A stretch of 64,000 nucleotides of DNA, taken from contig CALEDJ010000045.1 in NCBI GenBank assembly GCA_937951485.1, forward strand, positions 62,001 to 126,000, in the 5' to 3' direction. The stretch is from an uncultured bacterium (lineage in GTDB: Bacteria; Hydrogenedentota; Hydrogenedentia; Hydrogenedentales; CAILVY01). Positions 1-64,000 of the stretch are shown in pieces. The notes below the pieces were generated by a model. It saw only the letters and a program-made list of their open reading frames with translations. It had not been told where the DNA came from and did no database searches. The position numbers were made by a program, and so were the translations under genes. The stretch's first letter is position 1, and every line of letters starts with the position of its first letter.

Positions 1-2226
1 AAGCCGTCGTATCGGCGCACGGACACGCCGGAGATCATGGTGTGGTGGGGGATGGATGTCGGCGACGACAACCTGCTGTGGTATGACGTGGCCTACGGCT
101 ACCGACAAAAGGAATGCCAGACGCGCAGTCACTTCGGCGGCAACGAGGTCTTCGCCGCGTTCACGTTGAGCGCGGACGACGCCTTCTGGGTCCCGCGATG
201 GGAGAATCCCTTCGCGTTCTACGATCACGACGGCGACACCGCGGCGGAGGAGGTGGTCCGCATCGAGGCTGAAAACTACGAGGTGTACAACCTCCGCCAC
301 AGTTTCGACGTGGACAACAACAATGCGGCGGAGAATCCGCGCAATTTCGACGTGTCCATCTCCGCCCATGCGCCGGACGCGCCGACGGAAAGCATCCTCA
401 TGACGCCGGGATTCCTGGAGGGGCGCACCAACGGCGGCATGCAGTTCGACCCCGCCATCGCGCGTTGCTATACGCTGCGCGGTATCCCCACCGGGCCGAT
501 ACTCGACTATTATGCCGCGCCCGGTTTCGCCCTGCGCGAAACCTGGGCGGACATGCTGCTGACCTGGAACGAAAATGATCTGAACATTGACACGACGCGG
601 GGGCCGGACGGCCGGTTCCTGGACACGCAGGAGCGGTGGGAGGGCATCATCCCGCCGGGCACGGAGGGCTTCCATCAAATCGGCGGGCCGCACTGCGGCC
701 ACTACAACAAACGGTACGAACTGCGCACCACGACCGGAACCGTTCGCGTCTATTTCTCGCCCACGGACAACCGGGTGCACCTGCACGGCGCGCAACGCGC
801 CTGGCTCATCGTGGACTATGACTACGACGACACGCCGGACGCGCGATACGACTATTTCGACACCAGCGGCGACGGATACATGGATCGGTGGGAATTCGAC
901 GCGGACGGCGACGGCGTGGCGGACGACGCCTGGACGGCGGGCGATGCTCCATGCATGGGCCTGCCCTATACATGGAGCGCCCTGCACGCCGTCGTGACGC
1001 CTGTGCTGGACAGCGGCCTGAAGGACCTCTTCGCGCTTGGAAATACGTTGGAGCAGGCACTGGCGCAGTCCGGCGTGACGGCCCCGGACCCCATCAGCCG
1101 TTTTGTGCGCAGCGGCTTTGATTCTCCGCTGCTGGACACGGATTTGCGCGATCGTCTGATTGCCAGCAACCAGACATGGTTCTATTACCTCGATGTGCTG
1201 AAGGACCGCCTGATCGTGCGGTTGAAGCGCGCCCATCCCGATGTGGATTTCTGGGCCGCATTCGATGCGCTGCGCGCCACGGGTTCCTATGAACGCATGC
1301 GGCGGCATATCACCGGACAATTCTCCATTGATGAACGCGAAGCCGCTTCGTTGAGTGACCTCCAATCTGCGTTGCTCAAACAACTGGCGCGTCCGCGCGT
1401 GGCCTGGGCGCAGGACTGGGTCCCGCCGAACATCGGTTGGGAAAACGAGATGGCGACGTATCGCGCGTACTGGGGGCAGTTCGATTTCTTCGGCAAGTCG
1501 CGGCCCGGCCTGATCCTGCCGGAAATCGCACAGGCCGGCGACTACCACAAGGAGCAGGACTGGGGCATGGACGCGCTTCACGTCGGCGAGACCTGCGGGC
1601 TGGGCGGCGCAACGCTCTATGTGAACGGCGCGGCGTACCCCGTATACAGTCCCGGCGGCAAAGGGCCGATCCGCTGGTCGAAACGGTTATTGTCAGAATC
1701 ACCGGAGGCGGTGCGCGTGGAACTTCTTGCGGAAAACGTCGGCCCCGGAAATGCCCCCTATACCGTGCGTTTCGTGTGCAGCGCCATCGCGGAGGTGGAA
1801 AAACGGACCGAAGCCTTCGTGTTCCCCGACGGCGCGATTGGCGAGGTTTCGCGCGGCGCGCGCCGCAAGCAACGCAAGGATTCCCCCATCGAGATCACGG
1901 TGGAGGGCGGGCGTCCCGATGATGTGGTCGAACTCGGCATCGGCCTTGTGCGCCTGCCCAATGAGACCTTCGCCCTGGAAACCCAGCGCGGCGTCATGGC
2001 CGCGCGCGGCGTGCAGGATCCGGCCATCGGCCTGGTCGGCATCGCCGTCATTTTCCCCCGCACCGCCTACCTTCGTTACGCGGCGCTCCCGGCGGAGCAT
2101 CAGGTCATCCTGCGCATCGAACGGGGCGCGCCGTTGGAATACGCCATCGCAGGCGATTGGCTGAACGGCCGCCGCTTCCCCAGGTGTCCAAGCCTCATGG
2201 ATTGGGTCCGCGAACTCGGCGATTAG
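1..2226 (+). CDS. Large secreted-type protein, 5' end outside window
   Basis: The reading frame is open from the first base, so the gene begins to the left of the window; 741 residues are visible, and the first in-frame ATG at 37 is probably internal. I do not recognise the family. Around residues 271-310 there is an acidic stretch with two calcium-loop-like motifs (DTSGDGYMDRWEF and DADGDGVADD), the style of thrombospondin type 3 or dockerin-like loops. The rest mixes aromatic-rich, beta-type sequence with a helical stretch at about residues 360-460. An extracellular, calcium-stabilised protein is an inference. It ends with TAG just before a short spacer and a convergent membrane-protein gene. 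Confidence 0.7.
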   Translation, partial: KPSYRRTDTPEIMVWWGMDVGDDNLLWYDVAYGYRQKECQTRSHFGGNEVFAAFTLSADDAFWVPRWENPFAFYDHDGDTAAEEVVRIEAENYEVYNLRHSFDVDNNNAAENPRNFDVSISAHAPDAPTESILMTPGFLEGRTNGGMQFDPAIARCYTLRGIPTGPILDYYAAPGFALRETWADMLLTWNENDLNIDTTRGPDGRFLDTQERWEGIIPPGTEGFHQIGGPHCGHYNKRYELRTTTGTVRVYFSPTDNRVHLHGAQRAWLIVDYDYDDTPDARYDYFDTSGDGYMDRWEFDADGDGVADDAWTAGDAPCMGLPYTWSALHAVVTPVLDSGLKDLFALGNTLEQALAQSGVTAPDPISRFVRSGFDSPLLDTDLRDRLIASNQTWFYYLDVLKDRLIVRLKRAHPDVDFWAAFDALRATGSYERMRRHITGQFSIDEREAASLSDLQSALLKQLARPRVAWAQDWVPPNIGWENEMATYRAYWGQFDFFGKSRPGLILPEIAQAGDYHKEQDWGMDALHVGETCGLGGATLYVNGAAYPVYSPGGKGPIRWSKRLLSESPEAVRVELLAENVGPGNAPYTVRFVCSAIAEVEKRTEAFVFPDGAIGEVSRGARRKQRKDSPIEITVEGGRPDDVVELGIGLVRLPNETFALETQRGVMAARGVQDPAIGLVGIAVIFPRTAYLRYAALPAEHQVILRIERGAPLEYAIAGDWLNGRRFPRCPSLMDWVRELGD

Positions 2227-2299
2227 GCGCGCCTTTCACCGGAAGACAAGGGCAGCAATCCCGCAATCCAGGCAGTGCGCCCAAGGGCGTAAGCAGGCG

Positions 2300-2617
2300 T
2301 CACGGCGCCTCGGGGGCGTCTTTGTCCCGCGTTTCCTCTTCTTGGCGGATTCGCTGCTGGGCGCGATTCCCATATATGATTCCCAAGGGTAGCAGGATTC
2401 CGTAGGGAATCCAGAGCAGGAAGCGGTACGGATTGGGCAGGAGAACCATCAGCCCCAGGAACACGATAATTGCAATCCAGCACACTGCGCATGCTTTTAC
2501 CATGAAGGCGCGTTCCCGCGCGCTATTGGTGTTCTTGATGCTGAAATAAGCCCCAATAATTCCTCCGATCCCGCCACCGATCACGCCGACTATCGCCCCT
2601 ATCCATCCAGCATGCAT
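2300..2617 (-). CDS. Small membrane protein with glycine-zipper-like helix
   Basis: A 105-residue protein. I place the start at 2617 (MHAGWIG) because a strong Shine-Dalgarno sequence, AAAGGAGGG, lies a few bases upstream; a longer frame to 2782 has no such site. The N-terminus has a Gly-rich membrane segment (AIVGVIGGGIGGIIGAYFSI), followed by a positive loop and a second, hydrophobic hairpin (IAIIVFLGLMVLLP, FLLWIPYGILLPLGIIYG). The tail is charged (QEEETRDKDAPEAP). No family was recognised. The gene converges on the secreted protein to its left and stands alone. Confidence 0.6.
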   Translation of the reverse strand: MHAGWIGAIVGVIGGGIGGIIGAYFSIKNTNSARERAFMVKACAVCWIAIIVFLGLMVLLPNPYRFLLWIPYGILLPLGIIYGNRAQQRIRQEEETRDKDAPEAP

Positions 2618-3066
2618 CCTTTTCCCTCCTTTCTCGACATCTGACGCACCAAGAAACAGGGGACTGATTGCCAGTCCTTCTTCTATCTCTTGGTGTAACC
2701 CCAACGCCATATCCGGTTCATCCTGAAATCCTCCCTCGGACAGGATCATAGTTACCATGCTAGATGCACCCCTTTTTCTCAATATATGTATACATATTCA
2801 TAATATTTTAGCCGCCTGGCGCAACATTATTTCTGCAGTCGGCTCAAATGTTGCCAACAGGTTTTTTCCTGAATCGCCACGAATTGCTGGAACTGTCGGT
2901 GAACGCCTGCCTCGTTCGGCCAATGTGTTACAAATGGCCAAGCCGGCAACTGCCATGTGAAGAATGCTTTTTGGACTGAGACGAACATCCGGGTATATGC
3001 TGGAGGCGCACGGCCTGATCACAAACCGGCTGCGCATATCGGAAACAGGAAAAGGAAGGTTGAAGG
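2618..3066. other. Intergenic region with AT-rich palindrome, no gene seen
   Basis: No convincing coding sequence. It contains an AT-rich stretch around 2780-2810, unlike the GC-rich surroundings, with a perfect 14-base palindrome ATATGTATACATAT at 2784-2797. It also has a short inverted pair, GCAACATT (2821-2828) and AATGTTGC (2847-2854). The second arm sits inside GTCGGCTCAAATGTTGCC, which resembles the terminal repeats of the mobile-type elements at 19623-19930 and 38430-38576. Confidence 0.5.
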
Positions 3067-4521
3067 ATGCGTGTTTTATGTGGGATCGCAATGCTTACGG
3101 GGCTGACGGGATGGGGAATCGCCTGGGCTGCCCCGCCTTGGGAAGCACCTGTTGACATCGGCGGGCGACGGGAATTGTTCGTTGACCATTATCTCGTCGA
3201 AAGCCTGGAGGGAGCGGCGCTGCACCTGCACGAACCGCGCCCGGCGGGGACCGCCCTGCAGTTTGACCAGCCTTGGGAAGGGCGCTACTGCGGATATGTG
3301 ACCGTATTCAAGGACGGCGACCGGTATCGCATGTACTATCGCGGCCTGCCTGACGCCGGGAAAGACGGATCGGCGGCGGAAACCACGTGTTACGCGGAAA
3401 GCGCCGACGGCATTCACTGGGTCAAACCGGAACTGGGTTTGCACACGGTGCACGGGTCCGCCGCCAACAATGTCGTGCTCGCGAACATGGCCCCATATTC
3501 CCATAATTTCGCGCCTTTTCTGGATGCGCGGCCCGGCGTGCCCGCCGCAGAGCGCTATAAGGCGCTTGGCGGGACGCAGGAAAGCGGCCTGGCGGGGTTT
3601 GTCTCCGAGGATGGGCTGCGCTGGCGCAAGATGCAGGACGGTCCGGTGATTACCAAGGGAGCGCTGGACTCGCAGAACGTCGCGTTCTGGTCGGAAAGCG
3701 AAGGTTGTTACGTGTGCTATCTGCGGACGTGGAGCGGAGGCGGGTTTGAGGGATTTCGCACCATCAGCCGCTGCACCTCGCCGGATTTTCTGACATGGAC
3801 CGACCCGGTTCCCATGGATTTCGGCGGCACGCCGATGGAGCATCTCTACACCAACCAGACGGCGCCCTATTACCGCGCGCCGCATCTGTACATCGCGACC
3901 GCGGCGCGTTTCATGCCCGGGCGGCGGGTGGTGTCCAGGGAAGATGCACAACGCCTGGGGATTGAAGGGCGTTATGACGCGGACTGTTCCGACATCGTGC
4001 TGATGAGCACGCGGGGCGGCACGCAGTATGCGCGCACGTTTATGGAAGGCTTCTTAAAACCAGGCATCGGCCTGGAGAACTGGACTTCGCGGACCAATTA
4101 CCCCGCATGGGGCATCGTGCCGATTGGCGAAAAGGAAATGGCGATCTATGTCCAGCACAATTATGGCCAGCCCACCCATCATTTGGTTCGTTATGTCCTG
4201 CGCCCGGACGGATTCATCTCTGTGCGTGCGCCCTATGCGGGCGGCGAAATGACTACGAAGCCGCTGCTTTTCTCCGGAAGCGAACTGAGCCTGAACTTCG
4301 CGACGTCGGCCGCGGGCAGTGTGCGGGTGGAGATTCAGGACGCGCACGGCGCGCCCCTGGAGGGATTTGCTCTGGCGGACAGCGAGGAACTGATTGGCAA
4401 TCTGCTGGACCGGACGGCGCGCTGGAACGGGCAGTCGGTGGTGGGGCATCTTGCGGGGACGCCGGTGCGCCTGCGCTTTGTCATGAAGGATGCCGACCTC
4501 TTCGCGCTGCAGTTCCGGTGA
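3067..4521 (+). CDS. Exported glycosidase-like beta-propeller protein
   Basis: A 484-residue protein with a signal peptide (about residues 1-21, ending AWA). The opening ELFVDHYLVE and motifs such as YRMYYRG, CYAESADGIHWVKPELG and FVSEDGLRWRKM recur as beta-strand/aromatic repeats. This is how five-bladed propeller proteins related to GH32/43/62 folds appear in planctomycete-like genomes. That points to a periplasmic or surface carbohydrate-active protein, but no catalytic acids can be assigned by eye. The last ~100 residues (TKPLLFSGSELSLNFATSAAGSVRVEI) look like a beta-sandwich. The start at 3067 is supported by AAGGAAGGTTGAAGG just upstream. It is monocistronic, followed by a tandem repeat. 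Confidence 0.65.
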   Translation: MRVLCGIAMLTGLTGWGIAWAAPPWEAPVDIGGRRELFVDHYLVESLEGAALHLHEPRPAGTALQFDQPWEGRYCGYVTVFKDGDRYRMYYRGLPDAGKDGSAAETTCYAESADGIHWVKPELGLHTVHGSAANNVVLANMAPYSHNFAPFLDARPGVPAAERYKALGGTQESGLAGFVSEDGLRWRKMQDGPVITKGALDSQNVAFWSESEGCYVCYLRTWSGGGFEGFRTISRCTSPDFLTWTDPVPMDFGGTPMEHLYTNQTAPYYRAPHLYIATAARFMPGRRVVSREDAQRLGIEGRYDADCSDIVLMSTRGGTQYARTFMEGFLKPGIGLENWTSRTNYPAWGIVPIGEKEMAIYVQHNYGQPTHHLVRYVLRPDGFISVRAPYAGGEMTTKPLLFSGSELSLNFATSAAGSVRVEIQDAHGAPLEGFALADSEELIGNLLDRTARWNGQSVVGHLAGTPVRLRFVMKDADLFALQFR

Positions 4522-4589
4522 TTTCCGGCCGCTGTAACACGCGCTTGCACCGCTTCCACGGCGCAACGCAGTGCGGAGCGTGTGGGCCC

Positions 4590-4617
4590 CTTTTTGTCCT
4601 TGTTGTCCTTTTCCTGG
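4590..4617 (+). repeat. Degenerate TTGTCCTT direct repeat
   Basis: A short run of imperfect 8-9 base units of the form TTTTTGTCC / TTGTTGTCC / TTTTCC, lying just before the 33-base tandem repeat. Similar runs occur at 10971-11005, 41341-41408, 50306-50335 and 55075-55128, always between genes. Confidence 0.5.
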
Positions 4618-4641
4618 GATCGGAGACCTTCGGTCGGTCGT

Positions 4642-4755
4642 GTGGCGCGGTCAGGAGACCGGCCACAACAATAAGTGGCGCGGTCAGGAGACCGGCCACA
4701 ACAATAAGTGGCGCGGTCAGGAGACCGGCCACAACAAGGAAACCGGCCACAACAA
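4642..4755. repeat. 33-base tandem repeat, 3 units plus partial
   Basis: Three direct copies of a 33-base unit start at 4642, 4675 and 4708; the third diverges near its end, and a partial copy (ACCGGCCACAACAA) follows. Each unit contains GCGCGGTCAGGAGACC and GGCCACAAC. A related single copy lies at 10903-10951, also near a degenerate GTCC-type repeat. There are no spacers, so it is not a CRISPR array. It lies immediately downstream of the rpoN stop codon. Confidence 0.85.
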
Positions 4756-4764
4756 CCCGGGCGG

Positions 4765-6198
4765 TCAATATTCCTTGCGCATGGACGCCTTAAGGATGCC
4801 CATCATCTCGCGGTATTTGGTGACGGTGCGGCGGGCGATGTTGACGCCTTCGCGTTCCTTGATGATCTCGGCGATGCGTTGATCGCTGAGCGGCTTGCGC
4901 TTGTCTTCTTCGTCAATGATCTTCTTGACCAGCGCCTGGATGCTCTTGGAGGATTGGTTGTCGCCGTTGTCCGCGCTCAGTCCTGGGGAGAAGAAATACT
5001 TCAGTTCAAACAGGCCCTGGGGGGTCTGGATGTACTTTCCCCGGGTGGTCCGGGCGACGGTGGATTCGTGCACGCCGACCACATCGGCCACGTTCTGCAG
5101 GGTGAGCGGGCGGATATGTTCCACGCCCTTTTCCAGGAAGGCCTGCTGAAAATCCACGATGGCCTGGGCCACTTTGAGAATGGTTTCCTGGCGGTGGGTG
5201 AGATTGCGGCGCAGCCAGTTTGCCGCTTCAATCTTCTCGCGAATGTAGTCCTTTTCCTGTTTGGACATGCTGCCTTTGCGCACAGTGGCGAGATATTTTT
5301 CATTGACGCGGATTTCCGGGACGCGTTCGCTGACCAGTCGTACGACATATTGGTCGTCAATCTTTTCCACCACGACGTCAGGGGTGATGTACTGGGTCGC
5401 GCTGCCTGCGTACTCAAGGCCCGGCCAGGGATTGAGCGCCTTGAGCATACCCTTCAGTTCCTCCACACGCTCCGGCTTGACCTTCATCTCGCGCGCGATC
5501 TGCGGGATCTGGTTGCGCAGCAGCGCGTCGAGGTGGTCGCGCACCAGACATTTGAGGTCCTCCTCTTCAGGATGAAAGGCCTCGATCTGGAGGAGCAGGC
5601 ATTCCTTCATGTCGCGCGCGCCCACGCCGGTGGGTTCGAAGCGCTTGATCATATCCAGCACCTGGTTTACCGCCTCCTCAGAGACGCCCAATTCCTTCGC
5701 GATTTCCGCGACATCCCCGGTGAAAAAGCCCTTTTCGTTGATTTCGCCGATGATGATCCGCTCGCCGATGGCGTACTCGGCGTCTGTTCTCGCGGCGAGG
5801 CGCATTTGGCTGAGCAGGTGGGCGCGCAGGGATTCATGCTGGGTGATGGAGTCTTCATAATAGCGCCGTCGGGCGTGCAAGTCCTCGTTGTAACTCAGGT
5901 CCTGGCCTTCCCGGTGCTTGATGTCCCACTTGTCGCAATAATCGTCAAGATCAAAACAGACATCGAATTCCGGGTCTTCCTGGACGGTTGATTTCTGCTC
6001 GGGGGCCGTCGCGGGCGGCTCTTCGGTGCGGGATACCAGTTCCAGGAAGGGGTTGTTTTCCAATTCCTGCTGAATATGCTGTTCCAGTTCCACACCGGAA
6101 AGTTGCAGAATATGCAAGGCCTGCTGCATCTTCTGCGTCAGCATCAACTGCTGCGTCTGCTTCTGGGTCTGAACCTGCCGATGTTCCATGCGCAGCAT
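4765..6198 (-). CDS. rpoN: RNA polymerase sigma-54 factor RpoN
   Basis: A 477-residue sigma-54. The Gln-rich region I (QTQKQTQQLMLTQKMQQAL...) that contacts activators lies at residues 8-50. An acidic region II, the core-binding domain and the helix-turn-helix region follow, and the diagnostic RpoN box ARRTVTKYRE sits at about residues 455-464. Length and motif order match the family, so it should direct transcription from -24/-12 promoters with an enhancer-binding ATPase partner. The ATG at 6198 is preceded by AAAGGAAA; an internal ATG at 6189 is possible. A near-perfect housekeeping promoter lies upstream on the same strand. No activator gene is in the window. Confidence 0.97.
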   Translation of the reverse strand: MLRMEHRQVQTQKQTQQLMLTQKMQQALHILQLSGVELEQHIQQELENNPFLELVSRTEEPPATAPEQKSTVQEDPEFDVCFDLDDYCDKWDIKHREGQDLSYNEDLHARRRYYEDSITQHESLRAHLLSQMRLAARTDAEYAIGERIIIGEINEKGFFTGDVAEIAKELGVSEEAVNQVLDMIKRFEPTGVGARDMKECLLLQIEAFHPEEEDLKCLVRDHLDALLRNQIPQIAREMKVKPERVEELKGMLKALNPWPGLEYAGSATQYITPDVVVEKIDDQYVVRLVSERVPEIRVNEKYLATVRKGSMSKQEKDYIREKIEAANWLRRNLTHRQETILKVAQAIVDFQQAFLEKGVEHIRPLTLQNVADVVGVHESTVARTTRGKYIQTPQGLFELKYFFSPGLSADNGDNQSSKSIQALVKKIIDEEDKRKPLSDQRIAEIIKEREGVNIARRTVTKYREMMGILKASMRKEY

Positions 6199-6339
6199 TG
6201 GCGCGGATTTCCTTTAATTGGCCAGCCATCAACAACCATAGACTGCAAGATGTGGGGGTGGGAGTCAGCCGCGCTGATGCTTGCGGCAACGAACCCGCGC
6301 GGCGCACCCAGGGATGCGTCGCGGTCCACACACCGCTGC

Positions 6340-6368
6340 ATTATAGACGCGCTTCGGAAATCTGTCAA
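6340..6368 (-). promoter_or_regulatory. Consensus sigma-70-type promoter for rpoN
   Basis: On the minus strand, TTGACA (6368-6363) and TATAAT (6345-6340) are separated by exactly 17 bases, a perfect match to the housekeeping consensus. The predicted leader to rpoN is about 135 bases. On the plus strand TATACT at 6386-6391 could be the -10 of a divergent promoter for the acetyltransferase, so the two promoters would be back to back. Confidence 0.8.
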
Positions 6369-6419
6369 TTGATGCATTGCTGCGTTATACTCTCATCCGC
6401 ATTTGTGGACATCATCATC

Positions 6420-7385
6420 ATGAAAGCCGTTGTACGAATCCTCGAATCGCTGCCAGTGAATTTCGGCGTCTTTGTGTCCGAGGTCAGCGCGGCGATGCGC
6501 GATATTTTCGGCGACGAGGCGGGCTGTTATTACTGCGATGTGATGGAACAGGGATTTCTGGCCAATCTCGCGCACCCGGACGTGGAAGTGCTGGGCATTA
6601 TGGACGGGGCGCATCTCGCGGCCTATGCGCTCGTGGTGCGACAGGAGGATTACGGAGAAATTCCATTCATTCACGTGTTGCGCCGCTTTGAAGGGCAGGG
6701 ATTGGAGGGCGCACTCATTCGCGAAGCCGCGCGCCGGCTGATCGATTCAGGGGTGCGGCGCATTCTCTGCGAGTTTGTGCCGGCATGTCGGATGGAACTG
6801 GATGCGGCGCTGCTTCCGATCGGCTTCGCTCGCATCGCGCGGCTGCTGATGCGCGCACCGCTGGATGCACCCGCGCTGCGCAGGACGTCCGAGAGCACGG
6901 CCGCCGGTGCGTCGGAATGTCTGGGCGACATGGCCGCATGTCTCGCCGACGCCTATGTGGGCCATCCCGAGCGGGACCTGCACAACGAGGCGCTGGACGC
7001 CGTCCGCGCGGAGGCGTATCTGCGGCGCGTTGAAGCGGGGGAATACGGTCGTTCGCATCCGGGGTATCTGCGCGCCGCCTGCGTGAATGGCCGGTGCGTG
7101 GGCATGGCGGCGGCATGCGAAACGCCGCCAGGCCTGGGTTTCGTGCTGCATGTGGCGGTGGCGCGGGCTTTTCAAGGCCGGGGTATCGGACAGGCCCTGC
7201 TTGTGGAACTCGCGCGGGTTTTCCGCGCCGACGGCTTGGAATACATGGGCCTCGGAGTCACCCTGGACAATCCCGCCCGGCGCCTCTATGAACGGCTCGG
7301 ATTCCGGCCCCTGTGCGCGATTAGCACCTATATCCGGCGCGGAGCGCCCGACGCTGCGGCGGAAGGGGACCCCTCATGGCCCTGA
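6420..7385 (+). CDS. Tandem GNAT-family N-acetyltransferase
   Basis: A 321-residue protein. The C-terminal half has a clear GNAT acetyl-CoA motif A (residues 244-265: LHVAVARAFQGRGIGQALL) followed by the ARRLYERLGF signature near 286-295. The N-terminal half has a weaker version (RFEGQGLEGALI, about 89-100), so this looks like two fused GNAT domains with the first partly degenerate. The substrate is unknown. I chose the ATG at 6420 because coding character begins there and TATACT lies 29 bases upstream; no good Shine-Dalgarno sequence is visible, and an earlier ATG at 6372 would overlap the rpoN promoter. It overlaps the next gene by ten bases, suggesting coupled translation. Confidence 0.8.
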   Translation: MKAVVRILESLPVNFGVFVSEVSAAMRDIFGDEAGCYYCDVMEQGFLANLAHPDVEVLGIMDGAHLAAYALVVRQEDYGEIPFIHVLRRFEGQGLEGALIREAARRLIDSGVRRILCEFVPACRMELDAALLPIGFARIARLLMRAPLDAPALRRTSESTAAGASECLGDMAACLADAYVGHPERDLHNEALDAVRAEAYLRRVEAGEYGRSHPGYLRAACVNGRCVGMAAACETPPGLGFVLHVAVARAFQGRGIGQALLVELARVFRADGLEYMGLGVTLDNPARRLYERLGFRPLCAISTYIRRGAPDAAAEGDPSWP

Positions 7386-8383
7386 TGCAACTGCCCACGG
7401 TGTACGAAAAGAAACCGCTCCCGCTGCCGTCGCGCGCGCGCCTGCTGCAAGTCTTTCTCGTTGCGCTGGCGGTCACTGTGGCATTGCTGATCACGGTCTG
7501 GTATCTCTACTGGGCCACGCCCGGGCGCCGGACCCATGAGCGCTACCTGGGGCCGGGCGTCTTCGTGCGGGTGTCGCTCCAGCCCGCGCGCGCCCAGCGC
7601 TATGTCAGCCGGCTCGCGCCCACCGCCACGCGTTTCCTCACGACCGTGCCCAAGGTGACCTCGCTCCAGGCGCGCGCGTTTCGCGTGGACTGGCTTCACA
7701 CCCTTCCCTATGAGTTCACCCTGCTTTTCGCGTCGGTGCTGCAAGGGGAGGTCGTCGCCACGCTCTTCGTCAACACCGTCCCTGAAGACACTGGATTCCC
7801 GCAGGAATTGAACCAGTCGCCGTTCTTCCGCGAGGCCCGGCGCATGGCGCGGATCGAATGGGACCGGGAATCCCTTGCGTTGGTGGAAAAACACGTGTAC
7901 ACGGCGACGGGGCGGATAGACCTGCCCCGGACCGACGGCGCGACGCAGGGGCTTTCCGGATGGGACCAACGCCCGCCGCCGTGGACCGGCAAGCACCTGG
8001 TCGAGTGTTCCGCTGTCAACCGCGACGGCGCGCTCGCCGCGCTCCACGCCGCGCTGATCCGCGGCGGCAACTACGGCCTCGCCGACGAGGATCACGCCGC
8101 GCTCAGCGCCGCGTGGTCGGCGATTGCGCAGATTCACTTCATCGGCGATTTGATCCGCGACGATCTCATCGAATTCACGCTTACCGTGCGCTGTACCCGG
8201 GACCGGCCGGACCATGTCGCCTATGCCGCCGAAATGGTCGCCGCCGGCGCCGCCGACACGCTGGCCCGACGCCACCGCTTCCACCTTGAAGGCGGCGGCG
8301 ACTGGCGCGACGCGCGCACCTACGCCGCGCAATACCGCCTCTCCGGATTCGAACCCGCGCTCCGCCGCGCATTGGGGTCATGA
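7376..8383 (+). CDS. Single-pass membrane protein of unknown function
   Basis: A 335-residue protein with a positively charged N-terminus, one transmembrane helix at about residues 23-46 (LLQVFLVALAVTVALLITVW) and a large domain expected outside the membrane. The domain has no motif I recognise. The start at 7376 has GGAAGGGGA six bases upstream; a second ATG at 7385 overlaps the acetyltransferase stop as TGATG. The overlap implies co-translation with the acetyltransferase, so the two may act on the same substrate or envelope process (inference). Confidence 0.65.
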   Translation: MALMQLPTVYEKKPLPLPSRARLLQVFLVALAVTVALLITVWYLYWATPGRRTHERYLGPGVFVRVSLQPARAQRYVSRLAPTATRFLTTVPKVTSLQARAFRVDWLHTLPYEFTLLFASVLQGEVVATLFVNTVPEDTGFPQELNQSPFFREARRMARIEWDRESLALVEKHVYTATGRIDLPRTDGATQGLSGWDQRPPPWTGKHLVECSAVNRDGALAALHAALIRGGNYGLADEDHAALSAAWSAIAQIHFIGDLIRDDLIEFTLTVRCTRDRPDHVAYAAEMVAAGAADTLARRHRFHLEGGGDWRDARTYAAQYRLSGFEPALRRALGS

Positions 8384-8397
8384 CCCGGGGAGACGTG

Positions 8398-8422
8398 GTT
8401 CTGGAGTACAGGCTTTAGCCTG
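8398..8422 (-). repeat. Dispersed palindromic repeat (GCAGGC..AAAGCCTG type)
   Basis: Reads GCAGGCTAAAGCCTG followed by TACTCCAGAAC on the minus strand. Copies with one to three changes occur at 28720-28745 and 42933-42958, with a shorter one at 42964-42980. All are intergenic and contain the same small palindrome CAGGC...GCCTG. Confidence 0.75.
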
Positions 8423-8451
8423 CGCGCCTCTGTTGCCGGTTTCCGGCGCGG

Positions 8452-9531
8452 TCATCTCCGGGAGAAGGCGCCCGCGTCGAGTCCCAGGGCTTCCTCGTAG
8501 ATCGCCAGCACGTTCGCGATCGGATTGTCCGCCTGGATGCAATGCGCGGGGGAGAAGATGTAGCCGCCGCCTTCCCGGAACAATTCGAGGCGATGGCGCG
8601 CCTCGGCGCGGCACGCCGCTTCGGTGCCAAAGGGAAGGGTGCGCTGCGTGCTGATCAGACCGCAGAAGGTCAATTTGTCGCCGAAGGCCGCCTTCAATTC
8701 TTCCGGGTTCATCCCATCCGGTTCCGGCTGCATGGCATCGAGTATATCCAGCCCCATTTCGATGAAGCGGGGCTGCAATTTCCGCGTGTTGCCGCAGGAG
8801 TGCATCATGACCTTGCAGCCGTACTCATGCGCAAGGTCAATGAAACGCTGAAGACGCGGACGGAAAAACGCGTCGAAGATTTGCATGGGAAACATCGGGC
8901 CCATCTGGTTGCCGGTGTCCTCGCCGAGACAGAGGATGTCAATTTTTCCCTTTGCGGCTTCCAGCGTGCGGCGCGCCACCTCGAAATACAAATCGCATCG
9001 CCTGTCAATAATGGCGACGCCCACCGGGTCCTGTGTGACGATATCCAGAATCACCTGTTCCATGCCCCGCCCCCGGCTCACGCCGTTGAGGATGTCCGGC
9101 ATGCCCGCATGTCCGCAGCAGACCGCGTATTCCGCGAAGGCGTCGCAGGCCGCTTCTATCCCCGAATAGTCGTAGTCGTCGGGGCTTGGCCAGGGATATG
9201 CCGCCACGTCGTCCAGCGTTTTCAATTTGGCCAGCGCCAGATAATTCGGCTCCGGATAGGCCCCGCCGTGGCCGTGGTCGAACAGCACATAGCCGGTGCC
9301 CCATTCGTCCACCATGTCAGACCCTTCCGGCGCCGGCGGCAGCGGTTTCACGTACGGCGGATTCACGCTGCGCAAATCCACACCGAAACGGTCCAGCAGT
9401 TCCAATGGTTCCGAGAAACCGAAATGGTCCATCAGTTTCTGCTGGATTTCCGGCGTGAGATAGGTTTGGATCGGAATACGGTCCGGGGTTTCATGCGCAA
9501 TGGCCGCGAGCACACGGTCTTTCGGCTTCAT
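8452..9531 (-). CDS. URO-D/MtaA-family protein
   Basis: A 359-residue protein of the uroporphyrinogen decarboxylase superfamily. The start (MKPKDRVLAAIAHETPDRIPIQTYL) has the family's R-x-P loop. MHSCGNTRKLQPRFIEMGLDILDAMQPE in the second half is typical of the branch that also holds corrinoid methyltransferases (MtaA/CmuA-like). No other heme gene is nearby, and this branch is abundant in environmental heterotrophs, so a role in heme synthesis is unlikely and methyl transfer or an unknown reaction is more likely. I preferred the ATG at 9531 (AGAGGAAGAG upstream) over the frame start at 9558. Monocistronic. Confidence 0.85.
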   Translation of the reverse strand: MKPKDRVLAAIAHETPDRIPIQTYLTPEIQQKLMDHFGFSEPLELLDRFGVDLRSVNPPYVKPLPPAPEGSDMVDEWGTGYVLFDHGHGGAYPEPNYLALAKLKTLDDVAAYPWPSPDDYDYSGIEAACDAFAEYAVCCGHAGMPDILNGVSRGRGMEQVILDIVTQDPVGVAIIDRRCDLYFEVARRTLEAAKGKIDILCLGEDTGNQMGPMFPMQIFDAFFRPRLQRFIDLAHEYGCKVMMHSCGNTRKLQPRFIEMGLDILDAMQPEPDGMNPEELKAAFGDKLTFCGLISTQRTLPFGTEAACRAEARHRLELFREGGGYIFSPAHCIQADNPIANVLAIYEEALGLDAGAFSRR

Positions 9532-9641
9532 AAGGACTCTTCCTCTTGCGTTCCCCATCTTCGGTCACAATAGCAGAAATTTTCATTTTGATGCCATGCG
9601 CGGGTATCGCGACGCCGGCTATTGCCCCTGGCGTGCGCCTT

Positions 9642-9671
9642 TTGACATTAATACAAGGATTTCAGTATAAT
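9642..9671 (+). promoter_or_regulatory. Consensus sigma-70-type promoter for tRNA-Glu
   Basis: TTGACA at 9642-9647 and TATAAT at 9666-9671 with an 18-base spacer, in a locally AT-rich patch. Predicted transcription starts near 9678, about 88 bases before the tRNA. It may also read into the LysR gene downstream. Confidence 0.75.
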
Positions 9672-9765
9672 TCAATATACTTCGCAGCGGAATGGACCGG
9701 TCGCGTCTTTTCGGGATTGCCCTGACGATTCAATCACTACCCCCAAATCCGCAGCAAGTGTCTGC

Positions 9766-9843
9766 GTCCCCATCGTCTAGCCTGGCCTAGGACACCGCCC
9801 TTTCACGGCGGCGACAGGGGTTCAAATCCCCTTGGGGACGCCA
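9766..9843 (+). tRNA. trnE: tRNA-Glu (anticodon TTC)
   Basis: The acceptor arm GTCCCCA (9766-9772) pairs with TGGGGAC (9833-9839); the discriminator base is G and CCA is encoded at 9841-9843. The anticodon stem CCGCC/GGCGG encloses CTTTCAC with anticodon TTC at 9802-9804, and the T loop is TTCAAAT. The D-arm (TCGTCTAGCC...GGACACC) is typical of bacterial tRNA-Glu. It lies 57 bases upstream of a LysR gene. Confidence 0.97.
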
Positions 9844-9899
9844 TTTTCATTTGCGCCGCATTCTCGGTTCATAAGCACTGAAAGAGCAAGGACAGCACC

Positions 9900-10802
9900 A
9901 TGACGCTGGACGCCCTGAGATGTTTCTGCGCCGTCGTAGAGACCGGCGGATTCCGCGCGGCGGCGGAACGCGTTCACCGTTCGCAACCGGCGGTCAGCCA
10001 GCAGTTGAAATCGCTGGAACGGACCGCAGGTCGTCCATTGATTGACCGGCGGACGTGCCGCCCCACGGCGCTTGGGCAGGTCGTGTACGAACGCGCGCGC
10101 GCCATCCTGCAGGCCGCAGCGATGCTGGCGCGGGAAATCGCCGACGCCGAGGAGACGCCCGGGCGGGAATTGCGCCTTGGCGTCAGCGACACCACCGCGC
10201 TTTACCTCCTGCCCGGCCACGTGCGCCGCTTCGCGGAGGCATTGCCGCAGACGCGGCTGGTGATGGTCACGCGCAATTCCGACGCTGTCGCCGAGGGCGT
10301 GCTGCGCGGCGACCTCGACCTGGGTCTCGTTACGCTGCCGCTCCGCCACCCCGACCTCGAAGAGGAGCCGTTGTTCCGGCAACGGCTGGTCCTGGCCATG
10401 CCCGCCGGACACCGGCTCGCCCGACGCCGCAATATCCGTTTCGCCGACCTGGGTGACGAACCCGTTCTCCTCATTGACGCGCATACCCGCACCGGCGCGA
10501 TGCTCCGCGATGCTTTCCGTGACGCGGGATTCGCCCCGCAGACCATCATGGACAGCGGTTCGTTCGAGGTCATCAAGCGTTACATCGCCGAGGGATTGGG
10601 GATTTCCTTTCTGCCGGAGTATGTGCTGGACGACGAGGATGCCGCCATTCGCGCCGCCGTAGTGTCCGGCCTGCCTGAAATCGTCATCGGCGCGGTCTGG
10701 CAAAAAAGCGCCTACCTCGCACGGGCCGAACGGGTATTCCTGGACCTGTTGCGCGAAACGGCGGCGAAGCAGAAGCCGGGAAAGAAAAGACGGCAGGGAT
10801 AG
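9900..10802 (+). CDS. LysR-type transcriptional regulator
   Basis: A 300-residue LysR-type regulator of standard length. The winged helix-turn-helix is at residues 1-65 (FRAAAERVHRSQPAVSQQLKSLE) and the periplasmic-binding-like effector domain spans about 90-290 (RELRLGVSDTTALYLLPGHVRRF, ..GDLDLGLVTLPLRHPDLEEEPLF). The effector is unknown. There is no divergently transcribed neighbour, the usual LysR target; the tRNA and uvrC flank it in the same direction. The C-terminus is basic (KQKPGKKRRQG). Confidence 0.93.
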   Translation: MTLDALRCFCAVVETGGFRAAAERVHRSQPAVSQQLKSLERTAGRPLIDRRTCRPTALGQVVYERARAILQAAAMLAREIADAEETPGRELRLGVSDTTALYLLPGHVRRFAEALPQTRLVMVTRNSDAVAEGVLRGDLDLGLVTLPLRHPDLEEEPLFRQRLVLAMPAGHRLARRRNIRFADLGDEPVLLIDAHTRTGAMLRDAFRDAGFAPQTIMDSGSFEVIKRYIAEGLGISFLPEYVLDDEDAAIRAAVVSGLPEIVIGAVWQKSAYLARAERVFLDLLRETAAKQKPGKKRRQG

Positions 10803-10857
10803 GACGGTCGGCGGGGAGACGAGGGACGTGAGGGATGGCGGGAACAATACGTGAAAT

Positions 10858-10951
10858 ATGGTGGGTGCAGCGCGGCGAAACCCACCATGAGACCAGACGC
10901 CATGGAGACCATCGGTCGGTTGCGCGGCGCGGTCATGAGACCAGCCACAAC
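10858..10951. repeat. Palindrome plus single copy of the GAGACC..CCACAAC repeat
   Basis: A hairpin with 9-base arms (ATGGTGGGT at 10858-10866, ACCCACCAT at 10880-10888) is followed at 10903-10951 by a sequence matching the block at 4626-4674: ATCGGTCGGT, GCGCGGTCATGAGACC and AGCCACAAC. A run of GTCCTTTT-type units follows at 10971-11005. The same two modules occur together downstream of rpoN. Confidence 0.65.
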
Positions 10952-11016
10952 GGGAACCGTCCCTCCTGTTCTTTTCGTCCTTTTTGTCCTTTCCGTCCTT
11001 TTCCGCCCCATTCGCG

Positions 11017-11046
11017 TTCATGCCGCAGTTTCGCCCGTGCTATGAT
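11017..11046 (+). promoter_or_regulatory. Possible promoter giving a leaderless uvrC message
   Basis: TTCATG (11017-11022), an 18-base spacer and TATGAT (11041-11046). The ATG of uvrC starts seven bases after the -10 element, where transcription would be expected to begin, and no Shine-Dalgarno sequence precedes it. Confidence 0.4.
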
Positions 11047-11052
11047 GACATC

Positions 11053-12930
11053 ATGAACAACACAAAGAACATGCCCCCCGCCCCGGGGGAGCGGGGCGCG
11101 TTTCTGGCCTCATTTGACGCGGCCCAGGTGCCGTCGGCCCCGGGCTGCTACCTCATGCGCGATGAAAAGGACCGTCCGATCTACGTCGGCAAGGCGAAGA
11201 ACCTGCGCGCGCGCATCCGCAACTACCTGAATGAGAGCGATTCGCGGTACAGCGTGAAATTTCTCATGCGGCGTGTGGCCCGTATCGAATTCATTGTGAC
11301 GGAGACGGAAAAAGAAGCGCTGTTCCTGGAAAACAGTCTTATCAAGGAACATCGCCCCAGATACAACGTCCGGCTCAGGGACGACAAGACCTACATCAGC
11401 CTGCGGATTGATCCGCGCGAGGATTTCCCGCGGGTGACGGTGGTGCGGCGTTACCGCAGGGATGGCGCGCGGTATTTCGGACCCTACGACAGCGCGGGAA
11501 CGGTGCGCCAGATTCTTCGGTGGCTCCAACGCATTTTTCCGTTGCGGACCTGTTCCGACCATGTGCTTCAGAACCGGACCCGGCCCTGCATCTACCACCA
11601 GATGAAACAATGCGATGCGCCGTGTGTCGGCCTGATTGATCGCGAGGCATATCACGAGACGGTCGCGCAGGTGATTCTCGCATTGGAGGGGCGCAATGAG
11701 GATCTCGAGCGGCTCCTGCTCGACAAGATCGCCGCGCATGCGTCGGCGCTGGAATTCGAGAAGGCCGCCACGCTGCGGGATAGATTATATGACCTGCGGC
11801 GCACCCTGGAGCGGCAACGGGCGGTGGCGGTGCCCGGCGCGGAGGACCGCGACGTCTTCGGTCTTTACAACGAAGGCCGCTTCACCGAGATTCAAGTGCT
11901 GTTCTACCGGGGCGGCAAAATGATCGGCGGGAAGTCGTTTTCCTTTGAACGCAGCGAAATGCCGCTGGATGAATTGCTGAGTTCGTTGATTGTCCAGTAC
12001 TACGCCGAGGCCCCGGCGATTCCGGCGGAAGTATTGACGCCGCTGCCGCTGGAGGATGCGGACGCGATTGCCGAGGCGCTGACCGAACAGCGCGGCGCGA
12101 AGGCGGCGGTCCTCTGCCCGCAGCGCGGGGAGAAACGCGCGCTGGTGGCGCTTGCAGAGCGCAACGCGCGCCACGCGTTTGAGGAGAAGCGCATGGCGGA
12201 AAAGGCGCGCCTGGACGTGCTGGAGCAGGTGCAGCACATGCTTCGCCTGCCGCGCCTGCCGCGCCGCATCGAATGCTTCGACATCTCCACCATCCAGGGC
12301 GACAAGACCGTCGCATCCATGGCGGTCTTCGGGGACGGGCGTCCGGAGAAGGCGCGGTACCGGCGCTACGCCATACGCGGCGCGGCGGGGCAGGACGATT
12401 TCGCCGCGATGCGCGAAGCGCTCATGCGCCGTCTCGCGCGCGCCATCGAGGAAAACGATCTGCCGGACCTGCTGCTGGTGGACGGCGGCAAGGGGCAACT
12501 CGGCGTGGCAAGCGCGGTGTTGAAGGATCTCGGCATCGAGGACCTGCCGCATGCGGCCATCGCCAAGGCGCGGCCCGGCGAAGACGAGGCGCGCGCGCAG
12601 GACCGTATCTTCACCCCCAACCGCGCGAATCCGATTATCCCGCCGCCGTCGCATCCGGCGTTGCTGCTCCTGGGCCGCATCCGGGACGAGGCGCACCGGT
12701 TCGCCGTGCGCTATCATGGGCAACGCCGTAAAAAGGCCGTGGTCGCCACCGTTCTGACCGCGATTCCGGGCATCGGCCCGGCCCGCGCGCGTACACTCTT
12801 GAATGTGTTGGGGTCCGTAGCCAAAATAAAGGCGGCCCCGGTCGAGGATATTGCGGCGCTGCCCGGGTTCAACCGGAAATTGGCCGAGGCCGTACTGGAC
12901 GGGCTCGGCGCGACAGGCCGGGTGGAATAG
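11053..12930 (+). CDS. uvrC: Excinuclease ABC subunit C (UvrC)
   Basis: A 625-residue UvrC of nucleotide excision repair, which makes both incisions around DNA damage in complex with UvrB. All domains are present in order: GIY-YIG nuclease (GCYLMRDEKDRPIYVGKAKNL near residues 30-50), a Cys-containing segment (CIYHQMKQCDAPCVG), the UVR motif that binds UvrB (ALEFEKAATLRDRLYDL), the RNase H-like nuclease (ECFDISTIQG, DLLLVDGGKGQL) and a C-terminal double helix-hairpin-helix (IPGIGPARARTLL, LPGFNRKLAEAVL). The ATG at 11053 is chosen by homology; it lacks a Shine-Dalgarno sequence and sits just after a -10-like hexamer. Confidence 0.97.
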   Translation: MNNTKNMPPAPGERGAFLASFDAAQVPSAPGCYLMRDEKDRPIYVGKAKNLRARIRNYLNESDSRYSVKFLMRRVARIEFIVTETEKEALFLENSLIKEHRPRYNVRLRDDKTYISLRIDPREDFPRVTVVRRYRRDGARYFGPYDSAGTVRQILRWLQRIFPLRTCSDHVLQNRTRPCIYHQMKQCDAPCVGLIDREAYHETVAQVILALEGRNEDLERLLLDKIAAHASALEFEKAATLRDRLYDLRRTLERQRAVAVPGAEDRDVFGLYNEGRFTEIQVLFYRGGKMIGGKSFSFERSEMPLDELLSSLIVQYYAEAPAIPAEVLTPLPLEDADAIAEALTEQRGAKAAVLCPQRGEKRALVALAERNARHAFEEKRMAEKARLDVLEQVQHMLRLPRLPRRIECFDISTIQGDKTVASMAVFGDGRPEKARYRRYAIRGAAGQDDFAAMREALMRRLARAIEENDLPDLLLVDGGKGQLGVASAVLKDLGIEDLPHAAIAKARPGEDEARAQDRIFTPNRANPIIPPPSHPALLLLGRIRDEAHRFAVRYHGQRRKKAVVATVLTAIPGIGPARARTLLNVLGSVAKIKAAPVEDIAALPGFNRKLAEAVLDGLGATGRVE

Positions 12931-12963
12931 CAGAGAACAAGCGGGTACCGCAGGAGAAACATT

Positions 12964-14337
12964 ATGGGCGTGCTCTGGGTGCTGATAGCCGTGGCCGTCG
13001 TGGTGGTGGCCGCCGCGCTGGTGTATTGGACGCTGCTCCTTTCGATGTATCCCGAAACGCTGCGCACCAACGAAGTCTACGCCGTCGTCACCAACGACCT
13101 GTGGCGGCTGCGCGTGTGCCGATACCGAAGGGGCCGCACCGAAGGCGAACCGGTGCTGCTGGTCCACGGGTTCATGGCCAACCATCACAACTTCACCGAA
13201 CCCGAGACCGGCTGCATCGCCGCATACCTGGCCAAAAAGGGCTATGATTGCTGGGCGGTTGACCTGCGCGGTACAAGGTCGTCCATCCCGCCTTTCGAGC
13301 ACAACATTACCGAACCCGTATTCGACGACTTCGTGTATCGGGACCTGCCCGCCGTCATCATGCACATCAGAAAGACCACCGGCTATGCCAGGGTGCATTG
13401 GGTGGGACACAGCATGGGCGGCATGCTGCTTTACGCCTACGTGCAGGCGCACGGTGATGCGCATATCGCGAGCGCGGTAACGCTCGGCGCGCCCATCGGC
13501 TTCGAGGGAACAAATATCCGTATCCCGGATTTCGTCGTCCGCCTGGTGCGCCTCTTCCCGGCGTTCGCGGGCGCACTGCAGCGCGGATTCGTACCCATCG
13601 GGTTCACTTTCGGCATCGCACAGGGCATCTTTCCGATCAATCTGAAAAATGTGCATCCCGACCTCCGCGTCGAGCATCTCTTCAACATGCTCGAAAGCCC
13701 CCAGCCGCATGTGCTGGAGGAAATGGCCTTCTGGACGAAGACCAAGACCTTCCGCATCCGGGAGGACAGCATTGACGTAATCGAAGGCATGAAAAAAAAC
13801 ATGACCACGCCGTTGTTGGCCGTTTTTGCCGGACAGGATCCCTTTGTCTCGGCGGAGAAGGGCGAGAAATTCATCAACAGCCTGCCCCACCAAGACAAGG
13901 CGGTGCTGGTGTTGTCGAAAGAACGCGGCGCGGTCGAGGACTACGGCCATTGCGATCTCGCGTTCAGCAAAGAAGGCGAGAAGGAAGTCTTCGAATCCAT
14001 CGCCCAATGGCTCGAAGCGCATCCCATCACGGAGCGGGTCGCCCTGTTTGAAGGAGAAGAGGGCGGCATCCGTACTCCCCTGAAAGAAGATGAACGCGTC
14101 GGCATCCTTTCCGGCGCATCCTATGCGCACCTGCGGGAAGAAACCCCGAAGGAAAAACCGGCGAAAGCGCCGAAACGCAAAGCAACGGCAGCGAAACCCA
14201 AAGCCGCCGTGAAAAAGCCGGCGGCAAAGAAAGCGCCTGCGAAGAAAACGGTCGCATCCGCCGCGAAAAAGCAGGCCGCCCCGCCAAAGAAAAAGGCCGC
14301 CGCAAAACCCGGCGGCAAGGATAAAGCCACTCCGTAG
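12964..14337 (+). CDS. Membrane-anchored alpha/beta hydrolase with lysine-rich tail
   Basis: A 457-residue protein. Residues 2-25 form an N-terminal membrane anchor. The alpha/beta hydrolase core has the oxyanion-loop region LLVHGFMANHHNF (about 65-77), the nucleophile elbow GHSMGG with Ser150, an acid in FAGQDPF and a His in DYGHCDLAF, so it should be an active lipase/esterase-like enzyme. The last 62 residues (396-457) are a low-complexity Lys/Ala/Pro tail with 21 lysines, resembling histone H1 or AlgP tails. A nucleic-acid- or anionic-polymer-binding role for the tail is inference. AGGAG precedes the ATG. Downstream, 26 bases separate it from a TIM-barrel gene. Confidence 0.85.
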   Translation: MGVLWVLIAVAVVVVAAALVYWTLLLSMYPETLRTNEVYAVVTNDLWRLRVCRYRRGRTEGEPVLLVHGFMANHHNFTEPETGCIAAYLAKKGYDCWAVDLRGTRSSIPPFEHNITEPVFDDFVYRDLPAVIMHIRKTTGYARVHWVGHSMGGMLLYAYVQAHGDAHIASAVTLGAPIGFEGTNIRIPDFVVRLVRLFPAFAGALQRGFVPIGFTFGIAQGIFPINLKNVHPDLRVEHLFNMLESPQPHVLEEMAFWTKTKTFRIREDSIDVIEGMKKNMTTPLLAVFAGQDPFVSAEKGEKFINSLPHQDKAVLVLSKERGAVEDYGHCDLAFSKEGEKEVFESIAQWLEAHPITERVALFEGEEGGIRTPLKEDERVGILSGASYAHLREETPKEKPAKAPKRKATAAKPKAAVKKPAAKKAPAKKTVASAAKKQAAPPKKKAAAKPGGKDKATP

Positions 14338-14363
14338 TCATTAATGTCATAAAGGAACAGGCC

Positions 14364-15284
14364 ATGAGCAACCCTGTAAACCGCAGAATATTCCTGGGAA
14401 GCGCATTGGGTGCGGCGGCGGCCGCGGGGTTCCTGGGCGGCGCTTCGCGCACTGCGGCCGCCGAGACGGCGGCGAAGCCGCCGGTCTGCGTCTTTTCAAA
14501 GCACTTGCAGTTTCTGGACTACCCGGCGCTGGCGAAGACCTGCCGGGAAATCGGCGTGGACGGCGTGGACCTGACGGTGCGCGGCGGCGGCCATGTGGAA
14601 CCCGCCCGGGTGGACCGGGATTTGCCCGCCGCCGTGGAGGCGGTCCGCACCGAAGGGTTGGATGTTCCCATGATCACCACCAGCCTCAACGACGGCGCAG
14701 ACGCCGATGCGCGGCCCATTCTCGAAGCGGCGTCCAAACTGGGCATTCGCTATTGCCGCGTCGGCGGGCTGAAATACGATGCAGACGGCGAGATTCTGCC
14801 CCAATTGGCGGCGGCGGCGGAGAAACTGGGCCGCCTGGCGGCGCTCGCCGCGGAATTCGGCATCTCGCTCGGTTATCACAACCACTCCGGCATGCTGAAC
14901 ATCGGCGCGCCGGTATGGGATGCGCACCGCATCTTTGAGCAGGTCGCGTCGCCGCACCTCGGCGCCAACCTCGATCTCGGCCACGCGCTGGTCGAGGGCG
15001 CATTCGGCGACTGGCAAATCACCCTGCGCCTGATCCGGTCGCATGTGAAAATGATGGCCGTGAAGGATTTCGTGTGGGAGAAGAACCGCCCGCGCTGGGT
15101 GAAGTTGGGCGAAGGCATTCTCCCGGGCGTGGAGATGCTGAACATCATGCGCGACGGCAATTTCGCCGGGCCGGTTTCGATGCACTTCGAGTACCGGGTC
15201 GCTTCCAATGAGGCCATGATAGAGGAGGTCCGTCAGGCCACCGTCGTGCTGCGGGCCTGGCTGCAATCGGCGGGTTACGCCTGA
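14364..15284 (+). CDS. Tat-exported sugar phosphate isomerase/epimerase-like TIM barrel
   Basis: A 306-residue protein with a twin-arginine-like leader (NRRIFLGSALGAAAAAGFLGG, split as NRRIFLGSAL and AAAAAGFLGG) and a xylose-isomerase-like TIM barrel. Metal-site motifs of the AP_endonuc_2 family are visible: GISLGYHNHSG, GANLDLGHALVEG and SMHFEYR near the C-terminus. The substrate is probably a sugar or inositol derivative in the periplasm. A paralogue with an ordinary signal peptide lies at 18278-19180. The 3' end overlaps the convergent DUF89 gene by ten bases. Confidence 0.82.
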   Translation: MSNPVNRRIFLGSALGAAAAAGFLGGASRTAAAETAAKPPVCVFSKHLQFLDYPALAKTCREIGVDGVDLTVRGGGHVEPARVDRDLPAAVEAVRTEGLDVPMITTSLNDGADADARPILEAASKLGIRYCRVGGLKYDADGEILPQLAAAAEKLGRLAALAAEFGISLGYHNHSGMLNIGAPVWDAHRIFEQVASPHLGANLDLGHALVEGAFGDWQITLRLIRSHVKMMAVKDFVWEKNRPRWVKLGEGILPGVEMLNIMRDGNFAGPVSMHFEYRVASNEAMIEEVRQATVVLRAWLQSAGYA

Positions 15285-16153
15285 CCTGCGCCGTTACGCA
15301 GCCGGGTGGAGATCATGCCGACCTGGCCGTAGCGCACGCCCATGTGCCGCGCCACCACCTCGCACTTCGCGCGCAGAATCAGGTACACATCGCCCGGAAA
15401 GTCGTCCACCGTCTCATAATTGCCCTGCCCCTTGCCGAGAATGACGTCCGCCCGGCGCATCCTTTCCAGAAACCACGCCGGCACGAGATCCAGGGGGCTG
15501 CCGACAAAGGCCCCGCCGTTGTCAATCACCGGACAAACCTTGGTAAGCCCCGTCTCTTCCGCGTCTTCCATGATCGCGTCGTTGATGATGGGGCCGCCCT
15601 TGACCACCGCCGTCACGGCAGTGTGCGTCAGCAGTTCCTCAATCAGTATCTTGTCGAACACGATTTCCCCGGCGTTGTCCAGCAGGTAGAGCAGATCGCG
15701 GCACCGCGCGAGCGAGGCGCGGAACGCTTCCGAATGGTCCACCGCGAAGCGCTCGTGCATCACCTGATCCACAGCGGCGTGGATGTCAATCTCCGCCGCG
15801 TGCATGGTGCCGAGGTCAATCACGTTGCCCGCCGCCGCCAGATGCAGGGCGGCGTCCAGCGGGTCCGCGCTCTCCCGCACCATCCGCCGCAAGTCGTCCT
15901 CGATGGCAAGGGCCATCGCGTTCTGTTCCCGTTTCGCCTGGTGATAAGGGTCGGCCACGCGGGTGATCGCGGCGGTCTGAACATAGGCCGGCAGCGACAG
16001 GACCGCCGGGGATTGGTCAAGGTCCATCTCCGGGATGCGCCGCACGACCTCGTTGAGAATGCGGCGCTGCACCGCCGGGTCGTTCGTGGCGCGGCGCGCC
16101 GCGCGCAGCGTCTGCGTGACAATACATTCCAGGCAATCCAGGACGGCTTTCAC
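15275..16153 (-). CDS. DUF89/ARMT1-like damage-control phosphatase
   Basis: A 292-residue protein matching the DUF89 family, metal-dependent phosphatases that remove harmful phosphometabolites. Family marks are an N-terminal CLECIVTQTLRAAR with paired cysteines, the metal-site motif LLYLLDNAGEIVFDKILIEEL, VKGGPIINDAIMEDAE, and DVILGKGQGNYETV near the C-terminus. It should be cytosolic, using Co2+, Ni2+ or Mn2+; the substrate is not predictable. It is monocistronic on the minus strand and overlaps the TIM-barrel stop region. Confidence 0.88.
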   Translation of the reverse strand: MKAVLDCLECIVTQTLRAARRATNDPAVQRRILNEVVRRIPEMDLDQSPAVLSLPAYVQTAAITRVADPYHQAKREQNAMALAIEDDLRRMVRESADPLDAALHLAAAGNVIDLGTMHAAEIDIHAAVDQVMHERFAVDHSEAFRASLARCRDLLYLLDNAGEIVFDKILIEELLTHTAVTAVVKGGPIINDAIMEDAEETGLTKVCPVIDNGGAFVGSPLDLVPAWFLERMRRADVILGKGQGNYETVDDFPGDVYLILRAKCEVVARHMGVRYGQVGMISTRLRNGAGQA

Positions 16154-16336
16154 CGGAACTATCCCTTTTCGTCAATGGCGGATGGAAAAACGACGCGCCG
16201 GGCGCAACCGGCCCCGGCGCTTGTGCGAAGCACAGCGGAATCATAACACATCACCCGGGGAGAATGCGTCGTTTGACAGCGGATTGGACGCATTGGGGTA
16301 TACTGTGCCCCCTTATCGAAAGGGCAGGAGGCGGAC

Positions 16337-16849
16337 ATGGCGATTGCGCTTGCGGTGTTGGGCTGGACGATGTTCGGGCTGGCGATCCTGACGGGACTGA
16401 TCCTGAACCTTGTCGGCCTGTTCGGGAACTGGGTCATTCTCGCGGCAACGGCGGCGGCGTGGGCGGTGAGCGGCTTCGCGTATTTCGGCGCATGGACGCT
16501 GGCGATCATGACAGGGATCGCCGTATTGGGCGAGGCGCTGGAGTTCCTGCTTTCCGGCTACGGGGCGAAGCGTTTCGGCGGCGACAAGGGCACGATGGGC
16601 GCGGCCATCGCAGGATGCCTGCTGGGGGCGGTGCTGGGCACGCCGGTCTTTCCCATTGCGGGGTCGCTCGCGGGCGCCTGCGCGGGCGCATTCCTCGGCG
16701 CGGCGCTCTACGACTACCTGCAACGCGAACGCCGCGCCGCCGAGGCGATGCGCGCGGGATTTGGCGCGGCGATGGGAAGGGTTGGGGGACTGCTGGCGAA
16801 ATTCTGCTGCGGGCTGGCGATGCTGGCGGCGGCGTTCATGGGGTGGTGA
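16337..16849 (+). CDS. DUF456 family membrane protein
   Basis: A 170-residue, very hydrophobic protein. The pattern of a helical hairpin, a charged SGYGAKRFGGDKGTMGAAIAG loop (in two parts SGYGAKRFGG, DKGTMGAAIAG) and a Gly/Ala-rich hairpin (GSLAGACAGAFLGAALYDYL) fits DUF456. About four to five membrane segments are expected. The function of the family is unknown. GGCAGGAGG lies just before the ATG. Its 3' end overlaps the convergent lipoprotein gene by 14 bases. Confidence 0.85.
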   Translation: MAIALAVLGWTMFGLAILTGLILNLVGLFGNWVILAATAAAWAVSGFAYFGAWTLAIMTGIAVLGEALEFLLSGYGAKRFGGDKGTMGAAIAGCLLGAVLGTPVFPIAGSLAGACAGAFLGAALYDYLQRERRAAEAMRAGFGAAMGRVGGLLAKFCCGLAMLAAAFMGW

Positions 16850-17645
16850 GGGCGGGGGCGCCATGATCGGATGCGGCGCGGCGCGGGCCGATGATGGGGC
16901 TGAACCACTCGACGAATTGTTCCATCGCCTGAAGGGACACGGCGAAAAGGTCCGTGCCGTGGGCCGCGCCGGGGTAACTGCGCCACTCGCAATATCCTTC
17001 CGATGCCGCTTTCAATGCCGCGGCCGATTGCGCGGCATAGGCGTCGCCTTCCGCCGCCATCAGAAGCACGGGCCGCTCCTGCAGCGCGACCATGGCGTCT
17101 GCGGTCTTCACGCCGTGGTAGTCGAGTCCGGGCGAGATGGCGGCGACGGCCTGCATGGCGGGGTCCTGCATGGCATAGCGCAGGGCGAGATTCGCGCCGA
17201 TGCTTTCGCCGGCAATGGCAAGGTTGTTCGGGTCTGCGCCCGCGCGGGTCAAGGCGTCCTTGGCCCCTGCGGCGTCCAGGAGGGCGCGCTGCCAGTCCTG
17301 ATCGCTGAAATGCCGAAAACTGAGACTGGCGTCACCGGCGCTTCGACTGCGGCCATGGCCGCGCAGGTCAATTGCGATTGCCATGTAGCCTTCCGCGCAG
17401 AGGCGCTCGGCCATGGGCTTCCAGGAATGGCGGTCGGCCCCCGCGCGATGCAACAGGATAACGGCGGGGGGATTGACGGCGGCAGGCCGGTACAAGGTGG
17501 CGTGAATGGTCACCCCGTCGCTGGTTGAAAAGGAAAGGTCTTCGCGCGCGGCGCGCCCCGTCGGCGCGCCTGCGCCGCAGCCCGACACGCAACACGCCAG
17601 CAGGCACCCCCATGCTATCCATCCACTGCGCCGCATATGCGCCAT
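16836..17645 (-). CDS. Lipoprotein alpha/beta hydrolase
   Basis: About 269 residues if started at 17645; ATG at 17636 is equally possible, and neither has a clear ribosome site. The leader ends with a lipobox (LLACCVSGC), so the enzyme should be tethered to the membrane by a lipid. The core is a dienelactone-hydrolase/BAAT-like fold: VILLHRAGADRHSWKPM, IDLRGHGRS, nucleophile motif IAGESIGANLALRYA, and acid/His region MAAEGDAYAAQ ... PGAAHGTDLF. Substrate unknown. It lies 58 bases downstream of the SCP2 gene on the same strand, with a terminator between them. Confidence 0.8.
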   Translation of the reverse strand: MAHMRRSGWIAWGCLLACCVSGCGAGAPTGRAAREDLSFSTSDGVTIHATLYRPAAVNPPAVILLHRAGADRHSWKPMAERLCAEGYMAIAIDLRGHGRSRSAGDASLSFRHFSDQDWQRALLDAAGAKDALTRAGADPNNLAIAGESIGANLALRYAMQDPAMQAVAAISPGLDYHGVKTADAMVALQERPVLLMAAEGDAYAAQSAAALKAASEGYCEWRSYPGAAHGTDLFAVSLQAMEQFVEWFSPIIGPRRAASDHGAPALTTP

Positions 17646-17649
17646 TGCC

Positions 17650-17690
17650 GCCAGAAAGAGAAAGGAGGGGCAGCCTTGCGGCGCCCCTCC
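17650..17690 (-). terminator. Rho-independent terminator after SCP2 gene
   Basis: On the minus strand GGAGGGGC (17690-17683) pairs with GCCCCTCC (17671-17664), followed by the T-rich run TTTCTCTTTCT. It lies 13 bases after the SCP2 stop codon and just upstream of the lipoprotein gene, which therefore probably has its own promoter. Confidence 0.7.
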
Positions 17691-17703
17691 CGGATAAGCC
17701 GAA

Positions 17704-18027
17704 TCAGCCGAGCGCAAAGACGCTCTGCAGTTTCATCGCAAGCGTCATGTCGCCCTGAATCTTCAGTTTGCCGGTCAAGAACGCCGTCTGGCCGTTCAGT
17801 TTCCCCGCGATCAGGTCCAGAAAATCCGCCGCCTTCATCGTCAGCACGATGCTGGGATTCTCCGCCGTCCCCTGCGCCACCGAAAGTTCGCCGTCCGCGA
17901 CCTTCACGTTCCATTCGCCGCCGCCTTCTTCGGTGATGTTGAATTGATAGACGGCATTCATTCCGGCGATCTTGCTCTTGTCCACCTTTGCCGCAACCTG
18001 ATCAAAAAACTCCGCTACTGTTGCCAT
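17704..18027 (-). CDS. SCP2 sterol-binding domain protein
   Basis: A 107-residue single-domain protein. The pattern AEFFDQVAAKVD ... VYQFNITEEGGGEWNVKVADGE ... PSIVLTMKAADFLDLIAGKLNGQTAFLTGKLKIQGDM (read in segments) is the SCP2 fold, which binds a lipid or sterol-like ligand in a hydrophobic tunnel. It is cytosolic with no signal peptide. The start at 18027 (MATVAEFF) has GAGGAGGG nine bases upstream; a longer frame to 18093 is not supported. A terminator follows. The ligand is unknown. Confidence 0.92.
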   Translation of the reverse strand: MATVAEFFDQVAAKVDKSKIAGMNAVYQFNITEEGGGEWNVKVADGELSVAQGTAENPSIVLTMKAADFLDLIAGKLNGQTAFLTGKLKIQGDMTLAMKLQSVFALG

Positions 18028-18277
18028 GATGCATGTCCCTCCTCGTTCCTGATAAGAACTTGAACCTTCTCCATTGTCTCCGCTGCGTATCATGTCCTGC
18101 GCGGACCACGCCCCATCCCGTCGCGCCGCCCGCTCATCGGCGGCGCAACCTTCCGCGCCGCCCGACAGCGTCCATTACCATAACACATGGGCGGGGCGCT
18201 GTCAAAGCCGCTGCCCGCCGGCGCGGTGCCGCCCGCGCTGCGCGGGCGATTGCGCCGGCGCTGAATGAAAATCGGGG

Positions 18278-19180
18278 TTATTGCTGGGCCGCGGCGGCGA
18301 TTTCCCGGGCGAACTTTTCAAAATTTGTGACACATTCCGCCAAGTCGGGCAGCGAGTTTTCCCAATTGTGTTCGTACTCGGCGGAAAAGACGCCCTTGAA
18401 GCCCTGGCGGTGGATCTCTTCGAGCAGCGCCTTCACGTTGGCCTTGCCCGTACCCCACGGCACATCATGGGCGCGCGGGTCCATATCGTTCAGGTCCTTG
18501 AAATGGAAGGAAATGATGCGCCCCTCCAGTTTCTTGATGGCTTCCAGCGGGTCGATGCCGGAACGCATCCAGTGGCCGGTATCGGCGCAGGCGCCCAGGC
18601 GTTTGCTGCGGCCTTCGACCACCTCCAGCACGCGGTCGGGATTCCAATAAACGGAAGGCTTGGGGTGGTTGTGGATGGCTACGTTGATTTCATACTCGTC
18701 GGCCAATTTCTCGATCAGATCGAACGCCGCTTTGGGGGGTTCGGAACAGATCGTCTCGATGCCCATCGCCTTGGCGAACTCAAAAACCTTGCGCGCCTCC
18801 TCCTCGTTGTTCGGCAGGCCGACCACGCCGTAGTTGACCAGTTTCACGTTGGCCGAGGCGAGTTTGTCGAGCACGGTCTTCTGCAGTTCGGCGGGCATGT
18901 TGTGGTCGAATTTCACGTCCTCCGGCATGTCGGGGCTGAGCCGCTGGCCGGGATAGGCTTCGATCCAATTCAGGCCGAGCGAAGCGGTTTTTTCCACCGC
19001 CTCATAAAACGTGAAGCGGTTGAAGGTGTAGGCCTGGCAGCCCAAACGCCAACCCAAGGCCTCGGCGGTCGGAGCGCCCTCGGCGACCTTATCCTGCGCG
19101 GCCGCCTGGCCGTCCGGGCAAAAGGCCGCCCCCGCCCCAAGAAGCATGGCAATCATGGCAATCGTGGTCATCCTTTTCAT
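18278..19180 (-). CDS. Secreted sugar phosphate isomerase/epimerase-like TIM barrel
   Basis: A 300-residue protein with a Sec signal peptide (residues 1-28, MKRMTTIAMIAMLLGAGAAF then a Gly/Ala-rich cleavage region). The barrel opens with LGCQAYTFNRFTFYEAVEKT and contains the family metal motifs: VAIHNHPKPSVYW, GACADTGHWMRSG and ISFHFKDLNDMD, with GVFSAEYEHNWENS at the end. Conserved Glu/His/Asp suggest an intact metal site. The likely substrate is a sugar or polyol taken up into the periplasm. The start at 19180 follows AGGAAAGGA; the frame extends to 19600 without coding character. Monocistronic. Confidence 0.85.
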   Translation of the reverse strand: MKRMTTIAMIAMLLGAGAAFCPDGQAAAQDKVAEGAPTAEALGWRLGCQAYTFNRFTFYEAVEKTASLGLNWIEAYPGQRLSPDMPEDVKFDHNMPAELQKTVLDKLASANVKLVNYGVVGLPNNEEEARKVFEFAKAMGIETICSEPPKAAFDLIEKLADEYEINVAIHNHPKPSVYWNPDRVLEVVEGRSKRLGACADTGHWMRSGIDPLEAIKKLEGRIISFHFKDLNDMDPRAHDVPWGTGKANVKALLEEIHRQGFKGVFSAEYEHNWENSLPDLAECVTNFEKFAREIAAAAQQ

Positions 19181-19273
19181 GGGTAGTCCTTTCCTGATGC
19201 GCGTTTTCATCATCCATCCGAGGGCGATGCGGCGTAGCCCCGCTCCTCCCGCCGGAAATCCCTTTTTCCTGTG

Positions 19274-19304
19274 GCCGCCGCGCCCATGCGGCGGCTTTCC
19301 TTTT
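19274..19304 (+). terminator. Orphan hairpin with T-rich tail
   Basis: GCCGCCGC (19274-19281), a six-base loop and GCGGCGGC (19288-19295) followed by TTTCCTTTT. It has the form of a Rho-independent terminator reading rightwards, but no plus-strand gene ends nearby. It lies about 94 bases upstream of a minus-strand gene. Confidence 0.5.
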
Positions 19305-19412
19305 AATCCCTGGGTTGTCCGCAAGGTTGCCTTTGGCGCGTCGCGCCGAAGGCGGACAAAGCGCCTTTCATGTTCCCATATTCCCAGGGTGCGGCGCAAA
19401 CCGCCGGGGAAC

Positions 19413-19464
19413 CGGCAAGATGCCGCATCTGCGTTGACGAAAAAGTGGATGCGGCATCTTGCCG
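19413..19464. repeat. Perfect 17-base inverted repeat
   Basis: CGGCAAGATGCCGCATC (19413-19429) and its exact reverse complement (19448-19464) flank an 18-base spacer. The arm is itself part palindromic. The region 19181-19622 holds no credible gene; it consists of this and other palindromes. Confidence 0.85.
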
Positions 19465-19670
19465 TATTCTTTGCGTGCGGACTTGGGGAGGCACGCGGAC
19501 CGATATGGACGAACATGGACAGGGCGCCGAGGCTGATGCCAACGTTCCGTGCCGATGCCCCGCTTGAAAGCCTTTGGAAGGGGTCGTATACTGCCGTCAA
19601 TCAAGCCGCAACAGAAGGATGGGTAACATTTCAGCCGACTGGTGTAACCTTTCGAATCAACACACATAAC

Positions 19671-19770
19671 GAGACATTTGCGAAATGGACTGTTTTCGAT
19701 CATAAGAACACGAAATATCCTGGTTTTTGGCCGGGACTCAGGTCCCTGACACCTGTTTTGCAAATGCCTC
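19671..19770 (+). repeat. 100-base dispersed element, copy 1
   Basis: Starts GAGACATTTGCGAAATGG and ends TTTTGCAAATGCCTC, so the ends are imperfect inverted repeats. The core CATAAGAACACGAAATATC (19701-19719) is identical in the copy at 51344-51441. Related copies are at 30113-30211 and, cut by the window edge, 63983-64000. Confidence 0.8.
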
Positions 19771-19845
19771 ATGACATTTTCTTTTCGTCATTGCGAGCGG
19801 TGAGGCGCACTGCGCCGCTGAGCGAAGCATTGTGGGGCGCACTGT

Positions 19846-19888
19846 GTATCCGGATTGCCGCCCTGCGCTTCACTGCGACCGCGATGAC
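19846..19888 (-). repeat. TCATTGCGAGCG-type dispersed repeat
   Basis: On the minus strand this 43-base sequence matches 38472-38514 with only a few changes (GTCATYGCG at one end, GCGGCAATCYGGATAC at the other). A degenerate opposite-facing half copy starts at 19786, so the pair can fold into a hairpin. Repeats of this type are common between genes in many uncultured bacteria. Confidence 0.75.
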
Positions 19889-19945
19889 GGCGTTATGCGT
19901 AGTGGTTAGTTCAGTCGGCTGAAATGTTACAAATATGGAGGTACC

Positions 19946-20938
19946 ATGCGCGCATTGGTGACGGGCGGGGCGGGGTTTATCGGGTCGCATTTGTGCGAGG
20001 CGCTGGTGGCGCGGGGCGACACCGTGTCTGTGCTGGACGACCTGAGCACGGGGCGCTTTGAGAACATCGAGCATATTCCCGGCATCGAGTGTGTCATTGA
20101 TTCCACGATGAACCAGGAGATCGTGCGCGACATGGTGCGCGCCGTGGATGTCGTTTATCATCTGGGCGCGACGGTCGGCGTGCAACTCGTGGTGAATGAC
20201 CCCATCCACACCATTGTCAACAACATCTGGGGCACTGAAATCGTTTTGGAGGAAACCTGCCGCTACCGGCGCAAACTCCTGATCACCTCGACCAGCGAGG
20301 TCTATGGCAAAGGCTCCCGGGAGGTCTTTCAGGAAGACGACGACCGGGTCATCGGCCCGACGAACCGGCACCGCTGGTGCTATGCCGCCTCCAAGGCGAT
20401 TGACGAGTTTCTCGCCTTTGCCTACTGGCGTGAAAAGCGGCATCCGGTCGTCATCGCGCGGCTCTTCAACACCGTCGGCCCGCGCCAGACCGGCCGATAC
20501 GGCATGGTCATTCCGACCTTTGTCACCCAGGCGCTCCGCAATGAGCCGCTGACCGTTTTCGGCGACGGCAAGCAGTCGCGATGCTTCACCTACGTCGGCG
20601 ACGTCGTGCCCGCGCTCATTCAATTGATGGACCGTTCCGAAGTCAACGGCAATGTGTACAATATCGGCAGCACAATGCGCGTCACCATCGAGGACCTGGC
20701 GCGGCGCATCATCGAACGCACCGGCAGCAGTTCCACCATCAAGTACATCCCCTACGAGGAGGTTTACGGCGAGGGCTACGAGGACATGCGCCACCGCGAA
20801 CCGTGCCTGAAGAGAATCCAGGCGGCCATCGGCTATGAACCCAAGACCTCCCTCGATGAAATCATAGACTCCGTCATTGCGGACATCCGCCCCCGTCTCC
20901 ACCGGCAAGCCATCGAAAACCGCCCGGCATATCCCTGA
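19946..20938 (+). CDS. NAD-dependent sugar-nucleotide epimerase/dehydratase
   Basis: A 330-residue extended short-chain dehydrogenase. The Rossmann motif TGGAGFIG is at residues 6-13, the TSTSEVYG segment supplies the catalytic Ser/Thr, and the Y-x3-K pair is Tyr146/Lys150 (CYAASK). VFGDGKQSRCFTYVGDVV and the C-terminal YEPKTSLDEII pattern fit UDP-sugar enzymes (UDP-glucuronate decarboxylase or UDP-glucose 4-epimerase-like); the exact reaction cannot be assigned. GGAG lies upstream of the ATG, directly after the end of the MITE-like element. It probably works with the downstream methyltransferase and glycosyltransferase in surface polysaccharide synthesis (inference). Confidence 0.9.
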   Translation: MRALVTGGAGFIGSHLCEALVARGDTVSVLDDLSTGRFENIEHIPGIECVIDSTMNQEIVRDMVRAVDVVYHLGATVGVQLVVNDPIHTIVNNIWGTEIVLEETCRYRRKLLITSTSEVYGKGSREVFQEDDDRVIGPTNRHRWCYAASKAIDEFLAFAYWREKRHPVVIARLFNTVGPRQTGRYGMVIPTFVTQALRNEPLTVFGDGKQSRCFTYVGDVVPALIQLMDRSEVNGNVYNIGSTMRVTIEDLARRIIERTGSSSTIKYIPYEEVYGEGYEDMRHREPCLKRIQAAIGYEPKTSLDEIIDSVIADIRPRLHRQAIENRPAYP

Positions 20939-20954
20939 CTGGAAATCAAGAATG

Positions 20955-21320
20955 GGTACCACTTCAGCGCAATGGGCCAAACTGTCGGGTCATGCCATAT
21001 GGCCTTTTACATCCCCCGGCGCTTCGCGCCACCCCCTTCAAAGGGGGATTCATAGATACGCAGGGTGTATGTATGTTCTGTCACGATCTTTGTGCCACCG
21101 CCTTCCAAGGGGGACTCTCAGGGCGGCTTTGTGCAACGTCGCATCTCTTAAGAGCACTCTTTTCCATGGGCATACAGGTCCTCTTTGGATATGGCAATTA
21201 AATCCCCCTTTGAAGGGGGTGGCGCGAAGCGCCGGGGGATGTTGTATATATAAACGCTCCCAAGCATCTTGTGCCTGTTTCCTGACACATGGAACGGCAT
21301 CATGATTTTCCGAATAAACG
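20955..21320. repeat. Composite repeat with perfect 42-base inverted repeat
   Basis: Fills the 419-base gap between the epimerase and methyltransferase genes. Arms at 21009-21050 and 21201-21242 are perfect reverse complements over 42 bases, each containing GGCGCTTCGCGCC and a CCCCCTTCAAAGGGGG palindrome. The left flank (GGTACCACTTCAGCGCAATGG, written as GGTACCACTT and CAGCGCAATGG, then ATATGGCCTTTTACATC) recurs at 24590-24662 and 60491-60573. The right flank (CATCTTGTGCCTGTTTCC ... CATCATGA) resembles 24530-24575. Confidence 0.8.
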
Positions 21321-21357
21321 ACGAAAAACTGCGCCATTCAATTAAAGAGTTAAAAAA

Positions 21358-21945
21358 ATGGGAATCCTGAGTGGGCGCATCCGACGTCAACGCATGATGA
21401 TGGCGGCGCCGTATATCCGGGGGGCGGTGCTGGACTTGGGCTGCGGCGAAGCGGCCATGCTGGAACTTTTCGGCGACCGCATGGAATCCTACACCGGCGT
21501 CGAGCAGGCGCCGGGGCGCGCCCGCAAACTCGCCAAACGCCATCCCGGCCACGTGTTTGTGCACCGCGACCTGGACGACGACCCGTTGGGCTTCGAAGCG
21601 CAATTCGATGTGGCGCTGCTGATCGCCGTGATCGAGCATGTGTACAACCAGAAGCATCTGTTCCGCGAAGTGGTGCACGCGCTTAAGCCCGATGGACGCA
21701 TCGTCATCACCACGCCCACCCCGTTCGGCAATGACGTGGCGCACTGGATCGGCGCGCGGCTCGGTCTCTTCTCGCCCGGCGCGGCGGACGACCACGTGGT
21801 GATTTACAACCGCAGACGCTTCGAGATTCTGGCGCGGGATTTCGGACTGGAACTGGAACGGTACCAGCGGTTCCAGTGCGGCTGCAACCAACTGGCCGTG
21901 CTCCGGCGCAAAGCGCCGGACCCGCCACGGGATGCGCGGCCATGA
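21358..21945 (+). CDS. SAM-dependent methyltransferase (class I)
   Basis: A 195-residue methyltransferase. Motif I GAVLDLGCGEA (about residues 21-31) binds S-adenosylmethionine, followed by YTGVEQAPGRARKLA, DVALLIAVIEHVYNQ (acidic motif II region) and ALKPDGRIVITTPTP (motif III). DHVVIYNRRRFEILARDFGLELERY is typical of methyltransferases placed in polysaccharide clusters. The acceptor is unknown. A purine-rich stretch (AAAGAGTTAAAAAA) precedes the ATG. The stop overlaps the start of the glycosyltransferase as ATGA, so the two are translationally coupled. Confidence 0.9.
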   Translation: MGILSGRIRRQRMMMAAPYIRGAVLDLGCGEAAMLELFGDRMESYTGVEQAPGRARKLAKRHPGHVFVHRDLDDDPLGFEAQFDVALLIAVIEHVYNQKHLFREVVHALKPDGRIVITTPTPFGNDVAHWIGARLGLFSPGAADDHVVIYNRRRFEILARDFGLELERYQRFQCGCNQLAVLRRKAPDPPRDARP

Positions 21946-22802
21946 CCCCGCAGATCAGCGTGATCATCCCCTCGTACAATCCCGATGCGGCGCTGCTCGA
22001 TCGCCTGTACCGGTCGCTGCTGGCGCAGCGTTTCGCGGATTTTGAGGCGATCCTGGTGGATGACGGGTCCGACCGCGCCGATTATGCCGCCATCGCCGAC
22101 CCGCGTTTCCGAATCCTGCGCCAACCGCAGCATCGCGGCCCCGCCGCATGCCGCAACGCCGGCGCGGCGGCCGCGCAAAGTCCGTATCTCTTCTTCACCG
22201 ACACAGACTGCGAACTGCACCCCGACACCCTCGCCCATGCCGTCCGCGTCATCCCCGATGAGGATGCCGTCGCGGGCAACACGATCACGCGGGTGGAAAC
22301 GAGATTCGGGCGCGCCGTCGCGCTCCTGGGATTCCCCGGCGGCGGCATCCTCGGCTTTGACCGCGTGTGGCGCGTGGACCCCGACGGCCGCGCCTACAGT
22401 TTCAGCAGTTGCAACCTCGCCATCAAACGCGACGTCTTCGACGCGATGGGGGGCTTCGATGAGAGTTTCCCCGTCGCCGGCGGCGAAGATACTGTGCTGG
22501 CGCGGCGCATGGTCGAAGCGGGCCGCCGCATCCGCTATCTGCCCGAACAGATCGTGTGCCATGTGGAAAAGAGCCGCCTGCGCGACTTCATCCGCTGGCA
22601 GATCACGCGGGGGCGCGGCAATTACCACATCCGCCGGAAAGTGGGCCGCGTCGGCGGCTATCTGCGCCTGCGCGTGTGGACCTTCAAGAACAGTCTGCTG
22701 CGCGCCGGGCCGCGCTATGCTCCCGTCGTGATCGCGCTCATCGCGCTTTCCGTCCTGCTCCAGACCTGGGGCTATCGCCTGGAACGCAGACACGCAAAAT
22801 AA
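21942..22802 (+). CDS. Glycosyltransferase family 2
   Basis: A 286-residue GT-A fold glycosyltransferase. ISVIIPSYNPDA opens the nucleotide-sugar domain; ILVDDGSDRADY and FFTDTDCELHPD give the acidic motifs, the latter in the DXD position. GGFDESFPVAGGEDTVLARRM is the acceptor/catalytic region. The C-terminus carries one hydrophobic segment (APVVIALIALSVLLQ), suggesting membrane attachment. It overlaps the methyltransferase gene by four bases (ATGA). The end of the gene runs into a minus-strand remnant of a GntR regulator. Confidence 0.92.
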   Translation: MTPQISVIIPSYNPDAALLDRLYRSLLAQRFADFEAILVDDGSDRADYAAIADPRFRILRQPQHRGPAACRNAGAAAAQSPYLFFTDTDCELHPDTLAHAVRVIPDEDAVAGNTITRVETRFGRAVALLGFPGGGILGFDRVWRVDPDGRAYSFSSCNLAIKRDVFDAMGGFDESFPVAGGEDTVLARRMVEAGRRIRYLPEQIVCHVEKSRLRDFIRWQITRGRGNYHIRRKVGRVGGYLRLRVWTFKNSLLRAGPRYAPVVIALIALSVLLQTWGYRLERRHAK

Positions 22803-22923
22803 CCCGGACCGGCGGCAATGTGTCGTCCGCCTGAAGCCGCCGCGCGGCGACCGGGCACTTCACCTGCTCGACGATCTGCAGGCAGATGGGCTTGGGGCCG
22901 CCCGGATGGATGTGAATCTGCAT
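22738..22923 (-). pseudogene. Truncated GntR/YtrA-type regulator remnant
   Basis: The minus-strand frame from ATG 22923 reads MQIHIHPGGPKPICLQIVEQ then VKCPVAARRLQADDTLPPVR. This matches the N-terminus of YtrA-type GntR regulators (PIYLQIVEQVK..VA.GRL..GD.LPSVR) up to the start of the recognition region. Similarity stops at about 22800, and the frame then runs into the antisense of the glycosyltransferase gene and ends after 61 residues. Most of the DNA-binding domain and all of the effector domain are missing. A GntR-like palindrome survives 22 bases upstream of the start. A strain-specific deletion or recombination is likely. Confidence 0.65.
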
Positions 22924-22944
22924 GGCGCATCCAATCGCATTAAC

Positions 22945-22962
22945 GTATGAATATATTAATAC
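22945..22962. promoter_or_regulatory. Near-perfect palindrome, probable GntR operator
   Basis: GTATGAATATATTAATAC is an 18-base palindrome with one mismatched pair, in an AT-rich island (22940-22985). It lies upstream of the GntR remnant (minus strand) and 175 bases upstream of the aldolase gene (plus strand). YtrA-type GntR proteins bind such sites and repress their own genes; that function here is inference. Confidence 0.5.
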
Positions 22963-23136
22963 AATCAGATTTATATGGCAAGTACTTTTCTGCACGCGTG
23001 CCCAAGCGCCGTCGCGGGCGGCGGGTTTTATTGGAATGGGGGTGCGGCGTCGTGATAAACTACCGTCGCAGTTCGGGATCATTCGTTTTTCCCGAAATAT
23101 TCCCCCGCAGTCGGTATTTACAGGAGAAAGCGCACC

Positions 23137-24174
23137 ATGCCACTTGTACCCATGCGTCAGATATTGGATGAGGCCGCGAAGGGCGGCTATGGGGTTGGCG
23201 CATTCAACGTCAACAACATGGAACAGATTCAGGCGATCATGCAGGCCGCGAACGACACAAACAGCCCGGTGATCATCCAGGCGAGTCGCGGCGCGCTGAA
23301 ATACAGCAAGATGATCTACCTCAAGAAACTGATGGAGGCGGCGGTGGAGGAATATCCGCACATTCCCGTGGCGTTGCACCTGGATCACGGCAACAGCGTG
23401 GAAACCTGCAAGATGGCGATTGACCTGGGTTTCACGTCGGTGATGATGGACGGGTCGCTGGCGGAGGACGGCAAGACGCCCAACAGTTACGAGAAAAACG
23501 TGGAGGTGACGCGGGCGGTGGTGGAACTGGCGCATCCGCTTGGCGTGACGGTGGAGGGTGAGTTGGGCTGTCTGGGCGGCATCGAGGACGGCCACGGCGC
23601 AGGGCTTTCTGACGAAGCGGTGAAAGACCACCTTACCGACCCGGCGCAGGCGGAAGATTTCGTGAAACAGACAGGGGTGGACGCGCTGGCGGTCGCCATC
23701 GGCACGAGCCACGGCGCCTACAAGTCGGGCCGGAAAGACCCGAAAACCGGCGAAGTGCTTCCGCCGACGCTGGCCATGGACCGCATCCACGAAATCCACA
23801 AGCGCATGCCGCACTGCCACATGGTGATGCACGGCTCCAGTTCGGTCCCGCAGGAACTGGTGGACATCATCAACAAGTACGGCGGCAAAATGCCCGGCAC
23901 TTTCGGCATCCCGATCGAGCAGATTCAAGACGGCATCAAACACGGCGTGCGCAAAATCAACGTGGACACCGACAGCCGCCTGGCGATTACCGGGGCGATT
24001 CGCAAAGTCTTCGCGGAGCAACCGGAAAAATTCGATCCCCGCGACTACCTCAAGCCTGCGCGCGAGGCTGCCTATCAGGTGTATCTTGCGCGGATGAAAG
24101 CCTTCGGCCAGGCGGGCCACGCCGGCGACTACAAACCCATGACCCTGGACGAGATTAAAACAATCTACCGATGA
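23137..24174 (+). CDS. fba: Class II fructose-bisphosphate aldolase
   Basis: A 345-residue zinc-dependent aldolase that interconverts fructose 1,6-bisphosphate with dihydroxyacetone phosphate and glyceraldehyde 3-phosphate. Diagnostic segments are YGVGAFNVNNMEQIQAI, the metal/catalytic motif VALHLDHGNS, TSVMMDGSLAEDG, EGELGCLGG, GTSHGAYKSG and MVMHGSSSVPQEL, with the phosphate loop VRKINVDTDSRLA. AGGAG lies upstream of the ATG. It is intact and the length is normal for the family. It is followed by a strong terminator, so transcribed alone, and preceded by an AT-rich region holding a palindromic operator. Confidence 0.97.
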   Translation: MPLVPMRQILDEAAKGGYGVGAFNVNNMEQIQAIMQAANDTNSPVIIQASRGALKYSKMIYLKKLMEAAVEEYPHIPVALHLDHGNSVETCKMAIDLGFTSVMMDGSLAEDGKTPNSYEKNVEVTRAVVELAHPLGVTVEGELGCLGGIEDGHGAGLSDEAVKDHLTDPAQAEDFVKQTGVDALAVAIGTSHGAYKSGRKDPKTGEVLPPTLAMDRIHEIHKRMPHCHMVMHGSSSVPQELVDIINKYGGKMPGTFGIPIEQIQDGIKHGVRKINVDTDSRLAITGAIRKVFAEQPEKFDPRDYLKPAREAAYQVYLARMKAFGQAGHAGDYKPMTLDEIKTIYR

Positions 24175-24198
24175 CCTGTTGAGACGGCATTCTGTGCG

Positions 24199-24238
24199 CG
24201 CCGCCCATCGGCAATGCGTTGCGGTGGGCGGCGTTTTC
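24199..24238 (+). terminator. Rho-independent terminator after fba
   Basis: A long GC-rich stem (24199-24214 with 24219-24233, one bulge) closed by a four-base loop TGCG, followed by TTTTCTGTT. Confidence 0.85.
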
Positions 24239-24257
24239 TGTTAACGCCCCCGCTGTC

Positions 24258-24398
24258 TCACCGGCCCACAAGGTAGGAGATAAGGGCGATGATCGGCATC
24301 ATAACGGTCAGCACCAGGGTCAGAACCAGCGATCCGCCCCAGAGATAAAACACAAACTCGACGTTTTCCACTCCTTCATCCTCCGATGGTATGAACAT
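24258..24398 (-). CDS. Very small membrane protein
   Basis: A possible 46-residue protein starting MFIPSEDEGVENVEFVFYLW and ending with one long hydrophobic helix (GGSLVLTLVLTVMMPIIALI) and the tail SYLVGR. The acidic, then aromatic, then hydrophobic layout resembles genuine small membrane proteins. Ribosome-site support is weak (GCGAGG). The frame extends to 24467 without better support. It may converge on the fba terminator. I do not recognise it. Confidence 0.4.
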   Translation of the reverse strand: MFIPSEDEGVENVEFVFYLWGGSLVLTLVLTVMMPIIALISYLVGR

Positions 24399-24529
24399 GC
24401 CTCGCACGCAATCGGCGTCCATCGATATACAGCGAAATGCCCGATGACTTTCCGGCGGCCGTGCCATTATATCAGACGGGAAAAATGTGACGCATCAGTC
24501 GAATGCTGGAACGTGTTTTGGTTTGTTTC

Positions 24530-24662
24530 GACTATCATGAACCCGTTTTATGTCTGGGGAAACAAGCACATGATGTAGATTCCCCGGCGCGAAGCGCGGG
24601 GGGCTAAGAGGCCATATCGTGCGCCCGGAAGATGCATTCCATTGCGCAAAAGTGCTACCAAG
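24530..24662 (-). repeat. Compact copy of the GGCCTTTTACATCCCCC element
   Basis: On the minus strand the sequence runs GGTAGCACTTTTGCGCAATGG, cut here as GGTAGCACTTTT and GCGCAATGG, then ATATGGCCTCTTAGCCCC, CGCGCTTCGCGCCGGGG and CATCATGTGCTTGTTTCC. It follows the order of both flanks of the composite repeat at 20955-21320 but lacks the 150-base insert. The rest of the gap 24399-24860 shows nothing else. Confidence 0.6.
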
Positions 24663-24860
24663 GTTCCTTTTCCGGTGACGGATTTGAATAAGACGCAAGC
24701 AACCAAGGCTCCGACTCGGTCGGATTCGGATGGATCATACCGGCCCGACCAACCGAGATCGCCCTTGTGTATTGTGCGTCCGGGGCGATAAGATAAGGGG
24801 GACAGTGTTGAATGAACGAAAATGATGCGGCCCGCTGGGGTCGATCCAGGGAGACGGATC

Positions 24861-25787
24861 ATGCGAAAGATGGCGGCAGTGCTGGCATTGACGGCGTTGG
24901 TCGTCGGCGGGATGGCGGCGCGGGCGGAGACGTTCACGGCGCGGGTGACGGGGGTGGCGGCGGGCGACCTGGTCACGGTGAAGCAGGGCGACAACGAACG
25001 GGAACTGCGGCTTTACGGGGTGGCGTGTCCGGAGCCGGGGCAGCCGTATGCCGCCGAGGCGAAGGCGTTCACCGAAAAACGCGCGCTGGACAGGGAGGTT
25101 TCGGTGGAAGTCAGGGCGACGGACAACGAGGGACGGGCCGTCGCCATGATCATTCTGCCGGACTATGTGAATCTCAATCATGCGCTGGTGCAGGCGGGGC
25201 TGGCGTGGTGGGACCAGGACAATGTGCCGAAGGATGCGGCGCTGAAAAGCCTGAACGCAAAGGCCATTGCCGCGCAGGCGGGCCTGTGGAGCGATGCGGC
25301 GCCGCTCTCGCCGGCGGATTACCGCCGCAGCAAGGGGCTTGAACCCGTTGTGTACGCGCAGGCTGGTGAGGCGGTCGCCGCCGCGCCGCAGAAGACCGAA
25401 TCGGCGGAGGAAGAGCCGAAATCCATCAGCGCCAAGGGGGACGCCGTGTATACGGGCGGCCGGGTTGTCAATGTCGGCGACATCAAGTTCGACAAGGAAC
25501 TCACCGAGGCCGACGGGCTGGCGCTGTTGTCAAAACACATGCCGACCGTGGCCACCGACGCCAACGGCAACCCGATCGGGCTGGCGGTGCCGAACATCAG
25601 CCAGATTCCCTACGCCTCCGCGCTCGGTTTCCAGGACGGCGACATCATCGCCGGCGTCAACGGGGAACCCCTCACCAATATGAACCAGATTATGGGCATG
25701 ATCGAACGTCACAAGAACAGCAAGACCCTGAACGTGCAGATCATTCGGGGCGGACGCCCGGAAACTGTCACGTTCAACATTCCCTGA
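24861..25787 (+). CDS. Secreted SNase-fold protein fused to PDZ domain
   Basis: A 308-residue protein with a signal peptide (residues 1-22, cleavage after ARA). Residues 24-145 match the staphylococcal-nuclease (thermonuclease) fold: RLYGVACPEPGQPY, YVNLNHALVQAGLAWW. Arg50, Glu58 and Arg92 sit where catalytic residues are expected. The usual DGDT calcium motif is AGDL (34-37), and the Asp of the DxPE motif is replaced (ACPE), so nuclease activity is doubtful. The C-terminus (about 235-305, ASALGFQDGDIIAGVNGEPL then a helix and IIRGGRPETV) is a PDZ-like domain. GGGAGACGGATC precedes the ATG at 24861. Periplasmic binding or scaffold role is inference. Confidence 0.8.
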   Translation: MRKMAAVLALTALVVGGMAARAETFTARVTGVAAGDLVTVKQGDNERELRLYGVACPEPGQPYAAEAKAFTEKRALDREVSVEVRATDNEGRAVAMIILPDYVNLNHALVQAGLAWWDQDNVPKDAALKSLNAKAIAAQAGLWSDAAPLSPADYRRSKGLEPVVYAQAGEAVAAAPQKTESAEEEPKSISAKGDAVYTGGRVVNVGDIKFDKELTEADGLALLSKHMPTVATDANGNPIGLAVPNISQIPYASALGFQDGDIIAGVNGEPLTNMNQIMGMIERHKNSKTLNVQIIRGGRPETVTFNIP

Positions 25788-26250
25788 GCGCGTTCCTGAC
25801 AGCGCCGGCACCGCGCATCGTCACATTTTTCCGGGGTGGGCGCAGCCCATATCGGTGCTTATGGGAACAGGAAAGTAAAAGCGGAAGCATGGCTTCCGCA
25901 CGCCGTAAAGGTCAACGTGCGCAAGCCGCGCTTACGCTTTCTCTTTCACGATCGTCGAGACTCCCCTGTTTTGGGTTCTTCGGATGCGTATGAGCATTGT
26001 TCTGCAATCCCTTCCGGGCATTTGCGCAGGCGCCATTCTCCAGCCTTTTCGGATGTCTTGCGCGCAATTCCTGGACATGGCCGGATACCACGTTTTCTTT
26101 GCGCTTCTTTTGTCGGGCCGTCGTGGCGTGGTATGATCGCGGCTGGTATTCCCGCCTGGCGGGGGCGTCGCCCTGTCGCAACTTTTTCCCAAGGGTTTGT
26201 GGACTGGATTGCGCAATCGTTGAGAAATCCAGTGCACAAAGGAATGGCGC
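25788..26250. other. Long leader/intergenic region before MFS gene
   Basis: A 463-base stretch without credible genes on either strand. It contains a promoter candidate (26110-26137) and, near its end, GGATTGCGCAATC (26208-26220) within a small inverted repeat. Base composition is less GC-rich than the genes. Confidence 0.4.
26110..26137 (+). promoter_or_regulatory. Candidate promoter of MFS gene
   Basis: TTGTCG (26110-26115), 16-base spacer, TATGAT (26132-26137). The predicted leader is about 107 bases. Confidence 0.4.
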
Positions 26251-27501
26251 ATGCCGCGTTCGATGAAAATACGCCTGTCGGTAATGATGTTCCTGGAGTA
26301 TTTCGTGCCGGGGACGACACTGCCGATCATGAGCCTGTATCTGAAGCAGATCCTCGGTTTTGAGCCTTATCAGGCGGGGCTGGTGTTGGCGATGCCGGCG
26401 GTGGCGGCGACGGTCGCGCCGCTGGCGGCGTCGCATGCGGCGGACCGCTACATTGCGTCGGAGCGACTGCTGGCGTTGTGTCATCTGTGCTGCGGGGCGC
26501 TGATGCTGCTGTTGTGGCGGCTGGAGTCCTTTCCCGGTGTATTGTGGGTCTATTTCCTCTATGGCGTCTGCTTCACGCCGACCTTCGGGTTGACCAACGC
26601 GGTGGCGCTGCACCACGCACGTGATGCGCGGCGCGATTTCGGCGGCATCCGCATGTGGGGCACGGCGTCGTGGGTGGTGGTGGCGTGGACCTTCGGCTAC
26701 TTCTGGCTGGGCGGCGGCGCGGGGCCGGGCGAACGGCTCCCGCATGCGCTGCTGTTGTCCGGGCTGACTTCGCTCGTGCTGAGCGCGTATGCGTTCAGTT
26801 TCCGCCCGGCGGCGTCGAGAACGGATGCCGATGCGCCGCGCGCGGACTACGGCGCGGTGCTGCGGGTATTCGCGCGGCCTGAGATGCTGCTGTTGTGCGC
26901 GCTGACGCTGCTGAACAGCGCCTGCCATCAGTTCTACTACTATGGAATGAGTCCCTACCTGCACCAGATGGGCTTCTCCGACAAGATGATCATGCCCGCC
27001 ATGAGTGTCGGGCAGATGTCGGAAGTGGTGGTACTGGGCTTGCTGGGCTGGTGCCTGATGCGGATCAGCATGAAGCGCGCGCTGGTGATCGGCGTGCTGG
27101 CGCAGGCAATGCGGCTGCTGGTCTTCGCCGTGGCGGGGCCGTCCGCAATGATCCTGGGCGGCATCGCCCTGCACGGCATCTGCTACGCCTTCTTCTTCAC
27201 CGTGGCCTATCTCTACGTGGAACAGCACAGCACGCGCGATACGCGCGCCGGCGCGCAGCAGGTGCTTACGGTGATGATCAGCGGACCGGGCTACCTGGTC
27301 GGGTCATTGTGCGCGGGCTTCGCCGCGCAGTGGATCAGTTGCGGCGCGGGACTCGTGGATTGGACGCGCTTTTGGCTGATTCCCGCCGCGCTGGCCTTGA
27401 TCATCGCGATCGCACTCGCCCTGTTCTTCCGCGAAGAGCCTCCATCCGTTCACGCCGACGCCGTCCCCGCCGCCCTCGCAGGGGACAAAGCAGCGGAATG
27501 A
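26251..27501 (+). CDS. Major facilitator superfamily transporter
   Basis: A 416-residue protein with about 12 membrane helices. Its opening (SVMMFLEYFVPGTTLPIMSLYL), FGGIRMWGTASWVVVAW after helix 4 and the short central loop match the branch of MFS proteins that includes nucleoside:proton symporters (NupG-like) and related LacY-like permeases. The substrate could be a nucleoside or sugar; not assignable from sequence alone. AAAGGA precedes the ATG at 26251, with an alternative ATG at 26263. It is followed by a terminator, so it is a single-gene unit. Confidence 0.85.
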   Translation: MPRSMKIRLSVMMFLEYFVPGTTLPIMSLYLKQILGFEPYQAGLVLAMPAVAATVAPLAASHAADRYIASERLLALCHLCCGALMLLLWRLESFPGVLWVYFLYGVCFTPTFGLTNAVALHHARDARRDFGGIRMWGTASWVVVAWTFGYFWLGGGAGPGERLPHALLLSGLTSLVLSAYAFSFRPAASRTDADAPRADYGAVLRVFARPEMLLLCALTLLNSACHQFYYYGMSPYLHQMGFSDKMIMPAMSVGQMSEVVVLGLLGWCLMRISMKRALVIGVLAQAMRLLVFAVAGPSAMILGGIALHGICYAFFFTVAYLYVEQHSTRDTRAGAQQVLTVMISGPGYLVGSLCAGFAAQWISCGAGLVDWTRFWLIPAALALIIAIALALFFREEPPSVHADAVPAALAGDKAAE

Positions 27502-27527
27502 ATGGGGCGGACACCGGCTGATGCCCT

Positions 27528-27554
27528 GCACCCCTCCGGGGTGCCCGGGTTTTT
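27528..27554 (+). terminator. Rho-independent terminator after MFS gene
   Basis: Perfect 7-base stem GCACCCC/GGGGTGC with a three-base loop, then CCGGG and TTTTT at 27550-27554. Confidence 0.75.
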
Positions 27555-27691
27555 CCAATCAGGAAATGACAACTGCGCAACAACCGGTATGAAACGTTGC
27601 AGGTCGCTTCATGAGGCCAAAATGTTGCGAAGAAAGTTGTTTCACTTGAAGGCAGTATCCAAAGTGCATTCACACAGCCCCCTCTTCCGGG

Positions 27692-28633
27692 TCAGCGCTT
27701 TCCCTCGGCGTGCAGCAGCGCGAGGCAGTGGTCGGGGCGGTTGGTGATGATGGCGTCAACGCCCCATCGGGCGAGGCGGCGCATGTCGGCCTCTTCGTCT
27801 ACGGTCCAGACGGCGACGCTTTTGCCCATGTCGTGAAAAGCGTCGAGGCGCTCCCTGGTCAACGATTTGTGGTCCACGTTGAATCCGGCGACGCCAATCA
27901 GTTTTCCAAAGCGAAGATACAGGTCCCATTGTTCCGGCTTTTCCTTGTCGTCGCTGCCGAGGAATTCCGTGCGGAGTTCGGGCGCTTCCATGCGGGCCAC
28001 CAGACAGATGACGGGCGAAAAGGACTGGATGACAATCTGATCTTTCATGCGGCGATCGCGCACGGCGGCGATGGATTTGCGCGTGAGTTCCAGGTTCGGC
28101 GTGCCGCTCGACTCCACGGCCGCCGTCATGGCGGCGCGGGTCTTCTTGTCCAGCCGGGACCGGTCCCCGATGATTTCGAGCAATTGCTGAACGATCGGGC
28201 CGTCGTCCGCGCAACTTTTGATTTCGATATAGACCCCGATGCGGTCCTTGGCAAGGTCCAGCGCCTCGCCCAGAGTGGGAATCGCTTCGCCGGCGAAATC
28301 CGCAGAGAACCAGGAACCCGCATCCAGGGCCTTCAATTCGGCCAGCGTCTTCTCCGCAACTTTCCCCTCGCCATTCGTGGTGCGCTTGAGGTCGTTGTCA
28401 TGCAGGATGACCACGTGGCCGTCGCGGGTCAGGCGGCCATCCAGTTCAAACCAGTCGGCGCCCATTTCAATGGCGCGCTGAAAGGCGGCCGGCGTGTTCT
28501 CGGGGGCGCAGGCGCTGGCGCCCCGATGCGCAATCACGTCAATGGCCCCCTTCGGCGCGCCGGCGTGAAACGCGGTGGCGCATCCGGCAAGCAACAGCGG
28601 CGCAGCCAAGGGAATGCAGGTGATGGTTCTCAT
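27692..28633 (-). CDS. Glycerophosphodiester phosphodiesterase lipoprotein
   Basis: A 313-residue GDPD-family enzyme that hydrolyses glycerophosphodiesters to an alcohol and glycerol 3-phosphate. The leader ends in a lipobox (LLLAGC, Cys18), so it is probably a membrane-anchored periplasmic enzyme. Catalytic motifs are intact: AHRGAS with His36, PENT with Glu45, FELDGRLTRDG, and HDNDLKRTTNG with His78. The start at 28633 has AAAAGGA upstream; the frame continues to 28747 without support. Monocistronic; a dispersed palindromic repeat lies just upstream. Confidence 0.92.
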   Translation of the reverse strand: MRTITCIPLAAPLLLAGCATAFHAGAPKGAIDVIAHRGASACAPENTPAAFQRAIEMGADWFELDGRLTRDGHVVILHDNDLKRTTNGEGKVAEKTLAELKALDAGSWFSADFAGEAIPTLGEALDLAKDRIGVYIEIKSCADDGPIVQQLLEIIGDRSRLDKKTRAAMTAAVESSGTPNLELTRKSIAAVRDRRMKDQIVIQSFSPVICLVARMEAPELRTEFLGSDDKEKPEQWDLYLRFGKLIGVAGFNVDHKSLTRERLDAFHDMGKSVAVWTVDEEADMRRLARWGVDAIITNRPDHCLALLHAEGKR

Positions 28634-28719
28634 GACGATATTCCTTTTGCAAGACTTGGACAGGCTACGAAATGGGCTTTTGTTTTGGGAGCATATGCTG
28701 AACTTTTCCCAAAACCCGT

Positions 28720-28745
28720 GCAGGCTGAAGCCTGTGCTCCAGAAC
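28720..28745 (+). repeat. Dispersed palindromic repeat (GCAGGC..AAGCCTG type)
   Basis: GCAGGCTGAAGCCTGTGC followed by TCCAGAAC, the plus-strand form of the element at 8398-8422 with two changes. Confidence 0.7.
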
Positions 28746-28897
28746 ATAACGCGGGAAAAAGTCTATCCAATATCACCGCCCGCCGCAAACCCGGAACTTG
28801 CGAAGTGGACACCGTCGGTCCAAAGGGGATGTGGGAGAAAGGCGGTTGTTTTGGCCGGCGTGCTATTGGAAACCGTGGGTTGCTCCCCGTCTTTCGA

Positions 28898-30010
28898 TCA
28901 GGAGTTGCCAGCGGCTCTGGCCGCCTTGGCCTCGTCCATCATGCGGGTGAAACGTTCGAAGAGGTAGCGGCTGTCATGCGGGCCGGGCGATGCCTCCGGG
29001 TGGTACTGCACGCTGAAGATCGGCAGTTCGGTATGCTCCATGCCCGAACAGGTGCGGTCGTTGAGATGGATGTGGCTGATGCGGACCTTGGAGGCGTCCA
29101 AGGTGTCGGGGTCGACGGCGAAGCCGTGGTTTTGTGCGGTGATTTCCACGCGGCCCGCCGCGTTCTGCAGCACCGGCTGGTTGCCGCCGCGGTGGCCGAA
29201 CTTGAGTTTATAGGTCGTGCCGCCGAGGGCGTGCCCCAGAATCTGGTGGCCGAGGCATATCCCGAAGATGGGGATGCGGCGCGCGATGAGTTCGCGCACC
29301 ACGGGGTAGATATACGGCAGCGCCGCCGGGTCGCCCGGACCGTTCGACAGGAACACGCCGTCGGGTCGGTGCGCCAGCACCTCCTCCGGCCCCGCCGTGG
29401 CCGGCAGCACCGTCACTGCGCAGCCCGCCGCGCGCAGCAGCCGCAGGATGTTCCACTTGATCCCATAGTCCATCGCCACCACGCGGTATTTGACTGTTTC
29501 CGGCGGTTCCCACTCGTAGGGGGCGTTTGCCGAGACATCCTTGACGTAATCGCTGCCCGCCATGTCCTGCGCTGCCCGCGCCTTGGCGACCAGGGACTCC
29601 GGATTCAGATCCGTCGTGCTGATGATCGCCTTCTGATTGCCCTTGGTGCGAAGGATGCGCGTGATCTTCCGCGTATCCACCCCGTCAATCGCGACAACGC
29701 CGTGCTTGCGCAGAAATTCCGGGAGCGACATCGTGGCGCGCCAGTTGCTCGGCTCGAAACAGCACTCCCGCATGACGAAGCCGCTGACAAAGGGCCGACG
29801 CGACTCCACGTCCTCATCGTTGCAGCCGTAATTGCCGATCTGCGTATAGGTCATCGTGACGATCTGCCCGGCATACGAGGGGTCCGTCAGGATTTCCTGG
29901 TATCCGGTCATGCTGGTATTGAAGACCAGTTCACCGGCGGATTCGCCTTCCGCGCCCACCGCCCGACCTTCAAACACCGTTCCGTCTTCCAGCGCCAGCA
30001 TGGCTTTCAT
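28898..30010 (-). CDS. carA: Carbamoyl-phosphate synthase small subunit
   Basis: A 370-residue glutamine amidotransferase subunit that supplies ammonia to CarB for carbamoyl phosphate, used for pyrimidines and arginine. The N-terminal domain (MKAMLALEDGTVFEG, ELVFNTSMTGYQEILTDPSY) is standard. The class I amidotransferase domain has the nucleophile motif FGICLGHQILGHALGG and the catalytic HPEASPGP near the C-terminus. Length is normal. The start at 30010 has GAAGGG upstream; TATACT on the minus strand at 30057-30052 may be its -10 element. carB is not in the window, so the two subunits are unlinked on this side. Confidence 0.97.
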   Translation of the reverse strand: MKAMLALEDGTVFEGRAVGAEGESAGELVFNTSMTGYQEILTDPSYAGQIVTMTYTQIGNYGCNDEDVESRRPFVSGFVMRECCFEPSNWRATMSLPEFLRKHGVVAIDGVDTRKITRILRTKGNQKAIISTTDLNPESLVAKARAAQDMAGSDYVKDVSANAPYEWEPPETVKYRVVAMDYGIKWNILRLLRAAGCAVTVLPATAGPEEVLAHRPDGVFLSNGPGDPAALPYIYPVVRELIARRIPIFGICLGHQILGHALGGTTYKLKFGHRGGNQPVLQNAAGRVEITAQNHGFAVDPDTLDASKVRISHIHLNDRTCSGMEHTELPIFSVQYHPEASPGPHDSRYLFERFTRMMDEAKAARAAGNS

Positions 30011-30112
30011 GATATGCTATGCCCTTCAAGAGTCTTTCATGGATGGGCCGCAGTATAGCAAAATGCCGCCCCGTGTTTCCTCTGCATGGTTCGGTCATAT
30101 GTTGAATGAGAA

Positions 30113-30211
30113 GAGGCATATGCGAAAAGAACTGTTTCTGCTCATAAGATCAAGAAATATCCATGATTTCAGATGGAACTGGGGACCGGAAGGCCCATTT
30201 TGCAAATCGGG
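30113..30211 (+). repeat. 100-base dispersed element, copy 3
   Basis: Diverged copy: GAGGCATATGCGAAAAGA at the left, CATAAGATCAAGAAATATCC in the core, GATTTCAGATGGAACT as in the 51344 copy, and CCCATTTTGCAAATCGGG at the right. It sits between carA and the ABC operon, ending nine bases before a candidate -35 box. The remainder of the gap 30011-30334 holds only promoter-like sequence. Confidence 0.7.
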
Positions 30212-30219
30212 AATTAGTT

Positions 30220-30247
30220 TTCATGAAATTGTGTCATATGGTATGAT
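30220..30247 (+). promoter_or_regulatory. Candidate promoter of ABC exporter operon
   Basis: TTCATG (30220-30225), 16-base spacer and TATGAT (30242-30247), about 88 bases before the first start codon. Confidence 0.45.
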
Positions 30248-30334
30248 TCTTCTTGAGAATCTATTATCAATTTCTGTGCCGGCGGGGTGTCTGGGCAGGC
30301 GCGGCGCCCCGCCGCCAGGGAAAGAGGGAAGCCC

Positions 30335-30997
30335 ATGGTAACGGTGGAATCATGCCGGCGGCGACTGGGTCCGGGCGTGGTGTTCTATTGCGAGCACCTG
30401 CATGTGCCGGAAGGGACGCACATGGCGCTGTGGGGGCCGAGCGGCTGCGGCAAGAGTACATTGCTGAACCTGATTTCCGGGTTGCTGCGTCCGGATTCCG
30501 GGCGAATCATAGTGGACGGAGTGGAATTGCAGAAATGCACAGAAGGGGAACTGGACCATTTTCGGGGGGAGCGGTTGGGCTTCATTTTCCAGACGTTCAA
30601 CCTGCTCGCGCCGTTTACGGCGTTGCAGAACGTGATGCTGGGGATGCGTTTCAGCGACACCATTCCGGCCTCCGAGTGGAAATCGCGGGCGACAGCCCTG
30701 CTGGAACGGGTGGGCCTGGGGCGGCGGCTGCATGCCAAGCCGAACACGCTGAGCGTGGGCGAGCAACAGCGGGTGGCCATTGCCCGGGCGCTGGCCAATA
30801 AGCAGAAATTGATCGTGGCGGACGAACCGACCGGCAGCCTGGATCCGAAAACCTCGGCGGGGGTGATGGATTTGCTGTTGGAACTCTGCCGGGAGCGACA
30901 GGTGACGATGTTGCTGGTGACGCATGCACGTGAGATCGCAGACCGGTTGCCGGCGCGTTTCGACTGCTCCCATCTCGTGCAGGAGGATGCGCCATGA
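30335..30997 (+). CDS. ABC transporter ATPase, LolD/MacB type
   Basis: A 220-residue ATP-binding subunit. Walker A GPSGCGKST is at residues 34-42, the Q-loop is FIFQTFNLLAPF, the signature is LSVGEQQR, Walker B is LIVADEPTG and the switch histidine is in LLVTHA. The LSVGEQQRVAIARAL stretch and the LAPFTALQNVMLGM segment are typical of the FtsE/LolD/MacB branch that powers mechanotransmission or extraction rather than classic transport. Start at 30335 follows AGAGGGAA. It overlaps the permease gene by four bases (ATGA). Confidence 0.95.
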   Translation: MVTVESCRRRLGPGVVFYCEHLHVPEGTHMALWGPSGCGKSTLLNLISGLLRPDSGRIIVDGVELQKCTEGELDHFRGERLGFIFQTFNLLAPFTALQNVMLGMRFSDTIPASEWKSRATALLERVGLGRRLHAKPNTLSVGEQQRVAIARALANKQKLIVADEPTGSLDPKTSAGVMDLLLELCRERQVTMLLVTHAREIADRLPARFDCSHLVQEDAP

Positions 30998-32367
30998 GTC
31001 TCTGGCATATCGCATGGAGTTATCTCTGGAACCGGAAACTGACGACCTGCCTCACGATCCTTTCTGTGGCGCTGGCGGTGGGGCTGATTTCGTCGGTGCT
31101 GACGCTCCGCGAGGAAACACGCAAACGTTTCGAGGAGGAGGGGCAGGCGTTCGACATCGTGGTGGGGGCCAAAGGCAGCCCGTTGCAACTGGTCCTGAGC
31201 AGCGTCTATTTCATGGATACACCGACCGGGAACATCCCCATCGAGGAATACGAGGCCATCCGGAACGATACGGAATACGTGCGGGCAGCCTTTCCCATCG
31301 GCATGGGCGACAGTTACCGGGGCTTCCGGCTGGTGGGCACGACGGAAGACTTGTTTGAGCACAGGTGGGTCAGCCCACTGAGCGGCGAGGAACGCGCCCC
31401 GTTTCAATTGGAGGCAGGACGGATTTTCGAGCGGGAGATGGAGGCGGTGCTGGGCGCGCTCGCGGCGCGCCAGACGGGGCTGCGCGTAGGCGACACATTC
31501 ATCAGCACGCACGGATTGATGGAATTGCCTGAATTCGTCGGCGGGCATGACCACAAGGATCATCCCTACCGCGTGGTGGGCATTTTGCGTCCCTCCAATT
31601 CGCCATATGACCGGGCGATTTTCTGCAGTCTCGAATCGGTGTGGGCCGTGCATACCCACGACCATGCCCATTCTTACGGCGGCAATGCACATGACCCCGA
31701 TCACGATGAGGATTGCTATCAGGACGACCGCGAACCTGACGATGCGCCCGCAAGCCCGGCGGCGGGCGCGCTGGATGACGATGTGGACCTGAAATACGAG
31801 GAATGGGGCCGCGACCCCGCATCCATGGTGACGGCGGTGCTGGTGCAGTTGCACAGTCCCGCCATGCGATTCCAGTACGAGCAGAAAATCCGGGGGTCCA
31901 CGGCGGTGATGGCGGCCGTCCCGATAAACGAGATTGCGAAACTTTACGACCAGTTGCTGGGCACGGCCAAACTGGTCATGTTGGCCGTGGGGTACCTGGT
32001 TGTGGTAATATCTGCATTGTCGATACTGATAGGACTGTACTTGTCCATCCTGCAGCGCAAGCGTGACCTGGCCATCATGCGCGCATTGGGCGCATCGGCC
32101 TACGAGGTGTTCGGCGCGGTGATCATCGAGGCGTTCTGGGTGACGGTGCTGGGCATCGCCTGCGGCTGGGTGCTTGGCTCTGTGGTTTCTCACGGGCTGG
32201 GACAATACCTGGCGTGGCGCTTCGGGCTGGTCATCACGGCATTCAACATCACCCGGGAAGAAGGGGTCGCCTTTGCGGTGGTGGCGCTGGTGGGGCTGCT
32301 GGCGGGCGTCCTGCCGGCGTGGCAGGCGTACCGATGCGACGTGGCGCAGGACCTCGCCGACCGGTGA
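30994..32367 (+). CDS. FtsX/MacB-type ABC permease with His-rich loop
   Basis: A 457-residue permease. The first membrane helix is at about residues 15-37 (CLTILSVALAVGLISSVL), followed by a large external MacB-like domain and three C-terminal helices (LVMLAVGYLVVVISALSILI, VTVLGIACGWVLGS, FAVVALVGLLAGVLP) with the LQRKRDLAIMRALGAS coupling motif. Residues about 219-253 form a His/Asp-rich insertion (HTHDHAHSYGG, HDPDHDEDCYQDD), probably a metal-binding loop. The match to operons with DUF3299 proteins in proteobacteria, thought to be linked to zinc, supports a metal role (inference). Good AGGAGG before the ATG, which overlaps the ATPase gene. Confidence 0.9.
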   Translation: MSLWHIAWSYLWNRKLTTCLTILSVALAVGLISSVLTLREETRKRFEEEGQAFDIVVGAKGSPLQLVLSSVYFMDTPTGNIPIEEYEAIRNDTEYVRAAFPIGMGDSYRGFRLVGTTEDLFEHRWVSPLSGEERAPFQLEAGRIFEREMEAVLGALAARQTGLRVGDTFISTHGLMELPEFVGGHDHKDHPYRVVGILRPSNSPYDRAIFCSLESVWAVHTHDHAHSYGGNAHDPDHDEDCYQDDREPDDAPASPAAGALDDDVDLKYEEWGRDPASMVTAVLVQLHSPAMRFQYEQKIRGSTAVMAAVPINEIAKLYDQLLGTAKLVMLAVGYLVVVISALSILIGLYLSILQRKRDLAIMRALGASAYEVFGAVIIEAFWVTVLGIACGWVLGSVVSHGLGQYLAWRFGLVITAFNITREEGVAFAVVALVGLLAGVLPAWQAYRCDVAQDLADR

Positions 32368-32397
32368 GGCGGACCGCGAAAGAAGGTGCTTAGCGTA

Positions 32398-33033
32398 ATG
32401 CGCACTCGAACAAAACGGGAATTGGCGGTATTTGCAGGCATCGCCGTCTTGTTGGCGGTGATTGTGCTGGCGAACTCCGCGTTTCAGCGGGGCAGTCTCG
32501 CCGACCGCATGGACCGGTACCGCCGGCAGGTCGAAGCGAGCCGCAAGACAGAGGGTCTGGAACTGCTGCAATGGCCGCTGCTGCGGAAAACCACCGGCAA
32601 TATGCGGCGCGGCCCGACGTTTGATGATCGCCTGGTGGCGATGGACGGAACCCGCGTGGATATCGTGGGCTTCATGGTGCCGATCAACCAGTTCCGTAAC
32701 ATGACGGAATTCATCCTGCTGCCGGTGCCCATCGAGTGCTATTTCTGCCAGGCGCCGCCCATGCGCGATGTGGTCGTGGTGCAGATGGCCGAAGGCGAAA
32801 CGACCAATCTTTTCCGGGAGCCGGTGCTGGTCAATGGTGTGCTCACGCTCAACCACGGCCCGGGAACAAAATTCTTCTACGTCATCAGCGACGCCAGCAT
32901 GGGACCCGGCAAGAAGGGCGGCACGCTCACCCAGAAAGATGTCGCGCCCCAGCACATGCTGCATGGCCAGGAACAGCCGCAAGAGGAATTGCTCGCCCCC
33001 ATGGAACCGCCCACGCCCGCAGACCTGCCGTAG
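32398..33033 (+). CDS. Membrane-anchored DUF3299-like protein
   Basis: A 211-residue protein with an N-terminal anchor (residues 9-27, LAVFAGIAVLLAVIVLANS) and a domain resembling DUF3299: DGTRVDIVGFMVPINQF, MTEFILLPVPIECYFCQAPP. Cys114 and Cys117 (CYFC) could bind metal or form a disulfide. A GTG at 32386 is possible, but the ATG at 32398 has AGAAGG upstream. It lies 30 bases after the permease and is very probably in the same operon. The C-terminus is rich in Gln, Glu and Pro. Confidence 0.75.
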   Translation: MRTRTKRELAVFAGIAVLLAVIVLANSAFQRGSLADRMDRYRRQVEASRKTEGLELLQWPLLRKTTGNMRRGPTFDDRLVAMDGTRVDIVGFMVPINQFRNMTEFILLPVPIECYFCQAPPMRDVVVVQMAEGETTNLFREPVLVNGVLTLNHGPGTKFFYVISDASMGPGKKGGTLTQKDVAPQHMLHGQEQPQEELLAPMEPPTPADLP

Positions 33034-33039
33034 CATGGC

Positions 33040-33080
33040 CGCCCCGGCCATGGACGTTCACGGGCGGGACGCCCGTGCCA
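33040..33080. repeat. Adjacent small palindromes (GGGCGGGACGCCCG type)
   Basis: ATGGCCGCCCCGGCCAT and CGGGCGGGACGCCCG lie side by side between the ABC operon and the convergent PLP-enzyme gene. The second palindrome resembles GGGCGTGTCCCGCCCGC at 42911-42927. There is no T-run, so it is probably a dispersed repeat rather than a terminator. Confidence 0.55.
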
Positions 33081-33086
33081 CGGGTT

Positions 33087-34322
33087 TCAGGCGGATGCGC
33101 TCTTGCGCAGCGCCTGATCCAGGTCCGCGATGATATCTTCCTTGTCTTCGACACCGACGGCGAGCCGAATCAAGGTGTCGGTAATGCCCAGGGCGTAGCG
33201 CTCCTTGCGCGTGTAATCGTAATAGGAGACGGTGGCGGGGTGGGTGATGAGGGTTTCAACCCCGCCGAGACTTGGCGCGATATAACACAGTTTCAGGGAA
33301 TCCAGGAAACGTTTCGCGGTCTTCAGGGTGCCCTTCAGATCAAAGGTCACCACGCCGCCGAAGCCCGTCATCTGCCGCTGGGCGATCCCGTGGTGCGGAT
33401 GGCTTTCGAGGCCGGGATAATAGACCCGCCGGATGCGCGGATGCTTTTCCAGATACCGGGCGACCGCCATGGCGGTTTCATTGTGCGCTTTCATGCGCAG
33501 GGGGAAGGTTTTCAGGCCGCGCAACAGCAGGTAGCAGCAGTGCGGATCAATCACGCCGCCGATGGCCTTGTGCAACGCGCGGATTTCCTGGACCAGTTCG
33601 CTGCGGCCCAGCACCGCTCCGGCGAGGATGTCGTTGTGCCCGCCGAGATACTTGGTGCAACTGTGCAGTTCCAGGTCCACCCCCCATTCCAGCGGGCGCT
33701 GGTTGTACGGCGTGCCGAAGGTCGCATCAATCATGGTCAGCACCTTGTGCTTTTTCGCAATCTCCAGCAACCGTTCCAAATCGAAGATATTCAAGTAGGG
33801 ATTGGTGGGGGATTCGGAAAAAATGAAGCGGGTGTTCGGGCGGATGGCCTTCTCGATTGCCTCGTAATCGCCAAACGGGACAATGCTGCACGCCACGCCG
33901 AAGCGCTGCAGGTAACTGCTGCAGAATTCCAGGGTCTTCTTGTAGGCGTCGTCGGTGATGACGATGTGATCGCGGCTCTTGACCAACGCCAGGATCGTCG
34001 TCGTGATCGCGCTCATGCCCGATCCGAAAACGACGCAATCCTCCGCGTTTACCAGCGCCGCCAGGCGCCGTTCCGCCACCTGCTCCGTCGGCCCGCCGTA
34101 GCGGCCGTATTCAAAGCGCTCCTTGCCGTGCTTGGTGTACGCCTCGATCTCCCTGGAATCCTTGAAGGCAAAGGTCGAGGTCTGGACTATCGGCGTGGTG
34201 ATCGAATCGGCGTAGCGCAGCCGGTCCTCCCCCGCATGCACGGAAATCGTGGAAAAACCTTTGTTGAAAGGCTGCTTCGCACGCGATGCCGGTGAATTCT
34301 TCGGCTTGCTTTTCCTGGCCAT
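33087..34322 (-). CDS. Trans-sulfuration PLP enzyme (cystathionine synthase/lyase type)
   Basis: A 411-residue Cys/Met-metabolism enzyme. ITTPIVQTSTFAF, YGRYGGPTEQVAERRLAALVNAEDCVVFGSGMSA (in parts) and the PLP-lysine motif HSCTKYLGGHND with Lys224 define the family. LITHPATVSYYDYTRKER near the C-terminus is in the substrate region. It could be cystathionine gamma-synthase, O-acetyl/succinylhomoserine sulfhydrylase or a gamma/beta-lyase; sequence by eye cannot separate them. The N-terminus is Lys-rich (MARKSKPKNSPASRAKQ) and atypical. Stands alone, convergent with the ABC operon. Confidence 0.92.
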   Translation of the reverse strand: MARKSKPKNSPASRAKQPFNKGFSTISVHAGEDRLRYADSITTPIVQTSTFAFKDSREIEAYTKHGKERFEYGRYGGPTEQVAERRLAALVNAEDCVVFGSGMSAITTTILALVKSRDHIVITDDAYKKTLEFCSSYLQRFGVACSIVPFGDYEAIEKAIRPNTRFIFSESPTNPYLNIFDLERLLEIAKKHKVLTMIDATFGTPYNQRPLEWGVDLELHSCTKYLGGHNDILAGAVLGRSELVQEIRALHKAIGGVIDPHCCYLLLRGLKTFPLRMKAHNETAMAVARYLEKHPRIRRVYYPGLESHPHHGIAQRQMTGFGGVVTFDLKGTLKTAKRFLDSLKLCYIAPSLGGVETLITHPATVSYYDYTRKERYALGITDTLIRLAVGVEDKEDIIADLDQALRKSASA

Positions 34323-34517
34323 CTGGAAACCCTCTTATATTGCTTCACGCCTTTGACGGCAAACATGCCCCGCCTCCAGCGGAAAAGGGAAAAATGCGGG
34401 TGAATCCCATAAGCCTACCACAGCCGCCCCCGCCGGTTGCAATGTCCGGATCGTGATTGTCGGAACCAACCTGTTATGATGGTCTTCACGGAGAATAATC
34501 GTTTGCGAGGGGTTGCC

Positions 34518-37283
34518 ATGCGCCGGGAAAAGGTTGCGCTTGTCTGCCTACTGGTTGGGATGCACTGCGCCCCGGCGGCGCAGACGCCGCCGGCGGCGCA
34601 GACGCCGCCGGCGGCGTTTACGAAGACGCAGAGTTCCCTGTATCCCGAAGCGGTGCGCGAACGCTTGCGGGCCAACGTGGCGGAGCGCGACTGGGCGGCA
34701 GGGGTGCGCGACGACCTGGTCGCGGCGGCGCGGCCATGGCGCGAGATGAGCGACGATGCGCTGTGGGCGCTCATGTTCTCGCCCACCATCGGGCGTTCCT
34801 GGATGGTGTGGTCAAACGGACACTGTCCGGCGTGCGGTCGGGATGTGCCGATGTACACCTGGAAGATCACGGCGATGGACCGCCCGTGGAAGGTGCAGTG
34901 TCCGCATTGCAGCGAGATTTTCCCCAAAAACGATTTCGCCGCGTTTTACCAATCCGGATTGGACGGGCGGGGCATTTTTCGTCCCGAAAACGCGGACCGT
35001 TCGCTGCTCTTTAACACGGAGCATCCGGACGCCGGGGACCCGCTGCATCTGTTCGGCGTGGACGATGGCGACGGCTATGTCGAGGGCGAGAAGCGCTGGC
35101 GCTTCATCGGAGCCTATCTCGTTTACGGGCAGTGGAAGCAGGCGGTGCTCGGGGGAATCCGCGTGCTGGCGGCCGCGCACCTGCTGACGGGCGACCCGGT
35201 CTATGCGCGCAAGGCGGCGATCCTGCTCGACCGCGTGGCGGACCTCTATCCCGAATTTGATTACGAAACGCAAGGCTATGTGTATGAGCAGCGAATCAGC
35301 CGGGGATATGTATCCGTGTGGCACGATGCCTGTGAAGAAACCCGCGAACTCGTCATGGCCTATGACATGATTTTCGACGCCATCAAGGAGGATGCGGAAC
35401 TCGCGGCCTATCTGTCCCGAAAGGCCGCACAGCACGGCCTCGAAAATCCGAAAACCACTTTCGCCGACATCCAGCGCAACATCGAAGACCGGATTCTGCG
35501 CGACGCGGTCATCAATCGTCCCAGGATCACCTCCAACTATCCCCGCACCGAGATCGCCGTGGCGATCATCCATGCGGTGCTCGGCGGCCCGGAACACCGC
35601 GAGGCGTTCGACGCCGAGGTGAACGGCATGCTGGCCAAGGCGACCGCCGTGGACGGCGTGACGGGTGAAAAGGGCCTTGCGGGCTATGCCGCCTTCACCA
35701 TCCAAGCGCTCGCGATGTTTCTCGCCGAATTCGACAAGATGGACGGCGAATTTCTCCCGGAAATGCTGCGGCGCTGCCCGCGCCTGCGCGAAACGTACCG
35801 CTTCCACATTGACACGCTGTGCATTGACCGCTACTACCCCCAGTCCGGCGACGCCGGCGCCTTCGCGGCTCCCAGCGCCGACTATTGCGGCGTCATCCTG
35901 CAGACGCCGGGCGTCCATGGCGTCGCTTCCTCGCGTTGGACGCATGTCCCCGCGTCGCCCTTCACCTTTCTGCTGCGCATGTCGGAACTGACCGGCGACC
36001 CGGCTTATGCGCAAATCGCGTGGCGCGGCAACAACCGGCGTCTCGACGGGCTGCCCCATGACCTCTACACGGAGGATGAGGCCGCCGCGCACGCGGCCTT
36101 CGCAAGAATCATCGAGACGCACGGCGCGGACCTGCGCCTCGAAAGCGTCAACAAACAGGAATGGCGCATCGCCATCCTGCGATCCGGCGCGGACGACAAC
36201 GCGCGCGCGGCATGGCTGGACTATGACTCCGGCGGCGGCCACGGCCACCAGGACGCGCTCAACCTCGGCCTCTTCGCGCATGGGGTGGACCTGATGCCGG
36301 AGTTCGGCTATCCGCCCGTGCAATTCGGCGGCTGGGGATCGCCGAGGGCGCGGTGGTATCTCATGAGCGCCGCGCACAACACCGTCGTGGTGGACGGGCA
36401 GAACAGCGCGTCCGGCGGCGGAAATACCACGCTGTGGGTCGTCGGCGATGTGCTGAAAGTCATCCGCGCCGAAGCGGCGGCATGCAACCAGGGGCGGCGC
36501 TTCGAGCGCACGGCGGCGCTGGTGGACGTGTCGCCGGACCGGTTCTATCTCGTGGACCTCTTCCGCGTGGAAGGCGGCGCGGACCATACCCTGTTCATGC
36601 ACAGTCACTTCGGCGAGGCGCAGGCGCATGGACTGACCCTGCGCGACGCGCCGGACTACGGGCACGGAACCATCATGCGCAACGTCCGCATGGACCCCAC
36701 CCCCGCGCCCGGCTGGCATATCGAATGGCGCGTCGAGGATCGGCGCGGGCTGTTGCCGGAACCCCGCGACCTGCGCGTGCGCTACATCGGCCTGACGCCG
36801 GACTGCGCGGCGGGGCTGGCGGAAGGCTGGATTTCGCCCGGGCTATACAACGCCACGGAGGAGGTCTGGATACCGCGCATGCTGGTGCGGCGTCAGGGCG
36901 ACGCGGGCGCGCCGCTGCTCTCGACCTTCGCCGGGGTGATTGAGGCGTATTCCGGCGCGCCGACCGTGCAATCCGTGGAGCGGCTGCCGGTGCGCAACGC
37001 CGCCGGCGAAACGCTCTCCGAGGCGCACCTCGCGTTGCGTATCACGCTCGCCGATGGTCGGCAGGACCTCTTCATGGCGCGCGACCCGGAGGTCTTGCCG
37101 CCGGGGGAACATATCTGGATTCCCGATCTACAGATGCAGACCGATGCCGATGCCTGCATCCTCCGTCGCCGACCCGATCAAAGCGTCGAATACGCCGCAT
37201 TGTGTCAGGGCAGTTTCATCACCGCCGGTGATTTTGAAGTGTTCCTGCCGGAGATGACTGCATTTCATGTAGTGAAGCAGTAA
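34518..37283 (+). CDS. Secreted heparinase II/III-like protein with zinc ribbon
   Basis: A 921-residue protein with a signal peptide (residues 1-20) followed by a direct repeat AQTPPAAQTPPA encoded by a 15-base tandem duplication. A four-cysteine zinc-ribbon-like module, CPAC (103-106) and CPHC (128-131), precedes an alpha/alpha-toroid region (about 170-540). The C-terminal beta-sandwich of heparinase II/III type includes DYDSGGGHGHQDALNLGLFA and SAAHNTVVVDGQNSASGG. The His and Tyr residues in these segments are where such lyases have active-site residues. It probably cleaves a uronate-containing polysaccharide. GAGGGG lies upstream of the ATG at 34518. Monocistronic. Confidence 0.85.
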   Translation: MRREKVALVCLLVGMHCAPAAQTPPAAQTPPAAFTKTQSSLYPEAVRERLRANVAERDWAAGVRDDLVAAARPWREMSDDALWALMFSPTIGRSWMVWSNGHCPACGRDVPMYTWKITAMDRPWKVQCPHCSEIFPKNDFAAFYQSGLDGRGIFRPENADRSLLFNTEHPDAGDPLHLFGVDDGDGYVEGEKRWRFIGAYLVYGQWKQAVLGGIRVLAAAHLLTGDPVYARKAAILLDRVADLYPEFDYETQGYVYEQRISRGYVSVWHDACEETRELVMAYDMIFDAIKEDAELAAYLSRKAAQHGLENPKTTFADIQRNIEDRILRDAVINRPRITSNYPRTEIAVAIIHAVLGGPEHREAFDAEVNGMLAKATAVDGVTGEKGLAGYAAFTIQALAMFLAEFDKMDGEFLPEMLRRCPRLRETYRFHIDTLCIDRYYPQSGDAGAFAAPSADYCGVILQTPGVHGVASSRWTHVPASPFTFLLRMSELTGDPAYAQIAWRGNNRRLDGLPHDLYTEDEAAAHAAFARIIETHGADLRLESVNKQEWRIAILRSGADDNARAAWLDYDSGGGHGHQDALNLGLFAHGVDLMPEFGYPPVQFGGWGSPRARWYLMSAAHNTVVVDGQNSASGGGNTTLWVVGDVLKVIRAEAAACNQGRRFERTAALVDVSPDRFYLVDLFRVEGGADHTLFMHSHFGEAQAHGLTLRDAPDYGHGTIMRNVRMDPTPAPGWHIEWRVEDRRGLLPEPRDLRVRYIGLTPDCAAGLAEGWISPGLYNATEEVWIPRMLVRRQGDAGAPLLSTFAGVIEAYSGAPTVQSVERLPVRNAAGETLSEAHLALRITLADGRQDLFMARDPEVLPPGEHIWIPDLQMQTDADACILRRRPDQSVEYAALCQGSFITAGDFEVFLPEMTAFHVVKQ

Positions 37284-37415
37284 TATGGTCTCTATTGCGT
37301 CTGCGTGGTCTTGTTTTTATGCTGGCGCGTAAACATGTCATCGTTTTTGTGGATACTATACCGCTTATTATGCAGGCCCTTTTTCCATACTCAACCATAA
37401 TCTGTTGAAAAAGCC

Positions 37416-38141
37416 ATGTTTCCTCTTTATGACGATATCCCCGCCCGCAGATTTCCGTGGATGACGTGGGGGCTGATTGTGGCCAACGTCATTGTTTTCG
37501 GTTTTCAATTGACCCTGTCAGATCGGCAACTGGAGATTCTGTTTCAGATTTTCGCCATTGTGCCCCGGCGATTTGTGCATCCGGAGTGGGCGTTGTTTAC
37601 AGGGCTTCCCGCGGGTGATTTCCTGCCTTTTCTAACATATCAGTTTCTGCATGGCGGGTGGTTTCATCTGATCCTCAATATGTGGACGCTCTGGATATTT
37701 GGAAACAACGTTGAAGACGCCATGGGACCAATCCGTTTTCTCACGTTCTATCTGATCTGCGGCATGGTGGCGGGCGTGGCGCATCTTCTCACCAATCCGA
37801 TGTCGGTGATTCCCGCTGTGGGCGCCTCCGGCGCCATTGCGGGCGTGTTGGGCGCCTATTTCCGACTCTATCCTCTGGCGCGGGTGATCTGCGTGGTGCC
37901 TGTCTTCTTCTATCCCCTCCTGATAGGCGTGCCCGCATTTTTCTATTTGCTTCTCTGGTTCTGGTCCCAGTTTTTCAGCGGGGCGCTTTCCCTCCTCCAG
38001 CCGGGACAGGCGGGGGGAATCGCATGGTGGGCCCACATCGGTGGTTTTGTGGCGGGGTTGTTCGCTCATCCGTGGTTTATTATATGGCGTCCCCCGCCTG
38101 CCGGCTGGAGGCCCGCGCGACAGCCAGGGCGCCGCTGGTGA
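37416..38141 (+). CDS. Rhomboid-family intramembrane serine protease
   Basis: A 241-residue protein with about six to seven membrane helices. The catalytic pair is visible: GASG with Ser139 in VIPAVGASGAIAGVLGAYFR, and His207 in WWAHIGGFVAGLFAH. HGGWFHLILNMWTLWIFGNNVEDAMG (in segments) is the conserved helix 2 region with the His and Asn of the oxyanion site. It should cut membrane-spanning substrates. The short C-terminus is Pro/Arg-rich (PPPAGWRPARQPGRRW). No clear partner in the neighbourhood. Confidence 0.95.
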   Translation: MFPLYDDIPARRFPWMTWGLIVANVIVFGFQLTLSDRQLEILFQIFAIVPRRFVHPEWALFTGLPAGDFLPFLTYQFLHGGWFHLILNMWTLWIFGNNVEDAMGPIRFLTFYLICGMVAGVAHLLTNPMSVIPAVGASGAIAGVLGAYFRLYPLARVICVVPVFFYPLLIGVPAFFYLLLWFWSQFFSGALSLLQPGQAGGIAWWAHIGGFVAGLFAHPWFIIWRPPPAGWRPARQPGRRW

Positions 38142-38429
38142 TCCCCCAAACAGCAGACGCCCCCGTGGCAGGAGTCGGCACGGGGACGTTGCCAGGGCCT
38201 TACGCTTTGCATCCTCGGAGGACGCTCTGCCCAATTAAGCAGCAAGATGCGTTCCCAACACCCCAGATTCAGCAACGCATTGATACATAACGGGATAGAC
38301 AAAGCCGTGCGGGGTTCTGGTCGGCGATTGCCGCCGAAAAATCGGCATCTTGCCAATTTCTCGGACAATTTGGCGGCATCCAAGCGCCCGCCGCATCCCG
38401 CGTATTTTCGGTCAGAAAACAACGATTTG
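38142..38429. other. Intergenic DNA, no gene seen
   Basis: Between the rhomboid gene and the MITE-like element. There are short palindromes (for example GGCGATTGCCGCC at 38322-38334) but no coding character. Confidence 0.35.
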
Positions 38430-38576
38430 GGCAACATTTTGGCCGACGGAAGCAATTGTTGCTCTTACCCGGTCATTGCGAGCGAAGCGAAGCGCAGTGC
38501 GGCAATCTGGATACCTGGTGCGTCTCAGATTGCAAAATCAGACCCATCTTTTGCGCCATACGGCTGAAATGTTGCC
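38430..38576. mobile_element. 147-base MITE-like element, related to 19623-19930
   Basis: The left end GGCAACATTTTGGCCGAC and right end CGGCTGAAATGTTGCC are imperfect inverted repeats of each other and resemble the 18-base ends of the element at 19623-19930. Inside, 38472-38514 is the TCATTGCGAGCG-type repeat. No coding capacity. Confidence 0.6.
38472..38514 (+). repeat. TCATTGCGAGCG-type dispersed repeat
   Basis: GTCATTGCGAGCGAAGCGAA, then GCGCAGTGCGGCAATCTGG and ATAC. This is the forward copy of the sequence found in reverse at 19846-19888. Confidence 0.8.
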
Positions 38577-38653
38577 GATTTCGAGATTTTCGGAGGCTTG
38601 CATTTTCACGCGGCTGTCGCTATCGTGATATCCGAGGACACAAGGAGGTTTTC

Positions 38654-41140
38654 ATGCCCGAAAATCCCCCCGCCAAACTCCGCATCTACTGCATCTGCGG
38701 GCAAAAAATGAGGGTTTCCAGCAATATGCTGGGTCGCCCGGGCAAGTGCGTCGCCTGTCGTCAAAAAATGCGGATTCCCAGGTTGGATGAACTGCCGGGC
38801 GACGGTTCAGGATATTATGAATTTTACCTGAAAGACCATCCTGAGTTTCTTCGCAAGCCCGCAGCGGCCAGAAGTGTGGAACGAGCGATCCGAGAAGAAG
38901 AGGAAGAAGAGCGCGGAGAGGAACAGGAAGACCTGGCGCTGGGCGACCCGTCGGAGGCGACCGAATACATCCCGCTGGATGTTCTGGAGCCGCTCCGGAT
39001 TTTGTGCAGTTTTGAATATGCCATTGAACGCCGCCTGGAGGCCCTGCGTCAGGCGGGCCGTCACACCGATGTGCTCGACAAGCCGACGCTCCTGAGTTAT
39101 CGCGCGTTGGTGCGGAACGCCCGCAGCGCGTTGGATGAGCAACTGCGTCAGCGCCTGCACGAGACGGTGGAGCAACTCTCGGGCGTGTCGGAGCAAATCG
39201 CCCGGGCGGTGTTGGGGTTTCGCATCGGGGAGATGGATTTCGCGACATTCCAGTCCACGGCGCTCGCACTGCGGGAACGCCGGGAGCGCCTGGAGCGGCG
39301 GCGGGTGAATCTGCGCGGCTGGCTGGCGGTGAATGATCCCTATCTCGCGGGCGGCTACATCGAGGTGCAACTGGAACAGATTTCCAGCGACGGGGGAGAA
39401 GTCACCTTCCCTTTGGAACCCAAACCCGCCGGCACCCTGATGGACCACTTCATCGAACGCCTCCGCGAAGCGTTGAAAACACGGGAGCATGCGGAACGAA
39501 AACTGAGCGAACGCAAACGCATGGAGCACGAAGGCGGGCTTTCGGGCACCGCGCTGGAGGACTGCCGCGCGGATGCCATCGCCGAGCGGGAACGCGCATG
39601 GGCCGCCGTGTCATTCTATCGGGCGCGGTTGGAGCAACTGGTGCAGGACTGCGAAGGGGATATCAAAGCGGCGCGCGCGCATCTTGAGGCGGCCCGAGGA
39701 CGTCTCGACACCGGCGAGATTGATCTTTTGAAATTCCAGGAGATAGAGATGACGCTCCTGCGGGCGCAGGCGGATTATGCCAAAGCGAGGGACCTGGCGC
39801 GCCGCGCCCTGGCCGCTGACCGCGGCGCCGCCGTTCCCCGTGCGACGGGCACTTTTCTCAGGCGCATCGGTCGCGCGGACAAGACCGCCATCGGCATAGA
39901 CTCCTGGATCGCCTGGTTTGCATCCACGTTGATCATCCTGAACACGCTTACGCCCATGTCCAGGGCGCAGATCGGCAGCAACATGGCTGTCGCCCAGGGA
40001 ATGGTCATTGGATTTTTCGTGATGGCGGTGCTTCTGGCCGCTTTCGCGTGCGTTCCCCGGCGTGACCTGCGCGGTGCGCTTGTCACCGGCCACTGGCTTA
40101 TCGCCGCCCTGGTGGGCGCATACCACATCCAGCGCACCTGGCACAGTATGAGCGCGATCGGCGTGGAAATGCGCTCGGACCCGGCATGGTTTTCAGGGTC
40201 GGGTATTATCCTCTTTCTGGCCTGGATTGCGGTGATTGGAATTGCCGCACTCATCGCCCTGGCGCCCTATCCGCGATTGCGTTATCTCCCTGTCGCAACA
40301 GGAGTGGCAATCGTTGCTCTCATCGCCGGCGTGTTCACCGATTTCAGCGGCGCATTGTTGCCGCGCCCCACGCTGGATGTCCCGGAAATTGTGATCTCCG
40401 AGAGCGACCCTTCCCAATATGACGTCTCGATTGCCGTGGAGAACCAGGGCGTTATCCGGCGCCGCATGTGGCTTGGCGGACGACGGCATCAGGTTCCCTA
40501 TCCCGCCCTGCTGGTGTTGGAACGACGCATCGGCAGCGATTCGTGGGAGGATGCAGGGTTGCCGGTGCGGATGCGCCGAGATCAGCAGCCCGTGTGGTCG
40601 GATGTGCGTCACTGGCAGGCGTTTCCGTTGCTGCCCCTGGGTGCAGGCAGCCGAATCACGCTGCAATACCGCCTCCAGCCCGGCGTCTATCGCGCCCAAT
40701 TGATATTGGAACCATGGAACCAGGAACGCGTGCGTCGCGAGTTCTCCCTGTCTCCGCCGCCGCTTCCGGATGCATCCCTGCCCGCGGACTCCGCGGGTCT
40801 GGAAGAAACGTCGCTCCGGCACGACCCACTGGTGGAGTCGTTCCAAGGCGCAGATGAATTGCCCGCGGATCCCGCCATACTGGCCCCGCCGCCCATGGGC
40901 GTAAGGGTCGAACTGCGCGGCCTCATCAACGCTGCCGATTTCACGCCCCGATTCTCCGTGATCGTATATGCGCCGAACGGAACGGTCACGCAAAAACGCG
41001 TGTCGCTGGGGGACGAGATATACAGTCCCTGGCATGCAACCGAATATAACCCCGCCCTGAAAACCCTCACGGTGTCAGATGGTTCCCGCATGTTGGCCCT
41101 CCAACCGGGCGATACGCTGTATCTCGAAATTGGCCCCTGA
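38654..41140 (+). CDS. Large membrane protein with N-terminal zinc ribbon
   Basis: An 828-residue protein of no recognised family. Cys13, Cys15, Cys32 and Cys35 (CIC...CVAC, separated by GQKMRVSSNMLGRPGK) form a probable zinc ribbon. A Glu-rich linker (EEEEEERGEEQED) and a long helical, coiled-coil-prone region (about 120-390, rich in RRERLERRR, AERKLSERKRMEH) follow. About five membrane helices lie at about 415-565, then a beta-rich C-terminal domain with a Pro-rich linker. A perfect AAGGAGG precedes the ATG at 38654; upstream in-frame sequence is the repeat element. Zinc ribbon plus coiled coil plus membrane resembles scaffold or sensor proteins of planctomycetes (inference). Confidence 0.75.
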   Translation: MPENPPAKLRIYCICGQKMRVSSNMLGRPGKCVACRQKMRIPRLDELPGDGSGYYEFYLKDHPEFLRKPAAARSVERAIREEEEEERGEEQEDLALGDPSEATEYIPLDVLEPLRILCSFEYAIERRLEALRQAGRHTDVLDKPTLLSYRALVRNARSALDEQLRQRLHETVEQLSGVSEQIARAVLGFRIGEMDFATFQSTALALRERRERLERRRVNLRGWLAVNDPYLAGGYIEVQLEQISSDGGEVTFPLEPKPAGTLMDHFIERLREALKTREHAERKLSERKRMEHEGGLSGTALEDCRADAIAERERAWAAVSFYRARLEQLVQDCEGDIKAARAHLEAARGRLDTGEIDLLKFQEIEMTLLRAQADYAKARDLARRALAADRGAAVPRATGTFLRRIGRADKTAIGIDSWIAWFASTLIILNTLTPMSRAQIGSNMAVAQGMVIGFFVMAVLLAAFACVPRRDLRGALVTGHWLIAALVGAYHIQRTWHSMSAIGVEMRSDPAWFSGSGIILFLAWIAVIGIAALIALAPYPRLRYLPVATGVAIVALIAGVFTDFSGALLPRPTLDVPEIVISESDPSQYDVSIAVENQGVIRRRMWLGGRRHQVPYPALLVLERRIGSDSWEDAGLPVRMRRDQQPVWSDVRHWQAFPLLPLGAGSRITLQYRLQPGVYRAQLILEPWNQERVRREFSLSPPPLPDASLPADSAGLEETSLRHDPLVESFQGADELPADPAILAPPPMGVRVELRGLINAADFTPRFSVIVYAPNGTVTQKRVSLGDEIYSPWHATEYNPALKTLTVSDGSRMLALQPGDTLYLEIGP

Positions 41141-41340
41141 GAAAAGCGCCAAGGACTGAGGAATACTGCGGAAACATTGCACCATGCGCCCTGCCCACGC
41201 GGGAAAGGACCAACAGAACCATCAAGAGGCCCCTCTAGGATATACGCAGTGCGATGAGGACCATGCGGGAGGGATTGCCTTCAAAATTCGTCGTGTTCCG
41301 GAAGCAGCGTGCTTGTGGGCTATCGGGGTGTCCTGTCGGC

Positions 41341-41408
41341 ACTTATCGGTCCAGTCGGTACTTATCGGTCCAATCCGTCCAATCAATCCGATCAGTCCGA
41401 TCGGTCCT
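41341..41408 (+). repeat. Degenerate 9-base direct repeats (CGGTCCAAT type)
   Basis: About seven consecutive imperfect units: CGGTCCAGT, CGGTACTTAT, CGGTCCAATC, CGTCCAATC, AATCCGATC, AGTCCGATC, GGTCCTGTG. The unit resembles those at 55075-55128 on the opposite strand. Confidence 0.75.
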
Positions 41409-41476
41409 GTGTTCACAGACGCCGCCTCGGGTGCAGCGCCATTTGGCCCGAATCCGTCTTCGCGGCCGTGGAAAAA

Positions 41477-41506
41477 TTGACTTGTTCGGGGTTTGTGTGG
41501 TATTTT
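41477..41506 (+). promoter_or_regulatory. Candidate promoter of aspartate dehydrogenase gene
   Basis: TTGACT (41477-41482), 18-base spacer, TATTTT (41501-41506). Confidence 0.45.
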
Positions 41507-41689
41507 TCCCGGAATTGCATAGGCGGCGCGCGGTTCTGACGCGCTGCGAAGGGCGGGGCCTCCGCACTTTTTCTTAGTTTGTTTCACCCGGCGCGTTGCG
41601 GCGGCGTTCTGCATAGCCGTGGCGGGGCGGGTGTCGCGTGGGTTATTTTCGCGCGCGTCGGCGCGCGTGACGATTTTGGGAGAAGCACC

Positions 41690-42538
41690 ATGACCAAGAT
41701 GAAAGTGGGATTGGTCGGGTGTGGCAATATCGGCGCGGACTTGTGCATTTTTCTGCAGAAGGGGTCCGTTCCTGCGGAAATCGCGGCATTGCACGATATC
41801 AATGAGGAACGGGCGAATCTGCTGAAGCGCAGTTTCCATCTGGATGCGCCGGTGTGTTCGCTGGAGGAGACGGCGGAGAAGGCGCATTTTCTGGTGGAGT
41901 GCGCCGTGGCGGAGGCGGTGAAGCCCGTGATTGAGGCGGCGATCCGGCATCGCCGGGACTGCCTCATCATGAGCGTGAGCGGCCTGATGGCGCATCCGGA
42001 GTTGCTGGAGGCGGCGCAGGAACGCAACATCCAGGTGCGGATTCCTTCCGGGGCGATCTGCGGACTGGACGGCATCCGCGCGGCGATGGAGGCGGGCCTG
42101 CACAGCGTGCTGCTGGTGACGCGCAAGCCGCCCAAGGGCCTGATGGGCGCGCCGTATTTGCAGGAGCATGAGATTCGGATTGACAACCTGACGGAGCCGA
42201 TGATCGTTTTCGAGGGCAATGCGCTCGAAGCGGCGCGGGCGTTTCCGGCCAATGTGAATGTGGCGGGCGCGCTCAGCCTGGCGGGCATCGGCCCCAAGGA
42301 GACCCGGGTGCGCATCATCGCGGACCCCAAAGCGACGGAGAATATCCACGAGATTCATGCGGAAGGCGCGTTCGGGCGCATGCAGACGGTGACGGCCAAC
42401 CTGCCGTCGCCGCGCAACCCGAAGTCCAGTTATCTGGCATCGCTGTCGGCCTGCGCTGAGTTGCGGGCGGCGGCGCAGGCGTTCCTGACGTATTGCACAT
42501 ACTGTGAAGAGAAGGTCAAGCAGCGCACGGGGTCGTAA
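41690..42538 (+). CDS. nadX: L-aspartate dehydrogenase family protein
   Basis: A 282-residue protein. The Rossmann motif KVGLVGCGNIGADL is at residues 4-17. VECAVAEAVKPVIEAAI, IPSGAICGLDGIRAA, VTRKPPKGL and FPANVNVAGALSLAGIG are the conserved aspartate dehydrogenase (DUF108) signatures. The enzyme oxidises aspartate to iminoaspartate with NAD(P), which can feed quinolinate and NAD synthesis. No nadA or nadC is in the window, so an anabolic role is an inference. GGGAGAAG precedes the ATG at 41690. It lies 37 bases upstream of rplU in the same direction and may be co-transcribed. Confidence 0.9.
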   Translation: MTKMKVGLVGCGNIGADLCIFLQKGSVPAEIAALHDINEERANLLKRSFHLDAPVCSLEETAEKAHFLVECAVAEAVKPVIEAAIRHRRDCLIMSVSGLMAHPELLEAAQERNIQVRIPSGAICGLDGIRAAMEAGLHSVLLVTRKPPKGLMGAPYLQEHEIRIDNLTEPMIVFEGNALEAARAFPANVNVAGALSLAGIGPKETRVRIIADPKATENIHEIHAEGAFGRMQTVTANLPSPRNPKSSYLASLSACAELRAAAQAFLTYCTYCEEKVKQRTGS

Positions 42539-42575
42539 TGACGCGCGGCCCGCACAGCGTGAACGGAGAAGAGTC

Positions 42576-42887
42576 ATGTACGCAATAGTGAGCACCGGCG
42601 GAAAACAATATCGCGTGGCCCAGGGCGACACCCTGCGGGTCGAGAAGATTGATGCGGCCGTCGGCGATACGGTGGTTTTAGGACAGGTCCACATGGTCGC
42701 GAAGGAAGACGGGGTGGTAGTCGCTCCGGAGGCGCTCTCCGCCGCGAAGGTGACCGCCGAGGTCACGGGCCACGGCCGCCGCAAGAAGATTCGCGTCTTC
42801 AAGTACAAGCGGCGCAAGAATTACCGCCGCACCCAGGGACACCGGCAGGATTACACCGAAATTCGCATCCGGGAGATTGAGGCGTAA
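42576..42887 (+). CDS. rplU: 50S ribosomal protein L21
   Basis: A 103-residue L21 with the family opening MYAIVSTGGKQYRVAQGDTL and the C-terminal KKIRVFKYKRRKNYRRTQGH signature that contacts 23S rRNA. Normal length. GGAGAAG precedes the ATG. First gene of the rplU-rpmA-obgE cluster; separated from rpmA by 131 bases that hold two dispersed palindromic repeats. Confidence 0.97.
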   Translation: MYAIVSTGGKQYRVAQGDTLRVEKIDAAVGDTVVLGQVHMVAKEDGVVVAPEALSAAKVTAEVTGHGRRKKIRVFKYKRRKNYRRTQGHRQDYTEIRIREIEA

Positions 42888-42904
42888 AGAGCGCGGGCGC
42901 TTGG

Positions 42905-42980
42905 GAGCGCGGGCGTGTCCCGCCCGCATGGGGCAGGCCAAAGCCTGTACTCCAGAACTGGGCGGCAGGCCAAGGCCTGT
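42905..42980. repeat. Cluster of palindromic repeats between rplU and rpmA
   Basis: GGGCGTGTCCCGCCCGC (42911-42927) is followed by GCAGGCCAAAGCCTGTAC/TCCAGAAC (42933-42958) and a second, shorter GCAGGCCAAGGCCTG (42964-42978). The same element occurs at 8398-8422 and 28720-28745. It splits an otherwise conserved ribosomal operon. Confidence 0.75.
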
Positions 42981-43018
42981 AGATTCAGAAACAGACGGAA
43001 ATCGAGGAGCATGGAGTC

Positions 43019-43282
43019 ATGGCACACAAGAAGAGCGGCGGCAGCGCGCGCAATGGTCGCGAAAGCCATTCCAAACGACTTGGCGTGAAGAAGTACGGCG
43101 GCGAAGACGTGGTGGCGGGCAACATTCTGGTCCGCCAGCGCGGCACCAAACTGCTTCCGGGCCGCAACGTGGGCATGGGCAAGGACCACACCCTTTTTGC
43201 GCTGGTCAACGGCGTGGTGCAGTTCCGCTATGTGAAGAAAGGCCGGCAGTGCGTGGATGTCGTCCCCGCGACGGCGGAATAA
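43019..43282 (+). CDS. rpmA: 50S ribosomal protein L27
   Basis: An 87-residue L27: [20 protein letters not shown] at the N-terminus, [20 protein letters not shown] and the conserved [20 protein letters not shown]. The N-terminus starts directly at the mature MAHKK form, without the extra leader peptide that Firmicutes cleave. GAGG/GGAG upstream. 24 bases before obgE. Confidence 0.97.
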
Positions 43283-43306
43283 TCCCATGCGCGGCGGCGC
43301 AGGCCC

Positions 43307-44566
43307 ATGTTTGTTGATCGCGTTCGCATAAGGACGATCGGCGGCGCCGGCGGCAACGGGTGTTGCAGTTTTCGACGCGAAAAATACGTCCCCCGGGGCG
43401 GACCCGACGGGGGCGACGGCGGCAATGGCGGCGACATTTATATTGTCGCCGTTTCGCATGTGCATTCCCTCGTTGACCTTCGTTTTCACTTCCGATGGCA
43501 GGGCAAGCGCGGCGTGCACGGGCGCGGCAGCGACCAGCACGGCAAGACAGGCGCGGACACAATCATCGAAGTCCCCTGCGGCACGGTCGTCAAAGACCCG
43601 GAAAGCGGCGAAACGATCTGCGATCTCGTGGATCCGGGACAGCGGTTTCTCGCCGCGCGCGGCGGACGGGGCGGGCGCGGCAATGCGCGATTCGCAAGCG
43701 CGGAAAACCGCGTGCCCCGCTTCGCGGAGAAGGGCGAACCGGGCGAAGACCGCGAATACCTGCTCGAACTCAAGACCATCGCCGACGTGGGCATTGTCGG
43801 TATGCCCAACGCCGGGAAATCCACCCTGCTCGCGGCGGCCACCGCCGCCACGCCGAAAATCGCGGACTATCCCTTCACCACCCTCTCCCCGAATCTCGGC
43901 GTCGCCTTTCTGGACACCGAGCGCACGCTGGTCATTGCCGACATCCCCGGCATCATCGAGGGCGCGGCGCAGGGCAAGGGACTGGGCCACGATTTCCTGC
44001 GCCACATCGAACGCACCCGCGTGTTGTTGTTCCTCATTGACCTTGGCGACGCCGACCCGGAAGCCACCCTGGCTGTGCTCGAAAAGGAACTGGCGGAATA
44101 CAGCCCGGTATTCGCCGACCGCCCCCGTGTCATTGCATTCAACAAGATGGATATTACCGAGAATCGCGAACGTCTGGGCGCGCTGCGCGCGGCCTTTCCC
44201 GACGCGTACGGCATCTCCGCCGCCACCGGCGAGGGGGTCCCGCGGCTGCTCGAAACGCTCTGGAAATCCGTCGCAGAGTCACGCGAAGCCGATGCCATTG
44301 TCATCCCCGCCGCTACCACGGAAGAGCGCGAATACGCCTACGATGTGCCGTTCCGCATAACGCCCGTGTCCGGCGGATTCCGCGTCGAGGGCGACCGCGT
44401 CGTGCGCGCCGTGCGCATGTGCGATCTCGACAACCCCGAAGCGCTGCGCCACCTGCAGCAGACCTTCCGCAAAACGGGACTCTTCAACGCGCTCAAGCGC
44501 CTCGGCGCGCAGCGCGGCGACAGCATCTTTATCGGCGACACCGAACTCGAATACACCCCCGACTGA
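43307..44566 (+). CDS. obgE: GTPase Obg/CgtA
   Basis: A 419-residue ribosome-assembly GTPase. The glycine-rich Obg fold (residues 1-158, VPRGGPDGGDGGNGGDIY) is followed by the G domain: G1 GMPNAGKST, switch FTTLSPNLG, G3 DIPGIIEGAAQGKGLG, G4 NKMD, G5 SAATGEG. A C-terminal OCT domain (residues about 340-419, FRVEGDRVVRAVRMCDLDNP) is present. It binds the 50S subunit and (p)ppGpp, and its linkage to rplU-rpmA is the conserved arrangement. Complete, normal length. Confidence 0.97.
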   Translation: MFVDRVRIRTIGGAGGNGCCSFRREKYVPRGGPDGGDGGNGGDIYIVAVSHVHSLVDLRFHFRWQGKRGVHGRGSDQHGKTGADTIIEVPCGTVVKDPESGETICDLVDPGQRFLAARGGRGGRGNARFASAENRVPRFAEKGEPGEDREYLLELKTIADVGIVGMPNAGKSTLLAAATAATPKIADYPFTTLSPNLGVAFLDTERTLVIADIPGIIEGAAQGKGLGHDFLRHIERTRVLLFLIDLGDADPEATLAVLEKELAEYSPVFADRPRVIAFNKMDITENRERLGALRAAFPDAYGISAATGEGVPRLLETLWKSVAESREADAIVIPAATTEEREYAYDVPFRITPVSGGFRVEGDRVVRAVRMCDLDNPEALRHLQQTFRKTGLFNALKRLGAQRGDSIFIGDTELEYTPD

Positions 44567-44663
44567 GAAGCGGAGTGGAAAAATCGGCCCCGTGGGGCCT
44601 ATGATCTTGATGGCGGTTCCGTGATTCATGCGCGAAAGAGGGCGTTTTCGCTTTTTTGATGCG

Positions 44664-44694
44664 TTGAAAAACAGCAGTGCTCTCCGCGTATTAT
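44664..44694 (+). promoter_or_regulatory. Candidate promoter of proB
   Basis: TTGAAA (44664-44669), 19-base spacer, TATTAT (44689-44694); 30 bases before the proB start. Confidence 0.35.
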
Positions 44695-44723
44695 CCAATC
44701 ACCAGAAAGAGTGGTGGCATTTC

Positions 44724-45851
44724 ATGCGATTTGATCCGGACAAATTGGGTACGTTGGTCATCAAAATCGGCACCAATCTCCTCAGCGGTCCGCGCGCATT
44801 TGATGGCCGTGTCATGGAAGAGATGGTAAAGGAAATCTGTACGCTCAAGCGCAACCACAACTTGAATCTGTTGGTGGTGAGTTCAGGCGCGGTCGGCTGC
44901 GGCATGCGAACGCTGGGGTTGGACAAGCGGCCCGCGGCCCTGCCGATGAAACAGGCCGTCGCGGCCGTCGGACAGGCCACGCTGATGCACTACTACGAAA
45001 CCCTTTTCAAGACCTATGGGGAGGGATTGACCACCGCGCAGGTGCTGTTGACGCTGGCGGACCTGGACGGGCGCAACACCTATCTCAACGTGCGCAATAC
45101 ACTTAATGCTCTTTTTGCGTTGAAGAAGGTGGTTCCCATTCTCAACGAAAATGATTCCACGGCGGTCGAGGAACTGCGTTTCAGCGACAATGACACGTTG
45201 GCGGCGCGCATCGCCGCAAAAATAAACGCGGGGCTGCTCATCATTCTCAGCGACGTGGACGGCCTCTACGACCACAATCCGGCGCAGTGCGAACACGCCC
45301 GCCTCATCCCGCATGTCGAAAAGATTACCCCGGAACTGCTGCAATGCGCGGGCGACGCGGGCAGCGTCGCGGCCACGGGGGGCATGCGCACCAAACTGGA
45401 AGCGGCCAAGATGGCGTGTATGGCGGGCGTGCCCGTGGTCATCGCCAACGGCCACCACCCGAAGATCATCCACGGCGTGCTGGACGGCAGCGCGCCCTGC
45501 ACCACCTTCGCGCCGTCGCGCGGCGGCATGTCGCACCGTAAACGATGGATTGCCTTCGGCCGCACAACCCACGGCGCGCTGCAGGTGGACGAAGGCGCGC
45601 GCAACGCCCTGGTCAATCAGGGCAAAAGCCTGCTGGCGGCGGGCGTGGTCGCCGTCGAAGGCGATTTCAAAGCCGGCGATGCGGTCCGAATCAAGGACCT
45701 GGCGAACAACGACATCGCCCGAGGGCTGGTCAACTATTCCAGCGATGAGGTCCGCAGGATTCAAGGACGCAAAAGCAGCGAGATCACCGCAGTCCTCGGT
45801 CACAAGGATTTCGACGAGGTCATCCACCGCGACAACATGGTGCTGCTTTAA
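44724..45851 (+). CDS. proB: Glutamate 5-kinase
   Basis: A 375-residue enzyme for the first step of proline synthesis, phosphorylating glutamate. The amino acid kinase domain has TLVIKIGTNLLSG, LLVVSSGAVGCGM, PILNENDSTA, FSDNDTLAARIAA and TGGMRTKLEAAKMA. The C-terminal PUA domain (about 275-365, GALQVDEGARNALVNQGKSL) is present, the long form of the enzyme. I chose the ATG at 44724 because the core homology starts there; an earlier frame start at 44628 adds unrelated sequence. Often follows obg in bacteria, as here, but its partner proA is absent. Confidence 0.95.
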   Translation: MRFDPDKLGTLVIKIGTNLLSGPRAFDGRVMEEMVKEICTLKRNHNLNLLVVSSGAVGCGMRTLGLDKRPAALPMKQAVAAVGQATLMHYYETLFKTYGEGLTTAQVLLTLADLDGRNTYLNVRNTLNALFALKKVVPILNENDSTAVEELRFSDNDTLAARIAAKINAGLLIILSDVDGLYDHNPAQCEHARLIPHVEKITPELLQCAGDAGSVAATGGMRTKLEAAKMACMAGVPVVIANGHHPKIIHGVLDGSAPCTTFAPSRGGMSHRKRWIAFGRTTHGALQVDEGARNALVNQGKSLLAAGVVAVEGDFKAGDAVRIKDLANNDIARGLVNYSSDEVRRIQGRKSSEITAVLGHKDFDEVIHRDNMVLL

Positions 45852-46001
45852 GTTCCCGGTCATATGGACTGCATCGGCGTCGCCAGCGGGTCATGGGTAC
45901 TTGCGCGCATCGCAATACCGGCATCTTCTGAAGTCGCCCCAAAAATAGTCTGCGATTTGAAATGGCGGCTCGTCGGGCCCCGTGGTTGATGCAACGGGCG
46001 A

Positions 46002-48848
46002 TTATTCCGGACTGAGGGCGGCGCGCCAGCCGTCCAGCGGCCCGCCGTCGGGCGTGCGCAAGCGCGCGCAGGCCGACCACTCGCCCGCGCCCTGCGTAAT
46101 TTTCAACAGCAGGGTGTTCCATCCGGCGGGCAGGCGCACCGCAACCTTGTCTTCATTGGGCGTGCAGCCCCTCGTGACGTTGTTCGCGTGCACGACTTCG
46201 CCGTTCAGCCACACCTTGATGCCGTCGTCACTGCCCAGTTCCAGCACGGCGTCGCGCGCGGTGTCCGACCACACGAAACTGCGCAAATAGGCCGCGCGGT
46301 CGTTGCCGCCGTAGAACTTGTCCAGTTCTATCAGGAACGGGCGGTCCACGTTGGTTCCCGGCGGGATGACCTGCCAGGAGACGGGCGCGTCGGCCTGCTC
46401 CGGCGGAAACGGTATGTCGAACAAGTCGGTGTGCGACACGCCTTCGGCGGCATACGGCCCGGCGGCCATCCATGCGGTGATGAATTGAACGAATCTGGCG
46501 ATCTGCGCGAGGATTTTCTCCGCCTCTCCTCTCACAAAATCGCTGTCGGTCGCGTTCATGATTTGCGTCAGCGCCGCTTTGGTTTCCTGCGGATAAACGC
46601 CGCTGACATTGGCCGCGATTTTCACCACTGCCACCTCCGCTTCGGCCTTCAGTTCGGCGTCCTCCAGATGCGCGGCGGCCATGCGCAGCGCGGCGATGTT
46701 GGCGGTGTTCGCCAGTGCGCCGAGCACCATTTTTTTCTGGTCGGCGTTTGCGGCCAGTAGCATGGCCTCCTGATAGCGGCGGGCGGCGTCTTCGGCGGGG
46801 CATGCGCCCGGCAGGCCGACCAGCCGCACATAGCCGCCCAGCGCGAGCGCGCCCTGCGACGTGCCGGCGGCGGCGCGCGCCACATCTCCCAGGGTTTCCA
46901 TCGGCGCCGGATTGGGCCAGTCCGACAAGGCGCGGAGGGCCGTATTGCGCAGGGAGTCGGTCGGGTCCTCCAAGGCCGCATAGAGGATGGGCAGCGCGGC
47001 ATCGGCGCGGGTGGCGCCCAAGCCGCCCAGTGCGGCTTCCTTTTCCGCGACGTTTCCTGCCAAGGTCAGGGCCCGCTGGTAATGCGCCACGGTTTCCGCG
47101 ATGGGTCGCTCCGGGTTCAGCCCGATCATGCGGATATAGCCGCGAAGCGCGGCCGCGCCTTCCGGCGCGTCCCGATGCTTCTCCGCGATGTATGCCAGAT
47201 CGCTCATCGGCGCGTCATTCGGCCAGACGCCCAGCGATTCAATCACCGCCATATTCAGCGCCGGGTCGTCCGCTGCGAGCGCTTCGCGCAGCGCGGGCAG
47301 CCCTGCCTCGGAGCCTATGCGGCCCAGCGCGACCAGGAGGCGCGCCTTGACGGGCGCGTCCTTCTCGGCTTGTATCGCTTTGAGCACGGCGGCGGGCCGG
47401 GCGCTTTCATCCGGAATTTTCGCCGCGATGACGGCGATGCTCTCCTGAATTTGTTCAACGGCATCCGAGTCCGCTGTCCGGATCAGTATGGAAACAAGGC
47501 CGGGCAGGATTTCGGGCGTTGCGACAGCGCGCAGCGCGTCATGCGCTTCTGCGCGCACTCCGGCATCATCGTCTTGCGCACAGTTCAGCAGGACCTTTGC
47601 GGCCCCGGCATGGCCGCGCGCGCCGGCGGCGCGGAGCAGTTCCTTTTTCACCGGCGTGTCGGCCCTGGGAATCGCGTTCACAATCGCCGCGTCCGCCTTT
47701 TTGCCGCGCAGCCGCGCCAGGCTTTCGCGCGCAGTGCGCGCTTCTGCGCCTTCTGCGGTTGCCGCGCGTTTGGCCAGCGTCGGCACGGCGTCCGCGTCGC
47801 CGACCGTTGCGAGGGCGCGGATCGCCGCGAGCCGCACGGCTGGGTCGGCGCTGTCCGCCGCTGCGATCAGATGCTGTTCCGCCGCGCCGGAACCACGGTC
47901 AGCGAGGGCGGCGATCAGTTTGACCTGTACGGAGGTCTCCAGGCTTGCAAGTTTCGCGGCGATATTCTCAACGGCCTTGTCCGATGCGACATTTCTGACG
48001 GCCACCGCTGCGACGGCCTGCATGGCCGGGTCGTCACTCCGGAGCGTGTCCGTGATGATGTCGCCCGCACGCGCACCGCGCGCGGATGCGATACGCCCGC
48101 GCAGGGCGGCGGCGCGAATGGCGGGGGGGGCCCCGGGGTCGTCCAATTGCTCATAAAGTGCGGCGGCTTTTCGGCGCTTGTTTTGCGCCATGAAATGATC
48201 GGCGCATTGGAGACAGGCATCGGCGGCGGCCAGGCGCAGGTCGCCGCGCGCCTGTGCGCGAATCCTGCGGAGGGCCGCGGCGGCATCATCGCCACCGATG
48301 CGCCCGAGGGCGGCGACAGCCGCCAATGATTCTTCGTCCGCCGCATCGCCGACCAGTTCTTCCAGAACGGGGACGGCGCGCGCGTCGCCGCGCTCGCCCA
48401 GTGTGCCGATGACGCCGATACGGTGCGACCCCGTCAATGCGGGCAGGGCGTCGAGCAGGGTTTGCGTGGCGGCGGCGCCGGGGATGCGCTGCAGGGCCAG
48501 GCGCGCCATGTCCGACGTGGCCGGCGTCACCAGCATCTTTCCGAGCACCGGCAGCGACGCCGTACCGCCGATTTCACCCAGTTTCATGCAGGCGTATTGT
48601 TTCGCGGGCAGGGTGGCGTCCGATTGCAGCAGCGCAAGGAGCCGCCCCTCCAAGTCTCCGAGCGGGGCGCGCGCGCCCAATGCGTCGCGAATGACGGCGT
48701 CCATCGCCATCTGCGCTTCGAGGCTGTCGCCATACTCATAGGCGGCAATTTCCCGCAGCAGCGCGTCCACATCGGCGGATGCCGTTACTGTTGTGGTGAC
48801 GGCCAACAACGCCAGAGTGGCTGCCATCAGGTTTTTCCATGCATTCAT
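46002..48848 (-). CDS. Secreted HEAT-repeat protein with C-terminal jelly-roll domain
   Basis: A 948-residue protein with a signal peptide (residues 1-26, LMAATLALLAVTTTVTASA). Residues about 40-800 are HEAT-like helical pairs; recurrent patterns are PVLGKMLV, DADAVPTLAKRA, DDAGVRAEAHDALRAV and LPALREALAADDPALNMAVIESLG. The last ~150 residues form a beta-sandwich (SWQVIPPGTNVDRPFLIELDKF in parts, ELGSDDGIKVWLNGEVVHAN, LPAGWNTLLLKITQG) of the type found at the ends of secreted glycosidases. AAGGA precedes the ATG at 48848. It probably acts as a protein- or glycan-binding scaffold. It is 48 bases downstream of the Tat oxidoreductase and likely in its operon. Confidence 0.8.
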   Translation of the reverse strand: MNAWKNLMAATLALLAVTTTVTASADVDALLREIAAYEYGDSLEAQMAMDAVIRDALGARAPLGDLEGRLLALLQSDATLPAKQYACMKLGEIGGTASLPVLGKMLVTPATSDMARLALQRIPGAAATQTLLDALPALTGSHRIGVIGTLGERGDARAVPVLEELVGDAADEESLAAVAALGRIGGDDAAAALRRIRAQARGDLRLAAADACLQCADHFMAQNKRRKAAALYEQLDDPGAPPAIRAAALRGRIASARGARAGDIITDTLRSDDPAMQAVAAVAVRNVASDKAVENIAAKLASLETSVQVKLIAALADRGSGAAEQHLIAAADSADPAVRLAAIRALATVGDADAVPTLAKRAATAEGAEARTARESLARLRGKKADAAIVNAIPRADTPVKKELLRAAGARGHAGAAKVLLNCAQDDDAGVRAEAHDALRAVATPEILPGLVSILIRTADSDAVEQIQESIAVIAAKIPDESARPAAVLKAIQAEKDAPVKARLLVALGRIGSEAGLPALREALAADDPALNMAVIESLGVWPNDAPMSDLAYIAEKHRDAPEGAAALRGYIRMIGLNPERPIAETVAHYQRALTLAGNVAEKEAALGGLGATRADAALPILYAALEDPTDSLRNTALRALSDWPNPAPMETLGDVARAAAGTSQGALALGGYVRLVGLPGACPAEDAARRYQEAMLLAANADQKKMVLGALANTANIAALRMAAAHLEDAELKAEAEVAVVKIAANVSGVYPQETKAALTQIMNATDSDFVRGEAEKILAQIARFVQFITAWMAAGPYAAEGVSHTDLFDIPFPPEQADAPVSWQVIPPGTNVDRPFLIELDKFYGGNDRAAYLRSFVWSDTARDAVLELGSDDGIKVWLNGEVVHANNVTRGCTPNEDKVAVRLPAGWNTLLLKITQGAGEWSACARLRTPDGGPLDGWRAALSPE

Positions 48849-48896
48849 AACCGTATCCTTCATATGCATCGGCGGTGCGCCGGTTGATGTCTTCAA

Positions 48897-50198
48897 TCAC
48901 AGATGCCAGGGGCTGCGCATGGCGCGGGAAAGCAGTCGGTCCGCTTCCGGGTCATTGACGAAGCGCTCTTTTTTCGGGTCCCAGCGCACCTTGCGCTCCA
49001 GTTTCATGGCGATCATGCCGAGATGGCCGACCATGACGGAGTGGTGGGCGACTTCCGCCGGCGTGATCGTTTCCGCGCGCGTGCGCACGCAGTCCAGGAA
49101 ATTGCCGATGTGGTGGCTGCTCTCATAGAGGTGGATTTCGTTCGGGCCGATGACGCTGTCGAGCAGCGACTTGGGATGCGCGTCAATCCGGCCGCGCGTC
49201 ACATAGACCCAGCCTTCCGAACCCACGAAGCGCGCGCCCCCTGGATTCTTCGAACTCACATGCATCGTGAAACCTTCGGCATACTTGCAGGTGAATTCAT
49301 AGTCCGGCGGCGCGTCGAAGATGCCGTCTTCCGCCGTCGGCCATACGGCCTTGCCCTCGATTTCCACCGGCGCGCTGCGCTCGGTGTTCATTCCCCAGTG
49401 CGCGATGTCAATGTGGTGGCCGGCCCAGTCGGTGAGTTGGCCGCCCGCATAATCCATAATCCACCGGAAATTCCAATGGCACCGCGCCGGGCAGTAGGGT
49501 TTCCAGGGGGCGGGCCCCAGCCACATGTCGTAATCGAAATCCGGCGGCGGCGCTTCGGGCTTTGTGCCGCCCTCGTGGATGCTGTTGCCCGAAGGCAGCC
49601 CCACTTTGACCAGTTTCACCTCGCCGATGCGGCCGTTGCGCACCAGTTCGCAGGCGAAACGGAAATGCTGCTGCGAACGCTGCCAACTCCCCGTTTGCCA
49701 GATGCGGCCATATCTCGCGACCGCGTCGCAAATCGCGCGGCCTTCCGAGATATTGTAGGCGAGCGGTTTTTCGCCGTAGATGTCCTTGCCCGCGCGCGCG
49801 GCCATGATCGCCGGAATGGCGTGCCAGTGGTCGGGCAGCGCCAGCGACACGGCGTCAATGTCCGCGCGGGCGATCACCTCGCGAAAATCGCGATACGTTG
49901 CGCAGTCCTTGTTTTCGTAGCGGTCGTTCACCTTGTCGCGTGCGCGGTTGAGGTGCTTTTCGTCCACATCGCACACGGCCACCACCTGCGCGTCATGACG
50001 CCCCAGAAAGCCTTCCATGTTCGCCGTTCCCATGCCGCCCATGCCGATACAGCCGATCGTGATCCGATTGCTCGGCGCGGTCGCGCCGTTCAGGCCCAGG
50101 GCGGAGCCGGGGATGATGTACGGAAACGCCGCGGCGACAGCCGCAGCCCCTCCCGCCCGTTTCAGAAATTGCCGCCGTGTTACTGTTTTTCCACGCAT
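48897..50198 (-). CDS. Tat-exported Gfo/Idh/MocA oxidoreductase
   Basis: A 433-residue NAD(P)-dependent oxidoreductase. A twin-arginine leader (TRRQFLKRAGGAAAVAAAF) indicates export with the cofactor bound. The Rossmann motif is IGCIGMGGMGTANMEGF, followed by VCDVDEKHLNRA, the EKP motif (GEKPLAYNI) and the C-terminal domain with GGQLTDWAGHHIDIAHWGM (in parts), where family members have the catalytic His/Asp. The substrate is probably a sugar or glycoside. The start at 50198 has GGGAGAA upstream. It is upstream of the HEAT-repeat gene with a 48-base gap. Confidence 0.92.
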   Translation of the reverse strand: MRGKTVTRRQFLKRAGGAAAVAAAFPYIIPGSALGLNGATAPSNRITIGCIGMGGMGTANMEGFLGRHDAQVVAVCDVDEKHLNRARDKVNDRYENKDCATYRDFREVIARADIDAVSLALPDHWHAIPAIMAARAGKDIYGEKPLAYNISEGRAICDAVARYGRIWQTGSWQRSQQHFRFACELVRNGRIGEVKLVKVGLPSGNSIHEGGTKPEAPPPDFDYDMWLGPAPWKPYCPARCHWNFRWIMDYAGGQLTDWAGHHIDIAHWGMNTERSAPVEIEGKAVWPTAEDGIFDAPPDYEFTCKYAEGFTMHVSSKNPGGARFVGSEGWVYVTRGRIDAHPKSLLDSVIGPNEIHLYESSHHIGNFLDCVRTRAETITPAEVAHHSVMVGHLGMIAMKLERKVRWDPKKERFVNDPEADRLLSRAMRSPWHL

Positions 50199-50305
50199 GC
50201 CGCGTTCTCCCATGTTCGGGTTGTGTGTTGAAGTGCGTGTGCCGCCTGTTGAGAGACACGGAACGATTATAAGACCTCGGGGATGCGCCGGCAAAGAAAT
50301 AAAGG

Positions 50306-50335
50306 AGGAGGACAACAAGGACAACCAGACTTGTC
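50306..50335 (-). repeat. Degenerate TTGTCC repeat
   Basis: On the minus strand TGGTTGTCC TTGTTGTCC TCC, matching the TTGTTGTCC units at 4590-4617. Confidence 0.45.
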
Positions 50336-50364
50336 CATATTCGCTTTGAGGTATCGGTGTTTTC

Positions 50365-51303
50365 CTATCGGCGGCGGCGGGCGGCATGGGCGATGCCCAT
50401 GGCGTTGATCTCGATGTCTGTACCGAGCCAGGAGAGATCGAAATCAATATCCGATACATTGCACCAGCGCAAATGCGCTTCGGTCGCTTCCTGAACGCGG
50501 TTCCGGCAGAAGGCATCCAGCGTTTCCTCGGGCTGAAGCACGGCGTCGTGGAGAATGGCGGTCAGTTGGTCCAGGAAACGCAGCAGCATTTCCCCGGCCT
50601 GCTTCAAATTCGTGTGGATGCCGAAGTGCGGCAGGCAGGCGTGCTGCGCGCCGGTGGCGAGAATACGGTGGACGGTTTTCCGGGCCTCGTCCGGGTCGAA
50701 ATCGGGCGGCGCGCTGGTGGCCACATAAAACGGCGGGCCGGGCCGCACGCTTTCGTTCAATCCCAGACCGAACGCGTCGCCGGTGAAAATCGTTTTTTCG
50801 CGGGGGTCCAGAATGCACATGTGGTGGGTGGCGTGGCCGAGGGTGTGCATGAAGCGCAACTCGCGCGAGCCCCATTGCAGGGTCTCGTTGTCGGCGATGG
50901 AACGCACACGATCCGCCGGGACGGGTTTTATCTCGCCATACAATTCGGCGAAGGCCGCCGCGCCATAGACCGCGGTCGCGCCGGCAACGAGTCGCGCGGG
51001 GTCAATCAGGTGTCGCGCGGCCTTCGGGTGCGCCAGCGCCGTTGCGTTGGGGCAGGCCTCGAGCAGCGCCGCCGTGCCCCCGGCATGGTCCAGATGGACA
51101 TGGGTGATGATGGCGTATTCCACGTCTTCCGGGCGTCGGCCTGCCTTCGCCAGGGCGTCGAGCAGGTGCGGCAGGGCGCGCGCCGTGTTGTTGTCCACAA
51201 ACGCGGCGCGGTCTTCTTCCAGCAGCAGGTAGGCCGCCGCGCGCTGCGGCGCGGCATAATGACAATCCACCGCAATGACATTGGGTATGGGGTCAACCGA
51301 CAT
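50365..51303 (-). CDS. MBL-fold metallo-hydrolase
   Basis: A 312-residue metallo-beta-lactamase-fold protein. The metal motif H-x-H-x-D-H is THVHLDHAGG (His68, His70, Asp72, His73); further ligands are in TLGHATHHM and FTGDAFGLGL, and HFGIHTN supplies the last His. All dinuclear-site ligands look intact. The layout resembles lactonase or glyoxalase-II-like hydrolases; there is no signal peptide, so it is cytosolic. Substrate unknown. It lies 166 bases upstream of the Tat oxidoreductase on the same strand. Confidence 0.9.
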   Translation of the reverse strand: MSVDPIPNVIAVDCHYAAPQRAAAYLLLEEDRAAFVDNNTARALPHLLDALAKAGRRPEDVEYAIITHVHLDHAGGTAALLEACPNATALAHPKAARHLIDPARLVAGATAVYGAAAFAELYGEIKPVPADRVRSIADNETLQWGSRELRFMHTLGHATHHMCILDPREKTIFTGDAFGLGLNESVRPGPPFYVATSAPPDFDPDEARKTVHRILATGAQHACLPHFGIHTNLKQAGEMLLRFLDQLTAILHDAVLQPEETLDAFCRNRVQEATEAHLRWCNVSDIDFDLSWLGTDIEINAMGIAHAARRRR

Positions 51304-51343
51304 CTTCAGGTGTCCTTTCTCCGCACAGCGAAACGCAATGATG

Positions 51344-51441
51344 GAGGCATTCGCGAAATGGGCGTTCCGGTTCTCAGTTTCATCTGAAATCCCTGATATT
51401 TCGTGTTCTTATGCGCAAAGAGTCCATTTCACAAATGCCTC
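51344..51441 (-). repeat. 98-base dispersed element, copy 2
   Basis: On the minus strand GAGGCATTTGTGAAATGG ... CATAAGAACACGAAATATC ... GATTTCAGATGAAACTGAG ... CCATTTCGCGAATGCCTC. The ends are inverted repeats of each other with few mismatches. It occupies the centre of the 308-base gap between the divergent MBL and aroA genes; the rest holds only promoter-like sequence, including GATATGATC at 51550-51558. Confidence 0.8.
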
Positions 51442-51611
51442 AATGATACAAAGCCACAAGGCTTCGGACAAATTCCCGGATTTTCAAGCGAACGGAGCAT
51501 TCGATATCTTCTGCAGCGACTGCTCTTATGGTTGTGCCGCGTATTGTCGTGATATGATCGCCCCACACGTATCAACCGCGAACGGATTGTTATTGCAGAA
51601 GGTTTGTTTGC

Positions 51612-52889
51612 ATGAAACTTGTGGTGGAAGGCGCGCCCTTGCGGGGCGCGGTGGAAATTCCCGGATCGAAATCGCACACGATCCGGGCGGTGGCGATTGC
51701 GGCGCTGGCGTCAGGCGAAAGTCTTATTGAACAACCATTGATCTCAGAGGATGCGTGGTCCGCCTTCCGGGCCTTCCGTGCTTTTGGCGCGGATATCCGG
51801 GACGAGGGCGCGGCCTGGCACATCAGGGGAACCGGCGGCCAACTTGCCGCACCGGACAATGTCATTGACGTGGCCAATTCAGGCACGACCATGCGGATTG
51901 CTCTGGGCAGCGCTACGCTGGTGCGCGAAGGCATCACCGTGCTCACCGGCGACGATCAGGTGCGCCGCCGTCCCTGCGGCCCGCTGGCCAAGGCGCTCAA
52001 CGACCTCGGCGCGCGCGTGCGCGCAACGCGCGGCGGCGGAACGCCGCCATTTGTGGTGGAAGGCGTGCTGCGCGGCGGCGAAACGACGATGGAGGCGGTC
52101 ACCAGCCAGTATGTGACCTCATTGCTGATCAACGCGCCGCTCGCCGAGGGCGACACGCATCTGTGCGTGCCGGCGCTGAACGAGAAGCCGTATGTGCAGA
52201 TGACGCTGGACTGGCTCGCGCGCCAGCAGATTCGCGTGGATTACGCGCCCGACCTCAGCGAATTCCATATTTACGGCAGCCAGCGATATTCGCCCGTGCG
52301 GCGGCGCATCCCCGGCGATTTTTCGTCCGCGACCTTCTTCCTTGCCGCAGGCGCCCTCTCCGACAATGATGTGATCTGCAAAGGGCTGGACTTAAGCGAC
52401 ACGCAGGGCGACAAAGCCGTGATCGACTACCTGCGCGCCATGGGCGCGAAGATCACCGTTTCCGATGATGGTATTCGCGTGCAGGCCGCGCCGCTGACGG
52501 GTTGTGAAATTGACTTGAACGCGACGCCCGACGCCCTGCCCATGATGGCCGTCACAGGCTGTTTCGCGCGCGGCGTCACGCGGCTGGTGAATGTGCCGCA
52601 GGCGCGCCTGAAGGAAACCGACCGGATCGCCGTCATGCGGATGGAATTGGAAAAACTCGGCGCGAAGATAGCCGAGTTGCCCGATGGCCTGGTGATTGAA
52701 GAAAGCGCCCTGCGCCCCGGCGAAGTGGACGGCCACGACGACCACCGGGTGGTCATGGCGCTCGCCATCGCGGGGTCCATGCTGCCCGGCGCCACCGTCA
52801 TCCACGGTTACGAAGCGGTGAACATCACTTTTCCCACGTTTGTAAAGGCATTTCAGGGACTGGGCGGCAGGGCGCGCATCATGGATTAG
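51612..52889 (+). CDS. aroA: 3-phosphoshikimate 1-carboxyvinyltransferase (EPSP synthase)
   Basis: A 425-residue enzyme joining shikimate 3-phosphate and phosphoenolpyruvate, the sixth step of the shikimate pathway. PGSKSHTIRAVAIAALASGES opens the substrate site (read in two parts, PGSKSHTIRA and VAIAALASGES). ANSGTTMRI, RRPCGPLAKAL, ISEFHIYGSQ-like strand, FSSATFFLAAGAL and the signature RLKETDRIAVMRMEL are present, and GHDDHRVVMALAIAG closes the site. Length is normal. With aroKC 565 bases downstream it makes a partial shikimate cluster. Confidence 0.96.
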   Translation: MKLVVEGAPLRGAVEIPGSKSHTIRAVAIAALASGESLIEQPLISEDAWSAFRAFRAFGADIRDEGAAWHIRGTGGQLAAPDNVIDVANSGTTMRIALGSATLVREGITVLTGDDQVRRRPCGPLAKALNDLGARVRATRGGGTPPFVVEGVLRGGETTMEAVTSQYVTSLLINAPLAEGDTHLCVPALNEKPYVQMTLDWLARQQIRVDYAPDLSEFHIYGSQRYSPVRRRIPGDFSSATFFLAAGALSDNDVICKGLDLSDTQGDKAVIDYLRAMGAKITVSDDGIRVQAAPLTGCEIDLNATPDALPMMAVTGCFARGVTRLVNVPQARLKETDRIAVMRMELEKLGAKIAELPDGLVIEESALRPGEVDGHDDHRVVMALAIAGSMLPGATVIHGYEAVNITFPTFVKAFQGLGGRARIMD

Positions 52890-52942
52890 ACACGGCGACC
52901 AGGGATGTTTTCCCTTGTCCTGACCTATTGCCGTTTGTCACT

Positions 52943-52971
52943 TTGCTCTGTCTGAGAGGTTGGGCTACAAT
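52943..52971 (+). promoter_or_regulatory. Candidate promoter of hicB-aroKC unit
   Basis: TTGCTC (52943-52948), 17-base spacer, TACAAT (52966-52971). Downstream of the aroA stop, so the hicB-hicA'-aroKC chain could be transcribed separately. Confidence 0.5.
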
Positions 52972-53095
52972 GAAAACCACTCTCAGAAAGAGCGGATAAG
53001 AAAAGAGTTTTCCGGACTGTGCGTGTTCATTTCGAGGGTATTGGCGTCAAGCGCTGTCCCCTGTGAGCGGTCAGCCCGATGAAAGAAAAAGAACC

Positions 53096-53320
53096 ATGAC
53101 AACCTATCGGTTTGCGGCTGTAATTGAGAAGGATGAAGACGGTTGCCACGCCTTCTGTCCGGAACTGCAAGGATGCTGCCCGAGCGGCCGCACATTTGAA
53201 GAAGCGCGTCAAAACCTTATTGATGTTGTGCGCCTGCATGTAGAGGACCGCGTGGCCGACGGGGAAGAAGTCAGATCCGTCGAGAGTGTCAATCTGACCG
53301 GCCTGGAGATTGCCGCATGA
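53096..53320 (+). CDS. hicB: HicB-family antitoxin
   Basis: A 74-residue protein with the HicB RNase H-like fold: YRFAAVIEKDEDGCHAFCPE then LQGCCPSGRTFEEARQNLID and VVRLHVEDRVADGEEV. It ends without the C-terminal DNA-binding domain of longer HicB proteins, as in the short HicB group. It would neutralise a HicA ribonuclease, but the adjacent hicA is truncated. The start at 53096 follows a purine-rich AAAGAAAAAGAA; an earlier in-frame ATG is at 53063. It overlaps the hicA remnant by four bases (ATGA). Confidence 0.9.
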   Translation: MTTYRFAAVIEKDEDGCHAFCPELQGCCPSGRTFEEARQNLIDVVRLHVEDRVADGEEVRSVESVNLTGLEIAA

Positions 53321-53457
53321 GCGACCGGGCGCCCCGCCTTACCGCCCGGGAGATTATTCGGGTAATCGTACGCAGAGGATTCACGTTTGGTTCGTGTTAT
53401 GATCGGGCTTTTCCGCCGATTCCGGCGCATTTTTCCTGGAGGCAGGGACACACGTGA
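53317..53457 (+). pseudogene. hicA: Truncated HicA toxin remnant
   Basis: The frame starts with ATGA overlapping hicB and reads MSDRAPRLTAREIIRVIVRR then GFTFGS. This matches the HicA N-terminus (family pattern RLPRVTGKELIRALKKAGF). It breaks off exactly where the GSHH catalytic histidine motif should follow, continuing with unrelated residues to a TGA after 46 residues. Without the active-site His and the rest of the RNA-binding fold it should be inactive. Its stop overlaps the GTG start of the aroKC gene (GTGA). Confidence 0.7.
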
Positions 53458-55076
53458 ATATCGTCATCATGGGACCCAAAGGCGCGGGGAAATCGTCTGT
53501 GGGGCGCATTCTCTCCGAAATGACCGGCATGCCCACCGTCGAGACTGACGCGATGGTGGAAGAACTGCATGCGCAACGTGACGGCCACCGGCTGAGTTGC
53601 CGCGAGATTTACGCCGAGCACGGCGAGCGGTTCTTCCGTGACCTGGAACGGCAGGTCGCCGTCGAGGCGGCGCGTCTCGACTGGCACCTCATCATCACCG
53701 GCGGGTCGCTCATGCTCGATCCGATCGCGCGGCGCAGCCTGCGCGCCGGGGCGCTGCTGGTCTATATGGTCGGCAAGCCCGATGTGCTCTGGCAGCGCGC
53801 TATCCAGCAGGGCGTTCCGCCATGGCTCAGCGGTCCCGACGGCCCGATCAAATATGAGGAACGGATCGCGGTACAAGAAGACATCCTCCGGCCCTACGCC
53901 GACATTCTGATTGACACCACCGAGGGCAGCCCTGAGGAACTTGCGGCCATGGTCGCCGACCGGCTCGCCCAGGAACTCGCCATCCACAGCCGCGCCGCCA
54001 ACACCTTCGGCGAACTTATCCGGGTCACGACCTTCGGCGAAAGTCATGGCCCCGCCATCGGCGCGGTGTTTGACGGTATCCGACCGGGTATTCCCATTTC
54101 CGAAGAGGTTATCCAGCGGGAACTGGATCGCCGCCGCCCCGGTCAGAGCGCCGTCGTCACCCGCAGAAAGGAATCGGACACTGTCCACATCCTCTCCGGC
54201 GTTTTCGAGGGCAAAAGCACCGGCGCGCCCATCGCGATGGTGATTTACAACGAGGATCAAAAATCCCAAAACTACGACGCGATCAAGGATTTGTTTCGGC
54301 CCGGCCATGCCGATTGGACCTTCTACAAGAAATACGGCATCCGTGACCATCGGGGCGGCGGGCGATCTTCCGGACGGGAGACGGCGTGCCGTGTGGCGTG
54401 CGGGGCCATAGCGCGTGAAATCCTTGCGGCACGGGGGGTGCGCATCGTCGCGCACGCTGTGGAAATCGCCGGCATCGCCGCCCAGACCTGCGATTATGAG
54501 GTAATCGAGCAGAACCCGGTCCGCTGCGCGGACCCCGTCGCGGCGGAAAAGATGACCGAGGCTATTCTCGCCGCGCGCAAAGACCGCGATTCCGTCGGCG
54601 GCGTCATCCAACTCGACATCCTCGGTGTGCCGCCCGGTCTGGGCGACCCGGTTTTCGCCAGACTCGACGCCCGGCTCTGCGCCGCCATCATGACCATTGG
54701 CGCGGTGAAGGGCGTGGAAGTCGGTGATGGATTCCGCCTGGCGCGCCTGCGCGGCAGTGAAGCCAACGACAACATGGCCGACGGCGACTTTCTCAGCAAC
54801 CACGCGGGCGGCATTCTCGGCGGCATCAGCACGGGCGCACGGATTGTCCTCCGCCTCGTGGTGAAGCCCACGTCGTCCATCGCCAAGGAACAGCGGACCC
54901 TGGATATCCACGGCAATAATGCCACCATCGAAGTGCACGGGCGCCATGATCCCTGCATTGTGCCCCGCGCAGTGCCCGTCGTGGAAAGCATGGCCGCCCT
55001 CGCCCTGCTTGACGCCTGGGAAATCCAGGCGCGGCTGCGCCCCGAATGGGCCGCCCAATGGGAAAAACAAGTGTGA
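53454..55076 (+). CDS. aroKC: Fused shikimate kinase-chorismate synthase
   Basis: A 540-residue bifunctional protein. Residues 1-175 are a shikimate kinase: Walker A GPKGAGKSS, substrate-region Asp in VETDAMVEE, Arg in ERFFRDLERQ, and TGGS where GGG is usual. Residues about 182-540 are a complete chorismate synthase: TFGESHGPAIG, RRRPGQS, IRDHRGGGRSSGRETACRVA, DSVGG and NHAGGILGGISTG, which bind FMN and EPSP. It would catalyse steps five and seven of the shikimate pathway, with AroA at step six encoded just upstream. The GTG at 53454 overlaps the hicA remnant's stop, so translation may be coupled. Chorismate synthase length is normal, so no part was lost in the fusion. Confidence 0.93.
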   Translation: MNIVIMGPKGAGKSSVGRILSEMTGMPTVETDAMVEELHAQRDGHRLSCREIYAEHGERFFRDLERQVAVEAARLDWHLIITGGSLMLDPIARRSLRAGALLVYMVGKPDVLWQRAIQQGVPPWLSGPDGPIKYEERIAVQEDILRPYADILIDTTEGSPEELAAMVADRLAQELAIHSRAANTFGELIRVTTFGESHGPAIGAVFDGIRPGIPISEEVIQRELDRRRPGQSAVVTRRKESDTVHILSGVFEGKSTGAPIAMVIYNEDQKSQNYDAIKDLFRPGHADWTFYKKYGIRDHRGGGRSSGRETACRVACGAIAREILAARGVRIVAHAVEIAGIAAQTCDYEVIEQNPVRCADPVAAEKMTEAILAARKDRDSVGGVIQLDILGVPPGLGDPVFARLDARLCAAIMTIGAVKGVEVGDGFRLARLRGSEANDNMADGDFLSNHAGGILGGISTGARIVLRLVVKPTSSIAKEQRTLDIHGNNATIEVHGRHDPCIVPRAVPVVESMAALALLDAWEIQARLRPEWAAQWEKQV

Positions 55077-55128
55077 CAACAAAGACAGGCCGAATAAGAC
55101 CAAATAGGGCCAATAAGACCGATAGCAT
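55075..55128 (-). repeat. Degenerate 9-10-base direct repeats
   Basis: On the plus strand the units read AGGCCGAATA, AGACCAAATA, GGGCCAATA, AGACCGATA. They begin at the aroKC stop codon. They resemble, on the opposite strand, the units at 41341-41408. Confidence 0.7.
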
Positions 55129-55208
55129 TCCAAATTTGGCGATCTTAAAGAAAGCGTGAGCGCGATTCTTGGATGCTGTTCAAGGGACGGGGATTTCGCT
55201 GTGTGATG

Positions 55209-56369
55209 TCAGGGTGTGGGGAGGACGGGAGCGGGCCGGGGTGCGACAGGCTGGGCGACGCCGGAGGGAGTTGGCGAAGGAGTGGCCTGTAACGGCGCGG
55301 TCCTCGCGCCGGGCATCGTCGCGGGATTCGGCTGCGGGCCGTAGGTTTGCGGCTCCTGTGGCGAAGCCGCTGCGCCGGGCGTCGTCCCGGGGTTCGGCTG
55401 CTGGCCGTAGGCTTGCGGTTGGGGCGTTACAGGCCATGACGACAGGGGTTGTTGCGGCTGGGTCATGGGCTGTTGTGGATAACTGCCATAGGGTTGCAGG
55501 GGCGGTCTGTCCTGTTCCTCCCACGGGACATCTGGCGGATACAAGCCGAAAATGTCGGCAAAGTACGGATTGGCCGCTGCTTGCTGCTCCCACAGGAACC
55601 GCTCATACGCTATTTCCTGGAGGCGCTGTTCCTCGGCAATGCGGGCGCGTTCCTCCAATGTGCGCTCCAAAATGTATCGTTCCCGTGCCGGGTCCTTCTC
55701 CTGCGAACCCTTCAGCACCAGTTTGGGCACGCCTTCCTCGTCCACGCCCTGCATCCGTTCACGGATGCCCCGGACTTCCATCGGTTCCGGGGCGCGCAGC
55801 ATGGGAGGGTATTGGGTTGTCGGCAGCACAGGCTGTTGCTGGGCGGGCGCGGCTGGGAATACCGAGGGCGCACGGGGGCCGGGCGGCTGCCTCGGCGCTG
55901 TCAAGACGCCATCGTTCCGCGGTCTGGGGATTGTCGGCGCAGTCGGGCCTGCTGCTTCCATGGGAACGAGGGGCGCCATAGTCTGCGGCGCAACAGGGGC
56001 GGGAGATCGCAGGGACGGTTCCGGCGGCGTGGGCCGGGCATCCATGCGCAGATAACGCCGGGGGTCCTTCTTCGGGTCCGGTGGCGGCGGTTGCGCCGCG
56101 CGGCGCTTGTCGCGGTTTTCCTTCCATTCGCGGAGCAGCGCCTCGCGGGCGTCCCGGTCCGGATCAATGAACACGTCCGTCGGCGACACCCGGTCCTTGG
56201 AAACGCTGAAAGACCGCCCTTCCCGGGGCAATAGGATGTAATAGCGCGAATCGCTTTGCCGGATATAGACGTTTTTGTACGCCACGCCATCCACCACGAT
56301 GGCATCAGCCAGGGCAGCGTCTGCCGCGCACGCCAGCACGACGACCAACATCAATACACGAAGGCACAT
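55209..56369 (-). CDS. Exported Pro/Gln-rich protein
   Basis: A 386-residue protein with a signal peptide (residues 1-22, VLMLVVVLACAADAALA). Residues 23-65 form a compact beta-type domain (AIVVDGVAYKNVYIRQSDSRYYILLPREG, in parts) of the kind that senses or binds in SH3-like folds. The rest is low complexity: Pro-rich, with a charged helical patch (ERYILERTLEERARIAEEQRLQEIAYERFL in parts), then repeats such as QPLSSWPVTPQPQAYGQQPN and QEPQTYGPQPN. The start at 56369 has CGGAG upstream. No family recognised; a cell-wall or surface-spanning role is inference. Confidence 0.7.
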   Translation of the reverse strand: MCLRVLMLVVVLACAADAALADAIVVDGVAYKNVYIRQSDSRYYILLPREGRSFSVSKDRVSPTDVFIDPDRDAREALLREWKENRDKRRAAQPPPPDPKKDPRRYLRMDARPTPPEPSLRSPAPVAPQTMAPLVPMEAAGPTAPTIPRPRNDGVLTAPRQPPGPRAPSVFPAAPAQQQPVLPTTQYPPMLRAPEPMEVRGIRERMQGVDEEGVPKLVLKGSQEKDPARERYILERTLEERARIAEEQRLQEIAYERFLWEQQAAANPYFADIFGLYPPDVPWEEQDRPPLQPYGSYPQQPMTQPQQPLSSWPVTPQPQAYGQQPNPGTTPGAAASPQEPQTYGPQPNPATMPGARTAPLQATPSPTPSGVAQPVAPRPAPVLPTP

Positions 56370-56430
56370 CACACAACTCCGGGAGAACTGCCGTTCATCC
56401 CATGTTCCAATGGGATTATACCATTTCAAG

Positions 56431-57342
56431 TCAGGATTGGGCGGATTCTGCGTCACGCCGGACGTAATCCTCCCAGCGGCGATCAATCCACTGCTGGACG
56501 GCGGCGATGGTCGCTTCATCCAGGTTCTTGTAACGTCCCTGGCGTTCCATATATTCGCGGACCGGCATCAGTTCGCCCTGTTCGGCCAGTTTCTTGCTCC
56601 GGCTGGTCAGCCGGAATGCGCCGTGCTCGATTTCAAACAGGACGACGCTGCCGGTTTCCACGGCGAGCCGGCCCATTTCCACGGTATCTTTGGGGTTGTA
56701 TTGCCAGCCCGCCGGGCAGGGCGTGGCCATGTGCAGGTAGCGCGTGCCGCGAATGCCAATCGCTTTTTTCACCTTGTCATAGAGGTCGGTGGGGAAGGAT
56801 GGGCACGTCATGGCGATGTAAGGCACGCCGTGCGCTTCCAGGATGCGCGGCATGTCTTTGGGGGGCTGTTGTTTCCCTTGGACGGGCGTCGTGGTGGTGC
56901 GCACGCCCAGCGGCGTCATGCCCGACCGCTGCGTGCCGGTGTTCATGTACGCCTCGTTGTCGTAACAGATGTAAATGAAATTCGTGTTGCGTTCGGCCGC
57001 GCCGCTCAGCGCCTGGATGCCGATGTCCGCGGTGCCGCCGTCGCCCGCCATGGCGAGCACCGGGATGTCCTCGCGCCCGGTCGCCTTCAGGCCGGCGACG
57101 AGTCCGGACGCCGCCGCCGCCGTGCTGGGAAACACGACATTCATCCACGGCACGAGCACCGAGGAACTCGGATACATGCCGCCCAGCACGGTCAGGCAAC
57201 TCGCCGGCACGGCCATGATGCACTTGCCGTCAAACGCCTTGAGAATGTGTCTCAGTCCGATGCCCAGCCCGCATCCGGCGCAGGCGCGGTTGCCGGGGAG
57301 CATGTATTCTTCTGCGGGCAGATCAAGAATTCGTGTTGCCAT
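56431..57342 (-). CDS. porB: 2-oxoacid (pyruvate):ferredoxin oxidoreductase, beta subunit
   Basis: A 303-residue thiamine-diphosphate-binding subunit. CAGCGLGIGLRHIL near the N-terminus and GDGGTADIGIQALSGAAERN (TPP/Mg motif), followed by YDNEAYMNTGTQRSGMTPLG, define porB/vorB. PCPAGWQYNPKDTVEMGRLAVETG is also conserved. Cysteines for a [4Fe-4S] cluster near the TPP are in CAGCG and further on. The ATG at 57342 lies five bases after the porA stop, with AGGA inside the porA end; a TTG at 57360 is possible. Last gene of the LUD-por operon. Confidence 0.93.
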   Translation of the reverse strand: MATRILDLPAEEYMLPGNRACAGCGLGIGLRHILKAFDGKCIMAVPASCLTVLGGMYPSSSVLVPWMNVVFPSTAAAASGLVAGLKATGREDIPVLAMAGDGGTADIGIQALSGAAERNTNFIYICYDNEAYMNTGTQRSGMTPLGVRTTTTPVQGKQQPPKDMPRILEAHGVPYIAMTCPSFPTDLYDKVKKAIGIRGTRYLHMATPCPAGWQYNPKDTVEMGRLAVETGSVVLFEIEHGAFRLTSRSKKLAEQGELMPVREYMERQGRYKNLDEATIAAVQQWIDRRWEDYVRRDAESAQS

Positions 57343-57347
57343 AATCG

Positions 57348-58634
57348 TCAAATCCTGCAATCAATCCACGCCGGGGGCGCGGTGCGTTGACCGTTGTCGT
57401 ATTGTTTCAGGGCATTGCGGACCGCGTCGGCCAGTTGCCGCGCCTTCACGTCGCGTCCGCCCAGCCCGGCGATGCAGCCAAAAACCGCCGGCGCGGCTTC
57501 GGACTGAAACAGCGCCGCCTTGAGGTCCGCACAGATGGGGCCTTCGTAGCCGTAACTGAGGCTTTTGTCGAAGACCACGGCCAGCCGCGCCTTTTTCAGG
57601 GCGGCGATGAGTTCCTCGACGGGGAAGGGGCGGTATGCGCGCACACCGACCACGCCTGCGGCGATGCCCTCCGCGCGCAGCATGTCCACGGCGGTGGAGG
57701 CCTCCATGGTCAGGCTGCCCGCCGCCACCAGGCACACATCGGCGTCCTCGTCGCGGTAGCCCCAGACCATGCCGCCCCAGCGGCGCCCGAAGCACTGATC
57801 GAATTCCCGGTCCACTGCCACAATCGCCTCGCGCGCGCCCACAAGCGCTTCCTGGTGCAGATAGCGCAATTCCATGTAGCCGTGGCACAGGACGCCCTCG
57901 CTGTTGACCCGGGGGTCGGCCAGGGTCACCTGGTTCAGGTTGCGCGGGTCGGCGGGGTCGAGGAGGGTGTGGGGCGTGTAGGGGGGTAGAAAGCGGTCCA
58001 CGTCTTCCTGCCGGGGCAGGCACACCGGCATCACGGTGTGCGACAGTAGAAAGCCGTCATAACAGACCATCACCGGCACGTGAACCCTCTCGGCGATTTT
58101 GAACGCCTGCACGACGGTGTCGAAGATTTCCTGGTTGTTGCGACAGTGAATCTGAATCCAGCCGGCATCGCGTTGCGACATCGAGTCCTGCTGGTCGTTC
58201 AATACATTCCACGGCGCGGCCATGGCCCGGTTCACGCAGCACATGACAATCGGCAGGCGCGCCCCCGCCGCCCAGTGAATCTGCTCACACATGTAGGCGA
58301 GGCCGTTCGCGCTGGTCGCCGTGAAAACGCGCGCCCCCACCGTGGACGCGGCGATGCAGACCGCGAGCGCGCTGTGTTCCGACTCCACCGTCACGAATTC
58401 GGCCTTGAGTTCGCCGCTTTCGACGAATTTCGAGAGATTCTCCACCACCGCCGATTGCGGGGTGATGGGGTAGGCGGCGACCACCTGCACGCGGCACAGG
58501 CGCGCCGCATGTGCCGCCGCCTCGTTGCCGGTGATGATCGCCACGCGGCCGTTCCCGCTTTGCGGTTTCTCGTCCTTTGCGCGCGATTTGGGGGAAGTTT
58601 TGGCGCCTTGGCGTTGTTTTTTCTCCGTGATCAT
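57348..58634 (-). CDS. porA: 2-oxoacid (pyruvate):ferredoxin oxidoreductase, alpha subunit
   Basis: A 428-residue subunit. A Lys-rich N-terminal extension of about 30 residues precedes the canonical start GNEAAAHAARLCRVQVVAAYPITPQS (in parts). TVESEHSALAVCIAASTVGARVFTATSANGLAYM, the CCVNRAMAAPWNVLNDQQDSM segment and VPVMVCYDGFLLSH are typical of PorA and bind the 2-oxoacid. Pyruvate is the most likely substrate given the separate gamma and delta subunits. The start overlaps the porD stop (ATGA). Reaction: pyruvate, CoA and oxidised ferredoxin to acetyl-CoA, CO2 and reduced ferredoxin. Confidence 0.93.
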   Translation of the reverse strand: MITEKKQRQGAKTSPKSRAKDEKPQSGNGRVAIITGNEAAAHAARLCRVQVVAAYPITPQSAVVENLSKFVESGELKAEFVTVESEHSALAVCIAASTVGARVFTATSANGLAYMCEQIHWAAGARLPIVMCCVNRAMAAPWNVLNDQQDSMSQRDAGWIQIHCRNNQEIFDTVVQAFKIAERVHVPVMVCYDGFLLSHTVMPVCLPRQEDVDRFLPPYTPHTLLDPADPRNLNQVTLADPRVNSEGVLCHGYMELRYLHQEALVGAREAIVAVDREFDQCFGRRWGGMVWGYRDEDADVCLVAAGSLTMEASTAVDMLRAEGIAAGVVGVRAYRPFPVEELIAALKKARLAVVFDKSLSYGYEGPICADLKAALFQSEAAPAVFGCIAGLGGRDVKARQLADAVRNALKQYDNGQRTAPPAWIDCRI

Positions 58635-58927
58635 GCCGATTCCTCGGTTTCCGGGACCATCGTGATGGCGTCGGCGGGGCACACCTCGACGCATATCCCG
58701 CATCCCTTGCAGTAGGTCAGGTCCACTTCGCTCCCGACCTCCTTTTTGATGACCCCCTCCGGGCAGAAGGCCCAGCACTGAAAACAGGCGGGACGGCCCG
58801 CCTTCACAGCCAGACATTTCGACTGGTCCACGACAGGGCGCGCACTCCGCCAGTCGCCCGTGATACCCGCTTCGCCGCTGCAGGGCGTGGCCATGGCCGA
58901 TTCATGCTTGCAGTCGCGAGTGCCCAT
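58631..58927 (-). CDS. porD: 2-oxoacid:ferredoxin oxidoreductase, delta (ferredoxin) subunit
   Basis: A 98-residue ferredoxin-like subunit with two [4Fe-4S] motifs: CLAVKAGRPACFQCWAFCPE (first cluster, with an enlarged gap after the first Cys) and CKGCGICVEVCPADAI (second cluster). It passes electrons from the thiamine site to external ferredoxin. The start at 58927 follows GGAGTAATAAGC. The stop overlaps the porA start by four bases. Confidence 0.92.
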   Translation of the reverse strand: MGTRDCKHESAMATPCSGEAGITGDWRSARPVVDQSKCLAVKAGRPACFQCWAFCPEGVIKKEVGSEVDLTYCKGCGICVEVCPADAITMVPETEESA

Positions 58928-58977
58928 GCTTATTACTCCAAATGGTTCCCGGCGGCGCCGCACTTGCCGCCGCGCTG

Positions 58978-59571
58978 TCAACATTTCGTGCGTTCGTAGG
59001 TCAGCCGCGCCGCCTCAAAATTGCGCCGCGCGTGTTTGGCGGGAAACGCCTCTTCCAGGGCCGCCCGGACTTCATCCAGCGAAACCAGGCCCGTGGCGCG
59101 CGCGATGGCGCCCAGCATCGGCGTGTTCACCATGGGCGCGCCCTGTACTATCAGGCCTGCCTCTTCCGCCGCGCCGGTGGCATCCGCCGTGGCGATCTGG
59201 AAATCGCCGTTCAACCCGATTTCGCCCGGATCCAGGCGGCTGTTGATGATTAACCACGCGCCGGGCTTCATCCCCGCCGTCGCATTCGCGCTTTTCAGCA
59301 GACTGTCGTCCAGCACCACGACCACATCCGGCGTCTCCACTTGTGAGAACACCCGGATGGGCTCCGACGCCAGCCGCGTCGAAGCGGTTACCGGCGCACC
59401 CCGGCGCTCCGCGCCGAAGGACGGCGCGGAAGTCACGCCGGAAAATCCCGCAAGATAGGCTGCCGTGGCCAGGATTTTCGCCGAGGACACGGCCCCCTGT
59501 CCGCCGCGACCGTGCCAGCGGATTTCGCACATCCCGTTCGCCCATGCGTCTGTCAGTGGTCCTTGTCCCAT
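58978..59571 (-). CDS. porG: 2-oxoacid:ferredoxin oxidoreductase, gamma subunit
   Basis: A 197-residue gamma subunit. EIRWHGRGGQGAVSSAKILA is the family opening, followed by PSFGAERRGAPVTASTRLA and VVVLDDSLL. The domain binds CoA at the interface. The start at 59571 (MGQGPL) has a GGGG patch upstream; the ATG at 59532 (MCEIRW) is a plausible alternative closer to the family start. Ten bases after the LUD gene stop. Confidence 0.92.
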   Translation of the reverse strand: MGQGPLTDAWANGMCEIRWHGRGGQGAVSSAKILATAAYLAGFSGVTSAPSFGAERRGAPVTASTRLASEPIRVFSQVETPDVVVVLDDSLLKSANATAGMKPGAWLIINSRLDPGEIGLNGDFQIATADATGAAEEAGLIVQGAPMVNTPMLGAIARATGLVSLDEVRAALEEAFPAKHARRNFEAARLTYERTKC

Positions 59572-59581
59572 GTTCGCCCCG

Positions 59582-60298
59582 TCATAATCCCAATTCCGCG
59601 CCCACGATAATCACGGTGATATCGCTGTGCAAGGGTTTGCAGTCCAGTACCAGCGTGGCGCGGCACATCCGCGCCTCCGAATGACAATCTCCACAAATGC
59701 CGGTGCGCACGCATGACAGCGGCGCGCCGATGCTGTGCAGCGCCAGCGGCGCGCAGACATCCTTGATCCGCGCCAACGCCGCCTCCAACGTGGGCACAAT
59801 CTTGTTCGCGCCCACCGCCAATATGCACTTGCCCGGACCGAACGTTGTCGCCGCAAGACGGTTGCCGATGCTGTCCGTGCTTACCAATTGGCCCTTCAGC
59901 GTCACCGCGTTGACGCTGCTGAGGAACACATCCGCTGTCAATTGCGCCCGCCGGACCGCCAGAATCTCCTCGTCGGAAAGGCCTGGCGCCCAGTGGTCGT
60001 AAAGGGTGTGGCCCCTGTGCTTCAGTTCTTCCGGGATACCCAATTCCCGCAACGTCATCGAACCCGCCACCCCAACCCGCGCCCCCGCAGGAATCCTGTT
60101 GAGGATCTCCTCCCGCGCCTGCCCCCGGTCCGCGGCGTACACCGCATCAAAGCCCGTTTTCCCAAGAGCATGCACCGCGCTCATCGCGCGCTGCTCGAGC
60201 CGCCACCGCTTGATGCTTTCCATGCCCGCCTGCCGGTTCGCATAAAACTCCCGTGGGAGAATACTTCCCCCACCCCGGCCTGACTCTTTTTCGGACAT
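59582..60298 (-). CDS. LUD-domain (lactate utilisation) protein
   Basis: A 238-residue protein of the LutC/YkgG-like LUD family: REFYANRQAGMESIKRWRLE, GARVGVAGSMTLRELGIPEEL, FLSSVNAVTLKGQLVSTDSIGNRLAATTFGPGKCILAVGANKIV (in parts). It ends with a cysteine cluster, CVRTGICGDCHSEARMC, which many stand-alone LUD proteins have and which may bind metal or Fe-S. The start at 60298 follows CAGAGG. It heads an operon with porG, porD, porA and porB, suggesting a link between lactate or another 2-hydroxyacid and pyruvate oxidation (inference). A dispersed repeat lies upstream. Confidence 0.88.
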   Translation of the reverse strand: MSEKESGRGGGSILPREFYANRQAGMESIKRWRLEQRAMSAVHALGKTGFDAVYAADRGQAREEILNRIPAGARVGVAGSMTLRELGIPEELKHRGHTLYDHWAPGLSDEEILAVRRAQLTADVFLSSVNAVTLKGQLVSTDSIGNRLAATTFGPGKCILAVGANKIVPTLEAALARIKDVCAPLALHSIGAPLSCVRTGICGDCHSEARMCRATLVLDCKPLHSDITVIIVGAELGL

Positions 60299-60490
60299 TT
60301 GAGACGCCTCTGAATTTCCGGCGAATACGCGCGGCAGTTCATGCAAGAACTGAGTGTTCATTGTACCAAACAGCCGCATATGAAGGCAAAAACCGGCTTG
60401 TGTGGCGCTGCTGCGCTGGCGAAGGATTATGCCCTGAGAAGACGCAACATAACAGCCTCGGACAACGTCCTGGATTGGTTGGATTTTTGT

Positions 60491-60573
60491 GGGGTGGCGC
60501 GCGGCGCCGGGGGATGTAAAAGGCCATACAAAGCGCCCCGACAATCTATGCCATTCCGCCTCAAGTGTTACCG
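60491..60573 (-). repeat. Third copy of the GGCCTTTTACATCCCCC element (partial)
   Basis: On the minus strand: CGGTAACACTTGAGGCGG, AATGGCATAGATTGTCGGGG, ATGGCCTTTTACATCCCCCG and GCGCCGCGCGCCACCCC. It matches the left flank and hairpin head of the element at 20955-21050. The rest of 60299-60678 holds this and a terminator, no gene. Confidence 0.65.
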
Positions 60574-60589
60574 GGTTCGGTTAATGATG

Positions 60590-60641
60590 CGGGCAGAAGA
60601 AAAACATCGAGGGACTGCGCCCTCGCGCGAACACAGTCCCT
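60590..60641 (-). terminator. Probable terminator after EF-hand protein gene
   Basis: On the minus strand AGGGACTG (60641-60634) pairs with CAGTCCCT (60617-60610), then CGATG and a TTTTTCTTCT run. It lies about 38 bases after the stop of the gene at 60679. Confidence 0.55.
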
Positions 60642-60678
60642 GCCTCTCCCATTGAATCCTTTCTTTGTCCTCGGACGG

Positions 60679-63600
60679 TCAGTTCAGGGCGAATATGCCC
60701 GGCGCGAAGCCGTCCTCGGAACTCTCCTGCCTGTAGTAATACCGTCCCGGTGAATTGAACAACTGAATGGTGCGCAGCAATTCGGACAGGTCTATGACCC
60801 AGTCCTGCGGATTATAGTCGCTGCTGTGCGGCGCACAAGCAACGACCCCGGCAAAGAGCGCATAGCCGTCTTCCGTACCCTCGGCGCACTGGTAACCGCC
60901 GACGTTGTATATCTGAATAACGCGCAGCATCTCGGAGAGTGAGATGCTCCAGTCGCCGTCGGTGTCGGCGCTGTGGCGCATGCCCGCGCCGGGATCGGGG
61001 GCAAGCGGCGTCGGAATGATCTCCGTGCTCAACTCGCCGCTGTCCGCCCCGCGATATACGGCAGCGCCCAGAATGGCGTGCACGCCGTCGGCATTCGGAG
61101 GAACATTCACCCGGTACACGACCTGCGCGGGGAAGGACGGCATATTCAGCCACACGAATTCGATGCGGCCGCCGTCACCGGGTTCAGGCCCGGCTTCCGC
61201 ACCGGCCGAATCCACCACCTGCGCAACCGTCCAGCCTTCCGGCAGTTCTTCCCACAGGCCAAGCGCGGAAAGATAGCCTTCATGCACCTTGTGGATGGTG
61301 ACCACAACGGTCAGCGGCTCACCGGGCCGATAATAGCCGTTGCCCGCGCGGCGCGCCATATGCAGAAGCGGATCATGGTCCCCAAAGCCCGGTCCCGCAT
61401 CATGGACCGCCGCGAGAATTTCGTCCATGGTGAGCAGGCCGTCGCCGTTGAGGTCGGCCGCCGCGAACACCGCCGGCGGCAGCGGGTAAAACGCCAGCAC
61501 TTCCTCATAGGAAAGCGCGCCGTCGCCGTTCGCGTCTATCAGTCGGAAGAGTTCGTGCAGCATGCGCAGGAACGGATTCGGCGGCGGCGGGGGCGGGGGT
61601 GGGGAATCATCCAAATCGTAACAGTCAATCACGCCATTCCCGTTGCGGTCCAGTAGATTAAACTGGTCTCTGGTGAGATACCCCGCCACTTCGTCGTATT
61701 CGATCACGCCATTCCCGTTGAGGTCCACCAGCATGAGCGGCGGGCCGGGATAAATCATGATCCACATCAGCCCGTTCACATAATCCAGGACTTCCTCGAG
61801 GGAGAGCAGTCCGTCGCCGTTGGCGTCAATGATCGCAAAATCCCCCGCGGAAATCGGCAGCACCACCTGCACTTCCGCCAACGACAGTTGCCCATCGCCG
61901 TCCAGGTCAATCACCGGCCACACGTGCCGGAGCAGAATCTCCCAATCATTGGGCAACGGACAGTACTCTCCTTCGCCCTCGCCCTCACCTTCGCCCTCGC
62001 CCGGGGGCGCCATGGCGAAATCGAGGCAATCAATCAGCCCGTCGCCGTTGAGGTCCAGCATCGCGAACTGCGCGGGCGTGATATACATCGCAACCTCGTT
62101 GTAGGTGACTACGCCATCGCCGTTGACGTCAATGTAATTCAGCGGGTCTTCGCCGATCAGCGATGGCAGCACCGGCAGGAACGGCAGCACTTCTTCAAGG
62201 GAGAGCAGGCCGTCGCGGTTCACGTCCGCCAATGCGAAAACCATGTCAATGTCTTCGGGATACACCAACCAGGCAGGCAGGACAGCCCTCAGTTCCGCCC
62301 GGGAAATCATCCCGTCGCCGTTGAGATCAATCACCGGCCATACGAAGTACAGCCAGTCTTCCAAGTCGCGCGGCACGGGACAGACAACCGGCGGCTCCCC
62401 TTCGCCCTCGCCTTCGCCTTCGCCCGGCAATGGCCCACATACGTCCGGCGGCGGGATGATGTCGTTGCAGTCAATCACGCCGTTGCCATTGCGGTCCGCC
62501 AAGGAGAACTGCTCCGGCGTCAGGAGGTCTTTCACTTCGGCATAATCCAGCACGCCGTTCCGGTTCCAGTCCAGCGCCGCCGGCAGCGGGTACATGCCCA
62601 ATGCCGCGAGAATATCCGGTAATATCGGCATCGTCTCTTCGTAGCAAAGCAGCCCGTCCCCATTGATGTCCATGACATCGAAGATCATTTGGAACGTCGG
62701 CATGTAATCATATTCTTCCGGTACGAAACTGGTTGCCTCAGCGAAAGAGAGCATTCCATCGCCATCGGCGTCCATGAGCGGCCAGGCGATGGCCAGCAGC
62801 ACACCGACATCATCCGGCAGCGGACAGGGCGCCGGCGGAATCTCGAAATCAAGACAGTCAATCACGCCGTCGCCATTGCGGTCCAATTGCGCAAACTGTT
62901 CCGGTGTCACATACTCGGATACTTCGTTGTGGGTAATGACGCCGTCGCCGTTCAGGTCAACATAATCCAGCGGATCGCCGCCAAGAAGGCCGGCCAGCAG
63001 CGGCAGGAAGTTCTGGATTTCTTCCATGGTAATTTTCCCGTCGCCATTCACGTCCACCAGGGCGAAAGCCATCTCAAAATCGCTTTCATTCACCAAATCA
63101 TCCGGTAGAATCCTCCATAATTCTTCGCGAGAAATCCCCCCATCACCGTTCAGGTCAATCACGGGCCAGACGAAGCGCAACAGCACTACAGGATCAGTGG
63201 GCACGGGACAACCCGGAACCGGCGGTTCTCCTTCTCCTTCTCCTTCTCCCTCGCCTTCGCCCGGCGGCGGCACATCGCCGATATCGCCACAATCAATCAC
63301 GCCGTTACCGTTGCGGTCCAGCACATCGAACTGTTCCCGCGTGGCAAAATCGCTGACTTCGGAATACTGGATCAACCCGTCGCCGTTCATGTCCACCATA
63401 CCCAACAGCCCGCCGGGCGCCAGCATGGGGAGCAACGGCAAAAGCACGATAATTTCGTTCCGCGTAATCACCCCGTCTCTGTTCCTATCCACCAGATCGA
63501 AGTACTCCCGCTCCAGCGGATACACCGCGAGCAGTTCACTGTACGAAACGCCCCCGTCGCCATTGGCGTCCAGCAGCGGCCAGATCAGGTCCAACAGCAC

Positions 63601-63711
63601 CACTGGATCATCCGGCAGCGGACACGGCGCCCCGTGCCCCGTCCCAGACGCCGGAAACGCCATCGTCAACGCCGCCGCCAGCAGCACGCTCATCCATATC
63701 GCGTTACGCAT
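60679..63711 (-). CDS. Secreted multi-EF-hand protein with GEGEGE linkers
   Basis: A 1010-residue protein with a signal peptide (residues 1-23). I count 22 canonical 12-residue calcium loops (DANGDGGVSYSE, DRNRDGVITRNE, DMNGDGLIQYSE ... DLNGDGLLTMDE) in modules of four, each starting CPxPxDxxxLLxxxWPxxDxNGDG. Modules 1, 3 and 4 are followed by GEGEGEGE linkers; a PPPPPPPP linker follows module 5. Next come a beta domain and two divergent half-loops ending in DWSISLSEMLRVIQIYN and DWVIDLSELLRTIQLFN, a repeated C-terminal module. It should be surface-exposed and stiffened by calcium; a role in adhesion or anchoring is inference. GAGGAGAACC precedes the ATG at 63711. Confidence 0.88.
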   Translation of the reverse strand: MRNAIWMSVLLAAALTMAFPASGTGHGAPCPLPDDPVVLLDLIWPLLDANGDGGVSYSELLAVYPLEREYFDLVDRNRDGVITRNEIIVLLPLLPMLAPGGLLGMVDMNGDGLIQYSEVSDFATREQFDVLDRNGNGVIDCGDIGDVPPPGEGEGEGEGEGEPPVPGCPVPTDPVVLLRFVWPVIDLNGDGGISREELWRILPDDLVNESDFEMAFALVDVNGDGKITMEEIQNFLPLLAGLLGGDPLDYVDLNGDGVITHNEVSEYVTPEQFAQLDRNGDGVIDCLDFEIPPAPCPLPDDVGVLLAIAWPLMDADGDGMLSFAEATSFVPEEYDYMPTFQMIFDVMDINGDGLLCYEETMPILPDILAALGMYPLPAALDWNRNGVLDYAEVKDLLTPEQFSLADRNGNGVIDCNDIIPPPDVCGPLPGEGEGEGEGEPPVVCPVPRDLEDWLYFVWPVIDLNGDGMISRAELRAVLPAWLVYPEDIDMVFALADVNRDGLLSLEEVLPFLPVLPSLIGEDPLNYIDVNGDGVVTYNEVAMYITPAQFAMLDLNGDGLIDCLDFAMAPPGEGEGEGEGEGEYCPLPNDWEILLRHVWPVIDLDGDGQLSLAEVQVVLPISAGDFAIIDANGDGLLSLEEVLDYVNGLMWIMIYPGPPLMLVDLNGNGVIEYDEVAGYLTRDQFNLLDRNGNGVIDCYDLDDSPPPPPPPPNPFLRMLHELFRLIDANGDGALSYEEVLAFYPLPPAVFAAADLNGDGLLTMDEILAAVHDAGPGFGDHDPLLHMARRAGNGYYRPGEPLTVVVTIHKVHEGYLSALGLWEELPEGWTVAQVVDSAGAEAGPEPGDGGRIEFVWLNMPSFPAQVVYRVNVPPNADGVHAILGAAVYRGADSGELSTEIIPTPLAPDPGAGMRHSADTDGDWSISLSEMLRVIQIYNVGGYQCAEGTEDGYALFAGVVACAPHSSDYNPQDWVIDLSELLRTIQLFNSPGRYYYRQESSEDGFAPGIFALN

Positions 63712-63775
63712 GGCCTTGGTTCTCCTCTTGGGTTGAATCGCAATAATCTCGAATATCCACTTCTCTCCTTTTACT

Positions 63776-63804
63776 ACGATATCACGAGGCATCCTGTGTG
63801 TCAA
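63776..63804 (-). promoter_or_regulatory. Candidate promoter of the EF-hand protein gene
   Basis: On the minus strand TTGACA (63804-63799), 17-base spacer, TATCGT (63781-63776). The leader would be about 60 bases. Confidence 0.6.
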
Positions 63805-63982
63805 TACAAATTGGCGCAGCGCGCGGCATAAAGAAGTATTCGTCACAGGGGAACGGGTCTGTCCGTTCGTGTCAATTTTGGCGCACAGGCTTCAGCATGT
63901 CGGGTAAGAAAGGCGGCACATCCCCCTGCTCCCGTACAAAAGAACCGCCTCCGCGTCTGTTCTTCGGGGGGGGTATGATAGC

Positions 63983-64000
63983 GAGGCATTTGCGAAATGG
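63983..64000 (+). repeat. Dispersed element, copy 4, cut by window edge
   Basis: GAGGCATTTGCGAAATGG, the exact terminal sequence of the 100-base element family, runs off the end of the window. Confidence 0.6.

Follow-up and report, generated by a model that had tools for sequence, protein, structure and literature searches.

Short non-autonomous DNA transposons (MITEs) are taken here as elements of less than 500 bp without coding capacity, which carry terminal inverted repeats of ~4–30 bp and are flanked by a target duplication in younger copies; further criteria are that they are multi-copy, mostly intergenic and AT-rich, and that the same ends are found on a related autonomous insertion sequence (PMC10969869). 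The family described here, referred to as type A, combines inverted ends and 5-bp duplications with a length that leaves no space for a gene, and thus has the anatomy of a MITE. It was detected in a 64,000-nucleotide stretch (the window) of the 4.55-Mb genome of an uncultured Hydrogenedentota bacterium. It is very probable that its members are MITEs moved by a DDE-type transposase which acts in trans and makes a 5-bp staggered cut.

The initial annotation had described four copies of a ~100-bp element with inverted ends in the window. This was supported by a search for the end motif GAGGCATTTGCGAAATGG, which gave six window matches at up to three mismatches, against 0.10 expected from shuffled sequence (Table 1). 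Inverted partners of the ends were found for the copies at 19671 (19753–19770) and 51344, while single ends were found at 30113, where the right end has been lost, and at 63983. As had been noted before, all four copies are intergenic, and in every case the flanking genes are divergent. These pairs, named from their translations, are a sugar-isomerase-like gene and an epimerase, carA and an ABC transporter ATPase, an MBL-fold gene and aroA, and an EF-hand protein and a response regulator. The sequences on either side of the 51344 copy (CAATGATG and AATGATAC) are possibly a target duplication that has decayed. Two open frames of the window were also read from their translations: one just downstream of aroA (53454–55076), a single frame with an apparent fusion of shikimate kinase and chorismate synthase, and a large one (60679–63846) in which EF-hand/dockerin-like DxNGDG motifs recur, with GEGEGE linkers.

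Table 1. Type-A copies and associated features of the window.
Feature	Position	Strand	Remarks
Composite repeat, ~308 bp, 27-bp inverted ends GTAACATTTCAGCCGACTGG...	19623..19930		Type-A cargo at 19671
Type-A MITE copy, 100 bp	19671..19770	-	Cargo of composite repeat 19623-19930
Type-A MITE copy with degraded right end	30113..30207	-	Between carA (-) and ABC transporter ATPase (+)
MBL-fold gene	50365..51303	-	Neighbour of 51344 copy; read from translation
Type-A MITE copy, 98 bp	51344..51441	+	Divergent gap between MBL-fold gene and aroA
Left terminal inverted repeat of 51344 copy, GAGGCATTCGCGAAATGG	51344..51361	+	
Right terminal inverted repeat of 51344 copy, GAGGCATTTGTGAAATGG	51424..51441	-	
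aroA	51612..52889	+	Neighbour of 51344 copy; read from translation
Type-A MITE copy end	63983..64000	-	Runs on past window edge to 64081, 99 bp in total

Using the 51344 element as a single query, it was possible to recover 40 full or nearly full copies from the whole genome. Searched genome-wide at up to three mismatches, the end motif gave 193 matches (96 + 97), against 12 (4 + 8) for a reversed control pattern, which indicates about 90 elements; the genome scan therefore did reveal further copies, but not the hundreds per genome that had been predicted from the window. Copies were catalogued from stretches around the candidate sites, and the 66 complete copies range from 92 to 113 bp, have no coding capacity and, when aligned with their flanks, show sharp boundaries at GAGGC...GCCTC. 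Their terminal inverted repeats are 18 bp long with 91.6% of cells paired (54 copies). Conservation is 95.6% in columns 3–16 of both ends compared to 83.0% in the interior (p = 5e-7), which fits repeated use of the ends by a transposase. Identity of the copies is 63–98% with a mean of 78%, and current activity may therefore be absent.

Target duplications were tallied over the same 66 copies by counting exact flank matches for each length, separately by boundary, with the 5-bp and 6-bp sets read jointly. Exact matches of 5 bp were present at 25 copies and of 6 bp at five (30 of 66 together), compared to 0.5 expected 5-bp duplications when flanks were re-paired, and no other boundary had an independent excess. 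Examples of duplicated flanks are ATACT, GATGA, AGACC, TGAAT, GGCGC and GGTAA. A perfect duplication is missing from about half of the copies; this would be expected for old ones, but it does not prove transposition for every copy. A second family, type B (111 bp, nine copies catalogued in the same genome), has only its ends in common with type A, and at one site (L064) a type B element is nested within a type-A copy with TTGATG flanking it on both sides. Together, the target duplications and nested insertions identify the family as a mobile element, and the role in expression or transcript structure hinted at in the initial annotation was not supported.

The type-A copy at 19671 lies within a composite repeat, which together with its MITE cargo also occurs at four or more further sites of the genome (L050, L068, L070, and L072); this repeat has spread together with its type-A cargo. 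Another MITE of ~155 bp, with GTAACCGTTCACGGGG ends that are reminiscent of IS66, occurs at 19 places in the genome (L249–L267), seven of which have exact 8-bp duplications, and several contigs break within it. It is inserted in type A at an identical 8-mer, CGGGATTT, at L249 and at L250/L256. Since L250 and L256 could be the two sides of a single site, the number of such insertions is two or three.

Placement of the family was analyzed using a simple codon-usage gene finder, and only one of 63 placed copies is contained in a predicted gene, while coding sequence makes up ~80% of the window. In silico removal of the element together with one duplication left empty sites of which 58% lay in an open reading frame of 150 aa or more; for random points this was 89% (p = 2e-9). 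Both the copies and their flanks are 48% G+C compared to 62% for the window.

Sequences sharing the ends were then sought in other genomes. The end motif is present in 10 of 68 Hydrogenedentota genomes, and outside the phylum the exact 18-mer has about nine matches in 257 Gb against 7.5 by chance (our own calculation), which is about the chance level. The full type-A element was found in no other genome of the 60 searched. G002, a genome of the same family as the source, carries MITEs of ~130 bp whose ends are the same but whose interior is different, and a 5-bp duplication flanks 15 of 27 of these against 0.58 expected. Genome G009 has elements of ~100–140 bp in which the same ends, with slightly different right ends, border other interiors. 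Sharing between families extends over 18 bp and in some up to ~27 bp. Since type B and the MITEs of these two relatives have only the ends in common with type A, it appears that all of them are moved by a single kind of transposase.

Evidence of a longer element with these ends came from contig ends. Three contigs of G002 and five of G047 terminate precisely 141 bp into identical copies starting with the end motif, and stopping at one k-mer length within a repeat is how de Bruijn assemblers behave, hence a longer multi-copy element is indicated. This is probably the autonomous insertion sequence, judging from these contig ends in two relatives. An intact autonomous copy or a transposase with the MITE ends was not recovered from the source genome or the relatives searched, and peptides of G010 and of the 141-bp ends matched nothing in Pfam or NCBIfam. 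A search of six genomes for IS1380 (PF13701) and DDE_Tnp_1 (PF01609) transposases gave no match in the source genome, and both were rejected as partners given that the MITE ends were absent at all loci examined in the relatives. Two loci of G002 (L269 on C35 and L268 on C217) have transposase genes of ~606–610 aa that match DDE_Tnp_1; the inverted ends there, around CTTCCGCAG, are unrelated to those of the MITEs. An ISAzo13-family transposase of G010 (L149 on C508, 1441–2664) is found ~230 bp away from one copy of the end motif. It was likewise discarded, as it apparently has its own ends (GGCGTTAATAAATAAAGGTA, by eye) and seems to sit within an older element ending in the MITE motif; it had no match in G000, G002, G009 or G047. 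No flanking transposase was recognized by eye at singleton end matches (G026, G060, G006, Planctomycetota, and others), and the viral contigs, plasmids and phages searched yielded nothing convincing.

It was also considered whether the family could be a structured RNA under conservation or a cis-acting regulatory element, for instance a small RNA, terminator or attenuator recurring in front of many genes, as a hint of conserved RNA structure in the initial annotation had suggested. Intact single copies do form much better folds than shuffled sequences (z -3.7 to -6.5), but this is mainly because of the inverted ends. Changes on both sides of a pair numbered 3 against 2.6 in shuffles (cells 4 against 3.4; 54 copies), and the covariation score of the end pairing was within chance, being equalled by 44 of 500 shuffles of the same 54 copies. 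Base changes thus do not preserve the pairing of the ends beyond chance, and the data give no support to a conserved role as RNA. Instead, pairing decays through one-sided changes, there is no sign that it is kept up after insertion, and the copies seem to degenerate with no constraint on pairing that could be detected. RNAalifold gave no consensus fold for the family, Rfam had no match to the element, and a terminator-like site was not found at the two window copies examined. Copies are often upstream of genes, with 30 of the 62 intergenic copies in divergent and 25 in tandem gaps, as a regulatory element would be; the few at convergent sites (seven) and the occurrence of the same ends on two unrelated interiors speak against this. 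The intergenic bases themselves are 37% divergent, 47% tandem and 17% convergent, and by our own estimate the distribution of the copies is not clearly different. A structured RNA or cis-regulatory element is regarded as very unlikely.

Two other kinds of mobile sequence were compared with type A. Palindromes of the REP/BIME type, mobilized by RAYT (a Y1 transposase), are similarly extragenic, hairpin-capable and high in copy number, and the abundance and palindromic form of the family would agree with such an origin. REP/RAYT systems, however, are not known to have either target duplications or two-ended ~100-bp units, whereas type A has both, and this origin is extremely unlikely. Tn3 elements also make 5-bp duplications, and a miniature element derived from them (TIME) would share with type A both this duplication and the lack of genes. 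Tn3-family ends are ~38 bp long and start with GGGG. The type-A ends start with GAGGCATTTGCG and have 18–27 bp in common, so they differ in sequence (GAGGCATTTGCGAAATGG) and length from the Tn3 standard, and a Tn3 origin is most improbable.

For the favored reading, a MITE family mobilized in trans, the ~18-bp inverted ends, which lengthen to ~27 bp of common end between some families, would be the binding and cleavage sites of the transposase. We infer the DDE-type chemistry and the mobilization in trans, in which the enzyme would be supplied by a complete insertion sequence bearing these ends. A 5-bp staggered cut would give rise to the 5-bp target duplication, AT-richer intergenic DNA would be targeted with no strong sequence preference, and the inserted copies would then decay with no detectable constraint on pairing. 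A more speculative proposal, which we consider unlikely, is that a single unrecognized family of Hydrogenedentota insertion sequences, which has GAGGCATTTGCGAAAT ends and makes 5-bp duplications, repeatedly spawned unrelated MITEs, and that copies in divergent promoter regions were retained for altering flanking expression.

The family contributes to the non-coding DNA of a phylum that has been little studied, and it could lead searches for regulatory RNAs astray. Its ends, being common across genera, offer a handle for locating the insertion sequence that moves these MITEs. The 12-mer end sequence GAGGCATTTGCG was not found in the open-access MITE literature, and type A is a previously unlisted MITE family that is ordinary in kind. 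It resembles Chunjie of Geobacter, QMITE2 of Coxiella, MITEAba12 of Acinetobacter and the Correia elements of Neisseria, which are also short with inverted ends and a duplication in young copies, and also intergenic and AT-rich, present in tens to ~100 copies and inserted into one another; type A differs from these bacterial MITEs in its host phylum, the Hydrogenedentota (PMC10969869).
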